Assembly (NCBI GenBank): GCA_902809825.1
Contig: LR778114.1
Location: 1,178,001-1,242,000 of the forward strand
Direction: 5' to 3'
DNA from: Candidatus Hydrogenisulfobacillus filiaventi
Lineage (GTDB): Bacteria; Bacillota; Sulfobacillia; Sulfobacillales; R501
DNA: 64,000 nucleotides
The position numbers and the translations under genes were made by a program. The notes below the pieces were generated by a model, which saw nothing but the letters and a program-made list of their open reading frames with translations, made no database searches and was not told the origin of the DNA. Positions 1-64,000 of this stretch are shown here, piece after piece; position 1 is the first letter of the stretch; each line of letters starts with the position of its first letter.

Positions 1-2228
1 ACGCCCTGCGGCCGTGGCTGGAGGAGGCGCACCTGGCCCGCGAGGAGGCGGTGCGGGCGCTGTTGGAGGACCTCGTCGCCTGGGGGGAACGGCTGGGGAA
101 GCCGGTGGTGGCGGTGGGGGACGTCCATTATGTGGAACCGGAGGACGCCATCGGACGGGAGATCCTGGCGGTCACCGCCAAGGGGGAGCTGCATGACGCC
201 GGGGCCGCGCTGCACTACCGCACCACCGGGGAAATGCTGGAGGCGTTCGCCTGGCTGGGCCCCGCCCGCCGGCAGGCCCTGGTGGTGGACAACCCGCGCC
301 GGCTGGCGGAGGAGCTGGCGCCGGTCACCCCGGTGCCCGAGACGCTGAGCGCGCCCCGCCTGCCCGAGGCGGAATCGGTGGTCTCGGAGATGCCCTACGC
401 CCGGGCCCGGGAATGGTATGGGGATCCCCTGCCCCCCCTGGTGCAGGAACGGCTGGACAAGGAGGTACAGGCCATCCTCCGGCATGGCTTCGCCAGCATT
501 TATTACATCGCCCACCGTCTGGTCCGGAAGTCGCTGGAGGACGGCTACCTCGTGGGATCGCGCGGGTCGGTGGGCTCGTCCCTGGTGGCCACCCTGCTGT
601 CCATCACCGAGGTCAATCCCCTGCCGCCCCATTACCGTTGTCCGGCCTGCCGTTTCACCGAGTTCGTGACCGACGGCCGCGTGGGGTCCGGCTACGACCT
701 GCCTCCCCGGCCATGCCCCCGGTGCGGGACCGCGCTCATCGGCGACGGCCAGGACATCCCCTTCGAGACCTTCCTGGGCTTCGAGGGGGATAAGGTCCCC
801 GACATCGACCTCAACTTTTCCGGTGAATACCAGCCCGAAATCCACCGCTACACGGAGGAGCTGTTCGGCCAGGGCAAGGTCTTCCGGGCCGGGACCATCG
901 CCACGGTGGCCTCCCTGACCGCGTTCGGGCTGGTTAAGGCCTGGGCGCGGGAGACGGGACGGGACCTGCCGGCGACCACGGTGGAGTGGCTGGCGCGGCG
1001 GCTGGTCGGGGTGAAGCGGACCACCGGACAGCATCCCGGCGGGTTGATGATTGTGCCCCAGGAGGCCGACATCCACGCCTTTACCCCGGTGCAGCATCCA
1101 GCGGACGACCGCGAGGCGGATGTGGTCACCACCCACTTCGACTATCACGCCATCTCCAGCCGCCTGCTTAAGCTGGACCTGCTGGGCCATGACGACCCCA
1201 CCGCCATCCGCATGCTGGAACGGCTGACCGGCATCCCGCCCCGGGAGGTGCCGTTCCAGGATCCGGCCACCATGAGCCTTTTCTCGGGGGTGGAGGCGCT
1301 GGGGCTGTCCGATCCCGACCAGCTGGGCAGCTCGGTGGGATCGCTGGGCCTGCCGGAGTTCGGCACCCGCTTCGTACGGGGCATGCTGGAGGAGACCCGG
1401 CCCCGGACCTTTGCCGAGCTGGTCCGCATTTCGGGTCTCTCCCACGGCACCGAGGTGTGGGCCAATAACGCCCAGGAGCTCATCCGCCGCAAGGTGGCCG
1501 GGCTGTCGGAGGTGATCGCCACCCGCGACGACATCATGACCTACCTCATCAGCAAGGGGCTGCCGCCGCGGGAGGCCTTCGCCATTTCGGAGTCGGTCCG
1601 CAAGGGCAAGGGTCTCAAGCCCGAGCACATCGCGCGTATGCAGGAGCATGGGGTACCCGACTGGTACGTCGAATCGTGTCAGAAGATCAGCTACCTGTTC
1701 CCCAAGGCTCATGCCGCCGCCTACGTGATGATGGGCTGGCGTATCGCCTGGTTCAAGGTGCACCACCCCCTGGCCTTCTATGCCACCTATTTCTCGGTGC
1801 GGGCGGACGACTTTGAGCCGGAACCCTTTCTCGGCGGGGTACCCGCCATCAATGCGCGCCTGCAGGACATCGAGGCCAAGGGCAATGAAGCCACCGCCAA
1901 GGAACGCAGCCTGGTCACGGTGCTGGAGGTGGGCCGGGAGATGCTGCTGCGGGGCTTTCACTTCGAGCCGGTGGACCTGGAGCGGTCGGATGCCCGGCAG
2001 TTCCTCATGCGGCCCCAGGCCCGGGCGCTCCTGATGCCGTTCATCGCCTTGCCCGGCCTGGGGGCCAGTCAGGCGGAGGCCATCGTGGCGGCGCGGGCCG
2101 AAGGCCCGTTCCTGTCGGTGGAGGACCTGCGGGAGCGGGCGCGGCTCAACCGGACCGTGATCGACCTCCTGCGCCGGGCGGGCGCGCTGGGGGACCTGGG
2201 GGAGACCAACCAGCTGGCCTTCTTCTGA
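1..2228 (+). CDS. polC: DNA polymerase III PolC-type alpha subunit (5' truncated by window edge)
   Basis: The reading frame is open to the left edge, so this is the C-terminal ~740 residues of the replicative polymerase of Gram-positive bacteria. A four-cysteine zinc ribbon (CPAC near 645, CPRC near 718) is followed by the palm motif PDIDLNFSGE near 796. The LKLDLLGH segment near 1170 carries the third catalytic aspartate. A C-terminal helix-hairpin-helix-like stretch (LPGLGASQAEAI) follows. This order, with the zinc ribbon inside the polymerase part, is diagnostic for PolC rather than DnaE. The protein stops 208 bases before nusA. In many Bacillota rimP lies in that gap, but here there is no room for it. 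Confidence 0.97.
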   Translation, partial: ALRPWLEEAHLAREEAVRALLEDLVAWGERLGKPVVAVGDVHYVEPEDAIGREILAVTAKGELHDAGAALHYRTTGEMLEAFAWLGPARRQALVVDNPRRLAEELAPVTPVPETLSAPRLPEAESVVSEMPYARAREWYGDPLPPLVQERLDKEVQAILRHGFASIYYIAHRLVRKSLEDGYLVGSRGSVGSSLVATLLSITEVNPLPPHYRCPACRFTEFVTDGRVGSGYDLPPRPCPRCGTALIGDGQDIPFETFLGFEGDKVPDIDLNFSGEYQPEIHRYTEELFGQGKVFRAGTIATVASLTAFGLVKAWARETGRDLPATTVEWLARRLVGVKRTTGQHPGGLMIVPQEADIHAFTPVQHPADDREADVVTTHFDYHAISSRLLKLDLLGHDDPTAIRMLERLTGIPPREVPFQDPATMSLFSGVEALGLSDPDQLGSSVGSLGLPEFGTRFVRGMLEETRPRTFAELVRISGLSHGTEVWANNAQELIRRKVAGLSEVIATRDDIMTYLISKGLPPREAFAISESVRKGKGLKPEHIARMQEHGVPDWYVESCQKISYLFPKAHAAAYVMMGWRIAWFKVHHPLAFYATYFSVRADDFEPEPFLGGVPAINARLQDIEAKGNEATAKERSLVTVLEVGREMLLRGFHFEPVDLERSDARQFLMRPQARALLMPFIALPGLGASQAEAIVAARAEGPFLSVEDLRERARLNRTVIDLLRRAGALGDLGETNQLAFF

Positions 2229-2250
2229 AGCCGTTGCGGACGGGGCCCGG

Positions 2251-2280
2251 TTGTGGCCGGGAAGGCAAGTATGCTATGCT
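2251..2280 (+). promoter_or_regulatory. Probable promoter for the nusA operon
   Basis: TTGTGG (2251-2256) is separated by 18 bases from TATGCT (2275-2280). The rpsO promoter uses the same -35 hexamer. The transcript would begin near 2287 and carry a ~150-base leader with a GC-rich imperfect hairpin around 2295-2325, ahead of the AGAGGTGA ribosome-binding site at 2423-2430. The rest of the 2229-2436 gap shows no gene. Confidence 0.45.
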
Positions 2281-2436
2281 GAGGGGGAAGCCAGGCAGGG
2301 GCCCGCCAAGGCCCCGCTGCCGGCAGGACGGCGTGGACGGCGATGGTCGGAGTGGGTGCAGATGACCCACTCTTTTCGCTTGACAAGGGGCGGACGCGAT
2401 TTCAGGCACCGCCCGGGGTATAAGAGGTGACGGCGG

Positions 2437-3486
2437 ATGAATGCCGAGTTTCTCGGCGCCCTGGAGGATCTGGAGCGGGAAAAGGGCATCGAAAAAGAGG
2501 TGTTGCTGGAGGCCATCGAGTCGGCGTTGATCTCGGCTTACCGCCGGAACTTCGGATCGGCGCAGAATGTCTCCGTGCGCATCGACCGCGAGGACGGGGA
2601 GCCGCACGTCTATGCCCAGAAGGAAGTCGTAGCCGGCGAGGTGACCGACCACCTGCTGCAGATCAGCCTGGAGGAGGCCCGGGCCATAGCCCCCGGGGCC
2701 CTGGAGGGCGACATTGTGGAGCTGGAGGTCACGCCCAAGAGCTTCGGCCGGATTGCGGCCCAGACGGCAAAGCAGGTCATCGTACAGCGCATCCGGGAGG
2801 CGGAGCGCGGCATCATTTTTGAGGAGTTTTCGGGCCGGGAGGGCGACATTGTCAGCGGTCTGGTCCACCGGACGGAGCACCGGGTCGTGTACCTGGATGT
2901 GGGGCGGGCCGAGGCGGTGATGATGCCCAATGAGCAGGTGCCGGGGGAGGTGCTCCGGCCGGGGGAGCGGGTGCGGGCATATGTGACCGAGGTGAAGAAG
3001 ACCACCAAAGGCCCGCAGATCTATGTCTCGCGCAGCCATCCCGGGCTCATCAAGCGCCTGTTCGAGCTCGAGGTGCCGGAGATCCACGACGGGGTGGTGG
3101 AGATCAAGGCCATCGCCCGGGAGGCCGGGTCCCGCACCAAGGTCGCGGTCTGGGCGGCCAACCCGGATGTGGACCCGGTGGGAGCCTGCATCGGGCCCAA
3201 GAAGGCGCGGGTGCAGGCCATTGTGCAGGAAATCCGGGGCGAGAAGCTGGACATCGTGCGCTGGGACCCCGATCCGGCGGTCCTGGTGGCCAACGCCCTC
3301 TCCCCCGCCCAGACGGTGGGGGTGACCCTGGACCCCATCCTGCGCCTGGCGCGGGTGGTGGTCCCCGACAACCAGCTGTCCCTGGCCATCGGCAAAGAGG
3401 GCCAGAACGCCCGGCTAGCGGCCCGGCTGACCGGCTGGAAGGTCGACATCCGCTCGGAGTCGCAGGTGGAGGACGGTGAATGGTGA
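2437..3486 (+). CDS. nusA: Transcription termination/antitermination factor NusA
   Basis: A 349-residue RNA-polymerase-binding factor that modulates pausing, Rho-independent termination and antitermination. The N-terminal domain starts [18 protein letters not shown]. The S1 domain follows at about residues 130-200 ([21 protein letters not shown]). Two KH domains follow, recognisable by [18 protein letters not shown] and [18 protein letters not shown]. The length is that of the short Gram-positive form without the acidic repeats found in E. coli. The start is fixed by AGAGGTGA six bases upstream. It overlaps ylxR by 7 bases, so the operon is translationally coupled. Confidence 0.97.
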
Positions 3487-3866
3487 TGGCGAAGACCCGG
3501 CGGGTGCCGATGCGGACCTGCGTGGCCTGTGGTGCGACCCGGCCCAAGCGGGAGCTGGTGCGGGTAGTGCGCACGCCGGCAGGCGAGGTGGTGGTGGACA
3601 CCACCGGGCGTACCGCCGGGCGGGGGGCGTACGTCTGCCCCCAGCCGGAGTGTCTGGAACGGGCCCTGGGCGGCCACCGCCTGGACCGGCACCTGAAGCG
3701 GCCGGTGGGGGAGGAGCTGCGGCCGGCCCTGGAGGCAGCCGTGCATGCCGCCCGTGAACAGCCGCGGACCCCCCGCATCTTTACCGTTTCCGCCCAGGGT
3801 GGGGCGGTGTCGGTCCGGGCCCAGGCGGAGGCGCGCCGGCGGGGCAAGGGCGGCCGGCCGCAATGA
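3480..3866 (+). CDS. ylxR: YlxR-family RNA-binding protein (RNase P modulator RnpM)
   Basis: A small basic protein with the family signature RTCVACGATRPKRELVRVV near its start and GRGAYVCPQPECLERAL in the middle; the cysteines form the usual paired motif. The family (DUF448) is an RNA-binding protein encoded between nusA and ylxQ, reported to modulate RNase P. At 128 residues it is longer than the usual ~90 because of a basic Arg/Lys/Gly-rich tail from about residue 85. The ATG at 3480 has GTGGAGGA six bases upstream. A second ATG at 3486 is possible but has a 12-base spacing. Confidence 0.9.
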   Translation: MVMAKTRRVPMRTCVACGATRPKRELVRVVRTPAGEVVVDTTGRTAGRGAYVCPQPECLERALGGHRLDRHLKRPVGEELRPALEAAVHAAREQPRTPRIFTVSAQGGAVSVRAQAEARRRGKGGRPQ

Positions 3867-4315
3867 GCCCGCAGCCGATGTGGATGAACTACCTGGGGCT
3901 GGCCCGCAAGGCCGGGGCGCTGGCCCCGGGGAGCGACCGGGTGGAGGCGGCCTTGAAGAACGGCCAGCTGCGGCTGCTGATCCTGGCCACCGACGCCGGG
4001 GGGGCGGCGGTACGCAAGTTCCGGCTCTGGTGCCGGGATGCCGGGGTGGCGGTAGTCGTCGCCGGCACCAAGGATGAGCTGGGCCATGCCACCGGGCTGC
4101 CGGCGCTGGCCGTGGCCGGCATCCTGCGCCGCAAGCTGGCCGACGCCCTTTTGAAAAGCTTGCCGCCGGATACGGTGGTGGAGATTCCGCGCAGGGAGGG
4201 GCCCCCGCCGCCGGCCCCGCTGCCTGCGGATGCGCAACCGGGACGGAAAGTCTCATCGGGAGGTAAGGCCTTTGGCAGAAAACCGGGAGAGCACCAAGGA
4301 CACCAACAAGGATAA
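3863..4315 (+). CDS. ylxQ: YlxQ-type L7Ae/L30e-family RNA-binding protein
   Basis: Starts inside the ylxR stop (ATGA overlap). Residues 1-100 match the L7Ae/L30e/S12e fold: NYLGLARKAGALAPGSDRVE, then LRLLILATDAG, then a GTKDELGHATGLPALAVAGI segment typical of kink-turn RNA binders. YlxQ is the standard neighbour of ylxR and infB in Bacillota. The last ~45 residues are low-complexity (proline-, glycine- and lysine-rich) and overlap the start region of infB, so the true 3' end carries little conserved sequence. The role in the cell is not well defined. Confidence 0.88.
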   Translation: MSPQPMWMNYLGLARKAGALAPGSDRVEAALKNGQLRLLILATDAGGAAVRKFRLWCRDAGVAVVVAGTKDELGHATGLPALAVAGILRRKLADALLKSLPPDTVVEIPRREGPPPPAPLPADAQPGRKVSSGGKAFGRKPGEHQGHQQG

Positions 4316-6908
4316 GGATCGGGTCCGGGTCTACGAGCTGGCCAAGGAACTCAAGCTGGACAGCCGCCGCCTCATTGACCTCCTGCACCGTTTGCATGTG
4401 CCCAACATCAAGAATCACATGAGCACGGTGGAACCGCAGGCGATTCAGGTAGTGCGGGATATTATGGAAGGCAAGTTGCCGGCGGATCCACCGGGGGGAG
4501 CGGCGCGTCCCGCGGCACCGGCTGCGTCCGCGGCCGCGGCGGCACCGGCTGCCCCCGCCCGGGGACCGGCCGGGGAGGGGACCGTGCCCCGTGCGGCCGC
4601 CGAACGGCCTCCGGTACCGTCCCGGCCGGCGGCCGCCCGTCCCGCCGGAGGAGCCGGACCGGCGGCCGGCAGCAACCGGCCCGCCTACGGCGGGTCCCGG
4701 CCGGGAAGTGGTCCTGCCGGGCGGCCGGCCGGCAGCTCCTCCCCGCCCCCGCGTCCCGCCCCGGCCGGGGGCCGGCCGCCCATGGGGCGCCCCGGAACCG
4801 GAGCGCCGGCGGCCCGGCCCTCGGGCCCGGCCCCGGCCGGCGCCGGCCGCCCGCCGTATGGCGGGGCCCGGCCGGGCGCCCCCGTCCGGGGGCCGCCCCG
4901 CCCGGCAGCCGGCGGTCCGTCCCGGCCGGCCGGAGGCGGCGCCGCCCGGGGTGGCCGGGGCGGGCGCCCCGCCCCCGCCCTGCCCGAGCCGGTGCGCAAG
5001 GAGCCGTCCCGGCGGGGCGCCCACGGGACGGACCGCTTTGCAACCGACCGGCGCAGCCGCGACTGGCAGGAGGACGAACCCGCCCTCTTCAAGAACCGGC
5101 AGAAGGGGCGGCGCAAGCCGCGGCCGGCGCATGAGACCATGCCGCCCGTCCAGCGCAAGGTGGTGTTGAGCGGGCCGATCGCCGTCAAGGACCTGGCGGA
5201 CCAGCTGGGCGTCAAGGCCACCGACCTCATCAAGCGGCTGATCGGCATGGGGGTGATGGCCACCCTGAACCAGGAGCTGGATCGGGACGTGGCCTTGATT
5301 GTAGCCCAGGAGTTCGGGGCGGAAATCGAGGAGCGGGCGTCGGCCGAGGAGCGGGAGGAGACCATCCTGCAGGGCGAGCCTGACCGGCCGGAGGAGCTGC
5401 GGCCGCGGCCGCCGGTGGTCACGGTGATGGGTCATGTCGACCACGGCAAGACCTCCCTGCTGGACCGCATCCGCTCCACGCGGGTGACGGAGGCGGAGGC
5501 CGGCGGTATCACCCAGCATATCGGGGCCTCGGTGGTCAACTGGAACGGGCACGCCATCGTGTTCCTGGACACCCCGGGCCATGAGGCCTTCACGGCCATG
5601 CGGGCCCGCGGGGCTCAGGTGACCGATATCGCGGTGCTGGTGGTGGCGGCCGACGACGGGGTCATGCCCCAGACCCTGGAGGCCATCAACCATGCCAAAG
5701 CGGCCGGGGTGCCGGTAGTGGTGGCCATCAACAAGATGGACCTGCCCGGGGCCAATCCCGACCGGGTGAAGAACGCCCTGGCCGAGCACGGGCTGGTGCC
5801 CGACGACTGGGGCGGGGACACCATGATGGTGCCGGTCTCGGCCCGGACCGGCCTGGGCTTGGACGACCTCCTCTCCGCCATCGTGCTGCAGGCCGAGATG
5901 CTGGAGCTCAAGGCCAATCCCGATCGCCCGGCCCGCGGGACCATCATTGAAGCCAAGCTGGACCGCGGCCGGGGCCCGGTGGCCACGGTGCTGGTCAAGC
6001 GGGGGACCCTGAAGGCGGGCGACGTGTTCGTCTCCGGCACCGTCTGGGGCCGGGTGCGGGCTCTCATTGATGACCGCGGCCGCCGGGTCAAGGAGGCGGG
6101 CCCCTCCATGCCGGTGGAGGTGCTGGGTTTCACCGCCCTGCCCGAGGCCGGGGACGACTTTGCCAGCCTGGCCGACGAGCGGCAGGCCAAGGCGATCGTG
6201 CAGGCCCGCATTGAGCGGCAGCGGCGCGCCAGCGGCGAGACCGGGCAGCGGGGGGTCAGCCTGGACGAGTTCTACCAGCGCCTGAAGGACGAGGAGATGC
6301 GGGAGCTCAACCTGGTCCTCAAGGCCGACGTCTCCGGCTCCCTTGAGGCCCTGGCCGAAGCGCTGGGCAAGGTCGCCAATGAAGAGGTGCGGGTGCGCAT
6401 CCTGCACGCCGCGGTGGGGGCGGTGTCCGAATCGGACGTCATGCTGGCCCAGGCCTCGCGGGCCATCATCATCGGCTTCGGGGTGGGGGTGGACCCCAAG
6501 GCCCGGGCGCTGGCCGAGCACGACGGGGTGGACATCCGCCTTTACCGGGTGATCTACGAGGCGCTGGACGACATCCGCCAGGCCCTCACCGGCATGCTGG
6601 CCCCCAAGTACCAGGAGGTGCTGCTGGGCCGGGCCGAGGTGCGGGAGGTGTTCCGGGTTCCGAAGGTGGGGACGGTCGCCGGGTGCTATGTCACCGACGG
6701 CAAGGTGCTGCGCAGCGGCAAAGTCCGGGTGCTGCGCAACGGCTCCGTGGTCTACGACGGGGCGGTGGCCTCCCTCAAGCGCTTCAAGGACGACGTGCGG
6801 GAAGTGCCCAGCGGGTACGAGTGCGGGCTGGGCCTGGAGAAGTTCAACGACCTCAAGGTGGGGGACATCCTGGAGGTCTACACCGAGGAAGAGGTCAAGG
6901 CCAGCTGA
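4272..6908 (+). CDS. infB: Translation initiation factor IF-2
   Basis: GTPase that delivers initiator fMet-tRNA to the 30S subunit. The N-terminal IF2_N segment ([20 protein letters not shown]) is followed by a ~170-residue Pro/Ala/Gly/Arg-rich linker (about 4490-4990), then a second IF2_N domain. The G domain contains [12 protein letters not shown] (G1), DTPGHEAF (G3) and NKMD (G4), and domains II, III and IV follow. TTG at 4272 is preferred because GGGAGGT lies seven bases upstream. An ATG at 4230 in the same frame lacks a ribosome-binding site and would lengthen the overlap with ylxQ to 86 bases. Either way the gene overlaps ylxQ. Confidence 0.95.
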
Positions 6909-6948
6909 GGCGGGCAACGCCGGCGGCCGGGATCGGGGTTGAGGGCAC

Positions 6949-7326
6949 ATGAACAAGGCACGGGCGGAACGGATCGGCCAGGCCATGCAGCAGGAGATCG
7001 GTGCCATGCTGCAGCGGGAGGTCAAGGATCCCCGCATCGGGTTCGTGAGCGTGACCCGGGTGGAGGTCAGCCGGGACCTGTCCCGGGCCCGCGTCTACGT
7101 TAGCCTGTTCGGGGACGCCGGGGAGCAGGCCGACAGCCTGGAAGGGCTGCGCAGCGCCGCCGCCTTCCTGCGCGGGGAGGTGGCGCGCCGGCTGCACCTG
7201 CTGAAGGCGCCGCAGCTGGAGTTCGTGCAGGACCACGCCATCGACGCCAGCCTGCGGGTCCATGCCCTGCTGCGGGAGATTGAACCCCGCCCCGGCAAGC
7301 CAGGGGACGGGGAGCCGCCGGCATGA
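6949..7326 (+). CDS. rbfA: Ribosome-binding factor A
   Basis: A 125-residue KH-like 30S maturation factor. The family pattern is visible from the start: KARAERIGQAMQQEIGAML, then VKDPRIGFVSVTRVEVSRDL and ARVYVSLFGD. It lies between infB and truB, as in most bacteria, and its stop overlaps the truB start by four bases (ATGA). The DHH-type oligoribonuclease nrnA, which often sits between rbfA and truB in Bacillota, is absent here. Confidence 0.95.
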   Translation: MNKARAERIGQAMQQEIGAMLQREVKDPRIGFVSVTRVEVSRDLSRARVYVSLFGDAGEQADSLEGLRSAAAFLRGEVARRLHLLKAPQLEFVQDHAIDASLRVHALLREIEPRPGKPGDGEPPA

Positions 7327-8213
7327 CGGCGGGCCCGGAAGGCATCCTGGTGGTCCGCAAGCCGGCGGGCCTGACCTCCTTCGCCGCCGTGCGGGAGGTG
7401 CAACGTCTGACCGGGGCCGCCCGGGCGGGTCATGCCGGGACCCTGGACCCGGCCGCGGAAGGGGTGCTGCCGGTGGCCCTGGGCGCGGCCACCCGCTGGC
7501 TGCCGTGGCTGAAGGCGGAGCCTAAGCGCTACCGCGCCGAGGTTGAGTTCGGGCGCGCCACCGCCAGCGGCGACGGGGATGGTCCGGTGGTGGCCCGTTC
7601 CGGTCGGCCCTGGCCGGGGCCGGAGGCGGTGGCGGCGGCCCTGCGCTGGCTGGAGGGGCCCCAATGGCAGCTGCCGCCCAGCTTTTCGGCCAAGAAGGTG
7701 GGCGGCGTGCGGGCCTATGCCCGGGCCCGCCGCGGACGGGGGGTCTTTCCGGCGCCCTGCCGGGTGGACGTCCAGGCGCTGGCCGCCCGGGGAGGCGGGG
7801 CGCATTGGACCCTCGAAGCCACGGTTTCAGGCGGCACCTACATCCGCAGCCTGGTGCGCGACCTGGGCGAGCTGCTGGGGCAGGCAGCGGTGCTGACCCG
7901 TCTGCAACGGACTGCGGTGGGCCCCTTCCGCCTCGAGCAGGCCCTGACCCTGGAGGCGGTGGCCGCCGGCGCCTGGCGCGAGGCCCTGCTGGGGCCGGAA
8001 GCGGCGTTGGACCTGCCGCTGATTCCGGTGGAGACGGCGGTGGTGCCGTATCTGGTCCAGGGCCGGGCCCTGGCCGGGCTGCCGCTGCCGCCGCTGCCCG
8101 CCGCCCCGGCGGTGGGACTGGCGGCCGGCGGTCGGCTGGTAGCGATCGTGGAGGGGCCGCCCGGCCTCCGGTACCGGGCGGTGTTTCCCCCGGTTCCGGC
8201 GGGGTCCCCCTAG
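7323..8213 (+). CDS. truB: tRNA pseudouridine(55) synthase
   Basis: Isomerises U55 in the T-loop of tRNAs. The catalytic aspartate lies in GHAGTLDPAAEGVLPV near residue 43. KPAGLTSFAAV precedes it, and SFSAKKVGGVRAYARAR and SGGTYIRSLVRDLGELLG mark the substrate-binding core. The 296-residue length is normal. A C-terminal PUA-like tail is present but is divergent and rich in proline and leucine. Coupled to rbfA by an ATGA overlap; ribF follows 16 bases later. Confidence 0.95.
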   Translation: MTAGPEGILVVRKPAGLTSFAAVREVQRLTGAARAGHAGTLDPAAEGVLPVALGAATRWLPWLKAEPKRYRAEVEFGRATASGDGDGPVVARSGRPWPGPEAVAAALRWLEGPQWQLPPSFSAKKVGGVRAYARARRGRGVFPAPCRVDVQALAARGGGAHWTLEATVSGGTYIRSLVRDLGELLGQAAVLTRLQRTAVGPFRLEQALTLEAVAAGAWREALLGPEAALDLPLIPVETAVVPYLVQGRALAGLPLPPLPAAPAVGLAAGGRLVAIVEGPPGLRYRAVFPPVPAGSP

Positions 8214-8229
8214 GCGGAGGGGACGGCGG

Positions 8230-9180
8230 ATGCGACGGATTCTGGCGGAGGAGATGTTGGATGAGCCGACGGTGGTGACCGTCGGCAGCTTTGACGGGGT
8301 CCACCGCGGGCATCAGGCCCTGCTGGCCGCGGCCCGGGAGGTTGCTGCCCGAGAGGGCCTGCCCATGGTGGTACTGACCTTCGATCCACATCCGCGGGCG
8401 GTGTTGAAGGGGCCCCTCACCCGGTACCTGCTGACCCCCACCCCCGTCAAGCTGGCGGTGCTGGAGGAACTGGGGGTGCCGGCGGTGAAGGTGATGCCCT
8501 TCACCCCGGCGGTCGCGGCGCAGCCGGCGGAGGAGTTCCTGGAGCAGGAGCTGGCAGGCCGGTTGCGGGCCCGGGTCGTCGTGGTGGGGTACAGCTTCAC
8601 CTTCGGGGCCCGGGCCCAAGGCACCCCCGAGCTCCTGCAGCACTGGATGGCGGCCCGGGGCGGGGAGGCGGTGGTGGTGCCACCGGTGCGCCTGGCCGAC
8701 GGGACCCCGGTCTCCAGCTCGTACATCCGGGAGCGCATCCTGGACGGGGACCTGGAGGCGGCCGAGGCCGCCCTGGGGCATCCCTTCCGGGTGGAGGGAC
8801 CGGTGCGGCCCGGCCTGGCGCAGGGACGCCAGCTGGGGTTCCCCACCGCCAACGTGGAGGTGCCTCCCGAACAGATCATGGGCCCGTACGGGGTCTACGC
8901 CGGGTTTGCCCGCCTGGCCGGCGAGGCGGAGCCGCGCCCGGCGGTGGCCAACTGGGGCGTGCGGCCGACGGTGGTGACGGGGCACGGCCACCCCTGGCTG
9001 GAGGTTTACCTGCTGGATGCCGACCGGCGTCCGGTCGGGGATCTCCGGGGACAGGTGCTGCGCTTCGACTGCCGCAGCCGCATCCGTGCCGAGCGTCGGT
9101 TCCATTCCCTGGAAGCCCTGAAGGCCCAGATCGCCCGCGACGTGGAGGAGGCCCGGCGGCGGCTGGTCGAGCTGGGGTGA
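8230..9180 (+). CDS. ribF: Bifunctional riboflavin kinase / FAD synthetase
   Basis: Makes FMN from riboflavin and FAD from FMN. The N-terminal FAD-synthetase domain has VTVGSFDGVHRGHQALL near residue 15 and VSSSYIRERILDGD near 160. The C-terminal flavokinase domain has GRQLGFPTANVEVP and GPYGVYAGF near 200-220. The 316-residue length is normal. GGAGGGGACGGCGG precedes the ATG. Last gene before a new promoter at rpsO. Confidence 0.96.
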   Translation: MRRILAEEMLDEPTVVTVGSFDGVHRGHQALLAAAREVAAREGLPMVVLTFDPHPRAVLKGPLTRYLLTPTPVKLAVLEELGVPAVKVMPFTPAVAAQPAEEFLEQELAGRLRARVVVVGYSFTFGARAQGTPELLQHWMAARGGEAVVVPPVRLADGTPVSSSYIRERILDGDLEAAEAALGHPFRVEGPVRPGLAQGRQLGFPTANVEVPPEQIMGPYGVYAGFARLAGEAEPRPAVANWGVRPTVVTGHGHPWLEVYLLDADRRPVGDLRGQVLRFDCRSRIRAERRFHSLEALKAQIARDVEEARRRLVELG

Positions 9181-9189
9181 AGGGCCGCG

Positions 9190-9218
9190 TTGTGGCACTG
9201 GGGTCAGTATGGTAAAAT
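9190..9218 (+). promoter_or_regulatory. Promoter of rpsO-pnp
   Basis: TTGTGG (9190-9195), a 17-base spacer and TAAAAT (9213-9218) give a good vegetative-type promoter. It sits in a short AT-richer patch between ribF and rpsO. Transcription would start near 9225, leaving a ~45-base leader ending in GAGGAGGTGGGACG before the rpsO ATG. Such leaders are often sites of S15 autoregulation, but no specific structure is claimed here. Confidence 0.7.
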
Positions 9219-9269
9219 AAGCTGTCTTGCGGCAAACCAAGGCACACGTCGGAACGAGGAGGTGGGACG

Positions 9270-9539
9270 ATGGCCCTGGAGTCACAGAAGAAGCAGGCCA
9301 TCATCGCGGCTCATCGGCTGCATGAATCGGACACGGGGTCTCCGGAGGTGCAGGTCGCCATCCTGACCGAACGCATCGCGCAACTGACGGAGCACCTGAA
9401 AAACCATCCGAAGGACCATCATTCCCGCCGCGGGCTCCTGAAGATGGTCGGACACCGCCGGGCCCTTCTCAATTACCTGCACAAAAAGGACGTCGCCCGC
9501 TACCGGGACCTGGTGCAGGAACTCGGACTACGGCGCTAG
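9270..9539 (+). CDS. rpsO: 30S ribosomal protein S15
   Basis: An 89-residue protein matching S15 throughout: [19 protein letters not shown], then [19 protein letters not shown] and [18 protein letters not shown]15 binds 16S rRNA helices 20-22 and nucleates assembly of the 30S platform. The ribosome-binding site is GAGGAGGTGGGACG just upstream. A Rho-independent terminator overlaps the stop codon, separating it partially from pnp. Confidence 0.98.
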
Positions 9540-9568
9540 AGCGGGGCTGCCCGCTCTTTTTCTTCTTT
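9538..9568 (+). terminator. Rho-independent terminator after rpsO
   Basis: A perfect 8-bp stem (AGAGCGGG 9538-9545, CCCGCTCT 9550-9557) closes a GCTG loop and runs into TTTTCTTCTTT. The stem begins inside the rpsO stop codon, so it probably sets the ratio of S15 to PNPase by partial read-through. Confidence 0.88.
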
Positions 9569-9621
9569 CCGGCCGCGGGGGATGAACGCCGAGCGGCCCC
9601 CAGGGGGGTATAACGCGAGCA

Positions 9622-11841
9622 ATGGAGATTCATAGGACAACCTTCGAGGTCGGGGGCCGCCCCATGACCTTGGAGACCGGCCGCATGGCCCGCCAGGCCA
9701 ACGGTGCGGTCCTGGTCCATTACGGCGACACCCGGGTGCTGGTGACGGCGGTGGCCTCCAAGACCCCGCGGGAGGGGGTCGACTTCTTCCCTCTCACCGT
9801 GGATTACGAGGAGCGCCTGTACGCGGTGGGCAAGATCCCGGGCGGCTTCATCAAGCGGGAGGGCCGGCCCAGCGAACACGCCATCCTGGCGGCCCGCCTC
9901 ACCGACCGGCCTATCCGGCCGCTTTTTCCCGAGGGCTTCCGCAACGATGTCCATGTGGTGGCCACCATCCTGTCGGTCGACCATGACCACAGCCCGGAGG
10001 TGTGCGGGATGGTGGGGGCGTCGGCGGCCCTGGCCATCTCCGACATCCCGTTCGAGGGGCCCATGGGGGCGGTGGTCGTAGGGCTGGTGGACGGGGAACT
10101 GGTCATCAACCCGACATCCGAGCAGGCGCAGCGCAGTGACCTGGCCCTGACGGTGGCCGGCACCGAGGAGGCCATCCTCATGATCGAGGCCGGCGCCAAC
10201 ATCGTCCCGGAGGCGCGCATCCTGGATGCCATCCTCTTCGGGCACGAGGCCATCAAGGGCATCATCGCCGGCATCCGGGAACACCAGGCCGCCTGCGGCA
10301 AGCCCAAGGCGGAGTATCCGCTATTCCTGCCCTCGCCGGAGCTGGTGGAAGCGGTGACCGCCCTGGCCACCGGGCCTCTGGCGGAGGCGGTCCGCCATCC
10401 CGACAAGCAGACGCGGGAGGCCCGCATCGAGGCTGTCAACCAGGAGATCGCCGCCCAGCTGCTGGAACGCTTCCCGGATGAGGCCCGCATGATCCCGGTG
10501 GTCCTGAAGAAGGTCCTGAAGCAGGTGGTGCGCAGCGCTATCATCCACGAGTCCATCCGGCCGGACGGCCGCGGGCTGCGGGAGATCCGGCCCATCAGCA
10601 TCGAGGTGGGCGTACTGCCCCGGGTGCATGGGACGGGCCTGTTCACCCGCGGGCAGACCCAAGCCCTGACCGCCATGACCTTGGGGCCGCTGAGCGATCA
10701 GCAGATGCTGGACGGGATCGGGGAAGAGGAATCCAAGCGCTACATGCACCACTACAACTTCCCGCCCTACGCCACCGGCGAAGCCGGGCCCATGCGGGGA
10801 CCCAACCGGCGCGCCATCGGGCACGGGGCCCTGGCGGAGCGCGCGCTGCTGCCGGTGATTCCGCCCGAGGAGGAGTTCCCCTACGCCCTGCGCCTGGTGT
10901 CCGACATCCTGGAATCCAACGGATCCAGCTCCATGGCGTCGGTCTGCGGCAGCACCCTGGCCCTGATGGACGGGGGGGTGCCCATCAAGGCCCCGGTGGC
11001 GGGCATCGCCATGGGCCTGGTGCAGGACGAGGCCAGCGGCCGCTACGCCATCCTGACCGACATCCAGGGGCTGGAGGACGCGCTGGGGGACATGGACTTC
11101 AAGGTGGCGGGCACGCGGACCGGGGTTACCGCCATCCAGATGGACATCAAGATCAAGGGGCTGAACCGGGCCATCCTGGAGGAGGCGCTGGAGCAGGCGC
11201 GGGAAGCCCGCCTGTACATCCTGGACCGCTTCCAGGAGGTCCTGCCGGCGCCACGGCCGCAGCTGTCCGCGCACGCTCCCCGCATTATCACCCTGCACAT
11301 CGACCCCGAAAAGATCCGGGATGTGATCGGACCGGGGGGCAAGACCATCAACCGTATCATCGAGGCCAGCAAGGTGGACGACAAGAAGGTCGAGATCGAC
11401 ATCGAGGACGACGGCACCATCTACATCGCCGCCGTGAACCAGGAGGCGGGCGAAAAGGCGGTGCGCATGATCAACGACCTGACTCGCAACGTGGAGGTGG
11501 GCGAGGTCTACGAGGGCCGTGTGACCCGCATCATGAGTTTCGGGGCCTTTGTGGAAATCCTGCCCGGCAAGGAGGGGCTGGTGCACATCTCCCAGCTGGC
11601 GCCGCAGCGGGTGGCGCGGGTCGAGGATGCGGTGCAGGTCGGCGACGTGCTCAAGGTCAAGGTGACCGAGATCGATCATATGGGCCGCATCAACCTCTCG
11701 CACAAGGACACCATGCCGGAGGCGGCACGGGCGGTAGCAGCCGGGCACGAGCGGCCGCGGCCGGTCGGCAACCGCGACCGGGGGCGCGGACCGCAGGAAG
11801 GCCGCCGCGAGCGGCCGGGAGGACCGCACGGGCGGCACTGA
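9622..11841 (+). CDS. pnp: Polyribonucleotide nucleotidyltransferase (PNPase)
   Basis: Phosphorolytic 3'-5' exoribonuclease. It has two RNase PH domains; the second carries [17 protein letters not shown] and [10 protein letters not shown]. An all-alpha linker separates them. A KH domain ([16 protein letters not shown] near residue 565) and an S1 domain ([26 protein letters not shown] near 635) follow. The tail from about residue 705 is Arg/Gly-rich. Full length at 739 residues. The ribosome-binding site (GGGGGG at 9602) is rather far from the ATG. Confidence 0.97.
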
Positions 11842-11842
11842 G

Positions 11843-11883
11843 CCGGGGGCCGGCAGGCGCCGGGTCCCGGTCTTTTCTTTTTT
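11843..11883 (+). terminator. Rho-independent terminator after pnp
   Basis: A 12-bp GC-rich stem (11843-11854 with 11859-11870, one mismatch and one G-U pair) with a four-base loop is followed by TCTTTTCTTTTTT. It lies two bases after the pnp stop and ends the operon before the convergent deacetylase gene. Confidence 0.85.
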
Positions 11884-11898
11884 GCGTGCGGCCCGGTT

Positions 11899-12621
11899 TC
11901 AGATCCTGGGCCGGGAGAGCCCCTCCAGGCGGCGCACCAGCTCCCCCACGGTGACCAGGCGGTAGCCTTCGGCCTGCAGGCGGGGGATGATCTGCTCTAC
12001 CGCCTGCACGGTAGCGGTCGAGGAGTTGGTGCCGTCATGGAAGATGATGATGCTCCCCGGGCGGATCTCCCGCAGCACCTGGCGGGCCATGTGGTCGGCC
12101 GAGTAGCGGCGCTGCCAGTCCCGGGTGTCGATGGTCCAGCCGATGACGGTATAGCCCATCCGCCCCAACACGTCCAGGGACACGGCATCGGAACGCCCGC
12201 CGGGCAGGCGGTACAGGCGGGGCTTCGGCGCGCCCAGCGCGGTCAGGATGGCGGCGTTCTCCTCCACCTCCCGCTGCACCTGCTCGGCGCTGCGGGCGCG
12301 CAGGGTGAGATGGGTGGCGCCATGGCTGCCGATCTCCATCCCGGCCTTGACCTCCTCGCGGATCAGCTCCGGGTACCGGTTGGCCTGGCTGCCGATGATG
12401 AAGAAGGTAGCGGGAACGTGATGGGCCGTGAGCACCTGCAGGACCCGGGGCGTCCATTTGGCAGTGGGCCCGTCGTCAAAGCTGAGGGCCGCCACCTTGT
12501 CGGTGGTCGGCACCCGGCTGACCACCAGGGCCGAGGCGGCCCGGGCCGGTGCGGCGGCCGCCGCCGCCAGCAGGACGGCCGAAGCCCAGCCGGCCAACCG
12601 GCGGGCGATAGGGGTGAACAT
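11899..12621 (-). CDS. Secreted polysaccharide deacetylase (NodB domain), active-site residues intact
   Basis: 240 residues with a signal peptide (basic MFTPIARRLAG, then an alanine-rich core ending ARA near residue 28). The NodB deacetylase motifs are all present: SFDDGP (metal/base aspartates), SHGATH (metal histidines), RLPGG, DTRDW and IIFHDG. The enzyme should remove N-acetyl groups from peptidoglycan or another extracellular glycan in a metal-dependent way. Divergent from the ylxY-like gene at 12713, with 91 bases between the two starts, so they may share a control region. Confidence 0.9.
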   Translation of the reverse strand: MFTPIARRLAGWASAVLLAAAAAAPARAASALVVSRVPTTDKVAALSFDDGPTAKWTPRVLQVLTAHHVPATFFIIGSQANRYPELIREEVKAGMEIGSHGATHLTLRARSAEQVQREVEENAAILTALGAPKPRLYRLPGGRSDAVSLDVLGRMGYTVIGWTIDTRDWQRRYSADHMARQVLREIRPGSIIIFHDGTNSSTATVQAVEQIIPRLQAEGYRLVTVGELVRRLEGLSRPRI

Positions 12622-12712
12622 GGTCTGCCTCCTTCCACCTGGCGTCGGCGGCAGTATGGCCGCCGCCCCGGCGGGTTATGCTGGGCCCGAACCGGTAGAG
12701 GGGGGACGCAGC

Positions 12713-13438
12713 ATGACCGGGTGGGGAAAGCGTTTACGGACCTGGGTGGTGGCCGGGGCGGCCGCCGCCGGCCTCGTGGCCGGGGTGCCGGTCCGGGCCC
12801 AGGCCCCGCCGTTGCCGGCGGCCGTGCCGGTATACCGGGTGGAGACCGCCCATCCCGTCATGGCTCTCAGCATCAACGTGGTGTGGGGAACCGAGTATGT
12901 GCCCCAGCTGCTGGCAGCCCTTAAGGCGGCACACGCCCACGCCACCTTCATGCTGGGCGGACGCTGGGCCGAACAGCATGCCGACCTGGCCCGCAGCCTG
13001 GTGCAGGCCGGGATGGAGGTGGGTAACCACGGCTGGAACCACGCCCATCCCAGCCTGCAGGACCCGGAGGCGCTGGCCGCCGACATCCGCCGATCCAGCG
13101 CGGCCATCGCGGCCGTGACGGGAGCCCAGCCCGCGCTCTACGCCCCGCCCTACGGGGAGCTGAACCCCCGCATCCTGGGGGCGGCGCGCGCCAACGGCCT
13201 GACGTTGGTCATGTGGACCATCGACACCATCGACTGGCGGCCGGCCAGCGACCCCGCCACCATTGTGCGCCGCGTGCTGGGACGGGCACGACCGGGGGCC
13301 ATTGTCCTCATGCATCCCACCGACCGCACGGTGGAGGCCCTGCCGGCGGTTCTGAAGGGGCTGGCCGCCAAGGGATACCAGGTGGTGACGGTGAGTGACC
13401 TGCTGCGGACCGGCCAACCGCGCAATGACGGCGAATGA
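12713..13438 (+). CDS. YlxY-like secreted NodB-fold protein, catalytic motifs altered
   Basis: 241 residues with an N-terminal signal segment (TWVVAGAAAAGLVAGVPVRAQ). The fold is NodB-like, but the first motif reads ALSINVVWGTEY instead of xxFDDG, and APPYGE replaces RxPxG. NHGWNHAHP keeps the histidine motif and DTIDW is present. The INVxWGxEY variant, together with a position just after pnp, matches the Bacillota YlxY sporulation-associated deacetylase family, so catalytic activity is doubtful. The start at 12713 has GAGGGGGGA upstream. Frame-compatible upstream codons have no ribosome-binding site. Confidence 0.85.
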   Translation: MTGWGKRLRTWVVAGAAAAGLVAGVPVRAQAPPLPAAVPVYRVETAHPVMALSINVVWGTEYVPQLLAALKAAHAHATFMLGGRWAEQHADLARSLVQAGMEVGNHGWNHAHPSLQDPEALAADIRRSSAAIAAVTGAQPALYAPPYGELNPRILGAARANGLTLVMWTIDTIDWRPASDPATIVRRVLGRARPGAIVLMHPTDRTVEALPAVLKGLAAKGYQVVTVSDLLRTGQPRNDGE

Positions 13439-13527
13439 GCCGCTAGGGGGATACCATCCGGGGCCGGCCGCGGCATAATGGGGACGGCGAGAGGCCCAGG
13501 GCGTAGGGGAAGGCGGGTGGTCGTCCC

Positions 13528-13722
13528 ATGTTGAGCCGGAAGTGGACGCGCCTGGAGCGGAGCCGGCCGCAGCTCCGGTGGGCCCGGTGGGGCATGATCG
13601 GGGGCGCGGTGGCGGCCGTGGCCGGGCTGGTGGCCGCCCACGGGCTGATCCTGCCCGGGGTAGCGGTGGCCGGTGGCTCGGCGGTCTGGGCCTACCGCAT
13701 CCTCACCGGACGCCGCGATTAG
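13528..13722 (+). CDS. Small membrane protein, unknown function
   Basis: A 64-residue ORF with a basic N-terminus (KWTRLERSRPQLRWARW), then one long hydrophobic stretch from about residue 22 to 56 that could form one or two membrane helices, and a basic end (RILTGRRD). The ribosome-binding site (AGGGGAAGG, about 14 bases upstream) is distant. No family recognised. It is followed 33 bases later by another small gene in the same direction, which supports it being real. Confidence 0.5.
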   Translation: MLSRKWTRLERSRPQLRWARWGMIGGAVAAVAGLVAAHGLILPGVAVAGGSAVWAYRILTGRRD

Positions 13723-13755
13723 GCGGCCCCGGATGCGCGACAGGAGGGAACGGCC

Positions 13756-13986
13756 ATGGAGGAAGGGGCAGTCCGCGAGGAAAGCCGGCTGAACTGGGTG
13801 GAGCACTGGCGCCGCGCGCTGAACACCCTGCAGCCGGAAGGTTCGCTCCTCGAGCAGGGGCAGCGCATGACCGCCGAGACCGTAGAATCCTGGCAGGTAG
13901 AGGTCCATCGTACCTTGCGCGAGCTGGCCGAACTGGCCGACCGCATCGCCACGGTCTGGATGGCGGAACGCGAGCGCAGCCACTAG
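13756..13986 (+). CDS. Small acidic helical protein, unknown function
   Basis: 76 residues, preceded by a clear AGGAGGG seven bases upstream. The sequence is charged and helical (EVHRTLRELAELADRIATVW), with no cysteines and no membrane segment. No family recognised. It overlaps the end of the convergent XRE regulator gene by four bases. Confidence 0.6.
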   Translation: MEEGAVREESRLNWVEHWRRALNTLQPEGSLLEQGQRMTAETVESWQVEVHRTLRELAELADRIATVWMAERERSH

Positions 13987-14357
13987 GCCGGCGGAGGGCG
14001 GTGGCCGCGCTGGCGGGCGATCTTGGCCACGATAAGGGCACGGACCTCGTGCCAGTCCTCGGGGCTGAGCGCCCGGCGGGCCTCCGCCCACACATCTGCT
14101 AGCTCCTGTACCCCCGGCGTACAGGGCGGTTCCCCGTCGCAGGCCCGTTCCCCGTCCAGACCCAGCAGGGCCATCAGCACCTCGGGTTCAAACCGCAGCA
14201 CCCGGCTGAGCTGGGCCAGCTGGTCCAGGCTGGGACGCCGGCGCTGATTTTCCAGGCGGGAGAGCTGGGCCGGGCTGATGCCCGTCCGCTCCGCCAGTTC
14301 CTTCAGGGAAAACCCATGTGCACGCCGCGTCTCGCGCAGCAGTCTGCCGAATTCCAT
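13983..14357 (-). CDS. XRE-family transcriptional regulator
   Basis: An N-terminal lambda-repressor-like HTH (ETRRAHGFSLKELAERTGIS, then a recognition helix around AQLSRLENQRRR) is followed by ~60 residues of unknown helical sequence with a CDGEPPC segment that could bind metal. The start at 14357 (MEFGRLL) is chosen because a promoter lies at 14384-14412, so an in-frame ATG at 14405 would be upstream of the transcript start. Its promoter overlaps a perfect 20-bp palindrome also related to sites near the second HTH gene, which suggests autoregulation and control of the cysteine-synthase-like gene. Confidence 0.85.
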   Translation of the reverse strand: MEFGRLLRETRRAHGFSLKELAERTGISPAQLSRLENQRRRPSLDQLAQLSRVLRFEPEVLMALLGLDGERACDGEPPCTPGVQELADVWAEARRALSPEDWHEVRALIVAKIARQRGHRPPPA

Positions 14358-14383
14358 CCCCACCCACCCGGATTCTTTCCCCC

Positions 14384-14415
14384 ATCCTAGCAGGACCATT
14401 GCCAATTGGCAATGG
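14384..14415 (-). promoter_or_regulatory. XRE-gene promoter overlapping palindromic operator (site A)
   Basis: On the minus strand TTGCCA (14412-14407), a 17-base spacer and TAGGAT (14389-14384) form a promoter. Its -35 box lies inside the perfect 20-bp palindrome CCATTGCCAATTGGCAATGG (14396-14415). The palindrome is centred about 28 bases upstream of the XRE transcript start (repressor-like position). It lies about 64 bases upstream of the divergent cysteine-synthase-like transcript start (activator-like position). Confidence 0.75.
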
Positions 14416-14434
14416 CGGCGCGCCCGTCCCCGGG

Positions 14435-14463
14435 TTGACGTTCGCTGGCCCGCCCCCTATGCT
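14435..14463 (+). promoter_or_regulatory. Promoter of the cysteine-synthase-like gene
   Basis: TTGACG (14435-14440), a 17-base spacer and TATGCT (14458-14463) lead to a transcript starting near 14470. The gene's ribosome-binding site GGGAGGGAGG follows at about 14490. The palindromic operator lies just upstream. Confidence 0.7.
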
Positions 14464-14505
14464 GGCGGCACGACGTCCGCCACCGGCGGGGGAGGGAGGC
14501 GCGGG

Positions 14506-15429
14506 ATGGCCGATATCACGGCGCTTATCGGGAACACCCCCCTGGTCCGCCTGCAGGAGCTGTCGGAGCGGACCGGGATCGAGGTGTGGGCCAAGCTGGA
14601 GATGTTCAACCCCGGGGGGTCGGTCAAGGACCGGACCGCCTGGGCCTTAATCCGGGACGCCGAGGCGCGGGGGCGCTTGGGCCCCGGAACTGTCCTGATC
14701 GAGGCCACCAGCGGCAACACCGGCATCGCCCTGGCGATGGTGGCAGCGGCGCGGGGGCTCCGGCTCCGGCTGTGCATGCCGGCCGGGCAGAGCGAGGAGC
14801 GCCGCCAGCTGTTCTGGGCCTATGGCGCCCAACTGGAGGAAACGCCGCGGGAGGAAGGGACCCCCGGGGCCATCCGCCGGGCCCGGGAACTGGAGGCGGA
14901 ACTGCCCGGCGCCCTCTGGTTGCGCCAGCATGAGAATCCGGCCAATCCCCGCGTCCACGAAGAGACCACCGGGCCGGAGATCTGGCGGCAGACCGGCGGG
15001 CGGGTGGACCTGGTGGTGGCGGGGGTCGGTACCGGGGGGACGATCACCGGGGTGGGCCGCTTCCTTAAGCGCTGCCGGCCGGCGGTGCGGCTGGTGGCGG
15101 TGGAGCCGGCCGCGTCGGCGGTGCTCTCCGGCCGCCCGCGCGGGCCCCACCGGATTCAGGGCATCGGGGCCGGCTTCGTGCCGGCGGTGCTGGACACCGG
15201 CCTGCTGGATGAGGTGGTGGCGGTCGAGGACGAGGCGGCCTGGGAAGCGGCCCGCCGGCTGGCCCGGCGCGAGGGCATCCTGGCCGGCCTCTCCTCGGGC
15301 GCGGCCTATGTGGCGGCGGAACGGGTCCTCAACCGCGACCCGCGGCCGGGTTCGGTTTGTGTGGTCATCTTTCCCGACTCGGGTGAACGGTACCTGTCCC
15401 TGGGACTGTACCGGCCGTCTCCGGAGTAA
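14506..15429 (+). CDS. PLP-dependent cysteine synthase-like enzyme, regulated paralog
   Basis: 307 residues of fold-type II PLP enzyme. NPGGSVKDR holds the Schiff-base lysine, TSGNTGIAL binds substrate and phosphate, and GVGTGGTITG binds the PLP phosphate. Close in plan to CysK (O-acetylserine + sulfide to cysteine), and about as long as the second copy at 59815. It could equally act in cysteine synthesis from another activated serine. The start at 14506 has a GGGAGGGAGG site. It is bracketed by two small HTH regulators that share an operator sequence, unlike the copy at 59815, so this one is probably the conditionally expressed form. Confidence 0.88.
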   Translation: MADITALIGNTPLVRLQELSERTGIEVWAKLEMFNPGGSVKDRTAWALIRDAEARGRLGPGTVLIEATSGNTGIALAMVAAARGLRLRLCMPAGQSEERRQLFWAYGAQLEETPREEGTPGAIRRARELEAELPGALWLRQHENPANPRVHEETTGPEIWRQTGGRVDLVVAGVGTGGTITGVGRFLKRCRPAVRLVAVEPAASAVLSGRPRGPHRIQGIGAGFVPAVLDTGLLDEVVAVEDEAAWEAARRLARREGILAGLSSGAAYVAAERVLNRDPRPGSVCVVIFPDSGERYLSLGLYRPSPE

Positions 15430-15447
15430 ACCCGGCGCCCGCCCGTG

Positions 15448-15493
15448 GTTGCCCAATGGAAACCAGGCCGCTATAATGTTTCCAATTGGCAAA
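15448..15493 (+). promoter_or_regulatory. Promoter with two operator-like sites (sites B and C)
   Basis: TTGCCC (15449-15454), a 17-base spacer and a perfect TATAAT (15472-15477) make a strong promoter for the small HTH gene. TTTCCAATTGGCAAA (15479-15493, site B) covers the transcript start. GGTTGCCCAATGGAAACC (15448-15465, site C) covers the -35. Both resemble the core TTGCCAATTGGCAA of the palindrome at 14396-14415, so the same regulator probably represses this promoter. Confidence 0.75.
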
Positions 15494-15500
15494 TCACGGA

Positions 15501-15758
15501 ATGAGGGCGATGGTGGCCATGGCGGAGACGGTGCTGGCCCGGATTGACGTCATCCGGGCCTTCATGCGCGAGCGGCAGTGGGGGGAACGGGAGCTGGCCC
15601 AGCACATGGGATTGGCCCATTCCTATGTGAACCGGGTCCTGGCCCGCAAGCGGCGGCCGGGGCCCAAGTTCATCGCCGGCATCATCCGGCTGGGTCTGAC
15701 CTGGGACGAAGCCTTTTACATCGGCGAGGATGCCGAGCCGGAACGGGCGGAGCCCTGA
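15501..15758 (+). CDS. Small HTH (Cro/CI-like) DNA-binding protein
   Basis: About 80-85 residues made almost entirely of one helix-turn-helix: VIRAFMRERQWGERELAQHM, then GLAHSYVNRVLARKRRPGPKF. It has no effector domain. The start is uncertain: ATGs at 15501, 15510 and 15519 are all in frame. GAGGG at 15504 fits 15519 best, while 15501 is the first ATG after the predicted transcript start. It probably works with or against the XRE protein at 13983 on the shared operators that flank the cysteine-synthase-like gene. Confidence 0.75.
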   Translation: MRAMVAMAETVLARIDVIRAFMRERQWGERELAQHMGLAHSYVNRVLARKRRPGPKFIAGIIRLGLTWDEAFYIGEDAEPERAEP

Positions 15759-15849
15759 CCCGGCCGGCACCGGGCTTCCCGGCCCGGTTGCCCCCGGCCG
15801 CCGTTCCGCCTAGCATGGAGGCAGGTCCGGGGAAGAGGGAGGCGCGAGC

Positions 15850-16305
15850 ATGCGCATACTGCTGGCAACCGACGGATCGGAGGGGGCTATTGATGCCGCC
15901 CGCTGGGTCGGGGAACACTTCACCGAGCAGGATCAGATCACCGTGGTGCTGGTCAGCCGTCCGACGGCGGAGACGGCCGTCAGCGTCATCGGATACGGCA
16001 TTACCGAGGAGACGTGGGAGGAGGTGGAAAAGGCCAACCGGCGGGTGGCACTGGCGCAGCTGGACCAGACGATCAAGATCCTGGAGGACGCCGGCCTGCG
16101 GGCGGAGAGCGTGCACCTGGAAGGCCTGCCCGTCGATGAGCTGGTACGGTACGCCCGCACCCACGAGGTGGACCTCATCGTGATGGGCAACCGCGGGCGC
16201 AGCCTCCTGGCCGGTCTGGTGCTGGGCAGCGTCTCCCTGGGTGTCCTTACCCATGCCCCCTGTCCGGTGCTGGTGGTGCCGCCCCGCCATCATCCGCCGG
16301 AGTAG
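15850..16305 (+). CDS. Universal stress protein, ATP-binding type
   Basis: 151 residues of a single UspA domain: MRILLATDGSEGAIDAARW at the start, and the ATP-binding pattern G-x2-G-x9-G-S near the end (GNRGRSLLAGLVLGSVS). The fold is a Rossmann-like homodimer used in stress adaptation, but its target is unknown. GAAGAGGGAGG precedes the ATG. The 3' end overlaps the antisense thpR-like gene by up to 59 bases. Confidence 0.9.
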   Translation: MRILLATDGSEGAIDAARWVGEHFTEQDQITVVLVSRPTAETAVSVIGYGITEETWEEVEKANRRVALAQLDQTIKILEDAGLRAESVHLEGLPVDELVRYARTHEVDLIVMGNRGRSLLAGLVLGSVSLGVLTHAPCPVLVVPPRHHPPE

Positions 16306-16854
16306 GATCCCCGCCCAAGCCGGCCGCGGCCAGCAGGGTGTAGCGGCGGCCGCCGGGGGTTGCCTGGCTGAGGTAAAGCCCGATGGCGGTAACAGCCAGA
16401 CGCCGGGGCCGCCAGGGCGGAAGCGGGGCCGACGGCACGGGCGGCCGCGGCCGGAGCACGGTGATATGCGGCTGCCAGGGGCGGGGGTCGGCGGCGGGCA
16501 CCGCCCTTATCGCCGCCGCCCCCGCCTCCAGCTGCCGCTGCAGCCCCCGCAGGACCCCGGCACCCGGCCGGGGCCCACCCAGAGCACATGGGGCTCTCCG
16601 GGGGGGCCGAAGCGGCCCCAGCGGCTCAGCCAGAGGGCGGAGGGCGGGGTGGCGGCAGCGGTGGCCTCCAGCAGGCGGGTGAGGGCGGGAATGTGCTGCT
16701 CCGGGACCTCGCCCAGAAAGGCGAAGGTGAGGTGCAAGCCGGCCGGATCCGGGAAGCTGCCGCGGTAGCCCCGCCGGCGCAGATGCTGTTGCAGGGCGGC
16801 GATCTCGGCGGCCAGGGCGGCCGGCACGGCAGCGGCAAAAAACAGGCGCGGCAT
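16247..16854 (-). pseudogene. thpR: RNA 2',3'-cyclic phosphodiesterase (ThpR/LigT), one frameshift
   Basis: Two frames together give a normal ~200-residue 2H phosphoesterase. The first (start 16854, MPRLFFAAAVPAALA) contains HLTFAFLG. The second contains HITVLRPRP. These are the paired HxTx motifs that form the active site. The frames join near 16555-16558, where one extra G on the coding strand in a GGGG run would restore VPGVLRGLQRQLEAG. The break is therefore either a recent single-base deletion or a homopolymer sequencing error. GGGGGGAT precedes the start. Confidence 0.8.
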
Positions 16855-16910
16855 GAACGGATCCCCCCGCCCCCAGCTTAGCAGAGTGCGGCAGGGCCGG
16901 AACGGCATGA

Positions 16911-16957
16911 CAGGGCCCAGGATGGAACGGGGCTGTTCATCCTGGGCCCTGCCTTTT
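16911..16957 (+). terminator. Long perfect hairpin with short U tract
   Basis: CAGGGCCCAGGATG (16911-16924) pairs perfectly with CATCCTGGGCCCTG (16938-16951) around a 13-base loop and is followed by CCTTTT. It reads as a terminator on the plus strand, but the nearest upstream plus-strand gene is uspA, 600 bases away. It may instead be a relic of a mobile element. Confidence 0.5.
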
Positions 16958-17313
16958 AAGGTGAGTGGATTCGGCTAGTCATTCGTTTGGTTCCGGACCG
17001 CATAACCCTGAACTCCGACGCTGCGCGTCGTCCCTCCGGTTCGCGCCGGACCAACACGCTGCTCGGAGCAGCTTCAGTATGATCCCGCCGCGCGGGCCTG
17101 TCGCCGGTCGTGGGGGTCAAAGCGGCCGTTCCATTTGACCCTATTCACGGATGACCCGAAGGCCGCAGGATTGCGGGGAAGACGACGTTTTCCGCGCACG
17201 ATCGGAGTCCGGGTTCAGTCCACCGGCGGTTTAGTGCGGGTCGCCCTGACGGGCCCCGGAAAGGCGGGGGCACAGACCATCTGGCCCTGCCCACGCCCCT
17301 CCCGTGGACCCTG
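16958..17313. other. Non-coding stretch with hairpins and a TGACCC/GGGTCA repeat cluster
   Basis: No convincing gene. Three short hairpins lie close together around 17018-17075: GACGC/GCGTC, TCCGG/CCGGA and GCTGCT/AGCAGC. Further on, GGGTCAAA (17114-17121) and TTTGACCC (17134-17141) are an exact inverted repeat, and another TGACCC follows at about 17151. Clustered GGGTCA motifs resemble the ends of IS21-family insertion sequences, so this may be the footprint of a lost element. No transposase remains. The identity is a guess. Confidence 0.35.
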
Positions 17314-17341
17314 TTGACGGCGGCCGGGAATGGCCGACAAT
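17314..17341 (+). promoter_or_regulatory. Probable promoter of the radical-SAM-like gene
   Basis: TTGACG (17314-17319), a 16-base spacer and GACAAT (17336-17341). Transcription would start near 17348, after the ATG at 17330 and before the one at 17390, which supports the latter as the true start. Confidence 0.45.
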
Positions 17342-17389
17342 GGGAACGACAAGCCATCACAGCCGTGCACAACGTGGGAGGCGGGCAAG

Positions 17390-19084
17390 ATGTTCCGGGT
17401 GGCGCAATGGCTCGAAGCGGCAGGTGTGCTGAAGGCCCCGCTGCGGTCCCGGGTGACCGGGTCCTGCGAGCGGCGGCGCTGGGTCATCTTCCGGGGCCGT
17501 GACGCGCAATGCTGGGCACTGCCGGAAGAGGCGGGACCGCCCCCCGCCGCCGCCGACACTGCCGACCTGGCGGTGCTGGTGGACCAGATGGGAGAGGCGG
17601 GGGTACGCGACCTCTTCTGGATGCCGGGCCACCTGCTGGAAGGCGGCCGGCTGATGCCCCTGCTGGCGCGCGCCCGCCAGGCGGGCCTGGTCAACCACGT
17701 GCTGCTTGAGGACCTGCTGCTGCCCGGCACCCTCCTGCGGGCCCTGCGGCGGGCCCGGGTGGGGGAGGTCCTCGTGCCCTGGCCGGGGGAGGAACTCCCG
17801 GGCCCGAAGCTGCCCGGCGAGTGGACCCGGCAGGTGCTGCGGATGGCAGGCGAAGGCCTGCCGGTCACCATCCTCTTCCCGTTGATCCCTGCCACGGCTG
17901 GCGGGCTGGCGGACCTCTACCGGGCCCTCATCGCCCTGCCGGTGGTCCGGCTGCTGGCGGTGCACCCGCCCCTGGCCGGGACCGCCGGCCCGGAGGGCAC
18001 AGGGGCGGTGGGAACGGCCATCCGGGAGACGCTGGGGGTGCTCCTGAGCCAGACCGGTCCCCGGCCGGTGCCCGACCTGGTGTTGTGGGGAAACGGCGCC
18101 GATGTGGCGGTGGCCGCGGAGGCGGCCCCGGCCGCAGTGGCCCGCCTCCCGCGCTGGAACCAGGCGGATGGGCTGGTGGTGGAAGCCAGCGGGCTGGTGC
18201 ATCCCTGGGACCTCCCGGAAGTGGTCTACGGGTCGTTGTGGGCCGTGCCCCTGGCCGAGCTGTGGGAACGCCCGGAGGACAGCCACGCCTGGGCCTTGAG
18301 CCAGCGGGCGGTGCTGCTGCCGGAACCCTGCCGGGCCTGCGCCTGGGAACGCGTCTGCGGCGGCAACTCCCGGGGCCGGGCGCTGGCGGCCGGACGGCCG
18401 TGGGGCATGGATCCTGCCTGTTACCTGGGACCGGAGGAACGGCACCGGGCCGTAGAGCTGCCGCCGGCCCTCCCGGGTCCCTGGCAGGAAATCCCGCCGC
18501 GGGTGTGGCAGGCCCTGCGGCAGGTCTATCCCTCCCTGGCCGAAAAAGCGGCTGAAGGGGCGCGGGTGGTACATCGCCTCCGGCACCGGGACGAGGTACT
18601 GTGGGGCATGATGGGCTCGGAGGAGCGCTTTGTGGAGGAGCTTTACCGGCTCCTGAGCGGAAGCGGGGACGAGATTGCCCGCCTGCTCACCTTTGCCCGC
18701 CGTCTCGGGGAGGACGAGCCGGGGGCGGTCTACGACCTGGGCGCCTGGGCGTTGTTCCTGGCCCGCGGGGGAGCCTTCCTGCCCTCGTGGCTGCACAATC
18801 CCATCACCCGCACCGGCCTGCTGCATGCTCCCTGGCTATGCTGGCGGCTGCCGGAGCACCTATGCGGGCGGCACGACGATGCCACCGCTCGCAAGCGCCT
18901 GGCCTGGCTGGAGCGGTATCTGAGCCGGGAAGGCCCGGCTCCCTTCGGGGAGCTTTCGGTGGCGATGTGGCTGAGCGCCCTGGATGCCGCGGCCGCCGCC
19001 CGGCCCTTAAGCCGGCTGGAGGAGACCTGGGACGCGGTGTTGAAGGTGGTGTGGCCCTTCGAACTGCTGCTGCCTTATGTCTAG
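17390..19084 (+). CDS. Degenerate radical-SAM/SPASM-like protein without the SAM-cluster motif
   Basis: 564 residues. The first ~330 alternate hydrophobic strands and helices in the style of a radical-SAM barrel (DLFWMPGHLLEGGRLMPLL, then LVNHVLLEDLLLPGTLL). There is no CxxxCxxC motif that would hold the SAM-binding iron-sulfur cluster. Around residue 310, CRACAWERVCGG followed by a further cysteine (DPACYLG) looks like a SPASM cluster-binding motif. The last ~170 residues are helical and unrecognised. GGGAGG sits eight bases before 17390. Assignment is by pattern only; it may be a new family. It converges on the histidine kinase gene with a 2-base gap. Confidence 0.6.
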   Translation: MFRVAQWLEAAGVLKAPLRSRVTGSCERRRWVIFRGRDAQCWALPEEAGPPPAAADTADLAVLVDQMGEAGVRDLFWMPGHLLEGGRLMPLLARARQAGLVNHVLLEDLLLPGTLLRALRRARVGEVLVPWPGEELPGPKLPGEWTRQVLRMAGEGLPVTILFPLIPATAGGLADLYRALIALPVVRLLAVHPPLAGTAGPEGTGAVGTAIRETLGVLLSQTGPRPVPDLVLWGNGADVAVAAEAAPAAVARLPRWNQADGLVVEASGLVHPWDLPEVVYGSLWAVPLAELWERPEDSHAWALSQRAVLLPEPCRACAWERVCGGNSRGRALAAGRPWGMDPACYLGPEERHRAVELPPALPGPWQEIPPRVWQALRQVYPSLAEKAAEGARVVHRLRHRDEVLWGMMGSEERFVEELYRLLSGSGDEIARLLTFARRLGEDEPGAVYDLGAWALFLARGGAFLPSWLHNPITRTGLLHAPWLCWRLPEHLCGRHDDATARKRLAWLERYLSREGPAPFGELSVAMWLSALDAAAAARPLSRLEETWDAVLKVVWPFELLLPYV

Positions 19085-19086
19085 GG

Positions 19087-20610
19087 TCATGCTTCCGGTC
19101 CCGGCAGCGGTCCCACCGTCAGGGAGGCGGAGGGGAGGGGCACCCGGATCCGCACCAGGGTGCCCTTCCCGGGCCGGCTGGCGATAACCACCTGGCCGCC
19201 GAGAGCCCGGGCGCGGTCCCGCATGTTGGTCAGGCCCTGATGGGTGGGATCGCGGGGGGCATCGGGGTCGAAACCGCGGCCGTTGTCGGCCACCGACACC
19301 GTGAGGCAGCGGGCGGTCCAGTACCAGGACACCCGGATGTCGGCGGCCTCGGCGTAGTGCAGCGCGTTGGACAGGGCTTCCTGGATATGGAGCAGGACGG
19401 TGCGGGTGAAGGGGACCGGCAGTTCGCCGGGCGGACGGGGATGGCGGGGGGCCACCACCCGCACGGGACGGTTCATCGGATTGAGGCGGCGGACCAGGTC
19501 CTGGATGGCATCGGCGAAGTCGATGCGGGCACCCTTCAGGTCCTGGATGAAGAACCGGATCTCGCTCATGCATTGGCTCAAGGTGTCGATGGCCACCGTC
19601 ACCCCGCGCTCCACCGCCGGCGCCATGGGTTCGGTATCGAGCAGGTTCTCCAGGTTGAGGCGGATCCCGTAGAGGGACTGCAGCACCCCGTCATGCAGCT
19701 CCATGGCGATGCGGTTGCGCTCGCTCAACATGCCGGCCTCCTTGACCTGGGCGCTCAGCTCGGCGTGGGCCACCATCACCGCCGCCTGGCGGGCGAACAG
19801 TTCCGCCGTCTGCTGGTCCTCCAGGGTGAAGCCGCCCGCCTTTTCGGTTAGGTAGAGGTTGCCGACCACCCGATCCCGGTAGACCATTGGCACCCCCAGA
19901 AAGGATTCCATGGGCGGGTGGTTGGGGGGGAAGCCGACCGAGGCCGGATGGTCCTGCAGGCGGTCCAGGCGGATGGTACGCGCCTCGCGGATCACCAGGC
20001 CCAGGATGCCCTTGCCCTCAGGGAGGGAGCCGATGCGCTCCTGCTCCTCCGGCGTCAGGCCGGAGATGTAGATGGACTTGAGGAGAGGGGCATCGGGATC
20101 GCCGCTTTCCAGGGCCGCCCGATCGACAATGCCGAGGGCCGCATAGCGGGCGCCGATGAGGCCGCGGGCGGTGTCCACCACCGCCTGCAGCACGGCATCC
20201 AGGTCAAAGATGGTGGAAAGGGTGTAGGTGGCCTCCCGCAGGGCATCCAGCCGGTCGCGCTGGGCCCGGATGCATTCGTGGCTTTCCTCCAGCGTGCGCT
20301 GCTGGCGGTCGATAAGGCGGAACATGAGCAGGGTGTAGCCGGATCCCAGGAGGGCCAGGATGGATGCCACGGTAGCGGCGCCTTGGGTGGAGGCGAGGGC
20401 GGTCGGCCACAGGGTATGGGCGGCCAGGATGATGAGGGGCAGCAGCACCAGGGAGACTCCCGCCACCCAGCGGCGGGTCCGGGCCAGCCGGTTAAGGGAG
20501 GACTCCGCCTCTGCCGGCGCCAGCCCCCCCACGGCTGACGGCGGCGCGCTGCCGGCCGTTTGCCGGCTGTCACTGTCCCCCTTGCGTGCGTTGGCGCCCT
20601 CGATGCTCAT
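19087..20610 (-). CDS. GAF-domain sensor histidine kinase (NarL/DevS-type)
   Basis: 507 residues. Two membrane helices (about residues 50-105) are followed by a short coiled stretch (RLIDRQQRTLEESHECIRAQ), then a GAF domain (about 130-290). The HisKA_3 phosphoacceptor region is NRIAMELHDGVLQSLYGIRL, with the histidine in MELHDG. The ATPase domain is intact: EALSNALHYAEA (N box), VADNGRGFDPD (G1) and GLTNMRDRARALGG (G2). There is no adjacent response regulator; the NarL-type regulator at 33275 is a candidate partner. The ATG at 20610 has GGGGGCGCAAG upstream. A TATAAT at 20672-20667 on the minus strand is a likely -10 box. Confidence 0.9.
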   Translation of the reverse strand: MSIEGANARKGDSDSRQTAGSAPPSAVGGLAPAEAESSLNRLARTRRWVAGVSLVLLPLIILAAHTLWPTALASTQGAATVASILALLGSGYTLLMFRLIDRQQRTLEESHECIRAQRDRLDALREATYTLSTIFDLDAVLQAVVDTARGLIGARYAALGIVDRAALESGDPDAPLLKSIYISGLTPEEQERIGSLPEGKGILGLVIREARTIRLDRLQDHPASVGFPPNHPPMESFLGVPMVYRDRVVGNLYLTEKAGGFTLEDQQTAELFARQAAVMVAHAELSAQVKEAGMLSERNRIAMELHDGVLQSLYGIRLNLENLLDTEPMAPAVERGVTVAIDTLSQCMSEIRFFIQDLKGARIDFADAIQDLVRRLNPMNRPVRVVAPRHPRPPGELPVPFTRTVLLHIQEALSNALHYAEAADIRVSWYWTARCLTVSVADNGRGFDPDAPRDPTHQGLTNMRDRARALGGQVVIASRPGKGTLVRIRVPLPSASLTVGPLPGPEA

Positions 20611-20666
20611 CTTGCGCCCCCTTGGGCAAATCAGTGCGGCCAAAGGTCGCGCCCGGCCTCAACCCC

Positions 20667-20672
20667 ATTATA
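20667..20672 (-). promoter_or_regulatory. Consensus -10 box for the histidine kinase gene
   Basis: A perfect TATAAT on the minus strand lies in an AT-richer patch 57 bases before the kinase start. No good -35 hexamer is visible at 16-18 bases. The promoter may need an activator or an alternative sigma factor. Confidence 0.4.
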
Positions 20673-20836
20673 GCGATTCATAGCCCTTAAACCCTCTCAT
20701 TGTCCACATTTGATCCATTCAGCCCTTGTGTCTCATCTTGGCCTTTCCGGCGCTGTGGCATGCGGACCTGCTTGCGGGGTCAAGCCGGGGAGGGCACAAT
20801 GACCAGCGGGCCCTGGGCCCGGAAGGAGAGGGACGC

Positions 20837-21460
20837 ATGGCGCAATGGGAATGGCTCCGGGAGCGCCTGGAAGCCGAACTCTGGGATGATGTGGTAGTGT
20901 GGGTGGCCGGCGAGGACCCGGCGGCACCGGCCTGGCTGGAGGAGATGGCCACCCTGCATCCGGCCTTGCGCGTCATCCGCGCCGCCCGGGTGCCGGGAGC
21001 GGAGCCGCCCTGGGCCTGGTTCCCCCGGGCCCGCGTCGAATATGCCCTGGCTTATCCGGAAGAGGAGCCGCGGGTGCGGTTTGTGGGCCGCCCGCAGGGC
21101 ATGGAGCTGGACCTGCTGGTGGAGGAAATCCTGGCCTTTTCCCGGCACCGGCGGCTGTTGGACCCGGCGGCCGCGGACGCGGCCCGTGCCTGGCAGGGGC
21201 CGCACCGGCTGGCCGTGCTGACCACCCCCGACTGCCCGCAATGCAGCCGCACCGTCCGCACCGCCCATGCCCTGGCCCGGGAGGCGGCGGAGACGGTGGC
21301 CTGGGAGGTGGACCTGGATGCCCATCCCGACCTGCTCCGCCGGCTGGACATCCGGGGGGTGCCGGTGACCTTCGCCGACGACCTGCGGCGGGACGGGCCG
21401 GTGCCGGAATGGATCCTGGCCCAACTGGTGGCGGGGCTGGACCGACCGGTCCGGTCCTGA
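20837..21460 (+). CDS. Thioredoxin-fold protein disulfide oxidoreductase (CPQC)
   Basis: 207 residues with two thioredoxin-like halves. The N-terminal half lacks cysteines but keeps the RFVGRPQGMELDLLVEEI pattern that ends the first half of tandem protein disulfide oxidoreductases (PDO). The C-terminal half has TTPDCPQCSRTV (C133, C136), then the cis-proline loop RGVPVTFAD. It should exchange thiols and disulfides in the cytoplasm, since no signal peptide is present. The ATG at 20837 follows GGAAGGAGAGG. It is the cysteine paralog of the TGA-containing gene at 43279-43950, which has the same two-half plan. Confidence 0.85.
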   Translation: MAQWEWLRERLEAELWDDVVVWVAGEDPAAPAWLEEMATLHPALRVIRAARVPGAEPPWAWFPRARVEYALAYPEEEPRVRFVGRPQGMELDLLVEEILAFSRHRRLLDPAAADAARAWQGPHRLAVLTTPDCPQCSRTVRTAHALAREAAETVAWEVDLDAHPDLLRRLDIRGVPVTFADDLRRDGPVPEWILAQLVAGLDRPVRS

Positions 21461-21482
21461 CCCGCCCGGGCGGACCTTTTTT
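21461..21482 (+). terminator. Rho-independent terminator after the oxidoreductase
   Basis: The 12-base palindrome CCGCCCGGGCGG forms a compact GC hairpin directly after the stop and is followed by ACCTTTTTT. Confidence 0.75.
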
Positions 21483-21614
21483 CCGATATCACGACGGAAT
21501 GATACAGGATGGGGTATATAGTAATGTTCGGGTTGCCCAGGGTACGCCGCCCTGCGGCCGCCTTGGCATTGCCTATCTTGCCGAAGTTCCCGGCCAGGAG
21601 GAGGCCCAAAAAGG

Positions 21615-22403
21615 ATGCACGAAACGGCCCTGCAGGCAGTGCTGGCCATCTTCGCCGGCAGCCTGGTCGGGTTCTCGTTGGGATTGATCGGAGGCGGCGG
21701 CTCGATCCTGGCTGTGCCGCTCCTCCTGTACCTGGTGGGCCTGCACGACCCGCACCTGGTCATCGGCACCACGGCCCTGGCCGTGTCCTTTAATGCCTTC
21801 TTCAACCTGCTGCCGCACTGGCGGGCCGGCCATGTCCGCTGGTGCGCGGCCATCGCCTTTTCCATCCCCGGCATCATCGGCTCCTACCTGGGGTCTACCC
21901 TGGGCAAGGCCATCAACGGCAAGGCGCTGCTGTTCCTGTTCGCGATCCTGATGCTGGTGGTGGCCTTCAACATGGTCCGCAACCGGCGCGTGACCGGCAG
22001 CGGCGGGTTCGGATGGCGGCCGTCCATGCTGCGCCGCATCATCCCGGCCGGGCTGGGCGTGGGCCTGCTCTCGGGCTTCTTCGGCATCGGGGGCGGGTTT
22101 CTCATCGTTCCCGGCTTGGTGTTCTCCACCGGCATGTCGATGATCAATGCCATCGGCACCTCCCTGTTTTCGGTGGGTGCCTTCGGCCTGACCACCGCCC
22201 TCAATTATGCCGCATCGGGCCTGGTGGACTGGCTGGTAGTGGTGGAGTACATCGCCGGCGGCATGGCGGGGGGTGTGCTGGGCGCCATGCTGGCGACCCG
22301 CCTCAGCCATCGCAAGGAAGCGTTGCAGTACATTTTTGCGGCCGTAGTGGTCGCGGTGGCCATTTACATGCTGTACAAGAACCTGGCGGTGCTGCACCTC
22401 TAG
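21615..22403 (+). CDS. TauE/SafE-family membrane permease
   Basis: 262 residues, about eight hydrophobic helices, with the duplicated family signature: GFSLGLIGGGGSILAVPLL in the first half and GLLSGFFGIGGGFLIVPGLV in the second. Members export sulfite, sulfoacetate or related organosulfonates, or move other small anions. The substrate here is not shown. The GGCCAGGAGGAGG ribosome-binding site is strong. The 154-base region upstream contains an AT-rich TATATAGT that could be a -10 box, without a clear -35. Confidence 0.88.
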   Translation: MHETALQAVLAIFAGSLVGFSLGLIGGGGSILAVPLLLYLVGLHDPHLVIGTTALAVSFNAFFNLLPHWRAGHVRWCAAIAFSIPGIIGSYLGSTLGKAINGKALLFLFAILMLVVAFNMVRNRRVTGSGGFGWRPSMLRRIIPAGLGVGLLSGFFGIGGGFLIVPGLVFSTGMSMINAIGTSLFSVGAFGLTTALNYAASGLVDWLVVVEYIAGGMAGGVLGAMLATRLSHRKEALQYIFAAVVVAVAIYMLYKNLAVLHL

Positions 22404-22419
22404 CCACCCGCCGGCGGTG

Positions 22420-22446
22420 GGCGCCGGCCCGGCCGGGGCCGGCGCC
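22420..22446. terminator. Perfect GC hairpin between convergent genes
   Basis: GGCGCCGGCCC (22420-22430) pairs with GGGCCGGCGCC (22436-22446), an 11-bp perfect stem with a five-base loop. It lies between the ends of the permease and aconitase genes. There is no U tract on either side, so it may act as a transcript-stabilising or bidirectional terminator hairpin. Confidence 0.5.
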
Positions 22447-22456
22447 AGCCGGGGGC

Positions 22457-25192
22457 TCAGGCGCCGGCCGGGGCCAGCTGCTGCAGCACCGCCGGCAGGA
22501 TGCCCCCCTGCCGGTAATAGTCCACCTCCACCGGCGTGTCGAGGCGCAGCCGTACCCGGAAGGTATGGACCCGGCCGTCCCCTGCGGTGGCGGTCACCTC
22601 CAGCAGCTGACCGGGCTCCAGCCGGCCCGGGTCATCCAGCGCCGGGATATCGTACCGCTCTGACCCGTCTAGACCCAGTTCCTGCCAGCCTTCACCATCC
22701 AGGAACTGCAGGGGCAGGATGCCCATGCCGGCCAGGTTGCTGCGGTGGATGCGCTCAAAGGAACGCGCCAGCACCGCCCGCACCCCCAACAGCGCCGGAC
22801 CCTTAGCGGCCCAGTCGCGGGAGCTGCCGGTGCCGTATTCGCGGCCGGCCAGGATGAGGAGAGGGATGCCTTCCGCCCGGTAGCGTTCCGCCACGTCATA
22901 GATGGTCCCGGTTTCCCCCTCAGGCCAGTGGCGCGTCACCCCGCCTTCGGATCCCGGCACTAGCAGGTTACGCAGGCGGATATTGGCAAAGGTCCCCCGG
23001 ACCATGACATGGTGATTGCCGCGGCGCGATCCGTAGGAGTTGAAGGCCTGCGGTTCCACCCCCCGCTCGCGCAGATAACGGCCGGCCGGGCTGTCGGCCG
23101 GGATGCTGCCCGCCGGGGAGATGTGGTCGGTGGTGACGGAATCCCCGAAGGCGGCCAGGACCCGCGCCCCGCGGACCGGGGGCGGGGGTACCCGCACAAA
23201 ACCGGCGTCTACAAACGGCGGCTCCTGGATGTAGGTGGATCCAGCCTGCCAGGGGTAGCGCAGCCCGCCCGTCACCGGCAGGGCCTCCCATGGGGGGGTA
23301 GGATCAAACAGGTGGGCATACCGGTTCCGGAAACGGTCGGCGGTCACGGTAGCGGCGACCACCTCCGCCACTTCGGCGGGGTCCGGCCAGAGGTCGAAGA
23401 GGAACACGGGCTGCCCGTCGCGATCCTTGCCGAGCGGTTCGCGCTCCAGGTCGATGGTAACGCGGCCGGCCAGGGCATAGGCGACCACCAGCGGGGGGGA
23501 AGCCAGGTAGTTGGCCCGGGTCAGGGGATGAATGCGGCCTTCAAAGTTGCGGTTGCCCGAGAGTACCGCAGCGGCCACCAGGTCGGCGTTGCGGATGGCT
23601 GCCGCCACCTCCGGCGCCAGAGGGCCGCTGTTGCCGATACAGGTGGTGCAGCCGTAACCCACCAGGCCGAAGCCCAGGGCCTCCAACGGCTCCAGCAGGC
23701 CCGCCGCCTGCAGGTAATCGGTGGTGACCTGCGAACCCGGTGCCAGACTGGCCTTCACATAGCGGGGCGGCCGCAACCCGCGCTTCTGGGCGCGCCGGGC
23801 CAGGATCCCGGCCGCCACCATGAGCGCAGGATTGGAGGTATTGGTGCAGCTGGTGATGGCCGCGATCACCACCGAGCCATCGGTCAGGGTCTCCTCCTGG
23901 CCGTCGGCATACCGGACCCGGGCCTCGCGCCGGCCGGCACCCGCTTCCACCCCGAAACCGGCCGGACCGGCCGGGGCATGGAGGGCGAGGCGGAAGCGCT
24001 CCCCGACCTGCCCCAGCGGGATGCGGTCCTGGGGCCGTTTCGGTCCCGCCACACTCGGTTCGATGCGGTCGAGAGGGAATTCGAGCACCTCGGAATACGC
24101 CGGTTCCGGGCTGCCGGGGGTGTAGAGCAGCTGCTGGGTCTCCAGGTACCAGGCGACCAGCGCTACCCGGTCGGGGTCGCGCCCGCTGAGGGTGAGATAG
24201 CGCAAGGTCTCCTGGTCCGGGGGGAAGAAGGCGAGGGTGGCCCCGTATTCCGGGGCCATGTTGGCCATGGTGGCGCGGTCCGCCAGCGGCAGGCCGGCCA
24301 GGCCCGGCCCGAAGAACTCCACAAATTTGCCGACCACCCCGTGCCGGCGGAGCTGTTCGGTGAGGGTCAACACGGCGTCGGTGGCAGTGGTGCCCGGGGC
24401 CAGGGTGCCGGTGAGCCGCACTCCCACCACCGCCGGGATCGGGATGTAGAGGGGCTGGCCCAGGAGGTTGGCTTCCGCCTCGATGCCGCCTACGCCCCAG
24501 CCCAGGACGCTCAGGCCGTTGACCATGGTGGTATGGGAATCGGTGCCCACCACGGTGTCCGGGTAGAGGAGCGGGGTCCCGTCGGCGTCGCGGCCTTCGG
24601 CCACCACAGTGGCCAGGTACTCCAGGTTCACCTGATGCACGATGCCGCGGTCGGGCGGGACCACGCGCAGATTGCGGAAGGCCGACTGGGCCCACCGCAG
24701 GAAGGCGTAGCGCTCGCGGTTGCGGGCAAACTCCTGCTCGACGTTATAGGCGAAGGCATCCGGGGCGGCCCAGCGGTCGACCTGCACAGAATGGTCGATG
24801 ACCAGGTCGACCGGGACCAGGGGGTTGACCCGGGCGGGATCCCCGCCCCGGCGGGCGACCTCATCGCGCATGGCGGCGAGGTCGGCGACCACCGGGACGC
24901 CGGTGAAGTCCTGCAGGAGCACCCGCGCCGGCTTGAACGGGATCTCCCCTTCCGGCCGCGCGGGATCCCAGGCCGCCAGCCGCCGGATGTGGTCCAGGGT
25001 AATGTGGTAGCCGTCGTGCTGGCGCAGCAGGGATTCCAGCAGCACACGCAGGGAATAGGGCAGACGGCGGACAGCCCCCAACCCGGCCGCCTCCACCGCG
25101 CCCAGGTCGGCCCAGGCGACGGTGCGGTCCTGCACGCGGGCCTGACGGCGCGAGTGGAAGGGAAAGGGCTCCTGGGGGGACGGGATGCTCAC
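22457..25192 (-). CDS. acnA: Aconitate hydratase
   Basis: 911-residue monomeric aconitase that interconverts citrate and isocitrate in the TCA cycle. The iron-sulfur cysteines are in ITSCTNTSN and GCTTCIGNSG. DTVVGTDSHTTMVNGL, GDSVTTDHISPAGSI and GREYGTGSSRDWAAKGP are standard active-site segments. The GTG at 25192 is chosen because GAGGTGA lies seven bases upstream; the frame stays open for another ~260 codons but that part is unrelated low-complexity sequence. Citrate synthase at the right end of the window is a second TCA gene nearby. A terminator-like hairpin sits in the leader. Confidence 0.96.
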   Translation of the reverse strand: MSIPSPQEPFPFHSRRQARVQDRTVAWADLGAVEAAGLGAVRRLPYSLRVLLESLLRQHDGYHITLDHIRRLAAWDPARPEGEIPFKPARVLLQDFTGVPVVADLAAMRDEVARRGGDPARVNPLVPVDLVIDHSVQVDRWAAPDAFAYNVEQEFARNRERYAFLRWAQSAFRNLRVVPPDRGIVHQVNLEYLATVVAEGRDADGTPLLYPDTVVGTDSHTTMVNGLSVLGWGVGGIEAEANLLGQPLYIPIPAVVGVRLTGTLAPGTTATDAVLTLTEQLRRHGVVGKFVEFFGPGLAGLPLADRATMANMAPEYGATLAFFPPDQETLRYLTLSGRDPDRVALVAWYLETQQLLYTPGSPEPAYSEVLEFPLDRIEPSVAGPKRPQDRIPLGQVGERFRLALHAPAGPAGFGVEAGAGRREARVRYADGQEETLTDGSVVIAAITSCTNTSNPALMVAAGILARRAQKRGLRPPRYVKASLAPGSQVTTDYLQAAGLLEPLEALGFGLVGYGCTTCIGNSGPLAPEVAAAIRNADLVAAAVLSGNRNFEGRIHPLTRANYLASPPLVVAYALAGRVTIDLEREPLGKDRDGQPVFLFDLWPDPAEVAEVVAATVTADRFRNRYAHLFDPTPPWEALPVTGGLRYPWQAGSTYIQEPPFVDAGFVRVPPPPVRGARVLAAFGDSVTTDHISPAGSIPADSPAGRYLRERGVEPQAFNSYGSRRGNHHVMVRGTFANIRLRNLLVPGSEGGVTRHWPEGETGTIYDVAERYRAEGIPLLILAGREYGTGSSRDWAAKGPALLGVRAVLARSFERIHRSNLAGMGILPLQFLDGEGWQELGLDGSERYDIPALDDPGRLEPGQLLEVTATAGDGRVHTFRVRLRLDTPVEVDYYRQGGILPAVLQQLAPAGA

Positions 25193-25219
25193 GACAGCTT
25201 CACCTCTTTCGCAGGCTGC

Positions 25220-25265
25220 AAAACCGGCCCGCCCGTGGGCCGGCGGGTTGACCTTCCCCATTATG
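25220..25265 (-). promoter_or_regulatory. acnA promoter and terminator-like leader hairpin
   Basis: On the minus strand CATAAT (25265-25260) is a likely -10 with a weak TGGTCA 17 bases further upstream. The leader then forms a 7-bp perfect stem (CCGGCCC / GGGCCGG, 25243-25224, six-base loop) followed directly by TTTT and by the GAGGTGA ribosome-binding site. The layout resembles a transcription attenuator, though the U tract is short. Confidence 0.4.
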
Positions 25266-25370
25266 CCGTGCGGGGACGGGCCTGACCAGCCGGGGGCCGG
25301 CGGGCGGTTGTCCGGGGACGCCGGCCGGGGTACGCTGGAAGGAAAGGCGGCAGAGGGAGGGCGACGGCGG

Positions 25371-25541
25371 ATGACGGGGGAAACGGTCGATACGGGGGCG
25401 TGGCGGCGGATCCTGCAGGAACTGCTGGGTATCGAGGGGGTGGCGGTTCCACCCGATCGGCTGCCCCCCGGTCCCCCTGGCGACCCGACGGACCCCACCC
25501 GGGTAGCGGTCCCGCGGCCCGAGGGGCAGGGCCGCGCATGA
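25371..25541 (+). CDS. Small protein translationally coupled to the amidase
   Basis: 56 residues: a helical N-terminal half (TGAWRRILQELLGIEGVAVP) and a proline-rich tail (PPGPPGDPTDPTR). The GGGAGGG ribosome-binding site is good, and the stop overlaps the amidase start (ATGA). Tiny partners that precede amidases include GatC and the AtzG/DUF4089 type, which stabilise or gate the enzyme. This sequence matches neither by eye, so a similar role is inference from position alone. Confidence 0.55.
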   Translation: MTGETVDTGAWRRILQELLGIEGVAVPPDRLPPGPPGDPTDPTRVAVPRPEGQGRA

Positions 25542-26938
25542 ATGGCGGGGAGCTTCCGTGGACGGTGGCCGCCCTGGCGCGGGCGGTCCGGGACCGTCGC
25601 CTGCGGGCGGTGGAGGTGGCGGAGGAGACCCTCCGGCGCATTGCACGCCGGGACGGGGGCCATCTCAATGCCTTTCTGGCCGTGGACGCCGGACGGGCCC
25701 GCCGGGAGGCGGCGGCGGTGGACCACCGCCTGGCGGGGGGGACCGCCCTCCCGCTGGCGGGGGTACCGGTCGGGCTGAAGGACCTGTTTGAGACCGCCGG
25801 CGTGCCGACCACAGCCGGGTCGCGCATCCTGGCGGGGTATGTCCCGACCACGGATGCCCGGGTGGTGCAGCAGCTCTCGGAGGCAGGGGCGCTGGTGCGC
25901 ATCGGCAAACTCAACCTGCATGAATTCGCCTACGGGCCCACCGGCACCGTCTCGGCGGCCGGACCGGTCCGCAATCCCCATGACCCCGCCCGCATGGCGG
26001 GGGGATCCAGCAGCGGCTCGGCGGCAGCGGTAGCGGCCGGCATCCTGCCGGCAGCCTTGGGGACCGACACCGGCGGCTCGGTGCGCATCCCGGCCGCCCT
26101 CTGCGGGGTCCTCGGCCTCAAACCCACCTACGATCTGCTGAGCCGGCAGGGGGTCATCCCGCTAGCCTGGTCCCTCGACCATGTGGGCATCCTGGCTGCC
26201 AGCGCCGAGGACCTGGCCCTGGTGCTCCGGGTTCTGGCCGGTCCCGGGGTGGCCGGGACGGTTCCCCCACGCACGGAAGGCCTGCGGGTGGGGCTGCTGA
26301 GCGGGGTCAGCGACGGGGACGGGGTATGGGACGCGGAGGCCCGTGCGGTCTACCTGGAGTCCCTGGGTCGGCTGGAAACCGCCGGGCTGGTGCCGGTGCC
26401 GGTGCCGGCGCCCGGGAGCGCCTGGCCGGTGCTGTTCGACCGCTGGCGGGAGGCCCAGGCCGTGATCCTGGCTGCCGAGGCCGTTACCTATCACCGCCCC
26501 TGGCTGGCTACCCGCGCCGGCGAGTACAGCCCGGAGGTGCGTGAGCGGCTGCTGGCCCGAGCCGGTCTGCCGGCCGTCTATTACCTGGAGGCAGGCCGCG
26601 AGCGGGTGCGGGCACGGGCACTTTGGACCGCCCTGTTTCAGCAGGTGGAGCTGGCGGTGCTGCCGACGGTCCCGGTGCCGGCCCCGGTCCTGGGTGCCCG
26701 GGAGGTGCCCGGGCCGGACGGGCAACCCCGTCCGGTGGTGGCGGCGCTGTTGTACCATACCGCCCCGTTCAACCTGTTGGGCCTGCCCGCCATCAGCCTG
26801 CCGGTGGGACGCACCCCCGGCGGCCTGCCGGTAGGCCTGCAGCTGGTCGCCCCCTGGTGGGAGGAGGCGCGCCTGTTAGCCGTAGCCCGCCGCCTGGAGG
26901 AGGCGGGGGTGGTTCAGGCCCCCTCGCCCCGCTGGTAG
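25538..26938 (+). CDS. Amidase-signature-family amidohydrolase
   Basis: 466 residues. The Ser-cisSer-Lys triad is visible: lysine in PVGLKDLFE, and the two serines in GGSSSGSAAAVAAG and TDTGGSVRIPAALCG. It resembles GatA and general amidases, but there is no gatB next door and the candidate gatC slot holds a 56-residue protein of other sequence, so a tRNA-dependent amidotransferase role is not supported. The substrate is unknown. Coupled to the small gene upstream by ATGA. Its end overlaps the convergent pyrophosphatase gene by 25 bases. Confidence 0.9.
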   Translation: MNGGELPWTVAALARAVRDRRLRAVEVAEETLRRIARRDGGHLNAFLAVDAGRARREAAAVDHRLAGGTALPLAGVPVGLKDLFETAGVPTTAGSRILAGYVPTTDARVVQQLSEAGALVRIGKLNLHEFAYGPTGTVSAAGPVRNPHDPARMAGGSSSGSAAAVAAGILPAALGTDTGGSVRIPAALCGVLGLKPTYDLLSRQGVIPLAWSLDHVGILAASAEDLALVLRVLAGPGVAGTVPPRTEGLRVGLLSGVSDGDGVWDAEARAVYLESLGRLETAGLVPVPVPAPGSAWPVLFDRWREAQAVILAAEAVTYHRPWLATRAGEYSPEVRERLLARAGLPAVYYLEAGRERVRARALWTALFQQVELAVLPTVPVPAPVLGAREVPGPDGQPRPVVAALLYHTAPFNLLGLPAISLPVGRTPGGLPVGLQLVAPWWEEARLLAVARRLEEAGVVQAPSPRW

Positions 26939-27417
26939 CGGGCGATGGCTTCATCCAGGATGCGCCGCCCTTCTTCGCGGTCCCGCCAGTCCCCGATCTG
27001 GGTCTTGACCCCCTGGAGCTCCTTGTAGGTGGCGAAAAAGTGCGCGATCTCCTTCAGGATGTGCGGCGAAACGTCGTTGAGGGTTTCGATATGGTCATAG
27101 CGGGGATCGTCCGCCGCCACCGTCAGCACCTTGTGGTCGACGCCGTTCTCGTCAGCCATCTCCAGCAGGCCCACGATGCGGCCCCGCACCAGGCAGCCGG
27201 GGACGGTGGGCTGACTGATGAGCACCATCATGTCCAGGGGGTCGCCATCCTCGCCCAGGGTGTGCTCGGCAAACCCGTAGTCGACGGGGTAGTGGAACGG
27301 GGAATACAGCACCCGGTCCAGCCGCAGGCGTCCCGTTTCATGATCGATTTCATACTTGTTCTGACTGCCTTGGGGAATTTCCACCACCACGTCCACCAGG
27401 TAACGCGCATCGTCCAT
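26914..27417 (-). CDS. ppa: Inorganic pyrophosphatase, family I
   Basis: 167 residues, close to the bacterial norm. Hallmarks are VVVEIPQGSQNKYEIDHE, LYSPFHYPVDYGFAEHTLGEDGDPLDMMV (the DxDPxD metal site is GEDGDPLD) and KVLTVAADDPRY. Hydrolyses pyrophosphate from biosynthesis in the cytoplasm. The start at 27417 has GAGGAGGCTACGGGACC upstream. An upstream in-frame start lacks a site. Confidence 0.95.
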   Translation of the reverse strand: MDDARYLVDVVVEIPQGSQNKYEIDHETGRLRLDRVLYSPFHYPVDYGFAEHTLGEDGDPLDMMVLISQPTVPGCLVRGRIVGLLEMADENGVDHKVLTVAADDPRYDHIETLNDVSPHILKEIAHFFATYKELQGVKTQIGDWRDREEGRRILDEAIARYQRGEGA

Positions 27418-27605
27418 GGTCCCGTAGCCTCCTCTCAAGGGCGGCCAAGCCGCCTCCGGGGGAATCATAGCGCAATGCCCGTCCCCCTGCACGGCAGGCG
27501 GGGGCGCCCGCCGGGTGAAAATGTGCCGCTGGGCGGCCGGGTGGGATAAGATGGCTAGGACGGCCCCGGCGGGCGGGGGCCCGCCGCGGGCGGGGGAAAG
27601 GCAGG

Positions 27606-28841
27606 TTGACCATCACCGTGCAGCGACGCTGGGCCAATGTCTCCTTGCTGATTGCCCTGCTGGTCTTTGCCCTGGCCCTGGCCTTCCGGCATCTGCCCCT
27701 TTCCGGCTACCTCAAAACCATGGCCCTCGCCGCCCTGGCCGGCGGCATTGCGGACTGGTATGCCATCACGGCCGTCTTCCGGCATCCGCTCGGCATCAAA
27801 TGGCTGCCGCACACCGCCATCATCTCCGCCAACCGCGAACGCATCATCGCTGCCATCGCCTCCCTGGTGGAGCAGGAACTGCTTTCCGTCCGCTATCTGG
27901 AGGACATCCTGAGCCGGGTGGAGCTGGTGCCCATGCTGCTGGCCTGGTTGCGCTCGCCGCCCTCCCCGCATTCGCAGGGGTTGTTGCGGGAACTCCTGGC
28001 CCCCCTGCGGGACAGCCTGGATGCCGCCCGGGTGGGCGAGGGCCTGAAGCGTTTCCTGGAGCCGGCCCTGGAGGAGTTCAATGCGGCCGATGCCCTGGTG
28101 GGCGGGATCCGCTGGCTGATCCAGAGCGGCCGCGATCGGGCCCTCTTCGAGTTCCTGGCCCGCCAGCTGCATGAGGTGCTGGATACCGTGGAGTTCACGG
28201 AGGAGATGGAGGCCCGGCTCAAGGAGCTGATCGAACGCTACACCAAGACCGCGACCCAGAAATTTGTCCTGGGTCTGCTGGAATCCCTCGGCACTGTCGA
28301 CTACCGTGAGCTCAGCCGCACGGTGCGGGAGAGCCTGAAGCAGTGGCTGGCCTCGCCCCAGGCGCTGGAGCAGTTCGAGCTCCTGCTGGTGCGGGTGATG
28401 ATGACCCTGCGCGACGATGGCCGGGTGCGGGAACGGGTGCGGGCCGCACAGACCGCCTTTGTGGGGGCGATCCCCTGGGAGAGCCTGGGCCAGCGGGCTT
28501 TGGCGGCGTTGGAGGCCCAGGGGCCGTTGGACGCCCTCACGGATGCCTGGGGCGAGCTGACCGGCGTGTGGGCAGCGGCGGTGGAGGCGGATCCCAACCG
28601 CCGCCAGAGCATCGAGATGCTGCTCAAGCACACCTTGATTGACGCGCTGCGCCGCTATCATCCCGTCATCGGGCAGCTAGTACGGGACAACCTGGAACGC
28701 ATGAACGAGCAGGAATGGATCGACAAACTGGAATGGTATGTCGGAAGGGACCTGCAATGGATCCGGATCAACGGCGCGGTAGTGGGGGGTCTGGTGGGCC
28801 TGCTGCTGGCGGTGCTGGTGCGGCTCGCGTTCGGATTCTAG
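27606..28841 (+). CDS. DUF445 family membrane-anchored protein
   Basis: 411 residues with hydrophobic helices at the N-terminus (about 10-45) and the C-terminus (about 390-408). The typical DUF445 opening is KTMALAALAGGIADWYAITAVFRHPLG. The centre is long and helical. Family function is unknown, and the two membrane anchors suggest an elongated protein lying along the membrane. TTG at 27606 is used, with GGGGGAAAGG upstream; a GTG at 27618 is an alternative. The 3' end overlaps the convergent YihY gene by 74 bases, so both C-termini are encoded on opposite strands. Confidence 0.85.
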   Translation: MTITVQRRWANVSLLIALLVFALALAFRHLPLSGYLKTMALAALAGGIADWYAITAVFRHPLGIKWLPHTAIISANRERIIAAIASLVEQELLSVRYLEDILSRVELVPMLLAWLRSPPSPHSQGLLRELLAPLRDSLDAARVGEGLKRFLEPALEEFNAADALVGGIRWLIQSGRDRALFEFLARQLHEVLDTVEFTEEMEARLKELIERYTKTATQKFVLGLLESLGTVDYRELSRTVRESLKQWLASPQALEQFELLLVRVMMTLRDDGRVRERVRAAQTAFVGAIPWESLGQRALAALEAQGPLDALTDAWGELTGVWAAAVEADPNRRQSIEMLLKHTLIDALRRYHPVIGQLVRDNLERMNEQEWIDKLEWYVGRDLQWIRINGAVVGGLVGLLLAVLVRLAFGF

Positions 28842-29607
28842 CCGCCCGCAGGGCGGCCGCCTCCGCCCCGGTGAGGATGGCCCAGCCGACGTAATAGAGG
28901 TAGAGCAAGAGGGCGATCACGGTGCCCAACGCACCGTAGAGCCGTTGATAGCGGGGAAAACTGCGGGTCAGGAGGGTCAGCAGCCAGGATCCCCCGAGCC
29001 ATAGGCTCAATGCCACCACGGTGCCGGTCAGCACCGCCCGCCAGGGCGGCGGCCGGTCCGGTCCCCACCGGTACAGCACCGCCAGGGCCGCCGCCAGCCC
29101 GATGGCGCCTACCAGCCAGTGCACCGGCGTCCCCCGCGGGCCCGCCTGCAGCAGGGCTGCCAGCAGCACGGTCAGGCCGGCAAATCCCAGCCCCAGCCCC
29201 AGGGCGACCAGCCGCGTCCGCCAGAAGGAGCGCCGGTAGGGCGGGTGCCAGCCGAAAGCATGGTTGAGGGCGTCCATGAGGGCGTTGACCCCGCCGAACA
29301 CGCCCCAGAGGACCCCCGCCATGCCCAGGGACAGCAGGCCGGGGTGCTCCTGCCGGACCGCCTCCGCCAGACTGTGCAGGACCAGGCGGCGCACAGCCGG
29401 ATTGAGGAGGGTGGTGAACGGCTGCAGGAGCCGGAACAGGGAGGGCAGGTGCAGCAGGCTCAAAAAGGCGGTAATGAGCAGGGCCAGCGGGAACACCGTG
29501 AACAGCAGCCGGTAGGCCAGCGCTGCCGCATAGGCGCCCACATCGTCCGCGGCGGCGTGCCGCCAGAGGGTCCAGAGCACCTGTGCAGGGCGCATCCGCT
29601 GACGCAT
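28768..29607 (-). CDS. YihY/BrkB-family membrane protein
   Basis: 279 residues with six likely membrane helices and the family pattern: DDVGAYAAALAYRLLFTVFPLALLI near the start, FGGVNALMDALNHAF in the middle and YGALGTVIALLLYLYYVGWAILTGAE near the end. Members are of unknown function; the old RNase BN assignment is wrong. The C-terminal tail is basic and proline-rich. AGGAGG lies about ten bases before the ATG. Confidence 0.88.
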   Translation of the reverse strand: MRQRMRPAQVLWTLWRHAAADDVGAYAAALAYRLLFTVFPLALLITAFLSLLHLPSLFRLLQPFTTLLNPAVRRLVLHSLAEAVRQEHPGLLSLGMAGVLWGVFGGVNALMDALNHAFGWHPPYRRSFWRTRLVALGLGLGFAGLTVLLAALLQAGPRGTPVHWLVGAIGLAAALAVLYRWGPDRPPPWRAVLTGTVVALSLWLGGSWLLTLLTRSFPRYQRLYGALGTVIALLLYLYYVGWAILTGAEAAALRAARIRTRAAPAPPAAGPPDPPLPRR

Positions 29608-29717
29608 CCAGGTGTCGCCTCCTTTCCACGCCTTAGCTTACCCGCCCGCCGGCCGGCATGGGCGGCTGCCCCGCCGGCGAGACTAATCCCCGACGAGGAC
29701 GCCGGGGAGGGACCTTC

Positions 29718-30518
29718 ATGGTGGCGGGGGCAGGCATGTTGCACGCGGCGGCCCGGCTGCTGCCGCGGTCGGTGCCGTTGCCGGCCCTGGTGGGGGCGGG
29801 GATGCTGGCCGGCCTCGGGTTCGCCTGGCTGGGCAGCGCGGGGGCGGTGCTGGCCACCCCCCTGCTCATGCTGGGGGTGCCGGCACGCTGGGTCCATCGC
29901 CTGATGGGCCTGCACCTGCTGCTGGTGGTGCTGGGCGGGTTGTCCGGTCTGGTCCGCCGTCCGCGCCTGGCGTTGCCTTGGCATCTGCTGCGCCGGTTCC
30001 TGCTGCCGGCCCTGGCCGCCCTGGCAGGCGCAGCCTGGCTGGGCCCCCGCCTGGGGGGCCGCTGGCTGTGGGGGGTACTGGCAGCAGCGTTGGTCTGGCA
30101 GGCGGTAGCCCTATGGCGGCCCGGAAGGCCGAGCCGCCACCCGGGCCTGCGTGCCGCCCTGGTAGGGGGGCTGATGGGGCTGGCCGGCGCGGGAGCCGGG
30201 CTGTTTGTGCCGCCCGCCCTGGCGGCGATGGGGCCGGAGCTGCCGGTGCCCGTGCTGGCACGGGGCTCGCTGGTCATCACCGCCCTGCTGGCGGGCGGCA
30301 GTGCGGGGGCGTATGTCCTGCACGGCTGGATCCGGTGGCGGGCGGCCCTCTGGCTGCTGGCGGCCTCGGGGGTCGGGAGCGCCCTGGGCGGCCGGCTGGA
30401 GGGACGGGGCCGCCTGCGCCGGTTGCAGGAACCGGCGGTCTACCGGCGGCTGGTGGGCTGGTTATGTCTGGCCGCGGGCGTGATGGCCGCCTTGCGCGGG
30501 CTGGGAGCCTGGCGCTAG
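29718..30518 (+). CDS. TSUP (TauE/SafE-like) membrane permease, divergent
   Basis: 266 residues, about eight hydrophobic helices, in two similar halves: GAGMLAGLGFAWLGSAGAVLATPLLM and GGLMGLAGAGAGLFVPPALA. This is the TSUP plan, but the GGGG loops of the typical family are reduced. The substrate is not predictable. GGGGAGGGACC supports the start at 29718. Its end overlaps the convergent glycosyltransferase by four bases. Confidence 0.7.
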   Translation: MVAGAGMLHAAARLLPRSVPLPALVGAGMLAGLGFAWLGSAGAVLATPLLMLGVPARWVHRLMGLHLLLVVLGGLSGLVRRPRLALPWHLLRRFLLPALAALAGAAWLGPRLGGRWLWGVLAAALVWQAVALWRPGRPSRHPGLRAALVGGLMGLAGAGAGLFVPPALAAMGPELPVPVLARGSLVITALLAGGSAGAYVLHGWIRWRAALWLLAASGVGSALGGRLEGRGRLRRLQEPAVYRRLVGWLCLAAGVMAALRGLGAWR

Positions 30519-31771
30519 GCCACCCAATGAGCGGTGGCGTAAAGGGTGATGAGCAGCACCGCCAGGGGCAGCGCGCTCAGGAAATAGACGCGGCGGGCCA
30601 GGCGGCTGCGCACCAGCAGCAGGCCCAGGGCGGGGAAGAGGGGAAAGACCTCCAGGGCCAGACGCGGCATCGACATGAGGGGGGTGCCGTAAGCGGGGTA
30701 GCTCAACGGCACCGCCAGGGCCAGCCAGGCGTAGGACAGGAGGTAACCGGGCAGCCGGCGCCGGAGGGTGGCCCAGATCAGGATCCCCAGCACCGCCAGG
30801 GCGAACAGCAGGTTATAGACGTTGCTGGGACCCAGGGAGGGCGATCCGGGCGCGAACAGCGCCCCGGGGGAGATGGCCTGGCCCAGGTTCTCCCAGGCGT
30901 GGACGGCCGCCCGCCAGAGGGTCACGCCAAAAAAGGCCAGATGCCGGCCCCAGTTGGACTGGGCATGGTCGAACACCAGCGGGTCGCCGAACAAGGGGGT
31001 CAGGTAGGCCATGTAGGCCAGCAGGCCGCCGGGGACCAGGGCCAGAAAGGCGTAGCGCCGCGGCCGCCAGCCCTCCTGGACCCAGGCAACCCAGGCCAGG
31101 GGCACCACCAGCAGCACCCCGTAGGTGCTGACCAGTCCGGCCAGGGCTGCTGCCAGGCCGGCCGGCCAGTAACGGCGGCGCCGGGCCAGGTACAGGCTGC
31201 CGGCGGCCAGGGCCAGGAAGAGCGATTCCGAGTATGCCGCGGTCAGGTAGAAGCTGGTGGGAAAGGCGGCCAGGGCCAGGAGGGTGTACCAGCCTACCCG
31301 CTCCCCGAATTCCAGGCTGGCCAGGCGGTAGAGGATCCAGTAGGCGGCTGCAGCCGCCACCAGCGCCGCCAGCACCGCCGAGAGGGCGGTCCCGCCGAAC
31401 AGGTCGATGGTCAGCGGATAGAGCGGAAAGAAGGCGGTCGCGGTGGCGCGGCCGGCATAGCCCTGCTGGGCGATGGAGAGGTACCACAGGCCGTCCCAGT
31501 GGGTCCAGAGCCCTACCAGGGCCCGGAACAGCAGGCTGCCCTGGGGGGGCAGGGTCCCCGGCGGAGACTCCACCCAGGCGTGGGGCAGATAGATGTACGC
31601 CAGGCTGCCGACCTCCATGGTCAGGATCCGGACCAGCAGGACCAGCCCCAGCACCTGCCACGAGCGGGGCCGGGCAACCGGGAGCCGGACCGGCACGGCG
31701 GAGGTCCGGGGCGGCGGCGCAGCCCCCGTCCGCTCCCCAAGCGACGGTTCCATGCCTGCGTCTCTTGCCAT
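30515..31771 (-). CDS. PIG-V-like polytopic mannosyltransferase
   Basis: 418 residues with roughly ten membrane helices. The motifs HWDGLWYLSIAQQGY, FFPLYPL and AYSESLFLAL match the bacterial relatives of PIG-V and other polyprenol-sugar-dependent glycosyltransferases (GT-C fold; the acidic residue in HWDG is the likely catalytic aspartate). It would move a sugar from a lipid carrier to an acceptor on the outer face of the membrane. The start lies one base after the stop of the LCP-like gene, so the two form an operon. Confidence 0.8.
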   Translation of the reverse strand: MARDAGMEPSLGERTGAAPPPRTSAVPVRLPVARPRSWQVLGLVLLVRILTMEVGSLAYIYLPHAWVESPPGTLPPQGSLLFRALVGLWTHWDGLWYLSIAQQGYAGRATATAFFPLYPLTIDLFGGTALSAVLAALVAAAAAYWILYRLASLEFGERVGWYTLLALAAFPTSFYLTAAYSESLFLALAAGSLYLARRRRYWPAGLAAALAGLVSTYGVLLVVPLAWVAWVQEGWRPRRYAFLALVPGGLLAYMAYLTPLFGDPLVFDHAQSNWGRHLAFFGVTLWRAAVHAWENLGQAISPGALFAPGSPSLGPSNVYNLLFALAVLGILIWATLRRRLPGYLLSYAWLALAVPLSYPAYGTPLMSMPRLALEVFPLFPALGLLLVRSRLARRVYFLSALPLAVLLITLYATAHWVA

Positions 31772-31772
31772 G

Positions 31773-32506
31773 TCAGTGAACCTCTTTCCGTAGCGTGGCC
31801 AGCGGTTCCAGCTGCAACTGGCCGCCGCGGATGAAATTGCCCAACTGGAAGAGCTGGTAGCCGCTCAGATTGGTGTCCGCATTCTTCACCACCGGCCACA
31901 ACGGGCCGACCGCCTGGCTGCTGAGCTGGGGCAGACCGGCGATGATGGCGTCGAGCAGCGCCAGCTCCTGACGGGGATGCAACGGGCCGGAGGGGTAGCC
32001 GAAGGTAGTCAGGGCGGCATCGGGGAGGCGGAGGGGGACCAGGCGGGGTCATCCTCGTAGAGGGTGGAGAGAACCGCATTCAAGCCGGCCAGGTCATCGA
32101 AGAAATAGTAGCGCACCGGCACCCCGGTAGCCGCCGCGATGTCCGCCTGCACCTCCGCCGGGGTCTGGGCTTGGGACACTGCCAGCCACAGGGGCTGCAG
32201 CCCCGTGGGCGTGTTCACCGGCAATTGGGGCGGCAAGGGCACCACGTCCAGGGTGCGGCTCCGGGGATGCAGGTCGGCGATGAACCCGATGAATCCCGGG
32301 GCCTGGGGGGTGCCGGTGATGGCCACCACCACCCGGGCCGGGGGACGGTCATTGGGCACGATGGTGGAACGGACGGCGGCAGGCATCCGGGCATGGTAGC
32401 GGAGTGAGACTCCCACGGCCACCGCTCCGGCCAGAGCCAGTCCACCGAGCAGCCACCAGCCGCTGCGCGAGAAGCCTGCCGCCTCCTGCCGCCGCTGAAC
32501 ACCCAA
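31773..32506 (-). pseudogene. LytR/CpsA/Psr-like (LCP) protein, one frameshift
   Basis: A membrane anchor (SGWWLLGGLALAGAVAVGVSL) is followed by an LCP-like domain: ARVVVAITG, RSRTLDVVPLPPQLPV and ATGVPVRYYFFDDLAGLNAVL. The arginines that bind the polyprenyl pyrophosphate in true LCP enzymes are not evident. The frame breaks at about 32045-32055. One extra C in GAC CCC GC(C)C TGG would continue it as DPALVPLRLPDAALTTFGYP and into the downstream frame ending at 31773. TTG at 32506 with GAGGAGG upstream is the likely start. Either a recent mutation or a homopolymer error. Confidence 0.7.
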
Positions 32507-32621
32507 TCCTGCAGGCCTCCTCGCTTCCAGGCACAACCGCCGGTGATCCCGTGACCGGACCGCCGATTACGTATGATACCATAGCCTTCGATATGCCCGG
32601 TGGCAAGGGGAGGCGGGGCGC

Positions 32622-33278
32622 ATGTGCGGGCGGTACACGTTGACCCTGCCGGTGGACCGGCTGCCTGCCCTGTGGCCGGGGCAGGCCTGGGAATGGGCGG
32701 GGGAGGCGGCGGCCTGGACCCCCCGCTACAACATCAGCCCCGGGGAACGGGTCCTGACGGTGGTCGCCCGCGGGGAAGCCGCCCGGGCCGGTCTCATGCG
32801 CTGGGGCCTGGAGCTGCCGGCACGGCCGGGGCAGCGCCTCATCAACCTGCGGTGGGAAAGCCTGGCGGGACGGCCCGGATTCCGCGACCTGGCGCGCCGC
32901 GGGCGCTGCCTGCTGCCCGCGGACGGCTTTTACGAGTGGAGCCCGCCGGCAAACGGACGGCTGCCCTTCCGGTGCGTGCCCCGGGAGGGGCCGGTGCTCT
33001 GGCTGGCGGGGGTGTACCGGATTCTGGCGGACGGCCCGGCGGTGGCCATTGTCACGGTGCCCGCGGTGGAACCCGTGGCGGCGGTGCATGCCCGGATGCC
33101 GCTGGCTCTGGAGGGGGCGGGGCTGAAACATTGGCTGGATCCGGCCTGGGAGCCCCGGCAGGCCGGGGAGACGCTGCCCTTCGCTACGCCTCCCCTCTCC
33201 TGCTATCGGGTTTCCTCCCGGGTCAACCGTGCCGGCGTGGAGGATCCCGGGCTCATCCGCCCCTGGGAAGCCTCCTAG
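32622..33278 (+). CDS. SRAP (YedK/HMCES) abasic-site DNA-protein crosslinker
   Basis: 218 residues. The catalytic Cys2 is in MCGRYTL, followed by YNISPGE (active-site Asn), DGFYEWS (Glu) and AVHARMPLAL (His). The family covalently traps abasic sites in single-stranded DNA and protects them from error-prone repair. The usual INARAET motif reads INLRWES, a mild departure. GGGAGGCGGGGCGC precedes the ATG. The end overlaps the convergent response-regulator gene by four bases. Confidence 0.93.
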   Translation: MCGRYTLTLPVDRLPALWPGQAWEWAGEAAAWTPRYNISPGERVLTVVARGEAARAGLMRWGLELPARPGQRLINLRWESLAGRPGFRDLARRGRCLLPADGFYEWSPPANGRLPFRCVPREGPVLWLAGVYRILADGPAVAIVTVPAVEPVAAVHARMPLALEGAGLKHWLDPAWEPRQAGETLPFATPPLSCYRVSSRVNRAGVEDPGLIRPWEAS

Positions 33279-33928
33279 GCCTTCTCGTGGCGGGCCAGGA
33301 ACGCCGCCGCCTCCGAGCGCCGGGAGAGACCCAGCTTGGAGAGGATGTTGCTGACATAGTGCTTGACCGTCTTGTCGCTCAGGAAGACGATCTCGCCGAT
33401 TTCCTTGTTGGTCTTGCCCTCGGCAATCAGCTCCAGGATGCGGCGCTCCTGGCTGGTCAGGGTGTCGAGGGGGTTCTCCTTGGCGTTGACGTTCGCGTGC
33501 CGGATCCGGCTCAGGACCTTCTCGGCCACCCCGGGGTCCAGCAGGGACCCGCCGCTGGCCACGGTGCGGATGGCATCGATCACGGCCCGGCCCCGGGTCT
33601 CCTTCAGGAGGTAGCCGGCGGCGCCCGCCAACAGGGACTGGAAGAGCACGTCATCGTCGCCGAAGGAAGTCAGCATAATGACGCTCACATCGGGATCCTC
33701 GGCCTTAACCTGCCGGCAGACCTCGATTCCGCTCTGGTCCGGCAACCGGATATCCAGGATGGCGACATCGGTACGGCCGGGAATGAGCCGGAGGGCCTCC
33801 TGGGCCGTGGCCGCCTCGCCCACGAACTCCATATCCGGCTGCCGTTCGATCATGCTGCGCAGGCCCACGCGCACCACCTCGTGGTCGTCCACAATGGCGA
33901 CGCGGATCTTCTTGCCCTCTTCGCTCAT
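33275..33928 (-). CDS. NarL/FixJ response regulator, DevR/DosR-like
   Basis: 217 residues. The receiver domain has VDDHEV near residue 13, the phosphorylated aspartate in AILDIRLPDQ, and the conserved lysine in YLLKET. The C-terminal LuxR HTH reads TSQERRILELIAEGKTNKEI, then DKTVKHYVSNILSKLG; the wording is close to DevR/DosR regulators of hypoxia and redox responses. No kinase is adjacent. The GAF kinases at 19087 and 44000 are of the matching class. Given the cytochrome bd and nirK/nos genes nearby, respiratory control is plausible. Confidence 0.92.
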   Translation of the reverse strand: MSEEGKKIRVAIVDDHEVVRVGLRSMIERQPDMEFVGEAATAQEALRLIPGRTDVAILDIRLPDQSGIEVCRQVKAEDPDVSVIMLTSFGDDDVLFQSLLAGAAGYLLKETRGRAVIDAIRTVASGGSLLDPGVAEKVLSRIRHANVNAKENPLDTLTSQERRILELIAEGKTNKEIGEIVFLSDKTVKHYVSNILSKLGLSRRSEAAAFLARHEKA

Positions 33929-34017
33929 GACCTCGCCCTCGCTTTCTTGCGACCCGGTCCCAAGGCGGTCCCGGACCCTGAACTGTTCCCGGCCGTCCTG
34001 CGCTAGTTTACGGCGGA

Positions 34018-34047
34018 TCCTTACGGACCCCGCTGAACCCCTGTCAA
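34018..34047 (-). promoter_or_regulatory. Promoter of the response-regulator gene
   Basis: On the minus strand a perfect TTGACA (34047-34042) is followed by an 18-base spacer and TAAGGA (34023-34018). The leader is ~80 bases and contains GGTCC-rich near-repeats (about 33955-33980) that could be a binding site. Confidence 0.5.
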
Positions 34048-34091
34048 GACCGCCCGCTTCTTAAGACATCATACCGCAGGCCCGGATGGGA

Positions 34092-34994
34092 TCAATGTGT
34101 AGGGTGTGCCTGCAGGACCAGTTCCACCAGTTCCGCGACCCAGGATCGGTAACCGTCCCCGAACAGCCACCAGTGCACCAGGGCATGGTACAACTGGTAG
34201 GCCGGCCGCAGCCAGGTCCGGTAATCCGGCGGCAACGGCCGCAGGGCCCGGTAGGCTTCATAGAAGGCGGCCGGGAAGCCCCCGAAACATTCGCTGAACG
34301 CCAGCTCGGATACCGGGTCCCCCCACAGGACCGCCGGGTCGATCAGGTAGGGGCGGCAACGCCCGTCGGGTCCCCGGCCCGGCAGCCAGTTGCCGGACCA
34401 GAGGTCGCCATGCAGCAGGGCAGGCACCGGCGAAGGCAGGCGCCGGGCCAGCACCTCCCGGGCCGCCTGCAGGCGGTCGAGCAGCGCTGCCGGCGCTCCC
34501 CGGGCGGCAAGGGCGGTGACCAGGGGATCCAGGCGTTCCCGGACATAGAACAGGCCCGCCTGCTCGTAGGAAGGTGTGGGGCCGCTCAGCACCCCCACCG
34601 CGTTGCCGAACGGCAACCCGTAGGCGGGTGCAGGCAGGGCATGCAAGGCGGCCAGGTCCTCCCCTAGGGTGCGGGCCAGGGCGCCCCCGGCCGGGCAGCC
34701 GGCCGGCTCGATCCAGTCCATCACCAGCCCGTCGGGCATGGCGGCCACCACCGCGGGGACCGCCACCGTCCCGGTGGCGGCCAGCGCCTCCAGCCCCCGC
34801 CGTTCCACCTCCGCCTTCGCCGCGGCCCGGCGTCCGTTATAGACCTTGGCCAGGGCCAGAGGCCGCCCCCGCGCGTCCTCGAGGCGCAGCAGCTCCGCCT
34901 CCCGGGCCTGACGGTACGGCCGGCAACGCCAGCCTTTCCGGCCGTCCGGATCCACCGCCGCCAGCGCCCGGGCGCAGGGCCCGTGCCCGCTCAC
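34092..34994 (-). CDS. Fructosamine/ketosamine-3-kinase family protein
   Basis: 300 residues of the aminoglycoside-phosphotransferase-like fold. The catalytic loop is LLHGDLWSGNW and the metal loop LIDPAVLWGDPVSELAFSECF. GFPAAFYEAYRAL completes the family pattern. These kinases phosphorylate ketosamines on glycated proteins so that they fall off spontaneously; bacterial members mostly prefer ribulosamines and erythrulosamines. It overlaps the upstream phosphatase gene by four bases (ATGA). Such a phosphatase can supply the substrate by dephosphorylating ribulosamine-5-phosphates, which supports a joint protein-deglycation role. Confidence 0.88.
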   Translation of the reverse strand: MSGHGPCARALAAVDPDGRKGWRCRPYRQAREAELLRLEDARGRPLALAKVYNGRRAAAKAEVERRGLEALAATGTVAVPAVVAAMPDGLVMDWIEPAGCPAGGALARTLGEDLAALHALPAPAYGLPFGNAVGVLSGPTPSYEQAGLFYVRERLDPLVTALAARGAPAALLDRLQAAREVLARRLPSPVPALLHGDLWSGNWLPGRGPDGRCRPYLIDPAVLWGDPVSELAFSECFGGFPAAFYEAYRALRPLPPDYRTWLRPAYQLYHALVHWWLFGDGYRSWVAELVELVLQAHPTH

Positions 34995-35494
34995 GCCGAT
35001 CCCTCGGGGGCCGGGGCCAGATGCCGCCGCCGGATAGCCTCCAGCAGGGCCTCCGTGGCCGGCCGGATGAGCTCGTAGGTTTCCTGGAAGCGGCCGGTGT
35101 AGTAGGGGTCCGGCACATCCAGCTCCCCGCCCGCAGGATCCCAGCTGCGGAGGAGGGAAATGCGCGCCGGGTCGGCGCCGGGCATGCGCAGCAGGCGGTC
35201 GCGGTTGCTGCGATCCAGGGCAATGACGTAATCGTATTCCGGCAGCTCCCGGTGGCGGATCTGGCGGGCCCGCTGATGGCGGGCGTCAATGCCGTGGGCA
35301 TCCAACACCGCCAGGGTTCCTTCGTGGGGGGGTTCCCCCTCGTGCCAATCCTCGGTCCCGCGGGACGCGACCTCGATGACGTCCCCAAGGCCGGCCTGGC
35401 TGACCTGCTCCCGGAAGACGGCCTCCGCCATCGGCGAACGGCAGATATTGCCGGCACAGACAAAAACCACCCGGACGGGCCGGTCACTTCGCAC
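34991..35494 (-). CDS. Low-molecular-weight protein-tyrosine-phosphatase family
   Basis: 167 residues. The P-loop CX5R is CAGNICRSPMAEAVF near residue 13, and the general-acid aspartate is in DVPDPYYTGRF. The fold also serves as arsenate reductase or as a phosphatase of sugar-phosphate adducts. Gene order (upstream of a fructosamine-kinase homologue, ATGA overlap) favours a ribulosamine-5-phosphate phosphatase role over signalling, but this is inference. The cyclophilin gene ends five bases upstream. Confidence 0.9.
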   Translation of the reverse strand: MRSDRPVRVVFVCAGNICRSPMAEAVFREQVSQAGLGDVIEVASRGTEDWHEGEPPHEGTLAVLDAHGIDARHQRARQIRHRELPEYDYVIALDRSNRDRLLRMPGADPARISLLRSWDPAGGELDVPDPYYTGRFQETYELIRPATEALLEAIRRRHLAPAPEGSA

Positions 35495-35499
35495 GCTGG

Positions 35500-36237
35500 T
35501 CAGCCTCCTTGACGGGCCCGCCCGGGCGGGCGGGACCCGGATTGCAGAATGGTGACGGAAAGAATCCGGACCGGATCCCGGGGGCGGCTCAGCTCGCCCC
35601 CATAATCCGGGTTGGGGCCGAGCGGCCCATGGGCGATGGCCTCCACCACCGCCATGCCGCTGGTGACCCGCCCCAGTTCCGTATAGACCGGACTATGATT
35701 GAGAGCGTCCGCGGCGGGGCCGGTACAGATGAAGAACTGACTGCCACTGTTCGCCCGTCCCTGGCGGGCCAGCGCGACAATACCGGGCTGGTAGGGGAAG
35801 GGCGGCGGCAGTTCCGGCGGTAGCCGGTACCCCGGCCCGCCGCGGCCGTCGTTCAAGGGGTCACCAGCCTGGATGAACAGCGAGGGCAGTACCCGGAAGA
35901 AGCGGTCGCCATCGTAAAAGCGGTGCCGGGCCAGGAAAACGAAACTGTTGACAGCCGCCGGGTCCTGGCGGGCGAAAAGGCGGATGGTAAAGCTGCCGGC
36001 CGAAGTCCGGACGACCGCCTGATACCGGCTGCCCGGCACCAGGGTCATGGCCGGGGGGTGGGGCCAGCGGGCGCCGGGTCCCGTGGGATCGGGGGACGTA
36101 CCGCACCCGGCCAGGAGCAGCCCGCCGGCCAGCACCAGCGCCCTCCACCGGCGGTCCCGCCCACGGCCGCCGTTCCTGAACCAGACTGGGTATCTCACAG
36201 GGTTGGCACACGCTCCAGCGTCTGCAGATTCACTCAC
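35500..36237 (-). CDS. Cyclophilin-type peptidyl-prolyl isomerase, lipoprotein
   Basis: A lipobox (LVLAGGLLLAGC, cysteine near residue 45) is followed by a cyclophilin domain: GSFTIRLFARQDPAAVNSFV, RFYDGDRFFRVLPSLFIQAGDP and NSGSQFFICTG. It should catalyse proline isomerisation outside the membrane. The GTG at 36237 leaves a long 30-residue basic leader before the hydrophobic core and has no good ribosome-binding site, so a start further inside is possible. First gene of the phosphatase/kinase operon. Confidence 0.85.
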   Translation of the reverse strand: MSESADAGACANPVRYPVWFRNGGRGRDRRWRALVLAGGLLLAGCGTSPDPTGPGARWPHPPAMTLVPGSRYQAVVRTSAGSFTIRLFARQDPAAVNSFVFLARHRFYDGDRFFRVLPSLFIQAGDPLNDGRGGPGYRLPPELPPPFPYQPGIVALARQGRANSGSQFFICTGPAADALNHSPVYTELGRVTSGMAVVEAIAHGPLGPNPDYGGELSRPRDPVRILSVTILQSGSRPPGRARQGG

Positions 36238-36336
36238 CCTGACGGGTTTTCGGGTGTTATTGTCGCGCCAACCGGCATGGCGCGCAACGGGATTCGACAG
36301 GCCGGCCGACCGGGCGGCGGGGCAGGCCGCCGCAGG

Positions 36337-37281
36337 CTAGGGAAGCAGGGCGGGCTGGGGTTCCTGGCCGGTCGCGTCCCGTAGCAGGCGCCGCAACACC
36401 TCCACTGCCCCCTCGACGCTGCGGGAGAGCCCTTCCGGCAACTGCCCGCCGGCGGCGCGGGCATGTCCGCCGCCCTGGAATCCGGCCTGCATGCGTTCGG
36501 CCACATTCACCCGGTTGTTGCTGCGTGCGGAGAGCCGCCCGTCCGGTTTCAGCAGGATGACCACATCAGCGCCAGCCTCCAGCAGGCGGTGAGCCACCTC
36601 ATTGACCGGCCCTTCATCCTCCAGGGCCACGGCCGCGCCGGTGAGGCTGCCCGCTCGCCACCATTGGGCCCGCTTGAGATGGGCGCGGACGAATTCGGCT
36701 TCGTGCCGGATAAGGTCCGCCAGCTGGTCCCCCAGCTCCGGGGTGAGAGGCCGCCAACCATGGGCGTAATAGGTGCGGTACCAGTTATAACCCCGCTCGC
36801 GCAGCAGGCGGTTAAGATCCTGCCCCAGCCCCCGGCCCGGCTGCCAGAGGTCGTAGCGCTCCACTTCCTGCACCAGCCGGTCCCATTCCGGCGTAGCGGC
36901 CAGCCATCCCCGTTCCACGCAGAAGTCATACCAGAGGTGGGCGCCGGAGCGGTGCAGGTCCACCGTGACCCGCGGATACCGGCTCAGGGGCAGGGCGGTC
37001 TGGTGATGGTCCAGGATGCGGCTGATGGCGTCCTGCCAGGCCGGGAACAGTGCCTCCGGGACCGACACGTCGGCCAGATACAAGGGACCGGTCCACCCCC
37101 GCTGCCGGAAGGCCTCCAGGGCGGCCGGCGCCCCGTCCGGTTCCACAAAGACAGGAAAGAGGCCGGCGGCTTCCGCGACCACCCCGGCGGTCGCGCCGTC
37201 CAGACAGCGGTCGTGGGTGATGAGGTAGCCGTGTGCCGGCGGTTCGGCCGGCAGGACAAGGTCGGCGGCGGTAACGGTCAT
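36337..37281 (-). CDS. DHH/DHHA1-family phosphoesterase
   Basis: 314 residues. The DHH part has YLITHDRCLDGATAGVV, a DV pair near YLADVSVP and RILDHHQTALP. The DHHA1 part near the C-terminus has NRVNVAERMQAGFQGGGHARAAGG. These are the manganese ligands and the substrate-binding GGGHxxAAG of the RecJ/NrnA/GdpP superfamily, so the substrate is probably a short oligonucleotide or a nucleotide. nrnA is missing from its usual place next to rbfA, so this could replace it, though motif I (HDRCLDG) is not the NrnA form. It overlaps the small upstream gene by four bases. Confidence 0.85.
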   Translation of the reverse strand: MTVTAADLVLPAEPPAHGYLITHDRCLDGATAGVVAEAAGLFPVFVEPDGAPAALEAFRQRGWTGPLYLADVSVPEALFPAWQDAISRILDHHQTALPLSRYPRVTVDLHRSGAHLWYDFCVERGWLAATPEWDRLVQEVERYDLWQPGRGLGQDLNRLLRERGYNWYRTYYAHGWRPLTPELGDQLADLIRHEAEFVRAHLKRAQWWRAGSLTGAAVALEDEGPVNEVAHRLLEAGADVVILLKPDGRLSARSNNRVNVAERMQAGFQGGGHARAAGGQLPEGLSRSVEGAVEVLRRLLRDATGQEPQPALLP

Positions 37282-37604
37282 CGGCCTGTCTCCTTCGGGT
37301 TGCAAAGTGGGGAGGTGGAGGCCCGCCGGTCGGCCGGATGGCAGGCCTGGAGCCGTCGGGCCTCCAGGGTCCGCCCACGCAGGCGGCCCCAGGCCCGGAC
37401 TTGCAGGCCGGGCCGTAGATGCAGGCCGCTGCACCGGGAGGAGGCGCGGACCACCACCGTGAGGACGGGGCCGGGGGCCGGCGCCACCGGCACCGCCAGC
37501 AGGCGCAGGCGCCCGCCGGGGCCAGGGGGCAGATCGGCGCTGGTGAGCAGGATCAGGCCCAGCACCGTTTCCACTGGGTCCGGCCTGCGCGATCCGCCCC
37601 CCAT
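37278..37604 (-). CDS. Small OB-like protein coupled to the DHH gene
   Basis: 108 residues with GGAGGTGGAAGC before the ATG. Alternating strands (RLRLLAVPVA, PVLTVVVRASS, GLQVRAWGRLRGRTLEARRL) suggest an OB-fold beta barrel, a common nucleic-acid-binding partner. RecJ itself carries an OB domain. The tail is basic. No family is recognised with certainty. Stop overlaps the DHH start (ATGA), so both are made together. Confidence 0.6.
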   Translation of the reverse strand: MGGGSRRPDPVETVLGLILLTSADLPPGPGGRLRLLAVPVAPAPGPVLTVVVRASSRCSGLHLRPGLQVRAWGRLRGRTLEARRLQACHPADRRASTSPLCNPKETGR

Positions 37605-37787
37605 GCTTCCACCTCCGTTCCGGAACCTGCGCCGCAAACTTCGCGGTCGGGAGGAAAAACTCCTGTCTCTTCCGCACGGTTCCCGCCAAGGGCCAACATT
37701 ATCCAGCTTAAAACGGGCTGATCCCCCCATAGAGGGTATCCGGCTGCGTTATCATGAGCCCAAAAAGGCCGACCGGGAGGGCTGGCA

Positions 37788-39329
37788 GTGGTGACACGGC
37801 TCCAGCGGCGGGCGGGCCTGGTAGTGTTGACCGGTGCCCTTATCCTGGGCGCTGCTGTGACCTGGCGCTGGCAACGGCCCGGGCTCGGGGTGCGGGTAAT
37901 CCCGGGTCCGGGCCGGCCGGTCATCCGGATCCAGCCCCGCGGCTGGCTGGACGTCCGCCGCTGGTGGGTCACGGCGGGTGGCGGGATGGTGTGGCAGGGG
38001 AGCGGGCCGGGGAGGCAGGCCTACCGGGCAGCGGTTCCCGCCGGCAGCGGCAGGATGACGGTCCATGTCAGCGGGCTGGCCTGGGGGCTCTGGCCGGCCC
38101 GGTGGGAGCGGCGGGTATACGTGGCGGCGCCCCTGGCCCTGACGCGGGCTGCTCCGGGTTGGGTGGGGGAAGGGCACCCGCTGGTGCTGGAGTTCGACCA
38201 CCCGCCCCGCCAGCTGACGGTGAAGGTGGATGGCCGGCGGGTGCGGTGGCGGTTTGCCCCCGGGGGCTCCCGGGTGCTCATTCCCATCGGGGGGCCGGCT
38301 GGGGCGTCGGAGAGCGTCACCGTCACCGCCCGCGGGGCCGGCGGCGGCCGGCTGGTCCGGACGCTGGTGGTCCACACCGCCCCCTCCCTGGCGGTCCACC
38401 TGGCTTCCGGTCCGTACCTGGCGGGGCGTACCCCTGTGCTGCTGGTTTGGAACCAGCCGGTAGCACTGAGCGAGGCGGCCCGCGCCGCCTTGAACTGGAT
38501 TCCGGCGGTCCCCGGCCGTTGGCAGCAGGCCGGCCCCCGCTGCTGGGCGTTCCGGCCCCGGGCGCCGTGGGAGGCCGGCCATGCCGAAACCCTGGCGCTG
38601 GCGGCGGTACCGGGCCTGGTCTCCAGCTTCGGGCGCCACCTGGAGGCCGGCCGGGTCTGGCAGTTCTTCGGGTATGTCCCCCCGGCCCCGGCCTACTGGC
38701 TGCTGCCCGGTCATCCGCATACCGTCTACCTGACGGTGGACGGCCTGACCACCGTCCGGCCCCCCCGCAGTCTCCTGCAGGCGGTTGAGGCGGGAGTGCC
38801 CATCACTGCCTTCCTCCCGGCCCGCCAGGTGCGGGCCGATCCCGGGTTCTGGCGCCGGTGGGTCGTCGCCGGCGGCGTGATGGAGGACGGCACCGAAGAC
38901 GGCCGGCTGCTGGCGGACCTGCCCTGGGACCAGCAGCGGCGGGCCTGGGCTGTTGCCCGCCTGCAGGAGGCGCGCTGGCTGGGGATTGACCCCGGCCTCG
39001 GTCGGCCGCCCGGCGGGGTGGTGACGCCAGTGGAACAGATGGCCGCCGCGGAGGCCGGCATCCGGGCCCTTATTCTCTGGAGCGCCGTGCTGGGGCCGGG
39101 GGACCGGCTGCAGACCTGGAACGGCCGGCCGTTAAGCGGCGGCGAGATCATCCGGATGACCTGGGGACCGGGATCCGCCGCGGCCCTGCGGGTGCTGGAG
39201 ACCCGCCTGCGGGCGGCCCACCTGCACCTCGGCCGTCTGCCGCAGGCGGTACCGGGGGCCCCGGTCCCGGTCAAGCCCGTCGGGGGTTCAGCGGATCCCA
39301 CCAGTTCCACCGCCCCAGCAGGCGCATGA
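37788..39329 (+). CDS. Membrane-anchored surface protein with degenerate NodB-like domain
   Basis: 513 residues. A membrane anchor (LVVLTGALILGAAVTW) is followed by ~270 residues of beta-rich Ig/Big-like segments. A C-terminal third reads like a NodB deacetylase with its active site erased: VYLTVDGL for the FDDG motif, MEDGTEDG where the histidines should be, and GRPPGG for RPPYG. It is therefore probably a binding or structural cell-wall protein. GTG at 37788 (or 37791) follows GGGAGGG. The last 59 bases overlap the convergent MMPL gene. Confidence 0.65.
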   Translation: MVTRLQRRAGLVVLTGALILGAAVTWRWQRPGLGVRVIPGPGRPVIRIQPRGWLDVRRWWVTAGGGMVWQGSGPGRQAYRAAVPAGSGRMTVHVSGLAWGLWPARWERRVYVAAPLALTRAAPGWVGEGHPLVLEFDHPPRQLTVKVDGRRVRWRFAPGGSRVLIPIGGPAGASESVTVTARGAGGGRLVRTLVVHTAPSLAVHLASGPYLAGRTPVLLVWNQPVALSEAARAALNWIPAVPGRWQQAGPRCWAFRPRAPWEAGHAETLALAAVPGLVSSFGRHLEAGRVWQFFGYVPPAPAYWLLPGHPHTVYLTVDGLTTVRPPRSLLQAVEAGVPITAFLPARQVRADPGFWRRWVVAGGVMEDGTEDGRLLADLPWDQQRRAWAVARLQEARWLGIDPGLGRPPGGVVTPVEQMAAAEAGIRALILWSAVLGPGDRLQTWNGRPLSGGEIIRMTWGPGSAAALRVLETRLRAAHLHLGRLPQAVPGAPVPVKPVGGSADPTSSTAPAGA

Positions 39330-41403
39330 TAGCGGGCACCAGCACCAGGCGGACCACGGAAGCGTCAAGCAGGATGGCCAAGCCCAGCCCGAACCCCAGC
39401 TCCCGCATGAACTCCAGGCCGATAGCCCCGAAGGCCCAGAACACCGTCACCATGATGAGGGCGGCACCGGTGATGATGCGCCCGGTTTCGGCCAGCCCCC
39501 GCACCACGGCCTCCTCGTCCTGCAGTCCGGACCGGTGATGCGCCATCACCTGGCTGAGCAGGAACACCTCGTAGTCGGTGGACAGGCCGAACAGCACCGC
39601 AAACAGGATAATGGGGGTCGTCCAGTCGATGGCGCCGGTGCCCTTCCAGCCGAGCACGGGGGCGAGCCAGCCGTCCTGGAACAGCCCGACCAGCAGGCCC
39701 AGGGAGGCGCTGACCGAAGCCAGGTTCATCAGCACCGCCTTCACGGGGAGGGCGGCGGATCGGAACAGGATGTACAGGATGACCGCGGTCAGCCCGCCGA
39801 TGAGGAAGGCGATGCGGGGCAGCCACCAGCGGATGAGATGGATGACATCCACCGTGTAGGCCACCCCGCCCCCGACCATCACCCGGGCCTGCGGCGGTGC
39901 CTCTAGCCGGCTGCGCAAGCGCCGCACCAGCTGCTGGGTGGCCTGGGATTCGGCCCGGGAATCCGGAAACACCGTGAAGAGGGCGTCATGGCCGTCGGCC
40001 GACAGGAAATCCGGCACGGCCACCGGATCCGCCAGGGCCAGCGGGGACGGGGATACAGCGTAGACGTCGTGCACCCGGGCGAGACGGGCGGCGAAGGCGG
40101 CCAGTGCCGCCCGCCTGCCGGGACTGCCCAGGTCGTGGCGGGGGTCCTCCACCAGCACCCACAAGGCCCCGCCCACCCCGGGGAAGGTATGGCGGATGAG
40201 GCGATCATAGGCCACCCGGGTGGCCGAACCCGGCGGCAGGGTATCCACGCTGGGGTTCCAGAAGCGGAGGGAGAGGGCCGGGGTGGCCAGCAGCAGCAGG
40301 AAGAGGCCGGCCCCGGTGAGGGCCAGCCAGGGATGGGCCATCACCCCCCGGCCCAGGCGTTCCCAGAACGGGGACACCAGCACCGGCTGCCGCCAGGGCC
40401 AGTCGAGGTACCGGTCCAGGACCACCAGGACCGCCGGCATGATCAACACCGCACCGGCCACCGTGAACACCACTGCCACCACCGATCCCAGGGCCATGGA
40501 ACGGATGAGGGGCTGGTTGACCAGGGTGACCACCAGGAAGGCGGCCGCCACCACCGTGCCGGAAAAGAGCACCGCCGTGCCGCCGTGACGGGCGGCCACC
40601 ACCGCCGCCTCCGCCGGTTCCGCTCCGCCGGCCCGGGACTTGCGGTACCAATGGATGAGGAGCAGGGCATAATCAATCCCCACCCCCAGGCCGATCATGG
40701 CGGCAGCATCCTCCACCTCCGGGGCCAGCCGGATGAGATGGCCCAGCAGGTGCAGGGCGGCCAGGCCGATGGTGATCCCCCCGAACCCGATCAGGAGGGG
40801 GCCGGCCGGTGCCACCAGGGAACGGAAGATCCAAATGAGGGCCAGCAGGGTGAGGGGCAGACTCCAGATTTCCGCCACCTTCAGGTCGGTGTTCACACGG
40901 GCGGTGAAGGCGTGTTCCAGCGGTACCAGCCCGGTGAGGCCGGCCCGGACCCCGGCCGCGGACCGCAGGCTCCGCCGCAAGCCGGGAACGGCGTTGACGT
41001 CGCGCAGGGATCCCGGGGGCGCTTTCTGGAAGAAGATGGTTCCCCACGCCAGGCGACCGTCGGCGCTCATGGCCAGGGCGGCCGGGTCCGGCACCGAAGC
41101 CAGCAGAGGGTTCCGCCGCAACGCCGCCAGGTCGGCAGCGATCACCGCCCGGGCCGCGGGGCGTCGGATGCCGTGCGGGTCATAAAACACAACCGTGGCG
41201 CTGGGGTTGCTGAGGACCCCGAAATGGCGCTCCACGACATGGTCCACCGCGGAGGAGGGGCTGTGGGGGACCCCCAGCCCATCGGTGCGGAAGACGCGGC
41301 TGAGGGAGAGAGCGGAGGGGGTACACAACGCCACCAGCAACAACCAGGCTGCAATCAGCCACCAGGGCCGGCGTACCGACCAGCGGACGTAACGGGCGAG
41401 CAC
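39271..41403 (-). CDS. MMPL-family RND exporter
   Basis: 710 residues with the two repeats of the RND fold. The first helix (WWLIAAWLLLVALCTPSAL) is followed by an extracellular domain and the motif GLGVGIDYALLLIHWYRK in helix 4. The second half ends in FAVLFGLSTDYEVFLLSQVM, then a cluster of C-terminal helices. The paired GxxxDY segments carry the proton-relay aspartates of MmpL proteins. Likely substrates are lipids or amphiphiles. GTG start with GAGGTGG upstream. A GNRA-type hairpin (AACCC GAAA GGGTT) lies in the leader near 41430. Confidence 0.92.
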   Translation of the reverse strand: MLARYVRWSVRRPWWLIAAWLLLVALCTPSALSLSRVFRTDGLGVPHSPSSAVDHVVERHFGVLSNPSATVVFYDPHGIRRPAARAVIAADLAALRRNPLLASVPDPAALAMSADGRLAWGTIFFQKAPPGSLRDVNAVPGLRRSLRSAAGVRAGLTGLVPLEHAFTARVNTDLKVAEIWSLPLTLLALIWIFRSLVAPAGPLLIGFGGITIGLAALHLLGHLIRLAPEVEDAAAMIGLGVGIDYALLLIHWYRKSRAGGAEPAEAAVVAARHGGTAVLFSGTVVAAAFLVVTLVNQPLIRSMALGSVVAVVFTVAGAVLIMPAVLVVLDRYLDWPWRQPVLVSPFWERLGRGVMAHPWLALTGAGLFLLLLATPALSLRFWNPSVDTLPPGSATRVAYDRLIRHTFPGVGGALWVLVEDPRHDLGSPGRRAALAAFAARLARVHDVYAVSPSPLALADPVAVPDFLSADGHDALFTVFPDSRAESQATQQLVRRLRSRLEAPPQARVMVGGGVAYTVDVIHLIRWWLPRIAFLIGGLTAVILYILFRSAALPVKAVLMNLASVSASLGLLVGLFQDGWLAPVLGWKGTGAIDWTTPIILFAVLFGLSTDYEVFLLSQVMAHHRSGLQDEEAVVRGLAETGRIITGAALIMVTVFWAFGAIGLEFMRELGFGLGLAILLDASVVRLVLVPAIMRLLGRWNWWDPLNPRRA

Positions 41404-41633
41404 ACTGCCACCTCTTTTAGGATCTCAAACCCTTTCGGGTTAGGGTACCCGGATGCGGGAGCGGTCATGCCGGCCTACACCTTGTCACACATCATACCTC
41501 CCCAGCTTACCCCAGGCCGCCGGGGAGGGGGAAGGCGCACGCCGGCCACCGATAAAGAACGGCTTATAGCCGCGCCGGCATTCTGAATTGGAGGCGCGGC
41601 ACCCCCCGGATGTAGACTAGGAAGGGAAAGGGA

Positions 41634-41669
41634 CCCTGCCGGACCGGAGGGCCGGCAGGGGGAGGGGGG
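41634..41669 (+). promoter_or_regulatory. Hairpin abutting the ribosome-binding site of the next gene
   Basis: CCCTGCCGG (41634-41642) pairs perfectly with CCGGCAGGG (41652-41660) around a nine-base loop. The 3' arm runs straight into GGAGGGGGG, the ribosome-binding site for the ATG at 41676. It may limit access to the site. Confidence 0.4.
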
Positions 41670-41675
41670 CCGGCC

Positions 41676-41981
41676 ATGGTGGCGGTATTCGTGTCTGATG
41701 GGCTGGTGTCCCGCATCCAGGCGCGGGGCCGGGAGCTGCACGAGCCGGCGGGGGCGGTGTTCCGGGCCCACGCCCGTCGGCTGGGGCCGGCTTCGGGCCT
41801 CGAGAATCCTGCCGAGCTCATGGTGTGGTCGCTGGTCCCGCTTGCTACGGTGCGCAGCCTGCTGCTGATGTCCTATACCCTGGCTCCGGACCTGGTGCCG
41901 AGTTTGCAGGCGGCCTTGGCGCCGGAACGGATCCTGCGGTTTGCCGATACCCTGCCGGCCTCCTATCCCGCCGGCCGTTGA
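41676..41981 (+). CDS. Hypothetical protein
   Basis: 101 residues with a very strong GGAGGGGGG ribosome-binding site. A moderately hydrophobic middle (LMVWSLVPLATVRSLLLMSY) could be one membrane-associated helix. No motif or family is recognised. It is followed 69 bases later by another small gene on the same strand. Confidence 0.5.
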   Translation: MVAVFVSDGLVSRIQARGRELHEPAGAVFRAHARRLGPASGLENPAELMVWSLVPLATVRSLLLMSYTLAPDLVPSLQAALAPERILRFADTLPASYPAGR

Positions 41982-42050
41982 GGCGCCGGCTGGCTGGCCG
42001 CCCGCCGCCGCTTATGCTAGAGTGGCGGCGGACGGGAGGCGAGGTGCGGC

Positions 42051-42353
42051 ATGCCGGTTGAACGCCGGATTGTGCAGGCCCTGGGAGGACTGGCGGTCCT
42101 GGGGGCCGTCGTCTTCGGGGTCTGGCATGTGTGGGCGGTGACCTTCTACCTGGGCCTGTCCGGCGTCCTGTTCTGGGCCGCCAGCTGGGGATGGCGGGCG
42201 CGGTTTCAGGAGGTGCTGGCCCAGCCGCCGACCGGAGCCGAGCCCACACCGGAAGTCTACCGGGATCCGGGCCGGCAGCAGCGGGTGCGGGTCTGGCGGC
42301 TCGGCGACCGGCGGTGGTATGTGCTGGAGCCGCCGGGGGGGCAGGGCCGATGA
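42051..42353 (+). CDS. Small membrane protein, unknown function
   Basis: 100 residues. Two hydrophobic helices (about 8-28 and 32-47) are followed by a ~50-residue soluble tail with RVRVWRLGDRRWYVLEPP, likely a small beta structure in the cytoplasm. GGGAGGCGAGGTGCGGC precedes the ATG. Stop overlaps the EamA transporter start (ATGA), so the two are co-translated. Confidence 0.65.
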   Translation: MPVERRIVQALGGLAVLGAVVFGVWHVWAVTFYLGLSGVLFWAASWGWRARFQEVLAQPPTGAEPTPEVYRDPGRQQRVRVWRLGDRRWYVLEPPGGQGR

Positions 42354-43282
42354 AACGCCGGGGACCCGGGCCGGCGGTGCTGGCGCTGGTGGGGGCCAAC
42401 CTGTTGTGGGCCGGGAACTACCTGGCCGGCCGGGCCTTGCGGGACAGCATCAATCCGTACACCTTGAACGGGTTCCGCTGGGTGATGTCCGCCCTGCTGT
42501 TGTGGGGGCTCTCCCGGGCCCGGGGCATCCGGGTGCCCTTGTGGCGGCAGGCGCCCCGGTTCCTGCTCCTGGGCCTGACCGGGATGTTCCTCTTCTCCGG
42601 TCTCACGTACTGGGGTCTGGCACGGGTGGGCGCGGCGCCCGCGGGACTGCTGGCCGGTTTTACCCCGGTGGCGGTGCTGCTGATGGGGCGGCTGCTGGCC
42701 GGAGATCCCGTCCGGCCACGGCAATGGCCCTGGATCGTGCTTTCCATCGCCGGGGAAGGCGTCCTGCTGTACAGTCCTGCCGCCTTGGGCGGCATCAACC
42801 CTACCGGTGCGGCCGCCCTGGTCGCGGCGGCCCTGGCCTGGGGCGTGTATACCGCCCTGGGCCGGCGCTATCGGCATCAGCTGACCCCCTGGACCCTGAC
42901 CATCGGGGCTGCGGTATGGGGGGCGGTGCCCGCGGCCGCTGTCGGCGGCTGGGCCTGGCTGGCGGCCGGACAACCGTTGGCGCTCACGGCCGGCAGTCTG
43001 GCGGCTTTGCTCTATGTCAGCACCCTGGCTTCGGTGGTGGCGTTCCTGCTCTGGACGGCCGGCACCCACCGGCTGGGCAGCGCCGTAGCGGGACCGTTCC
43101 TCAACCTGTTGCCGGTATTGACGGTAGCCCTGGCGGTAGCGGTGTTGGGGGAAGGAGTGGAGTGGCACCAGCTGGCGGGCGGGGCCCTGGTGCTAGCAGG
43201 CGCCACCGGCACCACCCTGGCCGGGTGGCGTTCCGCGCCGGCCCTGACCGGGACTCCGGCAGAGACCCCATCTGGGCCTTAA
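42350..43282 (+). CDS. EamA-family (DMT superfamily) transporter
   Basis: 310 residues, ten predicted helices in two EamA repeats: LALVGANLLWAGNYLAGRAL with LNGFRWVMSALLLWGL, and GAAALVAAALAWGVYTALGRRY in the second half. Members move metabolites such as amino acids or nucleobases out of the cell; the substrate is not predictable. Its end overlaps the TGA-containing oxidoreductase gene by four bases on the opposite strand. Confidence 0.9.
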   Translation: MKRRGPGPAVLALVGANLLWAGNYLAGRALRDSINPYTLNGFRWVMSALLLWGLSRARGIRVPLWRQAPRFLLLGLTGMFLFSGLTYWGLARVGAAPAGLLAGFTPVAVLLMGRLLAGDPVRPRQWPWIVLSIAGEGVLLYSPAALGGINPTGAAALVAAALAWGVYTALGRRYRHQLTPWTLTIGAAVWGAVPAAAVGGWAWLAAGQPLALTAGSLAALLYVSTLASVVAFLLWTAGTHRLGSAVAGPFLNLLPVLTVALAVAVLGEGVEWHQLAGGALVLAGATGTTLAGWRSAPALTGTPAETPSGP

Positions 43283-43950
43283 GGGCGGCCCGCGGGCCCG
43301 GCCGCGGCTTCCAGCAGCCGTTCCGCCAGCACCGGGGGCGGAATGTTCCCGATGAGCCGAAGGTCCCCCGGCAGCAGCAGGGTCGGCACCGCTCGGATCC
43401 CGGCCTGCCGGGCTTCCTCCAGGAATTCCCCGGTGGTCACCACCTCGGCCGTAAATCGCGGCTGCCGGCAGGCAAAGGTCAGGACCAGGCGCACCACCTG
43501 GGGGCAGAACTGTCAGGTCGGGGAGACGTACACCCGGGCCGGGACCGGCCGGGGGAGGGCCTCCAGCAGGCCGGCGGTGACGGGATCGAGGCGCGGGGGC
43601 GGAGCGCCTGCACTCAATTCCAGCGCCCGGATCCATTCGTCCAGCTGGAAGCCGGTCGGGGAACCCCGGAAGGTAACCCGGCACGGGCCGGCGGGCCCGG
43701 CGGCCTCCAGACGGGGGGTGGGATGCGCCCCCTCCGCCCGCAACACCATCCGCAGGCGCCGGGGCGCCAAGGCTACCAGATATTGCACCAGCTCAACCGC
43801 CGCAGCGTCCGCGGGGCGCCGCACCGGGGCCACGGTCAGCGTCATGGTCACCGCTGCAGGGAGGGCTTCCAGCCGCGCCCGCAACCGTTCCTCCTGCCTG
43901 GCGGAAAGATAGACGCCCACCCCGGTTTCGCCCCCCGACCGTTCCGGCAT
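43279..43950 (-). CDS. Candidate selenoprotein: tandem thioredoxin-fold disulfide oxidoreductase with in-frame TGA
   Basis: 223 codons with one in-frame TGA at 43515-43513 (codon 146). Before it the frame reads RVYVSPT; after it, QFCPQVVRLVLTFACRQP. The TGA therefore takes the place of the first cysteine of a CxxC site (U-Q-F-C). Downstream the fold continues normally, with the cis-proline loop GIRAVPTLLL and a final helix. The N-terminal half has the RVTFRGSPTGFQLDEWIRAL segment of tandem disulfide oxidoreductases. A hairpin 16 bases after the TGA fits the bacterial SECIS pattern. The CPQC paralog at 20837 is the cysteine version. No sel genes lie in the window, so a nonsense mutation cannot be excluded. 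Confidence 0.7.
43478..43512 (-). promoter_or_regulatory. SECIS-like hairpin directly after the TGA
   Basis: After the TGA, 16 bases lead through a 5-bp stem (CCAGG, 43501-43497) to a seven-base loop (TGGTGCG), closed by CCTGG (43489-43485). A short lower stem, CAG with CTG, can also form. Bacterial SECIS elements need an apical loop 16-37 bases after the UGA, an upper stem of four or more pairs, and a G in the first two loop positions. All three are met. Confidence 0.5.
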
Positions 43951-43999
43951 ATCCCGCCGCCCGGATGGCCCCGCCCCGTATTATAGCCCCGGGACCGGC

Positions 44000-45355
44000 T
44001 TAGGGGGCAGTGACGGTGCGTTCCCGCAGGGCGGCCGGCAGGTGAAACCGCAGACTGGCGTTGAGGTCGCGGCCGGTGCCCCAGGCGTGCTCCAGGCGGA
44101 TGCCCGGGTCCAGCTGAGCCAGACGCTCCCGCAGCTCCTCGAGCACGCTTTCCCAGGCGGGGGCTGCGATGGCCTGGGGACTTAAGGTCAGGCGCACGAA
44201 GCCTTCCCGCCCTGCGTCAGCGCCCGCCGGGATGATCGACCACGCAATGCGTACACTGTCACTGCCGTGCGCCAGGGGAACGAGGGCGCGCAGGAAGTAC
44301 ATCACCGCCAGCATGTGGGCGGTCCCCAGCCGGTGCTGTCCTTCAGAGATCTCCACCTGCACGTTGCGGCCGCCGGGGATGTTGGCCAAGGTCTCCCGGA
44401 TAGCGGTTTCCACGTTGATGTTGGCGCTTTGCAGGGCGTAGGCATACCGGCGCACATCCTCGAGAAGCTTGTCCAGCACATCAATCACCCGGTCCAGCTG
44501 CCGGGCCACCCCCGGCGCCCGCCGCTCCGCCTCGCCGGCCAGGCTGTCGAGCTGCAGGTTGATGCCATACAGGACCTGCACGATGCGGTCGTGCAGGTCG
44601 AGACCGATGCGGTGGCGTTCCTCCAGCACATCCAAGCGGGCCAGCCGCTGGCGCAGCCGTTCCCGGCCCAGCAACATGGCGGCGTGGTTGGCCAGCAGGT
44701 CCAGCACCGGCGTACCGTCGTCCTCCACCATGCCGTTCTGGGGCATGACCACGATGAGGTAGCCCAGGACGGTGCCGTCGTACGTCAACGGCCGCAGCCG
44801 CACGCCTCCCGAGGGGGCCAGCCCGAACAGCCGCTGCAGGATAGCCGGGTCCGGCACGGTGGTGAACGGGCCCGCTGTCCCTTGCGCGAGACAGAGCGGC
44901 AGGTCGCCGATGGTGTCGCTGTCGAGGATGCGGCTGGCATGCCGTTCCGCCAGGTAGCCGGCCGGTCCGCCCTCCTCGTTATCGCCGGCCAGGCAGAGCA
45001 CGACCCCTTCCGCATTGGTGAGGGTCCGGGTGGCTTCCGTCAACTGCCGCAGCAGGCCGACCACATCGCCCTGGGAAATCATGGCGTAGGTGGCCTCCTG
45101 AATGGCTTCCAGAGCGTCGCGCTGCCGCCGGATGATCTGGTAGCTGCGCTCGGACTTTTCCTGTTCCCGACCCAGCCAGCGGGTCATAAACCAGGAATAG
45201 GCAATGGTGCCGCCTACCAGCACCGCGCCGAGGATGAGGTCGGCGACATCCGCCGACGATCCCTTCCGGATGAATAAATGAAACACCAGGGCTATGACCA
45301 AAAGACTCGCGGACGGCAGTACCGTGCCGAGCCAGAACAACTTGCCCCGTTTCAC
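44000..45355 (-). CDS. GAF sensor kinase-like protein with eroded ATPase domain
   Basis: 451 residues. Two N-terminal membrane helices are followed by a coiled linker (RSYQIIRRQRDALEAIQEAT), a GAF domain (about 95-230) and a HisKA_3 region with the phosphoacceptor in RIGLDLHDRIVQVLYGINLQ. The remaining ~170 residues occupy the ATPase position but show no N box, no DNGxG and no GLxxM motif. It may not autophosphorylate and could work as a partner of the intact kinase at 19087, which shares its layout. GTG start with GAGGTGCGG upstream. Confidence 0.8.
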   Translation of the reverse strand: MKRGKLFWLGTVLPSASLLVIALVFHLFIRKGSSADVADLILGAVLVGGTIAYSWFMTRWLGREQEKSERSYQIIRRQRDALEAIQEATYAMISQGDVVGLLRQLTEATRTLTNAEGVVLCLAGDNEEGGPAGYLAERHASRILDSDTIGDLPLCLAQGTAGPFTTVPDPAILQRLFGLAPSGGVRLRPLTYDGTVLGYLIVVMPQNGMVEDDGTPVLDLLANHAAMLLGRERLRQRLARLDVLEERHRIGLDLHDRIVQVLYGINLQLDSLAGEAERRAPGVARQLDRVIDVLDKLLEDVRRYAYALQSANINVETAIRETLANIPGGRNVQVEISEGQHRLGTAHMLAVMYFLRALVPLAHGSDSVRIAWSIIPAGADAGREGFVRLTLSPQAIAAPAWESVLEELRERLAQLDPGIRLEHAWGTGRDLNASLRFHLPAALRERTVTAP

Positions 45356-45393
45356 TGCCGCACCTCTTCCTCACGAGGCCTCCGGTCGCCGGC

Positions 45394-45484
45394 CTTCCGC
45401 CAGTCCTTCCGCCAGTCCTTCCCAGTATGCCCTGCCAAGTCTATCTCCCTTTATAGTCAACGCCAGAATGGTCCAGAAGGACCA
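45394..45484. repeat. Tandem 12-mer and inverted repeat upstream of the kinase-like gene
   Basis: CTTCCGCCAGTC occurs twice in tandem at 45394-45417, followed by a partial third copy. Further upstream of the kinase start, TGGTCCAGAAGGACCA (45469-45484) is a perfect 6+6 inverted repeat with a four-base spacer and may be a regulator site. A TATAAA (45454-45449 on the minus strand) lies between them. A clean promoter could not be fixed. Confidence 0.45.
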
Positions 45485-45697
45485 AGTGTCGTGACGTAGC
45501 GAGGGTCACCTGTACGGAGTTGGCCCCCGTTTCCGACATCCCCTGCCCAACCGGGGAGCAGAGCCGGAGGGCATCCGTCTAGGGGCCCGGGACCCGGCAG
45601 GTGCTGCCTGCGGGCTTGACGGTAGCGGCCCTGCTTGGGGATCATGGGAAGGGTCCGGAACGGCAGCCGGAACCGGGAGAGGGCGTGGCAACAGCAG

Positions 45698-46069
45698 ATG
45701 GCGCACACGTTGATGGGCCTGGGAGCCCTCTTCGGCTTCCTCACGGTCGCGTTAGGGGCGTTCGGCGCGCACATCCTTCGCGCCCGCTGGTCTGCCGAGC
45801 AGATGGCCTGGTTTCAGACCGGGGTGCAGTATCAGGGCCTGCACAGCCTGGCCGCCCTGGTGGCGGGGGGTCTGATAACGGGCCCGGCCGGTTCCTCCGC
45901 CCTCCTGGCGGCTGCCGGTTGGGCGTTTCTGGCCGGCATCCTGCTGTTTTCCGGCAGCCTCTATCTTTTGGCCGCCACCGGGGTGCGCCGCTGGGGCGCG
46001 GTCACCCCGTTCGGCGGGCTGGCCTTTCTGACCGGCTGGGCCCTGCTGCTGGTAGCCGCCTGGCGCTGA
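45698..46069 (+). CDS. DUF423 (YgdD-like) membrane protein
   Basis: 123 residues with four hydrophobic helices and the family opening MGLGALFGFLTVALGAFGAH, then QYQGLHSLAALVAGG. The function of DUF423 is unknown. The start at 45698 gives the normal family length. In-frame starts at 45635 and 45644 would add ~20 basic residues; none has a well-spaced ribosome-binding site. Confidence 0.85.
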   Translation: MAHTLMGLGALFGFLTVALGAFGAHILRARWSAEQMAWFQTGVQYQGLHSLAALVAGGLITGPAGSSALLAAAGWAFLAGILLFSGSLYLLAATGVRRWGAVTPFGGLAFLTGWALLLVAAWR

Positions 46070-46120
46070 CACCGCCGGAGCGGGGGGAAGCCGGCGCCAG
46101 GAAGGGGAGGCACCGGGAGC

Positions 46121-47320
46121 GTGAGGGGAGCGGATCGCCGGCAGCGCAGGAAGTCCGGGTGGATGCTGGCCTCCGCCCTCTTCAACGGCGTTCTGGCGGC
46201 GGCCAAGGTAGGATGGGGGCTGTACTCCGGCAGCACGGTGGTGCTGGCGGACGCCGTGCATAGTGTCTCCGACGTCCTGGGCGCCCTCCTGATTCTGGCC
46301 GCCATCCGGTTTGCGCCGCATCGCTCGCCGCGGTTTCCCTACGGTCTCTTCAAGGTGGAGGACCTGGCCGCCCTGGGCGGGGCGGAACTGGTGCTGGTGG
46401 CGGTTTATGAGATCGTGGCCGGCGTTTTCCTGGCGGGCGGGGCCCAGGCCCCGCGCAACCCGGTGGCCACCCTGCTCTTTATCGGGGCGGTGCTGGTCGC
46501 GGAAGGGGTGTTTTTTGCCTTCGAGCGCCGCGCTGCCATCCGGCTGGCCTCCCCGGGCCTGCAGAGCGATGTGGCCAACTGGCTGGGGGACCTGGGAGCA
46601 GGCCTGGTGGTGATGGCGGGTATCGGAGGCCATCTGCTGCGCATCCCGTATGCTCAGGACGTGGCGGTGGTGATCATCGTGGTCCTCATTCTGCTGGGGA
46701 CCTGGGGAGTGGTCAAAGGCGCCGTGCTCTCCCTGCTGGATGCCTCCGTGGACCCGGACCTGTATGCCCGGGCCCAGGCCATCCTGGCCGCCACCCCGGA
46801 GGTTGACGCCGTGAAGGAGCTGCGCCTCCGCCGGGCCGGCAGTGTCCTCTTTGCGGATGCCACGATTGCCGTGAGCGAAGCCAGCTTCCATCGCGCCCAC
46901 GATGTGGCCAGCCACGCGGAAGAGCGCCTGCGGGCGGGATTCCCCCAATTGGAGACGGTGACCATCCACTACGAACCGCCCGCCCGCCCCTTCCGGCGCC
47001 GGGCCTATCTCCTGGCCCCGGATCGCGGACTTTCCCCCCATTTCGGCGCCGCCCCCCTCATCCGCTTCGAGGACGAGGATCCCGCCGGCGGACCCGTCAC
47101 CGCCCGGGTTCTGGCCAATCCGATGCTGAAGGCGGAACGCGGTACCGGGATCCGGCTGGCTGCCTGGCTGATCGCCCAGGGCGTAGAGGAGATCCACCTG
47201 GGACCGGGCCGCATGGAACCGGCATTGGAGGCCTTATTGAACGCCGCCGGGGTGAGTGTGGTGGTGGAAGGAGGCCACCCCCGGCCATCGACCGGCGGCC
47301 CCTCCGGACCGGGCGGATAA
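46121..47320 (+). CDS. Cation diffusion facilitator with C-terminal NifX-like domain
   Basis: 399 residues. Six helices carry the CDF metal-site motifs LADAVHSVSDVLG in helix 2 and SDVANWLGDLG in helix 5. A cytoplasmic ferredoxin-like domain follows (about 200-280). The last ~85 residues (VTARVLANPMLKAERGTGIR, then EIHLGPGRMEPALEALLNAAG) resemble the dinitrogenase iron-molybdenum cofactor (NifX/NafY) domain, a metal-cluster-binding fold. The combination suggests a metal exporter sensing or handing over a metal cofactor. GTG start. Confidence 0.85.
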   Translation: MRGADRRQRRKSGWMLASALFNGVLAAAKVGWGLYSGSTVVLADAVHSVSDVLGALLILAAIRFAPHRSPRFPYGLFKVEDLAALGGAELVLVAVYEIVAGVFLAGGAQAPRNPVATLLFIGAVLVAEGVFFAFERRAAIRLASPGLQSDVANWLGDLGAGLVVMAGIGGHLLRIPYAQDVAVVIIVVLILLGTWGVVKGAVLSLLDASVDPDLYARAQAILAATPEVDAVKELRLRRAGSVLFADATIAVSEASFHRAHDVASHAEERLRAGFPQLETVTIHYEPPARPFRRRAYLLAPDRGLSPHFGAAPLIRFEDEDPAGGPVTARVLANPMLKAERGTGIRLAAWLIAQGVEEIHLGPGRMEPALEALLNAAGVSVVVEGGHPRPSTGGPSGPGG

Positions 47321-47372
47321 CGGGGAAGGGCAGGGAAGGGGGTAGGGGAGCGAAGGAGGGGAGACACCGCCT

Positions 47373-47951
47373 ATGCGCATCTTTGTCGCCGGAGCCACGG
47401 GGGTGATCGGGCGGCAGTTGCTGCCGCTCTTGTCCGCCGCTGGTCATCAGGTGACCGGCATGAGCCGCTCCCCCGAGGGAGCCGCCCGGCTGCACGCAGC
47501 CGGGTTTGACGGGGTGGTCTGTGATGTGTTCGACCTCCCGGCGTTGATGGCGGCGGTAGCCGGAGCTCACCCGGACGTCATCCTCCATCAGCTGACTGAT
47601 CTGCCTGATGATCCACGCGGCCTGCCGGCGGCCATGGCGGCCAACAACCGCATCCGGCGGGAAGGCACCGCCAATCTGCTGGCGGCCGCAGCCGCAGCGG
47701 GGGTCCGGCGCATCCTGGTGCAAAGCGTCGCCTGGGAGCTGCCGGGCGAGGCCGGGGCAGCGGTGGCCGCGATGGAGCGCCAGGCCCGGGCGGCGGGGGC
47801 GGTCATCCTCCGTTACGGGCGTTTCTATGGTCCGGGCACCTACTATACTACGGCGCCGCCGGACCCGCCCCGCATCGCAGTCGCATCGGCGGCCCGCGCT
47901 ACCCTCGCCCTGTTGGAGGCTCCCTCGGGCGTTTATCCGGTGGTGGAGTGA
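47373..47951 (+). CDS. Short NAD(P)-binding sugar-epimerase-like protein
   Basis: 192 residues of an atypical short-chain dehydrogenase/epimerase. The nucleotide loop is FVAGATGVIGRQLLPLL. A tyrosine-lysine catalytic pair is not visible. It is well short of the ~300 residues of related epimerases, lacking most of the substrate domain, but has an intact stop and a GGAGGGGAGACACCGCCT upstream region. It could be a reduced family member rather than an artefact. The substrate is unknown. Confidence 0.75.
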   Translation: MRIFVAGATGVIGRQLLPLLSAAGHQVTGMSRSPEGAARLHAAGFDGVVCDVFDLPALMAAVAGAHPDVILHQLTDLPDDPRGLPAAMAANNRIRREGTANLLAAAAAAGVRRILVQSVAWELPGEAGAAVAAMERQARAAGAVILRYGRFYGPGTYYTTAPPDPPRIAVASAARATLALLEAPSGVYPVVE

Positions 47952-48733
47952 CAGCCTGCCCACGGCACCTCCCTGACACCGGCCGGGCCGGCCGCCGCCT
48001 TAGCGCCTTTTCCATCGGGCCTGGGCAGGTTTGCTGCATCCCGGGGTTTAACGGGCAGCGGTGCGGGAATATTCTTTAGGTCCGATAAGAGGCATTATGT
48101 AAACAAGAAGAGCGGAGGTGCCGAAAACATCCCTTGCGCCTTGCAGGCTATGGGCTTAACCGATCCCTGGAGCGCCGAAAAACCCTCCACGGGGTGCACG
48201 CTGACCTGCGGGCCCATGCCGGCCGGTCAGTTTCGGGCCATACGCCGGGCCTGCGATCCCGGCGGGTTACCGGCTCTGGCCGGCTTACTGCCCTCAGCCT
48301 GACCTGAAAAAAGGAGAGAGCCGGCGGGCCGGTGGCCTGGGCGCCCTCACGACCCCGGGCCGGGGTGCCGAGGTTGGCGGCGCAGCCAGAGATACCAGCA
48401 GCGGGCCGGGATTTTCTCTCCGCCGGGGTCCGGGTTTTCCCTTGGGGCCCGCGACCCGGCGCCGCCCCGGATTCATGGCGCTTGAAGGGCCCGCCAACGC
48501 CTTTGCACCGCGCTTCATGACGGATGAAGTCTGATGGTGGCGGGATGGGCCATCCGATGCCTAGCCGCCGCCGGGAACCGGATTTATAGTGAGCACGCCG
48601 TACGGCTTACCGCTCCCGGAAGGGGCGGCCCCCCGCCGGAGGTGGAGCGGCGGTTTATCGGTCCCTGTGGCGCCCGCGCGACGGCCCTGTGTGCGGTGTT
48701 TCACCATCCGGAAGCGGGAGGAGGCGGGGATGC
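47952..48733. other. Long non-coding stretch upstream of cydAB
   Basis: Nearly 800 bases with no convincing gene. It contains an AT-richer island around 48065-48115 and two GCCGAAAA elements at about 48121 and 48174. The cydA ribosome-binding site is at the right end. It may hold a structured leader or small RNA controlling the oxidase, but no known riboswitch or RNA family was recognised by eye. Confidence 0.4.
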
Positions 48734-50131
48734 ATGACCCAGCTCGGTCTGGCACGGCTGCAGTTCGGCATCACCACCGTTTATCATTTCCTCTTTGTGC
48801 CGCTCACCATCGGTCTCTCCTTCCTCATCGCCATCATGGAGACGCAGTACTACGTCACCCGTAATCCCGTTCACCGCCAGCTGGCGCGATTCTGGGGCCA
48901 GCTTTTCCTGATCAACTTCGCCCTCGGCGTCGTCACCGGCATTTTGCAGGAATTCCAGTTCGGGCTGGATTGGGCGAACTATTCCCGTTTCGTGGGCGAC
49001 ATCTTCGGAGCACCGCTGGCGGTCGAAGCCCTGCTGGCGTTTTTCCTGGAGTCCACCTTCATCGGCATCTGGGCCTTCGGCTGGGACCGGGTGTCCGCGG
49101 GCGTGCACCTGCTGGCCATCTGGCTGGTGGCCTTGGGCACCATGCTGTCCGCCCTTTGGATCCTGACCGCAAACGCGTTCATGCAGGAACCGGTGGGCTA
49201 CGTGCTGGTACACCATAAGGCGGAGATGGCCAGCTTCGGGGCCCTGCTGGCCAATCCCCAGCTGTGGGTGGAATTTCCGCATGTCATTATGGCCGCCTGG
49301 CTGACCGCCTCCGTCTTTGTCCTGGCAATCAGCAGCTACCGGCTCCTCCAGCACCGGGACGGGGAGGCTTTTGTGCATTCCTTCCGGCTGGCGGCGGTGG
49401 TGGGGGCGCTGGCCTCCCTGCTGGTGATCGTCATCGGCGACCTGCAGGCGACCCTGCTGGTGAGTTCGCAGCCTATGAAGCTGGCGGCGGCTGATGCCAT
49501 CTGGAACACCACCCCCGCCCATGCCCCCTGGGAGGTGTTCTCCATCGTCGAGGGCGCCGCCCACCGCAATGTGGCCGTCCTCGCCATCCCTGACCTCCTG
49601 AGCCTGCTAGCCTACAAACGGACGGTCGGGGCGGTGGAGGGCATTAACCAGATTCAGGCCCAGTACGTCCACCGGTTCGGGCCCGGCAATTACATCCCCC
49701 CGGTGGCCCCCACCTTCTACACCTTCCGCGTGATGATCCTGGCCGGGTTCCTGATGCTGGCCATGACCTGGTGGGCTCTTTTCCTGCTGAAGGGGGACCG
49801 TTTCATGGCCCGCCGCCGCTTTCTGCGCCTGATGGGGTGGACCCTCATTCTCCCCTACCTGGCCAATACCGCCGGCTGGATCATGACCGAGGTTGGGCGG
49901 CAGCCATGGGTTGTCTACGGGATGCTGCGCACCGCAGACGGGGTCTCCCCCCCGGTCACGGTGCCGGCCGCCGACATCTGGTTCTCCCTGATCGTGTTCA
50001 CCCTGGTCTACGGCCTCATGGCCGGTTTCGCCGCCTACCTCTTCCGCCGCTATGCGGATGCCGCCCTGGGACCCGAAACCGGGACGGCGGAGGCGGGCGG
50101 GGCTGCACCGGAATACCCGCGGCTGGTGTAG
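48734..50131 (+). CDS. cydA: Cytochrome bd ubiquinol oxidase subunit I
   Basis: 465 residues, about nine helices. The N-terminal LARLQFGITTVYHFLFVPLT carries the heme b595 histidine. GRQPWVVYGMLRT is the conserved family signature, and the Q loop between helices 6 and 7 is short, as in Gram-positive CydA. Oxidises quinol and reduces oxygen to water with high affinity, without proton pumping. GGAGGAGG lies nine bases before the ATG at 48734. cydB follows 18 bases later. Confidence 0.96.
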   Translation: MTQLGLARLQFGITTVYHFLFVPLTIGLSFLIAIMETQYYVTRNPVHRQLARFWGQLFLINFALGVVTGILQEFQFGLDWANYSRFVGDIFGAPLAVEALLAFFLESTFIGIWAFGWDRVSAGVHLLAIWLVALGTMLSALWILTANAFMQEPVGYVLVHHKAEMASFGALLANPQLWVEFPHVIMAAWLTASVFVLAISSYRLLQHRDGEAFVHSFRLAAVVGALASLLVIVIGDLQATLLVSSQPMKLAAADAIWNTTPAHAPWEVFSIVEGAAHRNVAVLAIPDLLSLLAYKRTVGAVEGINQIQAQYVHRFGPGNYIPPVAPTFYTFRVMILAGFLMLAMTWWALFLLKGDRFMARRRFLRLMGWTLILPYLANTAGWIMTEVGRQPWVVYGMLRTADGVSPPVTVPAADIWFSLIVFTLVYGLMAGFAAYLFRRYADAALGPETGTAEAGGAAPEYPRLV

Positions 50132-50149
50132 ACGGAGGGAGGCGGCACC

Positions 50150-51160
50150 ATGCCACTGGCTGACCTGTGGTTCCTGCTGCTGGGGGTGCTGTTCGCCGGC
50201 TTCTTCTTCCTGGAGGGCTTCGACTACGGGGTGGGGATGCTGCTGCCCGTCGCGGGCCGCACCGACACCGATCGCCGCGTGGTCCTCAATACCATCGGTC
50301 CGGTATGGGGGGCTAACGAAGTGTGGCTGATCACCGCCGGCGGGGCCCTGTTCGCCGCCTTCCCCCAATGGTATGCGACCATGTTCAGCGGGTTCTACCT
50401 GGCCCTGGTGCTGATGCTGGTGGCGCTGATCGTCCGGGGCGTGGCCCTGGAATACCGCAGCAAGGTGGCAGCCGCCCGCTGGCGGGCCTGGTGGGACGGG
50501 CTGGTGGTTTTCGGCAGCCTGCTGCTGGCCCTCTTATGGGGCGTGGCCCTTTCCGACCTGCTGCACGGGCTGGCCATCAATGCAGCCGGCAACTACGTGG
50601 GCGGGTTCCTGGGCCTGTTAAGCCCTTATTCGTTGTTCGGAGGTCTCGCCAGCCTGGCGATGTTCGCCCTCAGCGGCGCCCTCTACCTGGATCTCCGCAC
50701 CCGGGGCCCGGTGCAGGATCGCGTGCGCGGGATCCTGCCCCGCCTGGGCGCCGTTACCGTGGTGCTGCTCGGCCTTTATCTGCTGTGGACCGCGCGGCTG
50801 CCCGGGGTGCTGCACCACTGGGGGCCCGCCGGCATCGGGGCGGCGGTGCTGGGCTGGGTAGCCCTCCTTGGCGAGCGCGGGCTGTTGGTCCGCCGCCCTG
50901 GGTGGGCCTTCATCCTGCAGGCGGTGGCGGTGGTGCTGACCACCGCCGCCATCTTCCTGGGCCTCTTCCCGCGGGTGATGGTCTCTAGCCTCAACCCCGC
51001 CTGGAGCCTGACCGTCACCGGCGCCGCCTCCAACCCCTACACCTTGGGGGTAATGACCGTCGTTGCCCTGGTGCTGGTGCCCATCGCCCTGGCTTATCAG
51101 ATCTGGGCGCACTGGCTCTTCCGGGCACCCGTGCAGCGGAATAGCCCGCTGGAATATTAG
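50150..51160 (+). CDS. cydB: Cytochrome bd ubiquinol oxidase subunit II
   Basis: 336 residues. The opening LLLGVLFAGFFFLEGFDYGVGMLLP and the segment NEVWLITAGGALFAAFPQWYATM are characteristic, followed by eight helices. It pairs with CydA; no cydCD maturation transporter is seen in the window. Good GGAGGGAGGCGGC ribosome-binding site. Confidence 0.96.
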   Translation: MPLADLWFLLLGVLFAGFFFLEGFDYGVGMLLPVAGRTDTDRRVVLNTIGPVWGANEVWLITAGGALFAAFPQWYATMFSGFYLALVLMLVALIVRGVALEYRSKVAAARWRAWWDGLVVFGSLLLALLWGVALSDLLHGLAINAAGNYVGGFLGLLSPYSLFGGLASLAMFALSGALYLDLRTRGPVQDRVRGILPRLGAVTVVLLGLYLLWTARLPGVLHHWGPAGIGAAVLGWVALLGERGLLVRRPGWAFILQAVAVVLTTAAIFLGLFPRVMVSSLNPAWSLTVTGAASNPYTLGVMTVVALVLVPIALAYQIWAHWLFRAPVQRNSPLEY

Positions 51161-51161
51161 G

Positions 51162-51183
51162 GGCCAGGCCGGGGCCCCTGGCC
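51162..51183 (+). terminator. GC hairpin after cydB
   Basis: GGCCAGG (51162-51168) pairs with CCTGGCC (51177-51183) just after the cydB stop. No U tract follows, so termination may be weak or factor-dependent. Confidence 0.4.
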
Positions 51184-51321
51184 AAGGGTGCGGCCCCGGC
51201 CACGGTCCTGACGGACTAGCCCGGGGATTGTTGCAGGTGGACGTCCGCTGGTGAACGGCAAGGGTCCACCTTCCCAGCGTTCCCGGGCCGCCCGGAGCGA
51301 AAGCGGTGACCTGCCCCGGCT

Positions 51322-51367
51322 TTGTGACCTGGCACACAAATTCCGTCTTCCGTCCGGACTTGTAATG
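51322..51367 (+). promoter_or_regulatory. CRP/FNR-type palindrome and -10 box upstream of nirK
   Basis: TTTGTG (51322-51327) and CACAAA (51336-51341) form an inverted repeat with an 8-base spacer, very like the TGTGA-N6-TCACA site of CRP-family proteins. TGTAAT (51362-51367) would be the -10 box, with transcription near 51374. The palindrome is then centred at about -42, the standard class II activator position. No other -35 is present. The rest of 51184-51512 shows no gene. Confidence 0.55.
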
Positions 51368-51512
51368 AAGCTGGCGCCCAGAGTCACCTGGCGTCGGCGG
51401 GACGGGAGCACAGCGCACGCAGACGGGAGGATGCCCTCTCCCTTCCCGCCGGGCTCGGGCGGACCGTACCGGTCCGCTACCCTCATCCGGAAAACGGGAA
51501 GGGTGGTTCCTT

Positions 51513-52502
51513 ATGTTCATGTTCGCTCCGCGCTACGGCCGGCGCACGGCGGCTGCCCTGGCCGGTTTCCTGGCCCTGTCGGTGGCCGGGGCTGGTTGCG
51601 GCCCGGCGGCGGCCCCCAACGCCCCAGCCCCGGTTGCCCCCGCCTCCGCCTTAGCCGGGAATCGCGCGAATGGCATCAGCTCCGCCGCCGATCCCGGCCT
51701 TAACCAGAAGCCCATGCCCATGACGGTCGCCCGGCAGGGATCCCAGGTCTTCATTCATATGTATACCGAGGAGAATTGGGTCACCATCGCCCCTGGGGTC
51801 CGGTTTCATGCCTGGGATTTCGACGGAACCGTACCCGGGCCGGTGCTGCACCTGCAGCAGGGGGACCAGGTCAGCCTCACCCTTACCAACCTCGACCCCC
51901 GTCTACCCCACTCCATCGACCTGCACGCCGCCCAGATTGCCCCCAGCGCCAATTACATCGACGTGATGCCCGGCCATTCCTTCACCCTTCACTTCACCGC
52001 CCGCGTGCCGGGGGTCTACATGTACCATTGCGCGGACGGGTTGGAGCACATGGGCAAGGGCATGTACGGCATGGTGGTGGTGCAGCCGGCAGGGGTTCCG
52101 GTCACGGGGCCGGAGTTCGACCTTGTCCAGAGCGAGTTCTACTCCAGCTACCAGGCGATGCTGAACGGTTCCCCCCAGTATGTGGTCTTCAACGGGGAGG
52201 CCGACCGCTACATGACGCATCCTCTTACCGCCACGGTGGGGGAACCGGTGCACTTTGCGGTGGTTAACGCCGGCCCCAATCAGTGGTCCGCTTTCCATGT
52301 GATCGGGGCCATCCTCCAGAATGTGCGCCCTAGCGGCAGCCGCGAGACTGTGTTCCACAACCTGCAGACCTGGAGCATCGCGCCCGGGGACGGGGCCTGG
52401 ATTACGGTCGTCTTCCGGCATCCGGGTACCTACAAGTTCGTCACCCACGACTTTGCCGATGTGGCCAAGGGCGCGGTGGGCGAGATCGTGGTCAAGCCCT
52501 GA
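51513..52502 (+). CDS. nirK: Copper-containing nitrite reductase-like multicopper oxidase, lipoprotein
   Basis: 329 residues: lipobox (VAGAGC, C29), a proline/alanine linker, then two cupredoxin domains. The type 1 copper ligands are H133 (LPHS), C173 and H179 (YHCADGLEH) and M184. The type 2 ligands are H138 (DLHAA), H172 and H312 (THDFADV). The catalytic Asp136 and His262 (SAFHVIG) are also in place. The loop between the type 1 ligands is short (CADGLEHMGKGM). All residues needed to reduce nitrite to NO are present. It sits with a cytochrome c lipoprotein and nos accessory genes, consistent with denitrification. Confidence 0.88.
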   Translation: MFMFAPRYGRRTAAALAGFLALSVAGAGCGPAAAPNAPAPVAPASALAGNRANGISSAADPGLNQKPMPMTVARQGSQVFIHMYTEENWVTIAPGVRFHAWDFDGTVPGPVLHLQQGDQVSLTLTNLDPRLPHSIDLHAAQIAPSANYIDVMPGHSFTLHFTARVPGVYMYHCADGLEHMGKGMYGMVVVQPAGVPVTGPEFDLVQSEFYSSYQAMLNGSPQYVVFNGEADRYMTHPLTATVGEPVHFAVVNAGPNQWSAFHVIGAILQNVRPSGSRETVFHNLQTWSIAPGDGAWITVVFRHPGTYKFVTHDFADVAKGAVGEIVVKP

Positions 52503-52557
52503 CTGGTGTGCCGGGTATGCTAGGCCGGTCGGGATTGCTGCGAAAGGAGCGCTGGCC

Positions 52558-52938
52558 ATGACCATGGCTTTTCGGATCCGGCACGGGAGCATCACGCTGG
52601 CAGTATTACTGGCGGGCGTGGCCGGGGGTGCAGGCGCCTGCGGCCGCGCCCCCGCTCCCTCCCCGCCGGCGGCCCCGGCTCCGCGGCCGGACATCGCCGC
52701 GGGCCGAACCTTGTACCGGCAGACCTGTAGCACCTGCCACGGCCCTGCCGGCGGCGGGACCCCCTCCGGCCCCGCACTCAACCGCGGGCGGCAGGAGCCG
52801 ATCCCCTTCGCCAGTCAGACCGCCTTGACCGCTTTCATCCAGGCCAATATGCCCGCCAACGCTCCCGGCAGCCTGTCCCCGGCCCAGGCGGCCGATGTGG
52901 GCGCCTATGTGTGGACGTTAATGTATCCCCGGCATTAA
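52558..52938 (+). CDS. Mono-heme cytochrome c lipoprotein
   Basis: 126 residues: lipobox (AGGAGAC, C28), a proline-rich linker, then one class I cytochrome c domain with the heme site CSTCH and a likely methionine ligand in QANMPANAPG. It is a natural electron donor to the NirK-like protein, which is also a lipoprotein on the same face of the membrane. AAGGAG nine bases before ATG 52558. Confidence 0.9.
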   Translation: MTMAFRIRHGSITLAVLLAGVAGGAGACGRAPAPSPPAAPAPRPDIAAGRTLYRQTCSTCHGPAGGGTPSGPALNRGRQEPIPFASQTALTAFIQANMPANAPGSLSPAQAADVGAYVWTLMYPRH

Positions 52939-52970
52939 GAGGTGCCGCCGGGGCGAGGAGGGAAAGGCCA

Positions 52971-53480
52971 ATGTCACGCGGACGCGGCCGGCCGGCGGCC
53001 GGAGTACTAGCGGCCGGCTGGCTGATGCTGGCCGCCTGGCTGGGCGGTTGCGGCCCGGCAGCCGGCCCCGTCCCCATCCATTACGGCAGCGACCGCTGTG
53101 CGGAGTGTCACATGCTGATCGTGCACCGGCGGTTTGCAGCCCAGCTGCTGGAACGCGACGGCCGCCGGGAAAAGTTCGACGATCTGGGGTGTCTGCTGCA
53201 ATGGGTGGCGGCCCACGGCGGCTGGGGCGGGGTACAGGCGGCCTGGGTCAAGGATTACCGGACCCGCCGCTGGCTGCCGGTGCAGCAGGCCGCCTATGTC
53301 TATGACCCCGGGGTGGCCAGCCCCATGGGCTATGACCTCCTCGCCTTCCGCAGCCGGGCAGCCGCAGCCGCTGTCATGGACCGGCAACGGGAGCCGGGGC
53401 TGGTGCTGTCCTTCGCCGGCCTGCTCCACCGCCGCTGGCAGCCGCACCTCCCGCGGCCGATGCGGACCGGGAGCGGCTAA
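52971..53480 (+). CDS. nosL: NosL copper chaperone, lipoprotein
   Basis: 169 residues with lipobox WLGGC (C27). The NosL copper-binding motif is CAECHM (C43, C46, M48), followed by KFDDLGCLLQW and VYDPGVASPMGYDLLAF. NosL brings Cu(I) to apo-nitrous-oxide reductase. Here no nosZ is adjacent, so it may serve the NirK-like protein or a distant nosZ. GAGGAGGGAAAGGCC precedes the ATG. Confidence 0.9.
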   Translation: MSRGRGRPAAGVLAAGWLMLAAWLGGCGPAAGPVPIHYGSDRCAECHMLIVHRRFAAQLLERDGRREKFDDLGCLLQWVAAHGGWGGVQAAWVKDYRTRRWLPVQQAAYVYDPGVASPMGYDLLAFRSRAAAAAVMDRQREPGLVLSFAGLLHRRWQPHLPRPMRTGSG

Positions 53481-53499
53481 CTGGAAGGAAGGGGTGCAC

Positions 53500-54306
53500 A
53501 TGGCGGTCTGGCGTGCGGTAGCCCGGCGGGAGATGCGGCTCGGGTTCCGGAGTCCCTGGGCCTACGGCTTTCTGGCCCTGTTCACCGGCTTCGCCCTCGC
53601 GCTCTGGCTCATCGGCCGCGAGAGTCTGCTGGGCCTGGGCGGGTATACGCGACCAGTGGGGGCCTTGCTGAACCTGATCCTGGAGCTGGTCCCCCTCATG
53701 ACCCTGATGCTGGGCACCCAGGCCCTGGCCGGCGACCGGGAGGACGCGACCCGGGAGCTGCTGGCGGCTTACGCGGTACCGGCCCGCCCCTACCTGGCCG
53801 GTAAGGCCGCCGGCCTCCTGGCCGTCCTGGCCGCGGTGGAGGCCACGGGATTCGGGGCGTACGCCCTGGCGGATGCCCTGGCCGGTGGCCCCGGGCCGGG
53901 CTCGCTGGCCGGCCTGGCCGCGTTCTCCTTCGGCCTCACGGTCCTGTATCTGGCCTGGGCCCTCTGGCTGGGGGCCCGTGCCGCCGACCGCTGGCAGGCC
54001 CTGACCTGGTCTGCAGCCTTCTGGTTCCTGACGGTGCAGGTGTGGCCCACCCTGCTGGTGGCGGTCCTGAGCCTGCTGCCCTACCCCTGGATCACCCCCG
54101 TCCTCACTGCCCTGGAGCTGGTCAACCCGGCGGAACTACTCCGGCTGACCGCCGTCCTGCTGCTGGGGGCCGGCAGCGTATTGGGCCCGGCCTATCTGCG
54201 GCTGGTGCAGGCCGGGCCCGGGGTGACGGCGGCCTTGGGGGCGGTGTGGGCAGGAGGGCTGTTTCTGCTGGCCGCCCGACGCTGGGAACGGGGGCGAGGG
54301 ATATGA
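53500..54306 (+). CDS. nosY: NosY-type ABC transporter permease
   Basis: 268 residues with six membrane helices, an N-terminal amphipathic segment (VARREMRLGFRSPWAYGFLA), and the ABC-2 permease loop EDATRELLAAYAVPARPYLAGK. Its stop overlaps the nosF start (ATGA). In nos clusters NosY forms a complex with NosF and NosD that is needed to load copper or sulfur into NosZ. NosL lies just upstream, which fixes the assignment. Confidence 0.85.
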   Translation: MAVWRAVARREMRLGFRSPWAYGFLALFTGFALALWLIGRESLLGLGGYTRPVGALLNLILELVPLMTLMLGTQALAGDREDATRELLAAYAVPARPYLAGKAAGLLAVLAAVEATGFGAYALADALAGGPGPGSLAGLAAFSFGLTVLYLAWALWLGARAADRWQALTWSAAFWFLTVQVWPTLLVAVLSLLPYPWITPVLTALELVNPAELLRLTAVLLLGAGSVLGPAYLRLVQAGPGVTAALGAVWAGGLFLLAARRWERGRGI

Positions 54307-55028
54307 CCACGCCCGGGCTGGTCGTGGAGGAGGTCAGCCGGCACCTGGACGGCCGACTGGTGGTCCACCCGCTCAGCTTCACCCTGCCTCCCGGCCGGAT
54401 CCTGGCCCTGTGCGGGGCCAACGGCGCCGGCAAGAGCACCGTGCTGAAGATGGTGGCCGGGGTGCTACCCCCGTCCGGGGGCAGCATCCGGCTGGACGGT
54501 CTGGCCCCGGCCGCCCGCCCCCGGGACTATGCCCGGGCCCTGGGCTACCTGCCCGACCGCGATCCCCTGCCGCCGCGGCTGACCGGCGCGGAAATCCTGG
54601 CCTTTTTCGCCGCCCTCAAGGGCATTGCCCGGCCGCAAATAACGGCGATGGCGGTTCGCCTGGGACTGGAGCCGGTGCTGGACCGCGCAGCCGGGTCCCT
54701 CTCCCAGGGCTACCGCCGCCGCCTGCTGCTGGCGCAGGCGCTGGCGGGCCGGCCCCGCCTCCTGGTGCTGGATGAGCCGGGCAACGGTCTTGATCCCCGC
54801 TGGAGCCGGGAGCTGGGCCGGTTGCTGGCGGAGGCCCGGACGGCAGGGGCGGCGGTGCTGCTTTCCACGCACTTCATGGAGGAGGCCGAAGAACTGGCGG
54901 ACGAGGTGCTCTTCCTGCATGAGGGACGGGTGTTAGGCCGGGGACCGGTAGCGGCCTTCCAGGCCCGCTTCGGGGTGCCCGGGCTGCGGCGGGCCTTTTT
55001 CGACCTGCTGGCGGCGGCCGGGGTCTAG
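54303..55028 (+). CDS. nosF: NosF-type ABC transporter ATPase
   Basis: 241 residues. Walker A GANGAGKST, ABC signature LSQGYRRRLLLAQALA, Walker B LLVLDEPGNGLDP, and a switch histidine in LLSTHFMEEAE. A short C-terminal tail ends AFFDLLAAAG. Overlaps nosY; nosD starts two bases after its stop. The trio would hydrolyse ATP to drive assembly of a copper-sulfur centre or transport of a maturation factor. Confidence 0.88.
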   Translation: MTTPGLVVEEVSRHLDGRLVVHPLSFTLPPGRILALCGANGAGKSTVLKMVAGVLPPSGGSIRLDGLAPAARPRDYARALGYLPDRDPLPPRLTGAEILAFFAALKGIARPQITAMAVRLGLEPVLDRAAGSLSQGYRRRLLLAQALAGRPRLLVLDEPGNGLDPRWSRELGRLLAEARTAGAAVLLSTHFMEEAEELADEVLFLHEGRVLGRGPVAAFQARFGVPGLRRAFFDLLAAAGV

Positions 55029-55030
55029 GC

Positions 55031-56347
55031 ATGGCGGAAACGAGGCCTATGCACGGCGGCTGGCGGTACCTGATGGCGCTGGCAGCATGCGGACCCCTGG
55101 CCTGGTCGCCGGCCTTCGCGGCCGGGATCCCGATGCGGGCCCCAACGGGGGCCGTGATTCGCCTGGCGCCGGGCACCTATCGCGGACCCCTGCACCTCAC
55201 CCGCCCGTTCACCCTCACGGGTGGCGGCCGGGTAACCCTGACGGCGCCGCCCGGCGGCGGGGCGGCGGTGACCATTACCGCGTCCGAGGTCACCCTGTCC
55301 GGGATCCGGATCCTCGATCCGGACCCGGCGGCCACCGCCGTCGTAATCCGGGGGCGGGACGACCGGGTCCGGGACTGCCGGATTGTTGCAGCAGGCCGGG
55401 GGGTGCTGGTGGCCGGAGGCGCCGGCGTCACCCTTAGCGGGCTGGATATCCGCCCGCCGGCCGGGCGTGTCGCTGCCGGGGATGGGGTTGACCTGGAGGA
55501 TGACCGCCGGGACACGGTCCGGCGCTGCTCCATCCGGGATATGCGCTGGGGGGTTTATGTGGGGGACGGGTATCGGGACCGCATCGTCGGCAACCGGATC
55601 GCCGGCAGCAGCTACGGGATTCACCTGATGTTCTCCCAGGGGACACAGGTGACCGCCAACCGCTTCCGCCGGGACCTCATCGGGATCCTGGTGATGGAGG
55701 ACAGCGGCAGCACCGTAACCGGCAACCAGGTGACCGGCAACCGGGGCTCCTCCGATGCCGCCGACCTCGAACTATATGCTGCTCTACATGACCGGATTAC
55801 CGGCAACCTGCTGGAAGGCGGCCGGGTCGGCTTGTTTGCCGACAATGCCGTGGACGACCGCATCCGCGCCAACCGCATCATCGGCAACTTCCTCGGTCTG
55901 CGCCTGTCCGCCGCCAGCGGCAACACCATCAGCGGCAACCTGCTGGCCGGCAATGTGGTGGAGGCGGAGGCGCTGGCCAGCGCCGGCAACCGGGTCGCGG
56001 GCAACTACTGGGACGGGTTTCAGGGGCTGGAGGTAACCGGCGGCAGCCGCTCGGCCCTGCCCTACCGGGCCTCCCCTCTCCTGCTGGCCCTGCGGGAGGC
56101 GGTTCCGGCCTATCAGGTGTTCTTTCAGGCTCCCGGCCTGCAGCTGCTGCAGTCCCTCTTTGCCACCGGAGCGCGCCACTGGCTGACCGACCCTGCCCCT
56201 CTGCTCCACCCTCCAGCCGGAACCGTTCCCCCCATCCCCCGCCGCCCCCTGGCGGCGGGAGCTGCGGGCCTAGTCCTGCTCATGGCCGGGCTGGGTTCCT
56301 TTGCCGCCAGCAACCACCCCTTCCGCCGCCGGGACCGGCCGCGGTAA
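55031..56347 (+). CDS. nosD: NosD-type right-handed beta-helix protein
   Basis: 438 residues. A signal peptide (LMALAACGPLAWSPAFA) is followed by ~10 turns of parallel beta helix with repeats of the type ITGNLLEGG, ANRIIGNFL and ISGNLLAGN. The NosD landmark VAGNYWDGFQG is near residue 325. A final membrane helix (AAGAAGLVLLMAGLGSFAA) anchors the C-terminus. NosD works with NosF and NosY on the outer face of the membrane in NosZ maturation. It is last in the operon; nosZ itself is not here. Confidence 0.9.
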   Translation: MAETRPMHGGWRYLMALAACGPLAWSPAFAAGIPMRAPTGAVIRLAPGTYRGPLHLTRPFTLTGGGRVTLTAPPGGGAAVTITASEVTLSGIRILDPDPAATAVVIRGRDDRVRDCRIVAAGRGVLVAGGAGVTLSGLDIRPPAGRVAAGDGVDLEDDRRDTVRRCSIRDMRWGVYVGDGYRDRIVGNRIAGSSYGIHLMFSQGTQVTANRFRRDLIGILVMEDSGSTVTGNQVTGNRGSSDAADLELYAALHDRITGNLLEGGRVGLFADNAVDDRIRANRIIGNFLGLRLSAASGNTISGNLLAGNVVEAEALASAGNRVAGNYWDGFQGLEVTGGSRSALPYRASPLLLALREAVPAYQVFFQAPGLQLLQSLFATGARHWLTDPAPLLHPPAGTVPPIPRRPLAAGAAGLVLLMAGLGSFAASNHPFRRRDRPR

Positions 56348-56437
56348 CCCCCCGCCGGCCTCCTCCCCGAACGGCACGGCCCTGTCCCATCGCCCAAAGG
56401 ATCCGCCCGTCCGGACGCAGCCTCCGCCCCGCTCGGG

Positions 56438-56464
56438 TGTTATATTTAGTGTCGCTATATAACA
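56438..56464 (+). promoter_or_regulatory. Probable MarR operator
   Basis: TGTTATAT (56438-56445) and ATATAACA (56457-56464) are exact 8-bp inverted arms, 11 bases apart, in an otherwise GC-rich region. They lie 23 bases before the marR start and overlap likely -10 sequences, as expected of an autoregulated MarR promoter. Confidence 0.65.
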
Positions 56465-56486
56465 TCAGGCAAGGGGGGATGCCCCG

Positions 56487-56939
56487 GTGACCAGCAACAG
56501 CGGTCGCGCCGAACGGCTGGCGGTGGCCTTGCAGGCCTTGCACCGCTACTTCCGCTCCGGGCTCCTGGTCGACGACCGCCGTCCCCTGACCCGGGTGCAG
56601 TGGATGATTCTGCGCCTGGCGGCCGCGGACCCGCCGCCGACCGTGGGCATGCTGGCGACCCGGCTGGACGTCCGTCCCAGCACTATGTCCCAGATGCTGG
56701 ACCGGCTGGAAAAGGAGGGGTGGGTGCAACGGACCGCGGCCGCGGGGGACTCCCGGGTGCGGCGGGTGGTGCCCACCAGCGAGGGGCGGGCGCTGCTGGA
56801 GCGCCTGAATGCACGCGCCCTGGCCCGCCTGGAGGTGCCCCTGGCGCAGCTGGGGGAGGAGGAGCAGGAGCGGCTGCTGGCGCTGCTGGAGACACTGGTG
56901 GCGGCCATCCGCCCGCAGCGGGAGGAGGCCCGCCCATGA
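56487..56939 (+). CDS. MarR-family transcriptional regulator
   Basis: 150 residues with the winged HTH: TRVQWMILRLAAADPPPTVG, then VRPSTMSQMLDRLEKEGWVQR and the wing AAAGDSRVRRVVPTSEG. GTG start. It overlaps the MFS gene start by four bases (ATGA), which suggests it controls that exporter through the upstream palindrome. The ligand is unknown. Confidence 0.92.
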   Translation: MTSNSGRAERLAVALQALHRYFRSGLLVDDRRPLTRVQWMILRLAAADPPPTVGMLATRLDVRPSTMSQMLDRLEKEGWVQRTAAAGDSRVRRVVPTSEGRALLERLNARALARLEVPLAQLGEEEQERLLALLETLVAAIRPQREEARP

Positions 56940-58210
56940 AACCCGCTCCCGCGCCGGCCGCCCGTCCCCGCTGGAGCCGCCTACACCCGGTCACGCGCCA
57001 GCTGATCGCCACCCGCTTCCTGCGCAGCGTGGCCCAGGGGGCCCTGAGCGTGGACTTCACCCTCTACCTGCGTGCCCGCCAGTGGAGTGCGGGCCAGGTC
57101 GGCCTGCTCCTGATGGCCGCCGGACTCACCGCCGGCGCCCTCGGTCTGGGAGTGGGGATTGCCAGCGACCGCCATGGCCGCAAACGGTTCCTGCTGGTGT
57201 ATGAAGCGGGGCTGGCCTTGGCCACCCTGGCCGTGCTGCTGTTCCCCCATGCCTGGGTGCTGATCCTGACCGCTACCCTGTTCGGTTTCGGACGCGGGGC
57301 CAATGGCTCCTCCGGCCCCTTCAATCCCGCCGAACAGGCCTGGCTGGCCCAGAACATCCCTGCCCCGGAACGGGGGCCGGTGTTCAGCCTGAACGCCATG
57401 CTGCAGTTCTGGGGGATGGGGATAGGCGGCCTGCTGGCCGCGGTGCTCCCCCACCTCCTGCCCGGGGTACGCGGCCCCGCGGCCTACCGGCCGGTGTTCG
57501 CCCTCACGCTGCTGGTGGCGCTCATCAACCTGGTCCAGATCGCCTGGATTCCGGAAACCCCACCCCCGCCACCCGAGAAGTTGCCGGACCCGCGGGCGGA
57601 GGCGGAGGACCGCCGCGTGCGCCGGCAGGAGAACCGGGCCCTCGTCCTGCTAGTGGGCGTCAACATGGTGAACGGCCTGGGGGTGGGGCTCATCGCCCCC
57701 CTCCTGCCCTACTGGTTCAATCTGCGCTTCGGGGCCGGCCCCGCCTCCATCGGGCCGGTCTACGGCCTGGCTTTCTTTGTGACCGGCTTTTCCTCCCTCC
57801 TGGTCGGCCGGCTGTCCCAGTTGGTGGGTCTCACCAAAGCCATCGTCTGGCCGCGCCTGATCGGGGTGGCGCTGCTGCTGGCCATCCCCTTCGCCCCCGC
57901 CTTTTCCTGGGCCGCCGCGCTCTACATCCTGCGCTCGGTGGTGAACCGGGGCTCGCTGGGGGCCCGCCAGGCTTTCAGTGTCGGTCTGGTGCGCGACCGG
58001 CGCCGGGGATTTGCCAGCAGCCTGAACGCCCTCTCCTGGAGTCTGCCGGCAGCGTTGGGTCCCGCCCTGGGCGGCTGGCTGCTGGACCTGGGTTCGCTGA
58101 CGGTGCCGTTTCTGCTCGCCGCCGGCCTGCAGCTGGCCTACGTAGGGCTCTTCTCCCGGGTAATGGGACCGTATGCGCCCGAAGCCGGCAATGGGGCCGT
58201 GGACGGCTGA
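56936..58210 (+). CDS. MFS transporter, probable drug or metabolite exporter
   Basis: 424 residues, twelve helices. The loop 2-3 motif is GIASDRHGRKRFLLVYE, and the first helix begins RSVAQGALSVDFTLYLRARQ. A central proline/acidic loop (IPETPPPPPEKLPDP) separates the halves. Coupled to marR, a typical arrangement for a ligand-inducible efflux system. Confidence 0.88.
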   Translation: MKPAPAPAARPRWSRLHPVTRQLIATRFLRSVAQGALSVDFTLYLRARQWSAGQVGLLLMAAGLTAGALGLGVGIASDRHGRKRFLLVYEAGLALATLAVLLFPHAWVLILTATLFGFGRGANGSSGPFNPAEQAWLAQNIPAPERGPVFSLNAMLQFWGMGIGGLLAAVLPHLLPGVRGPAAYRPVFALTLLVALINLVQIAWIPETPPPPPEKLPDPRAEAEDRRVRRQENRALVLLVGVNMVNGLGVGLIAPLLPYWFNLRFGAGPASIGPVYGLAFFVTGFSSLLVGRLSQLVGLTKAIVWPRLIGVALLLAIPFAPAFSWAAALYILRSVVNRGSLGARQAFSVGLVRDRRRGFASSLNALSWSLPAALGPALGGWLLDLGSLTVPFLLAAGLQLAYVGLFSRVMGPYAPEAGNGAVDG

Positions 58211-58668
58211 ACCCGGCCGACCGGCGCTTTCGGGCGTCGGATCGCGGGGGCCCCCGGGTTCACCGGTTCCAGTGCTGTTCCCGAAGGAGCCAGGGAGGGG
58301 AGGTGCCGGGTCAACGGGCAAACGCCCCGCCGGTTCGCCCCTTCCTTCGGGACCGTCCGGCTGGGGCCCACACGGGCGTCTGGCGTCTTGGGGTCCGTCC
58401 CGCCGACGGCAGCGCATTCATCAGCTGGCGCTTCCACCATGGCCAGTCGGGCTGCCAGGTGGATGGATGCGCTGGCCGCCCGGCTGCTCCCGCCGGTGCG
58501 GCGCGTTTTGGGGAAGGTGGCACCTCTACACCCCGCCCAACCGCCCGCAGGAGGAAAGAGGCCCCCGCCTGCGAAGGGCTTTCCGGCCCATGGCATCAGC
58601 TGTGGTGGGTTCACGCCGCGCGTCATTCGAAATGTGGGGCATCCTGAGGAGGGAATGGTTTGGTCGCA
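58211..58668. other. GC-rich stretch without a recognisable gene
   Basis: No reading frame here has a good ribosome-binding site, codon bias or a known motif. Nearby genes downstream are frameshifted, so small coding regions could be hidden by errors. Confidence 0.4.
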
Positions 58669-59016
58669 ATGGTGGTCGTTACGAGCCCTTACGTGCCCGG
58701 TTATCGCATTCTGCAGGTGCTGGGACCACCTGGGGAACCGTGGTACGGAGCCGGGGCATCGGGTACCAGGTGGCGGCCGAACTCCGATCGTTAGCAGGGG
58801 GCGAATCCACGAGTTTACGAATATGCTGAATGACGCCCGGCAACGTGCCCTGGACCGGCTAAAGGAGCATGCCCGGACGCTGGGGGGAACGCGGTGATTG
58901 GTGCAGCTTTTGATTCGTCGCATTTCGGTCGCAATATGTCGGAAATTTTGGCTTACGGGACGGCGGTGGTCATTGAGGCGGAACCGGGCCAGTCGTCGCC
59001 GGTCCGGCTGGTTTAG
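58669..59016 (+). pseudogene. YbjQ/UPF0145-like heavy-metal-binding protein, three frameshifts
   Basis: Three frames in turn give one YbjQ-family protein: MVVVTSPYVPGYRILQVLG, then GTVVRSRGIGYQVAAELRSL and AGGES, then HEFTNMLNDARQRALDRLKE, and finally NAVIGAAFDSSHFGRNMSEI with LAYGTAVVIE. Every shift needs one added base, each next to a run (GGGG near 58734, AA near 58811, six G near 58882). The family is a ~105-residue pentamer of unknown function, sometimes called a metal-binding protein. The pattern points to homopolymer sequencing errors rather than decay. Confidence 0.7.
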
Positions 59017-59175
59017 GCCGGGTATGGGGCGTTCCCCGGTTGCCCGGAACGTAGCACGATACGGCATGCGCCCGTTACTGGGGAGGTGGCGGGCTTACGC
59101 ACCATTGCGCCTTCCGGGCGGTCTTGTGGACAATGCCGTGGCCGTGTCCCATCCGGGAGTTTCACACATCCTGGC

Positions 59176-59722
59176 CTACAGCAGGAGCAGGGCGGCGGAA
59201 AAATTGAGGACCAAACTCAAATCCCATCCCTGGTAGCCAGACCCGCCTTCCGCGGGCAGGATGACGCTCACAGCGACGTACCGGGTGGCGAGGAGCCCGA
59301 CGGGCTGCCCCGCCGGCGGCCGGTTGACCAGGTCGGCCAGGCAGCCGGCAAACAACGGTGTCACCACCGGGTCCGGGGTAACCGGCGGCGACGCTCACCA
59401 CCCGTTCCGTGGCCAGGCGTGCGGCCGCCCCCAGGCTGGTGGCCCCGCCCGGGGACCAGGGCGCTGAGTTCTGATAGGTCTGGGCCAGGGACAGCAGGTT
59501 GGTCACCGTCACCCGCCCGCTCAGGGCCATGCCGGGGGTGATGTCCTGGGCACTGATGACCGGACCGGACGGCGACACGGCTAAAGTGAGGGGAACGTTG
59601 CCGGGCCCGGTCGGGCCCCGCACCGGAATCGAAGGGCACCGCCAACGGGATCGCCCCCTAGCGGCATCTGCCACGGCATAGACCAAGGCGGCCTGCACCC
59701 GGCCTTTATATCTTAGTAACAT
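59176..59722 (-). pseudogene. TasA/camelysin-like secreted protein, frameshifted
   Basis: One frame contains LTLAVSPSG and ITPGMALSGRVTVTN, the other VNRPPAGQPVGLLATRYVAV followed by SVILPAEGGSGYQGWDLSLV. These match the TasA/CalY pattern (a PGD-like turn before VTVxN, then a LPxxxGxxYQG end). The frames meet near 59380, where an added G in a GG run would join AAG to VTPDPVVTPLFAGCL. The N-terminus is unclear: the ATG at 59722 lacks a ribosome-binding site and the usual signal peptide is not intact. Confidence 0.55.
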
Positions 59723-59814
59723 AATAATATTTGTCTGGCCGTAGCACGGCGGTTCTGGTATGCTGAAACTGCACCGTCCCCCCGGGGCGACAGGAATGGG
59801 AGGAGGCAGTTCCT

Positions 59815-60750
59815 ATGCGTATCTACGGCCACCTCACCGAACTCATCGGGCGGACACCCCTAGTGCGGCTCAATCATCTGAGCGAAGCTACCGGTGCCGA
59901 AGTGGTGGGCAAACTGGAAGCGTTCAATCCCGGCGGTAGCGTCAAGGATCGCATCGGCCTGGCGATGATCGAGGCGGCGGAAGCGGAAGGCCTGCTGCGG
60001 CCGGGCGGCATCATCGTGGAGGCCACCAGCGGCAATACCGGCATCGCCCTGGCCTTCGTGGCTGCGGCCCGCGGCTATCACCTGATCCTGACCATGCCTG
60101 AGACCATGAGCCTGGAACGGCGGGCGTTGCTGCAGGCATACGGCGCCGAGCTGGTGCTCACCCCCGGCAGCGAGGGCATGAAAGGCGCCATTGAGGCCGC
60201 CGATGCCATCGCCGCCAGCCGGCCCGGTGCCTTTGTGCCCCATCAGTTCGATAACCCTGCCAATCCCGCCGTGCACCGGCGGACGACCGCCGAGGAAATC
60301 TGGGCGGACACCGACGGCCGCGTGGATGCGGTGGTAGCCGGCGTGGGGACCGGCGGCACCCTGACCGGCGTCGGGGAGGTGCTGAAGGAGCGCAATCCCC
60401 GGATTCACATGGTGGCGGTGGAACCGGCCGGGTCGCCCGTCCTGTCGGGTGGCAGCCCCGGTAAGCACGGCATCCAGGGCATCGGGGCCGGCTTCATCCC
60501 CAGCATCCTCAACCGGGCGGTCATCGACGAGGTCATCCCGGTTGCGAACGAGGAGGCGTATGCTGCAGCCCGTGCCCTGGCCCGGGAGGAGGGTATCCTG
60601 GCCGGGCAGTCGGCCGGAGCGGCCGTGCACGCTGCCGGCCGCTTGGCGGCACGGCCCGGGTTCCGGGGGCGCCTAATTGTGGTCATCCTGCCCGACACCG
60701 GGGAGCGTTACCTCTCCACCCCCCTGTTCCAGCCCGTCCCATCCGCCTGA
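59815..60750 (+). CDS. cysK: Cysteine synthase
   Basis: 311 residues, the typical CysK length. The PLP lysine is in [14 protein letters not shown], the substrate loop is [13 protein letters not shown], the phosphate loop [10 protein letters not shown], and [12 protein letters not shown] completes the core. Forms cysteine from O-acetylserine and sulfide. An extended -10 (TGGTATGCT, 59756-59764) lies upstream and GGGAGGAGGC precedes the ATG. Second OAS-sulfhydrylase-like gene in the window; this one lacks the operator-bearing regulators of the copy at 14506 and looks constitutive. Confidence 0.93.
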
Positions 60751-60761
60751 GCCGGCCCGGT

Positions 60762-62072
60762 TCAGACGCCCTCCTCCAGCGGACGGGCTGCGGCAGCGGC
60801 TGCGGGCGTCCGTTCCGGGTGGTGAAAGACCAGAACGGCCAGCACCGCGCTCAGCAGGAGCGCCCCCAGCAGCAGGAAGGCGCCCTGAAACCCGCCTGAG
60901 GCCTGGACCAGGAATCCGGTTACGGAAGGGGCCACAAAGCCGGCCACGGCAAAAAACGTGTCCATCACCCCCAGGGCGGTGCCGGTGCGGGAGGGGGCGA
61001 GGTCGACGTTGACCGCATAGTAGGCGCTGTTGGCGGCCATGCCGAACCCGACCGCCAGGGAGATGCCCAGGACCGCCACCTCCAGCCGGTGCACCAGGAT
61101 AACCGGCAGGAGGGAAAGTCCGGACAGCAGCAGGCTGATCCAGATGGGGTAGCTGCGCGCGTAGCGCAGGTTACCGGTGCGCTTCAACACCAGGTCCGAG
61201 AGGTAACCGGTCGCGGCCAGCAACACCGTGGCGAACAACCAGGGCAGACTGGCGAACAGCCCGACCCGCCCCAGATTGAGGTGATACTGGGTGCCGAGGT
61301 AGGTCGGCAGCCAGCCCAGGAAGAAGAACAGCAGATAGCCGAACACGAAGAAGGCCCAATCATTGGCCAGCAGGGTAGGGTTGGTGAGCAGCTGCCGCCA
61401 GGGGCTGCCGGCCTCGGCCAGCTGGCGGGCCCGGCGGGTGCGGCTGCTGACCTCCGGCGGCTCCCCGGCGCGGATGTGCAGCAGCTCGGTCCGGCTGACC
61501 CGCGGGTGCTCCTCCGGCACATCCCGCATCCCGGCCAGCCAGAACGGCAACCAGAGGAGTCCCAGGGCGCCGAGGATGAGGAACATGGCCCGCCAGCCCA
61601 CCCGCACCACCAGCTGGGAGACTAGGGGGGCCCCGATCATGAGGGCAAACGGCACCCCCACCAGCCCCCAGCCGAGGGCAATGGCCCGTTCCCGGGGGGC
61701 TAGCCAGTCCCCCACCACCCGGTTCATGCTGGGGAAATTCGGGCCTTCGGCCAGGCCGAGGAGCGCCCGCACGCCCCACAGCCAGGCAAAGCCGGCGGCC
61801 AGGGCGGTGCCGGCTACGCTCAGCGACCAGACCAGGGCCGACAGCGACCACACCCGGCGGGGCCCCTGCCGGTCCACCCAGATGCCGCCGAAGAAGGTGG
61901 TTACAGTATAGCCCGCCCCGAATGCCCCCAGCACCAGCCCCACCTGGGCCGGATCCAGGTGCAGCAGGCGTTGCAGGGGTCCGATGGCATAGGCAATGGC
62001 GGAACGATCAATATAATTGATTACGGTGATCACGAACATGAGGCCTACTACCGTCCAGCGGTAGCCGCGCAT
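60762..62072 (-). CDS. MFS transporter, ACS (anion:cation symporter) type
   Basis: 436 residues, twelve helices. The opening RGYRWTVVGLMFVITVINYIDRSAI and GGIWVDRQGPRRVW (loop 2-3), with the LLGLAEGPNFPSMNRVVGDWL segment, match hexuronate/glucarate and related organic-anion carriers. The neighbouring PfkB sugar kinase makes a sugar acid or sugar a reasonable substrate, but this is inference. The start at 62072 has GCGAGG upstream; upstream codons in frame are proline-rich and unlikely. Confidence 0.88.
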   Translation of the reverse strand: MRGYRWTVVGLMFVITVINYIDRSAIAYAIGPLQRLLHLDPAQVGLVLGAFGAGYTVTTFFGGIWVDRQGPRRVWSLSALVWSLSVAGTALAAGFAWLWGVRALLGLAEGPNFPSMNRVVGDWLAPRERAIALGWGLVGVPFALMIGAPLVSQLVVRVGWRAMFLILGALGLLWLPFWLAGMRDVPEEHPRVSRTELLHIRAGEPPEVSSRTRRARQLAEAGSPWRQLLTNPTLLANDWAFFVFGYLLFFFLGWLPTYLGTQYHLNLGRVGLFASLPWLFATVLLAATGYLSDLVLKRTGNLRYARSYPIWISLLLSGLSLLPVILVHRLEVAVLGISLAVGFGMAANSAYYAVNVDLAPSRTGTALGVMDTFFAVAGFVAPSVTGFLVQASGGFQGAFLLLGALLLSAVLAVLVFHHPERTPAAAAAARPLEEGV

Positions 62073-62237
62073 CAGCCTCGCGCTCCCTCGTGGCGGATTG
62101 AAGGAACGCGCGCCCCGCGCCCCTTCCCGCTCATCGTGGATCGGGAGGGGGCCGGCGACCGCGGCCGCCGGGACCGGTTTTGCGGGCAAAAGGAGGTACC
62201 CCTGGACGTGGGGAGCCCGTTCCGGGTGCAGCCGGGA

Positions 62238-63185
62238 CTAGGCCTTCAGGAACGCCTCCAGCTCGGCGCGATCCGGCAGGGAGGCGATCCCGCCCCGCCG
62301 GGTACAAGCCAGGGCCCCGGCAGCCGCAGCCTGGCGGCCGAGGGCGCGGAGGTCCGGCGCGTCCAGAGTTCCCGCCTCCCCTGCCCCCAGCTGCCGGTCC
62401 AGCAGCCAGGCCAGGGCAGCGCCCATGAACGCGTCCCCGGCACCGGTGCTGTCCACCGCCTGCACCGGGAAGGCCTCCATCTCCACCTGTGCCCGGCGGC
62501 TGGCCAGCCGGGCCCCCGCCGCCCCGCGGGTAAAGAGCACCAGCCCTGCGCCCTCAGCCAGCAGCCAGTCCACCGGGTCCGGTTCCAGCTGCAGGGCGGC
62601 GGCATCCTCGTCGCTCAGCTTCACCACCTCGGCCAGGCGCAGGGCCTCCCGCGTGACCGCCGGCAGTTCCTGAGGCTGCGGCCACAGGCCGGGCCGGGCA
62701 TTGACGTCCAGGGACACCACCAGGCCCCGGGCCCGGGCCTCCCGCAAGGCGGCCAGGGTGGCCTCCCGGGCCGGGAGGGCGGCCAGGGAGACGGACCCCG
62801 CATGCGCGATCCGCATCCCCACCCAAAGGCCCTCCGCCAGGCCGGCGGCATCCAGCCCGGCATCGGCGGTGTCCGTATGGTAGAAGCGGAACCGGCGCTG
62901 GCCGGCGGCGTCCAGCTCCACCACCGCCAGGGCGGTGGGGTCGTCAGCCCGTTGCACGAAGCCGGTGTCCACCCCTTCCTCCTCCAGGGCCGCCAGCAGC
63001 ATCTGCCCGAAGGCATCGCGGCTGAGACGGCCCCAGAAGCGGACCCGCCGCCCCAGGCGCGCGGCCGCCACCGCGGCGTTGGCCGGAGCGCCGCCGGCAT
63101 ATGGCCGGTAACAGGGGGGACCACCGGCCGGATGCGGCTCGGGGATGAGGTCGATCAGCATCTCCCCTATGGCCAGCAGGCCCAT
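62238..63185 (-). CDS. PfkB-family carbohydrate kinase
   Basis: 315 residues. YAGGAPANAAVAAARLG near residue 30 is the first PfkB signature, and AVDSTGAGDAFMGAALA near 250 holds the catalytic aspartate and anion hole. LSDEDAAAL lies between. It resembles fructokinases and 2-keto-3-deoxygluconate kinases; the substrate cannot be fixed. GGGAGG precedes the start. Citrate synthase ends 19 bases upstream on the same strand, so they may be one operon. Confidence 0.9.
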   Translation of the reverse strand: MGLLAIGEMLIDLIPEPHPAGGPPCYRPYAGGAPANAAVAAARLGRRVRFWGRLSRDAFGQMLLAALEEEGVDTGFVQRADDPTALAVVELDAAGQRRFRFYHTDTADAGLDAAGLAEGLWVGMRIAHAGSVSLAALPAREATLAALREARARGLVVSLDVNARPGLWPQPQELPAVTREALRLAEVVKLSDEDAAALQLEPDPVDWLLAEGAGLVLFTRGAAGARLASRRAQVEMEAFPVQAVDSTGAGDAFMGAALAWLLDRQLGAGEAGTLDAPDLRALGRQAAAAGALACTRRGGIASLPDRAELEAFLKA

Positions 63186-63204
63186 GGCTTCGGCCTCCCG
63201 CGGC

Positions 63205-64000
63205 TTAGTTGACCAACGCCCCCTCCGGCAGGGGCCCCACGTACTCCGACTGCGGCCGGATGAGACGGTTGTTGGCCGCCTGTTCCAGGATATGCGCCGT
63301 CCACCCCACCACCCGGCTGGCGGTGAAGGTGGCGGTGTAGAGGCTGGGGGGCATGCCCACCTGCCGCAGGATAGCGGCGGCCCAGTACTCGACGTTGGTG
63401 TACAGGCGCCGGCCGGGCTTGTATTCCTGGAGCAGGCGAACCGCCACCTCCTCCACCCCGGCGGCCAGGGCGAACCAGGCGTCCGCACCGGCCAGCTCGC
63501 GCACCACGTCCCGCAGGGCGGCGGCGCGTGGATCCTCCGTCTTGTAGATGCGGTGACCGAAGCCCATCAGCCGTTCCCCGGCTTCCAGCCGGGCCCGGAT
63601 CCACGGCTCGGCCTGGGACAGGTCCCCGATCTGGTCCAGCATGTCCATCACCGCCGAAGGTGCCCCCCCGTGCAGCGGTCCCTTCATCGCCCCGATGGCG
63701 GCCGTCAGGGCCGACGCCATGTCGGAGCGGGTGGAGGTGACCACCCGGGCGGCAAAGGTGGAGGCGTTCATACCGTGCTCCATGGCCAGGATGAGATAGG
63801 CCTCCAGCGCCCGCACCTGGGTCGCCGTGGGCCGTACCCCCTGGAGCATGTACAGGTAATTGGCCACATGCGACAGGGTGGGGTCCGGGGGCACCGGGGT
63901 TTTGCCCTGCAGCCGGGCGTGCCGGTGGGCGATGATGGTCGGCACCACCGCCAGGAAGGTGGCAGCCTGGTCCAGGGTCGGATCCGGCTCCGGCACTCCC
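63205..64000 (-). CDS. Citrate synthase (5' part outside the window)
   Basis: The frame is open to the right edge and gives the C-terminal ~265 residues. MEHGMNASTFAARVV, AIGAMKGPLHGGAPSAVMDML and GFGHRIYKTEDPR contain the catalytic histidines and substrate arginines; the base aspartate is not obvious in the visible part. Joins oxaloacetate and acetyl-CoA into citrate at the head of the TCA cycle, upstream of the aconitase encoded at 22457. Close homologues include 2-methylcitrate synthases, so the substrate preference is open. Confidence 0.92.
   Translation of the reverse strand, partial: GVPEPDPTLDQAATFLAVVPTIIAHRHARLQGKTPVPPDPTLSHVANYLYMLQGVRPTATQVRALEAYLILAMEHGMNASTFAARVVTSTRSDMASALTAAIGAMKGPLHGGAPSAVMDMLDQIGDLSQAEPWIRARLEAGERLMGFGHRIYKTEDPRAAALRDVVRELAGADAWFALAAGVEEVAVRLLQEYKPGRRLYTNVEYWAAAILRQVGMPPSLYTATFTASRVVGWTAHILEQAANNRLIRPQSEYVGPLPEGALVN

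Follow-up and report, generated by a model that had tools for sequence, protein, structure and literature searches.

A putative selenocysteine-containing homologue of the AhpF N-terminal domain in the acidophile Candidatus Hydrogenisulfobacillus filiaventi R50

Stand-alone homologues of the AhpF N-terminal domain are listed among the selenoprotein families of prokaryotes, under the name "Homolog of AhpF N-terminal domain (Grx-like domain protein)", and selenocysteine (Sec) is part of a UxxC motif in them. Members have been recorded in Carboxydothermus hydrogenoformans and Symbiobacterium thermophilum, ABB15282.1 being one example (PMC13188914, PMC9312934, PMC1794560 for both statements). Selenoproteins are seldom retained in aerobic bacteria, according to a 2026 review (PMC13188914). 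A Sec formate dehydrogenase (PMC4378227) and a Sec peroxiredoxin (PMC7409299) have been mentioned for Sulfobacillus; in the open-licence literature we found no further Sulfobacillus selenoproteins, and no report of a multiplication of Sec-containing AhpF-NTD-like paralogues in Sulfobacillales. Strain R50 is an acidophile grown on H2, CO2 and O2 at pH 3 and 55 °C, in a medium that contains 1 µM selenite (PMC10080006). The word stem "seleno" is absent from its genome paper (PMC10080006).

The window is the whole stretch of 64,000 nucleotides that was analysed (contig LR778114.1, positions 1,178,001 to 1,242,000), and coordinates are given within it unless marked as genomic. It belongs to a closed genome of one contig (2,570,337 bp), assembled from Nanopore reads and polished with Illumina reads (PMC10080006). 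Between 43279 and 43950 a frame runs from ATG to TAA on the minus strand, a detail that the first-pass annotation had left out, with a lone internal TGA at codon 146 of 223. Judged from sequence comparison, this frame is almost certainly a functional selenoprotein gene in which UGA is read as Sec. The gene and the features around it are the following:

43279..43950, minus strand: predicted selenoprotein gene of 223 codons, a stand-alone AhpF N-terminal-domain homologue with two thioredoxin folds and UxxC in the second fold
43513..43515, minus strand: in-frame TGA, predicted Sec146, on the basis of TGA or a Cys codon at 130/130 homologous sites and of the Sec machinery in the genome
43504..43506, minus strand: Cys149 (TGC), the predicted resolving Cys in UxxC, without variation among the aligned orthologues
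43485..43501, minus strand: predicted bSECIS hairpin CCAGGUG-GUG-CGCCUGG, lying within the coding sequence, with the GUG loop at 43492-43494
43384..43386, minus strand: cis-proline codon P189, invariant among orthologues
42131..43282, plus strand: EamA-family transporter gene, convergent, its stop codon overlapping that of the selenoprotein gene; the same convergent neighbour occurs in Sulfobacillaceae
42051..42353, plus strand: small ORF resembling a membrane protein, ahead of the EamA gene and conserved in the syntenic block
44000..45355, minus strand: histidine-kinase-like gene (HisKA_3), upstream on the same strand, 49 nt before the start codon of the selenoprotein gene
20837..21460, plus strand: Cys paralogue (TTPDCPQC), equivalent Cys codon at 21233-21235, without a SECIS-like hairpin

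The active-site sequence reads V-S-P-T-U-Q-F-C-P, in which U146 and C149 make up the UxxC motif. The TGA thus occupies the place of the first cysteine of a CxxC motif, as the first-pass annotation had proposed, and both the cis-proline that it placed in the continuing frame (pair V188-P189) and the Cys paralogue that it reported at 20837 were recovered. Besides Cys149, the product holds only Cys90 and Cys161. The GC content by codon position is unchanged across the TGA (0.79/0.59/0.84 before, 0.79/0.51/0.85 after), and the protein sequence 3' of it is conserved in the orthologue alignment. Standard annotation would probably have treated the gene as broken or truncated; read with Sec, it is rescued.

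In Pfam, the window protein matches Thioredoxin_3, and among the NCBIfam models TIGR02187 ranks first and AhpF next. The TIGR02187 score of 70.3 bits (residues 91-214) lies below the curated cut-off of 185, so by that rule the protein is not a member. With this family (PDO_seleno_TRX) it shares the Sec-first UxxC, a length of about 220 residues and two thioredoxin folds; it differs in its score and in belonging to a separate clade of Sulfobacillales sequences. AlphaFold gave a confident two-domain model (mean pLDDT 89.7), for which the best Foldseek matches in the PDB are AhpF N-terminal domains (5h29, 1zyn; TM 0.84-0.85 by target length), followed by the protein disulfide oxidoreductases (PDOs) of thermophiles. 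As in AhpF, the N-terminal fold is devoid of a redox motif and the C-terminal fold bears (U/C)xxC. In contrast to AhpF, Sec replaces Cys and the protein is unfused to a flavin/NAD(P)H domain: no flavin domain lies in the frame, and no R50 homologue found is fused to one. The tandem thioredoxin-fold architecture is common to the thermophile PDOs (1a8l, 2ayt), in which CxxC is expected in both folds, but the N-terminal half of the window protein contains no CxxC (only C90). The tandem-oxidoreductase plan suggested earlier therefore stands as far as the two folds are concerned, and the layout corresponds to the AhpF N-terminal domain, not to a two-site PDO. An AhpF-NTD fold, a stand-alone frame and UxxC place the protein in the broad family of AhpF N-terminal-domain homologues. 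Since that UxxC family is already listed in the literature, the window gene is, on its sequence, a divergent homologue in a known selenoprotein family that has been little noticed in Sulfobacillales.

Homologues were found in 46 of the 60 relatives searched. The 29 best loci outside R50, from the same order, carry TGA at the exact codon in 26 cases and Cys in three. Extended to all 130 alignable sites in 47 genomes including R50, the count is 92 TGA (spread over 43 genomes), 28 TGC, 10 TGT and no other codon; these sites are not phylogenetically independent, and the sequences that serve as Cys comparators are, on average, further removed. The alignment of homologues proposed in the first-pass annotation hence returns Cys (38) or TGA (92), and nothing else. 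Other stop codons in close relatives, which it had named as evidence against Sec, are absent, with neither TAA nor TAG at any of the 130 sites. Two genomes of one genus (G018 and G026, 96-97% complete), in which SelB and tRNA-Sec were not found, have Cys in 7/7 homologues. SelB and tRNA-Sec were also not found in one draft genome with four TGA sites (G015, 96% complete), where their absence is probably due to contig gaps.

In a tree of 33 proteins, the window gene falls in a 26-member clade (98/95 support), which is separate from the TIGR02187-like members of more canonical type and composed, in the set examined, of Sulfobacillales sequences only. Cys versions are nested in the Sec clade at least twice (L031 with L037, and L042). 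The assignment of these relatives to Sulfobacillales is our reading of the named loci and of the R50 paper (PMC10080006). Twelve loci, all of Sulfobacillus or of unclassified Bacillota MAGs, matched a DNA pattern built on the Sec site; no patterns could be drawn from the overly divergent alignment A4, and the window protein as a single query against the genome contigs found no relative.

The published bSECIS model describes an upper stem of 4-16 bp and an apical loop of 3-9 nt with a G in the first two loop positions, 16-37 nt after the UGA and with an MFE of at most -7.5 (PMC13188914). The window hairpin, which starts 11 nt past the TGA, agrees with all of these values, and so with the published rules on stem, loop distance and G that the first-pass annotation had claimed for it (7 bp, loop GUG, apical loop 18 nt past the TGA, -10.3 kcal/mol). 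This fold energy is unexceptional for a GC-rich sequence (z = 0.22 against shuffles), and single-sequence folding was rejected as SECIS evidence. The case for the hairpin is a comparative one, built on conserved pairing and compensatory changes in the aligned sequences. The outer six pairs are formed in 27/27 distinct Sec sequences (162/162 cells), and four of them show changes on both sides. The covariation amounts to 0.418 compared with 0.189 in shuffled alignments, none of 500 reaching the observed value, and with at most 0.137 in slid controls; a second, independent prediction yields the same stem.

The first five Cys homologues to be examined pair in 57% of cells, about the level of shuffles. 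Across all sites, all six pairs are formed at 83 of 92 TGA sites, the other nine missing one or two, versus 2 of 38 Cys sites. These totals count for less than the compensatory changes, because they depend on phylogeny, the Cys homologues are on average further removed, and part of the stem is dictated by the protein sequence. A covariance model run over the R50 genome retrieved a second Sec paralogue (1.5e-8) and the window site (4.9e-8), the next match standing at 0.3. As both top sites were in the training set, the point of this search is the absence of other strong matches. The hairpin thus fits the published model, has compensatory changes and decays in Cys homologues.

The Sec machinery is encoded in R50, namely SelB (627 aa, 330 bits against a cut-off of 242), tRNA-Sec (74.8 bits, anticodon UCA), SelA (571 bits) and SelD (352 bits), which has its own in-frame TGA in KSGUGCK. 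All four components listed for verification in the first-pass annotation are therefore present in the closed contig, and a complete genome lacking selB or tRNA-Sec, which it had held to be incompatible with Sec, is not what was found. The formate dehydrogenase alpha subunit (FdhA) carries the canonical Sec motif CNRTUHAP. Together with the window gene, the second paralogue and SelD, this gives at least four Sec genes. The interpretation of the TGA as Sec in the first-pass annotation is supported by this machinery, by the restriction of the site to TGA and Cys codons, and by the hairpin, with its compensatory changes and its decay in Cys homologues.

A broken gene is one rival explanation of the interrupted frame, the TGA having arisen through nonsense mutation, or through an error of sequencing, in an oxidoreductase of Cys type; Cys-type paralogues do occur in the R50 genome. 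The same codon is nevertheless TGA at 92 of 130 sites in 43 genomes and never TAA or TAG, the downstream sequence is kept as protein, and the SECIS hairpin tracks the TGA. The Illumina polishing (PMC10080006) speaks against an error in the assembly, as do the 26 of 29 best-hit relatives that share the TGA. A pseudogene is thus extremely unlikely. Hardly more credible is a Sec codon serving as a regulated stop, with a selenium-dependent product of 145 residues having a role of its own beside the full protein; we regard it as very improbable. Under low selenium a degree of termination at Sec codons is normal, which would favour such a product, but the N-terminal half by itself lacks a redox motif, nothing in the sequence hints at a separate role, and Cys versions exist that are unable to terminate there.

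The UGA might also be decoded by a tRNA other than tRNA-Sec, inserting Cys (selC*-type) or Trp, or be passed by general readthrough. R50 does have a tRNA-Cys of 94 nt that resembles tRNA-Sec, and some Desulfobacterales are known to have a tRNA-Cys of the selC* type whose anticodon is UCA (PMC7609411). In R50, however, the anticodon of this tRNA is GCA, that of the tRNA-Trp seen is CCA, and the only UCA-anticodon tRNA seen is tRNA-Sec. UGA is an ordinary stop for many genes of the lineage, the genus without SelB and tRNA-Sec (G018, G026) has no TGA sites, and FdhA and SelD contain canonical Sec sites, which makes this decoding the most improbable of the alternatives. Decoding of the UGA as Sec is the reading followed below.

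SelB bound to the hairpin would bring Sec-tRNA-Sec to the UGA, and translation would continue to a protein of 223 residues, with an N-terminal fold free of redox motifs and a C-terminal fold bearing U146-Q-F-C149. By analogy with AhpF, the protein most likely acts like a detached AhpF N-terminal domain. Sec146 would attack disulfides or sulfenyl forms of partner proteins, and Cys149 would resolve the mixed selenosulfide. Re-reduction of the Sec146/Cys149 pair would fall to a thioredoxin reductase, a flavoprotein separate from the window protein. We infer the physiological partners from gene content: the candidates are TrxB, whose gene overlaps selB, and the several Cys-type peroxiredoxins encoded in R50. 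Electrons would accordingly pass, if the analogy holds, from thioredoxin reductase to the window protein and on to a peroxiredoxin; for the part of a peroxiredoxin reductant, the chances are about even. A Sec peroxiredoxin was sought as a partner and rejected, the PF00578 matches of R50 carrying no TGA. The overlap of trxB and selB measures 4 nt (L001:721-3632); it was rejected as a conserved link, as no trxB match was found at the selB loci of 30 relatives.

Sec copies of the AhpF-NTD-like family number one to six per genome in the order, six TGA-containing paralogues being present in G033 (L040, L130, L131, L172, L181 and L215). These multiplied proteins could form a Sulfobacillales-specific subfamily that serves as a main peroxide/disulfide relay in bacteria that are aerobic, acidophilic and exposed to metals, a proposal that we make tentatively and consider somewhat doubtful. 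If true, such a relay would be at odds with the view that selenoproteins are seldom kept by aerobes. R50 itself, an oxygen-respiring acidophilic H2 oxidiser, is predicted to use Sec in at least four proteins. An acidophile order with one to six Sec copies, together with a Cys-only genus devoid of SelB and tRNA-Sec, constitutes a natural experiment on the retention and loss of Sec, and lineage-wide Sec use in aerobic acidophiles merits follow-up.

The block shared with Sulfobacillaceae, consisting of the small ORF and the convergent EamA transporter, supports orthology to their genes. Upstream, the relatives carry an XRE-type regulator (by sequence) where R50 has the histidine-kinase-like gene, indicating that regulation differs between them. 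The latter gene was rejected as a functional partner since it is not conserved in the syntenic block. A TATAAT at 43975-43990 (minus strand), about 30 nt ahead of the start codon in a genome of 70% GC, is possibly the gene's own promoter.

Elsewhere in the genome, the second Sec paralogue (L048:6130-6676; genome C1:2061079-2061660) has the active site TPTUPYCP and the same SECIS hairpin, and directly follows a double-rhodanese gene. The FdhA match at L085 (genome C1:1783580-1785442, minus strand) begins at model position 53, and a separate match to positions 1-49 of the FdhA model lies about 2.7 kb from it. The 94-nt tRNA with anticodon GCA (L008:1497-1590, minus strand; genome C1 about 364062-364155) combines U73 with a variable arm of 8 bp and with a D-arm almost identical to that of tRNA-Sec, and exceeds the Rfam tRNA-Sec cut-off (56 versus 47 bits). 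By these characters it looks like a selC*-type tRNA-Cys, a kind so far described from anaerobes (PMC7609411).
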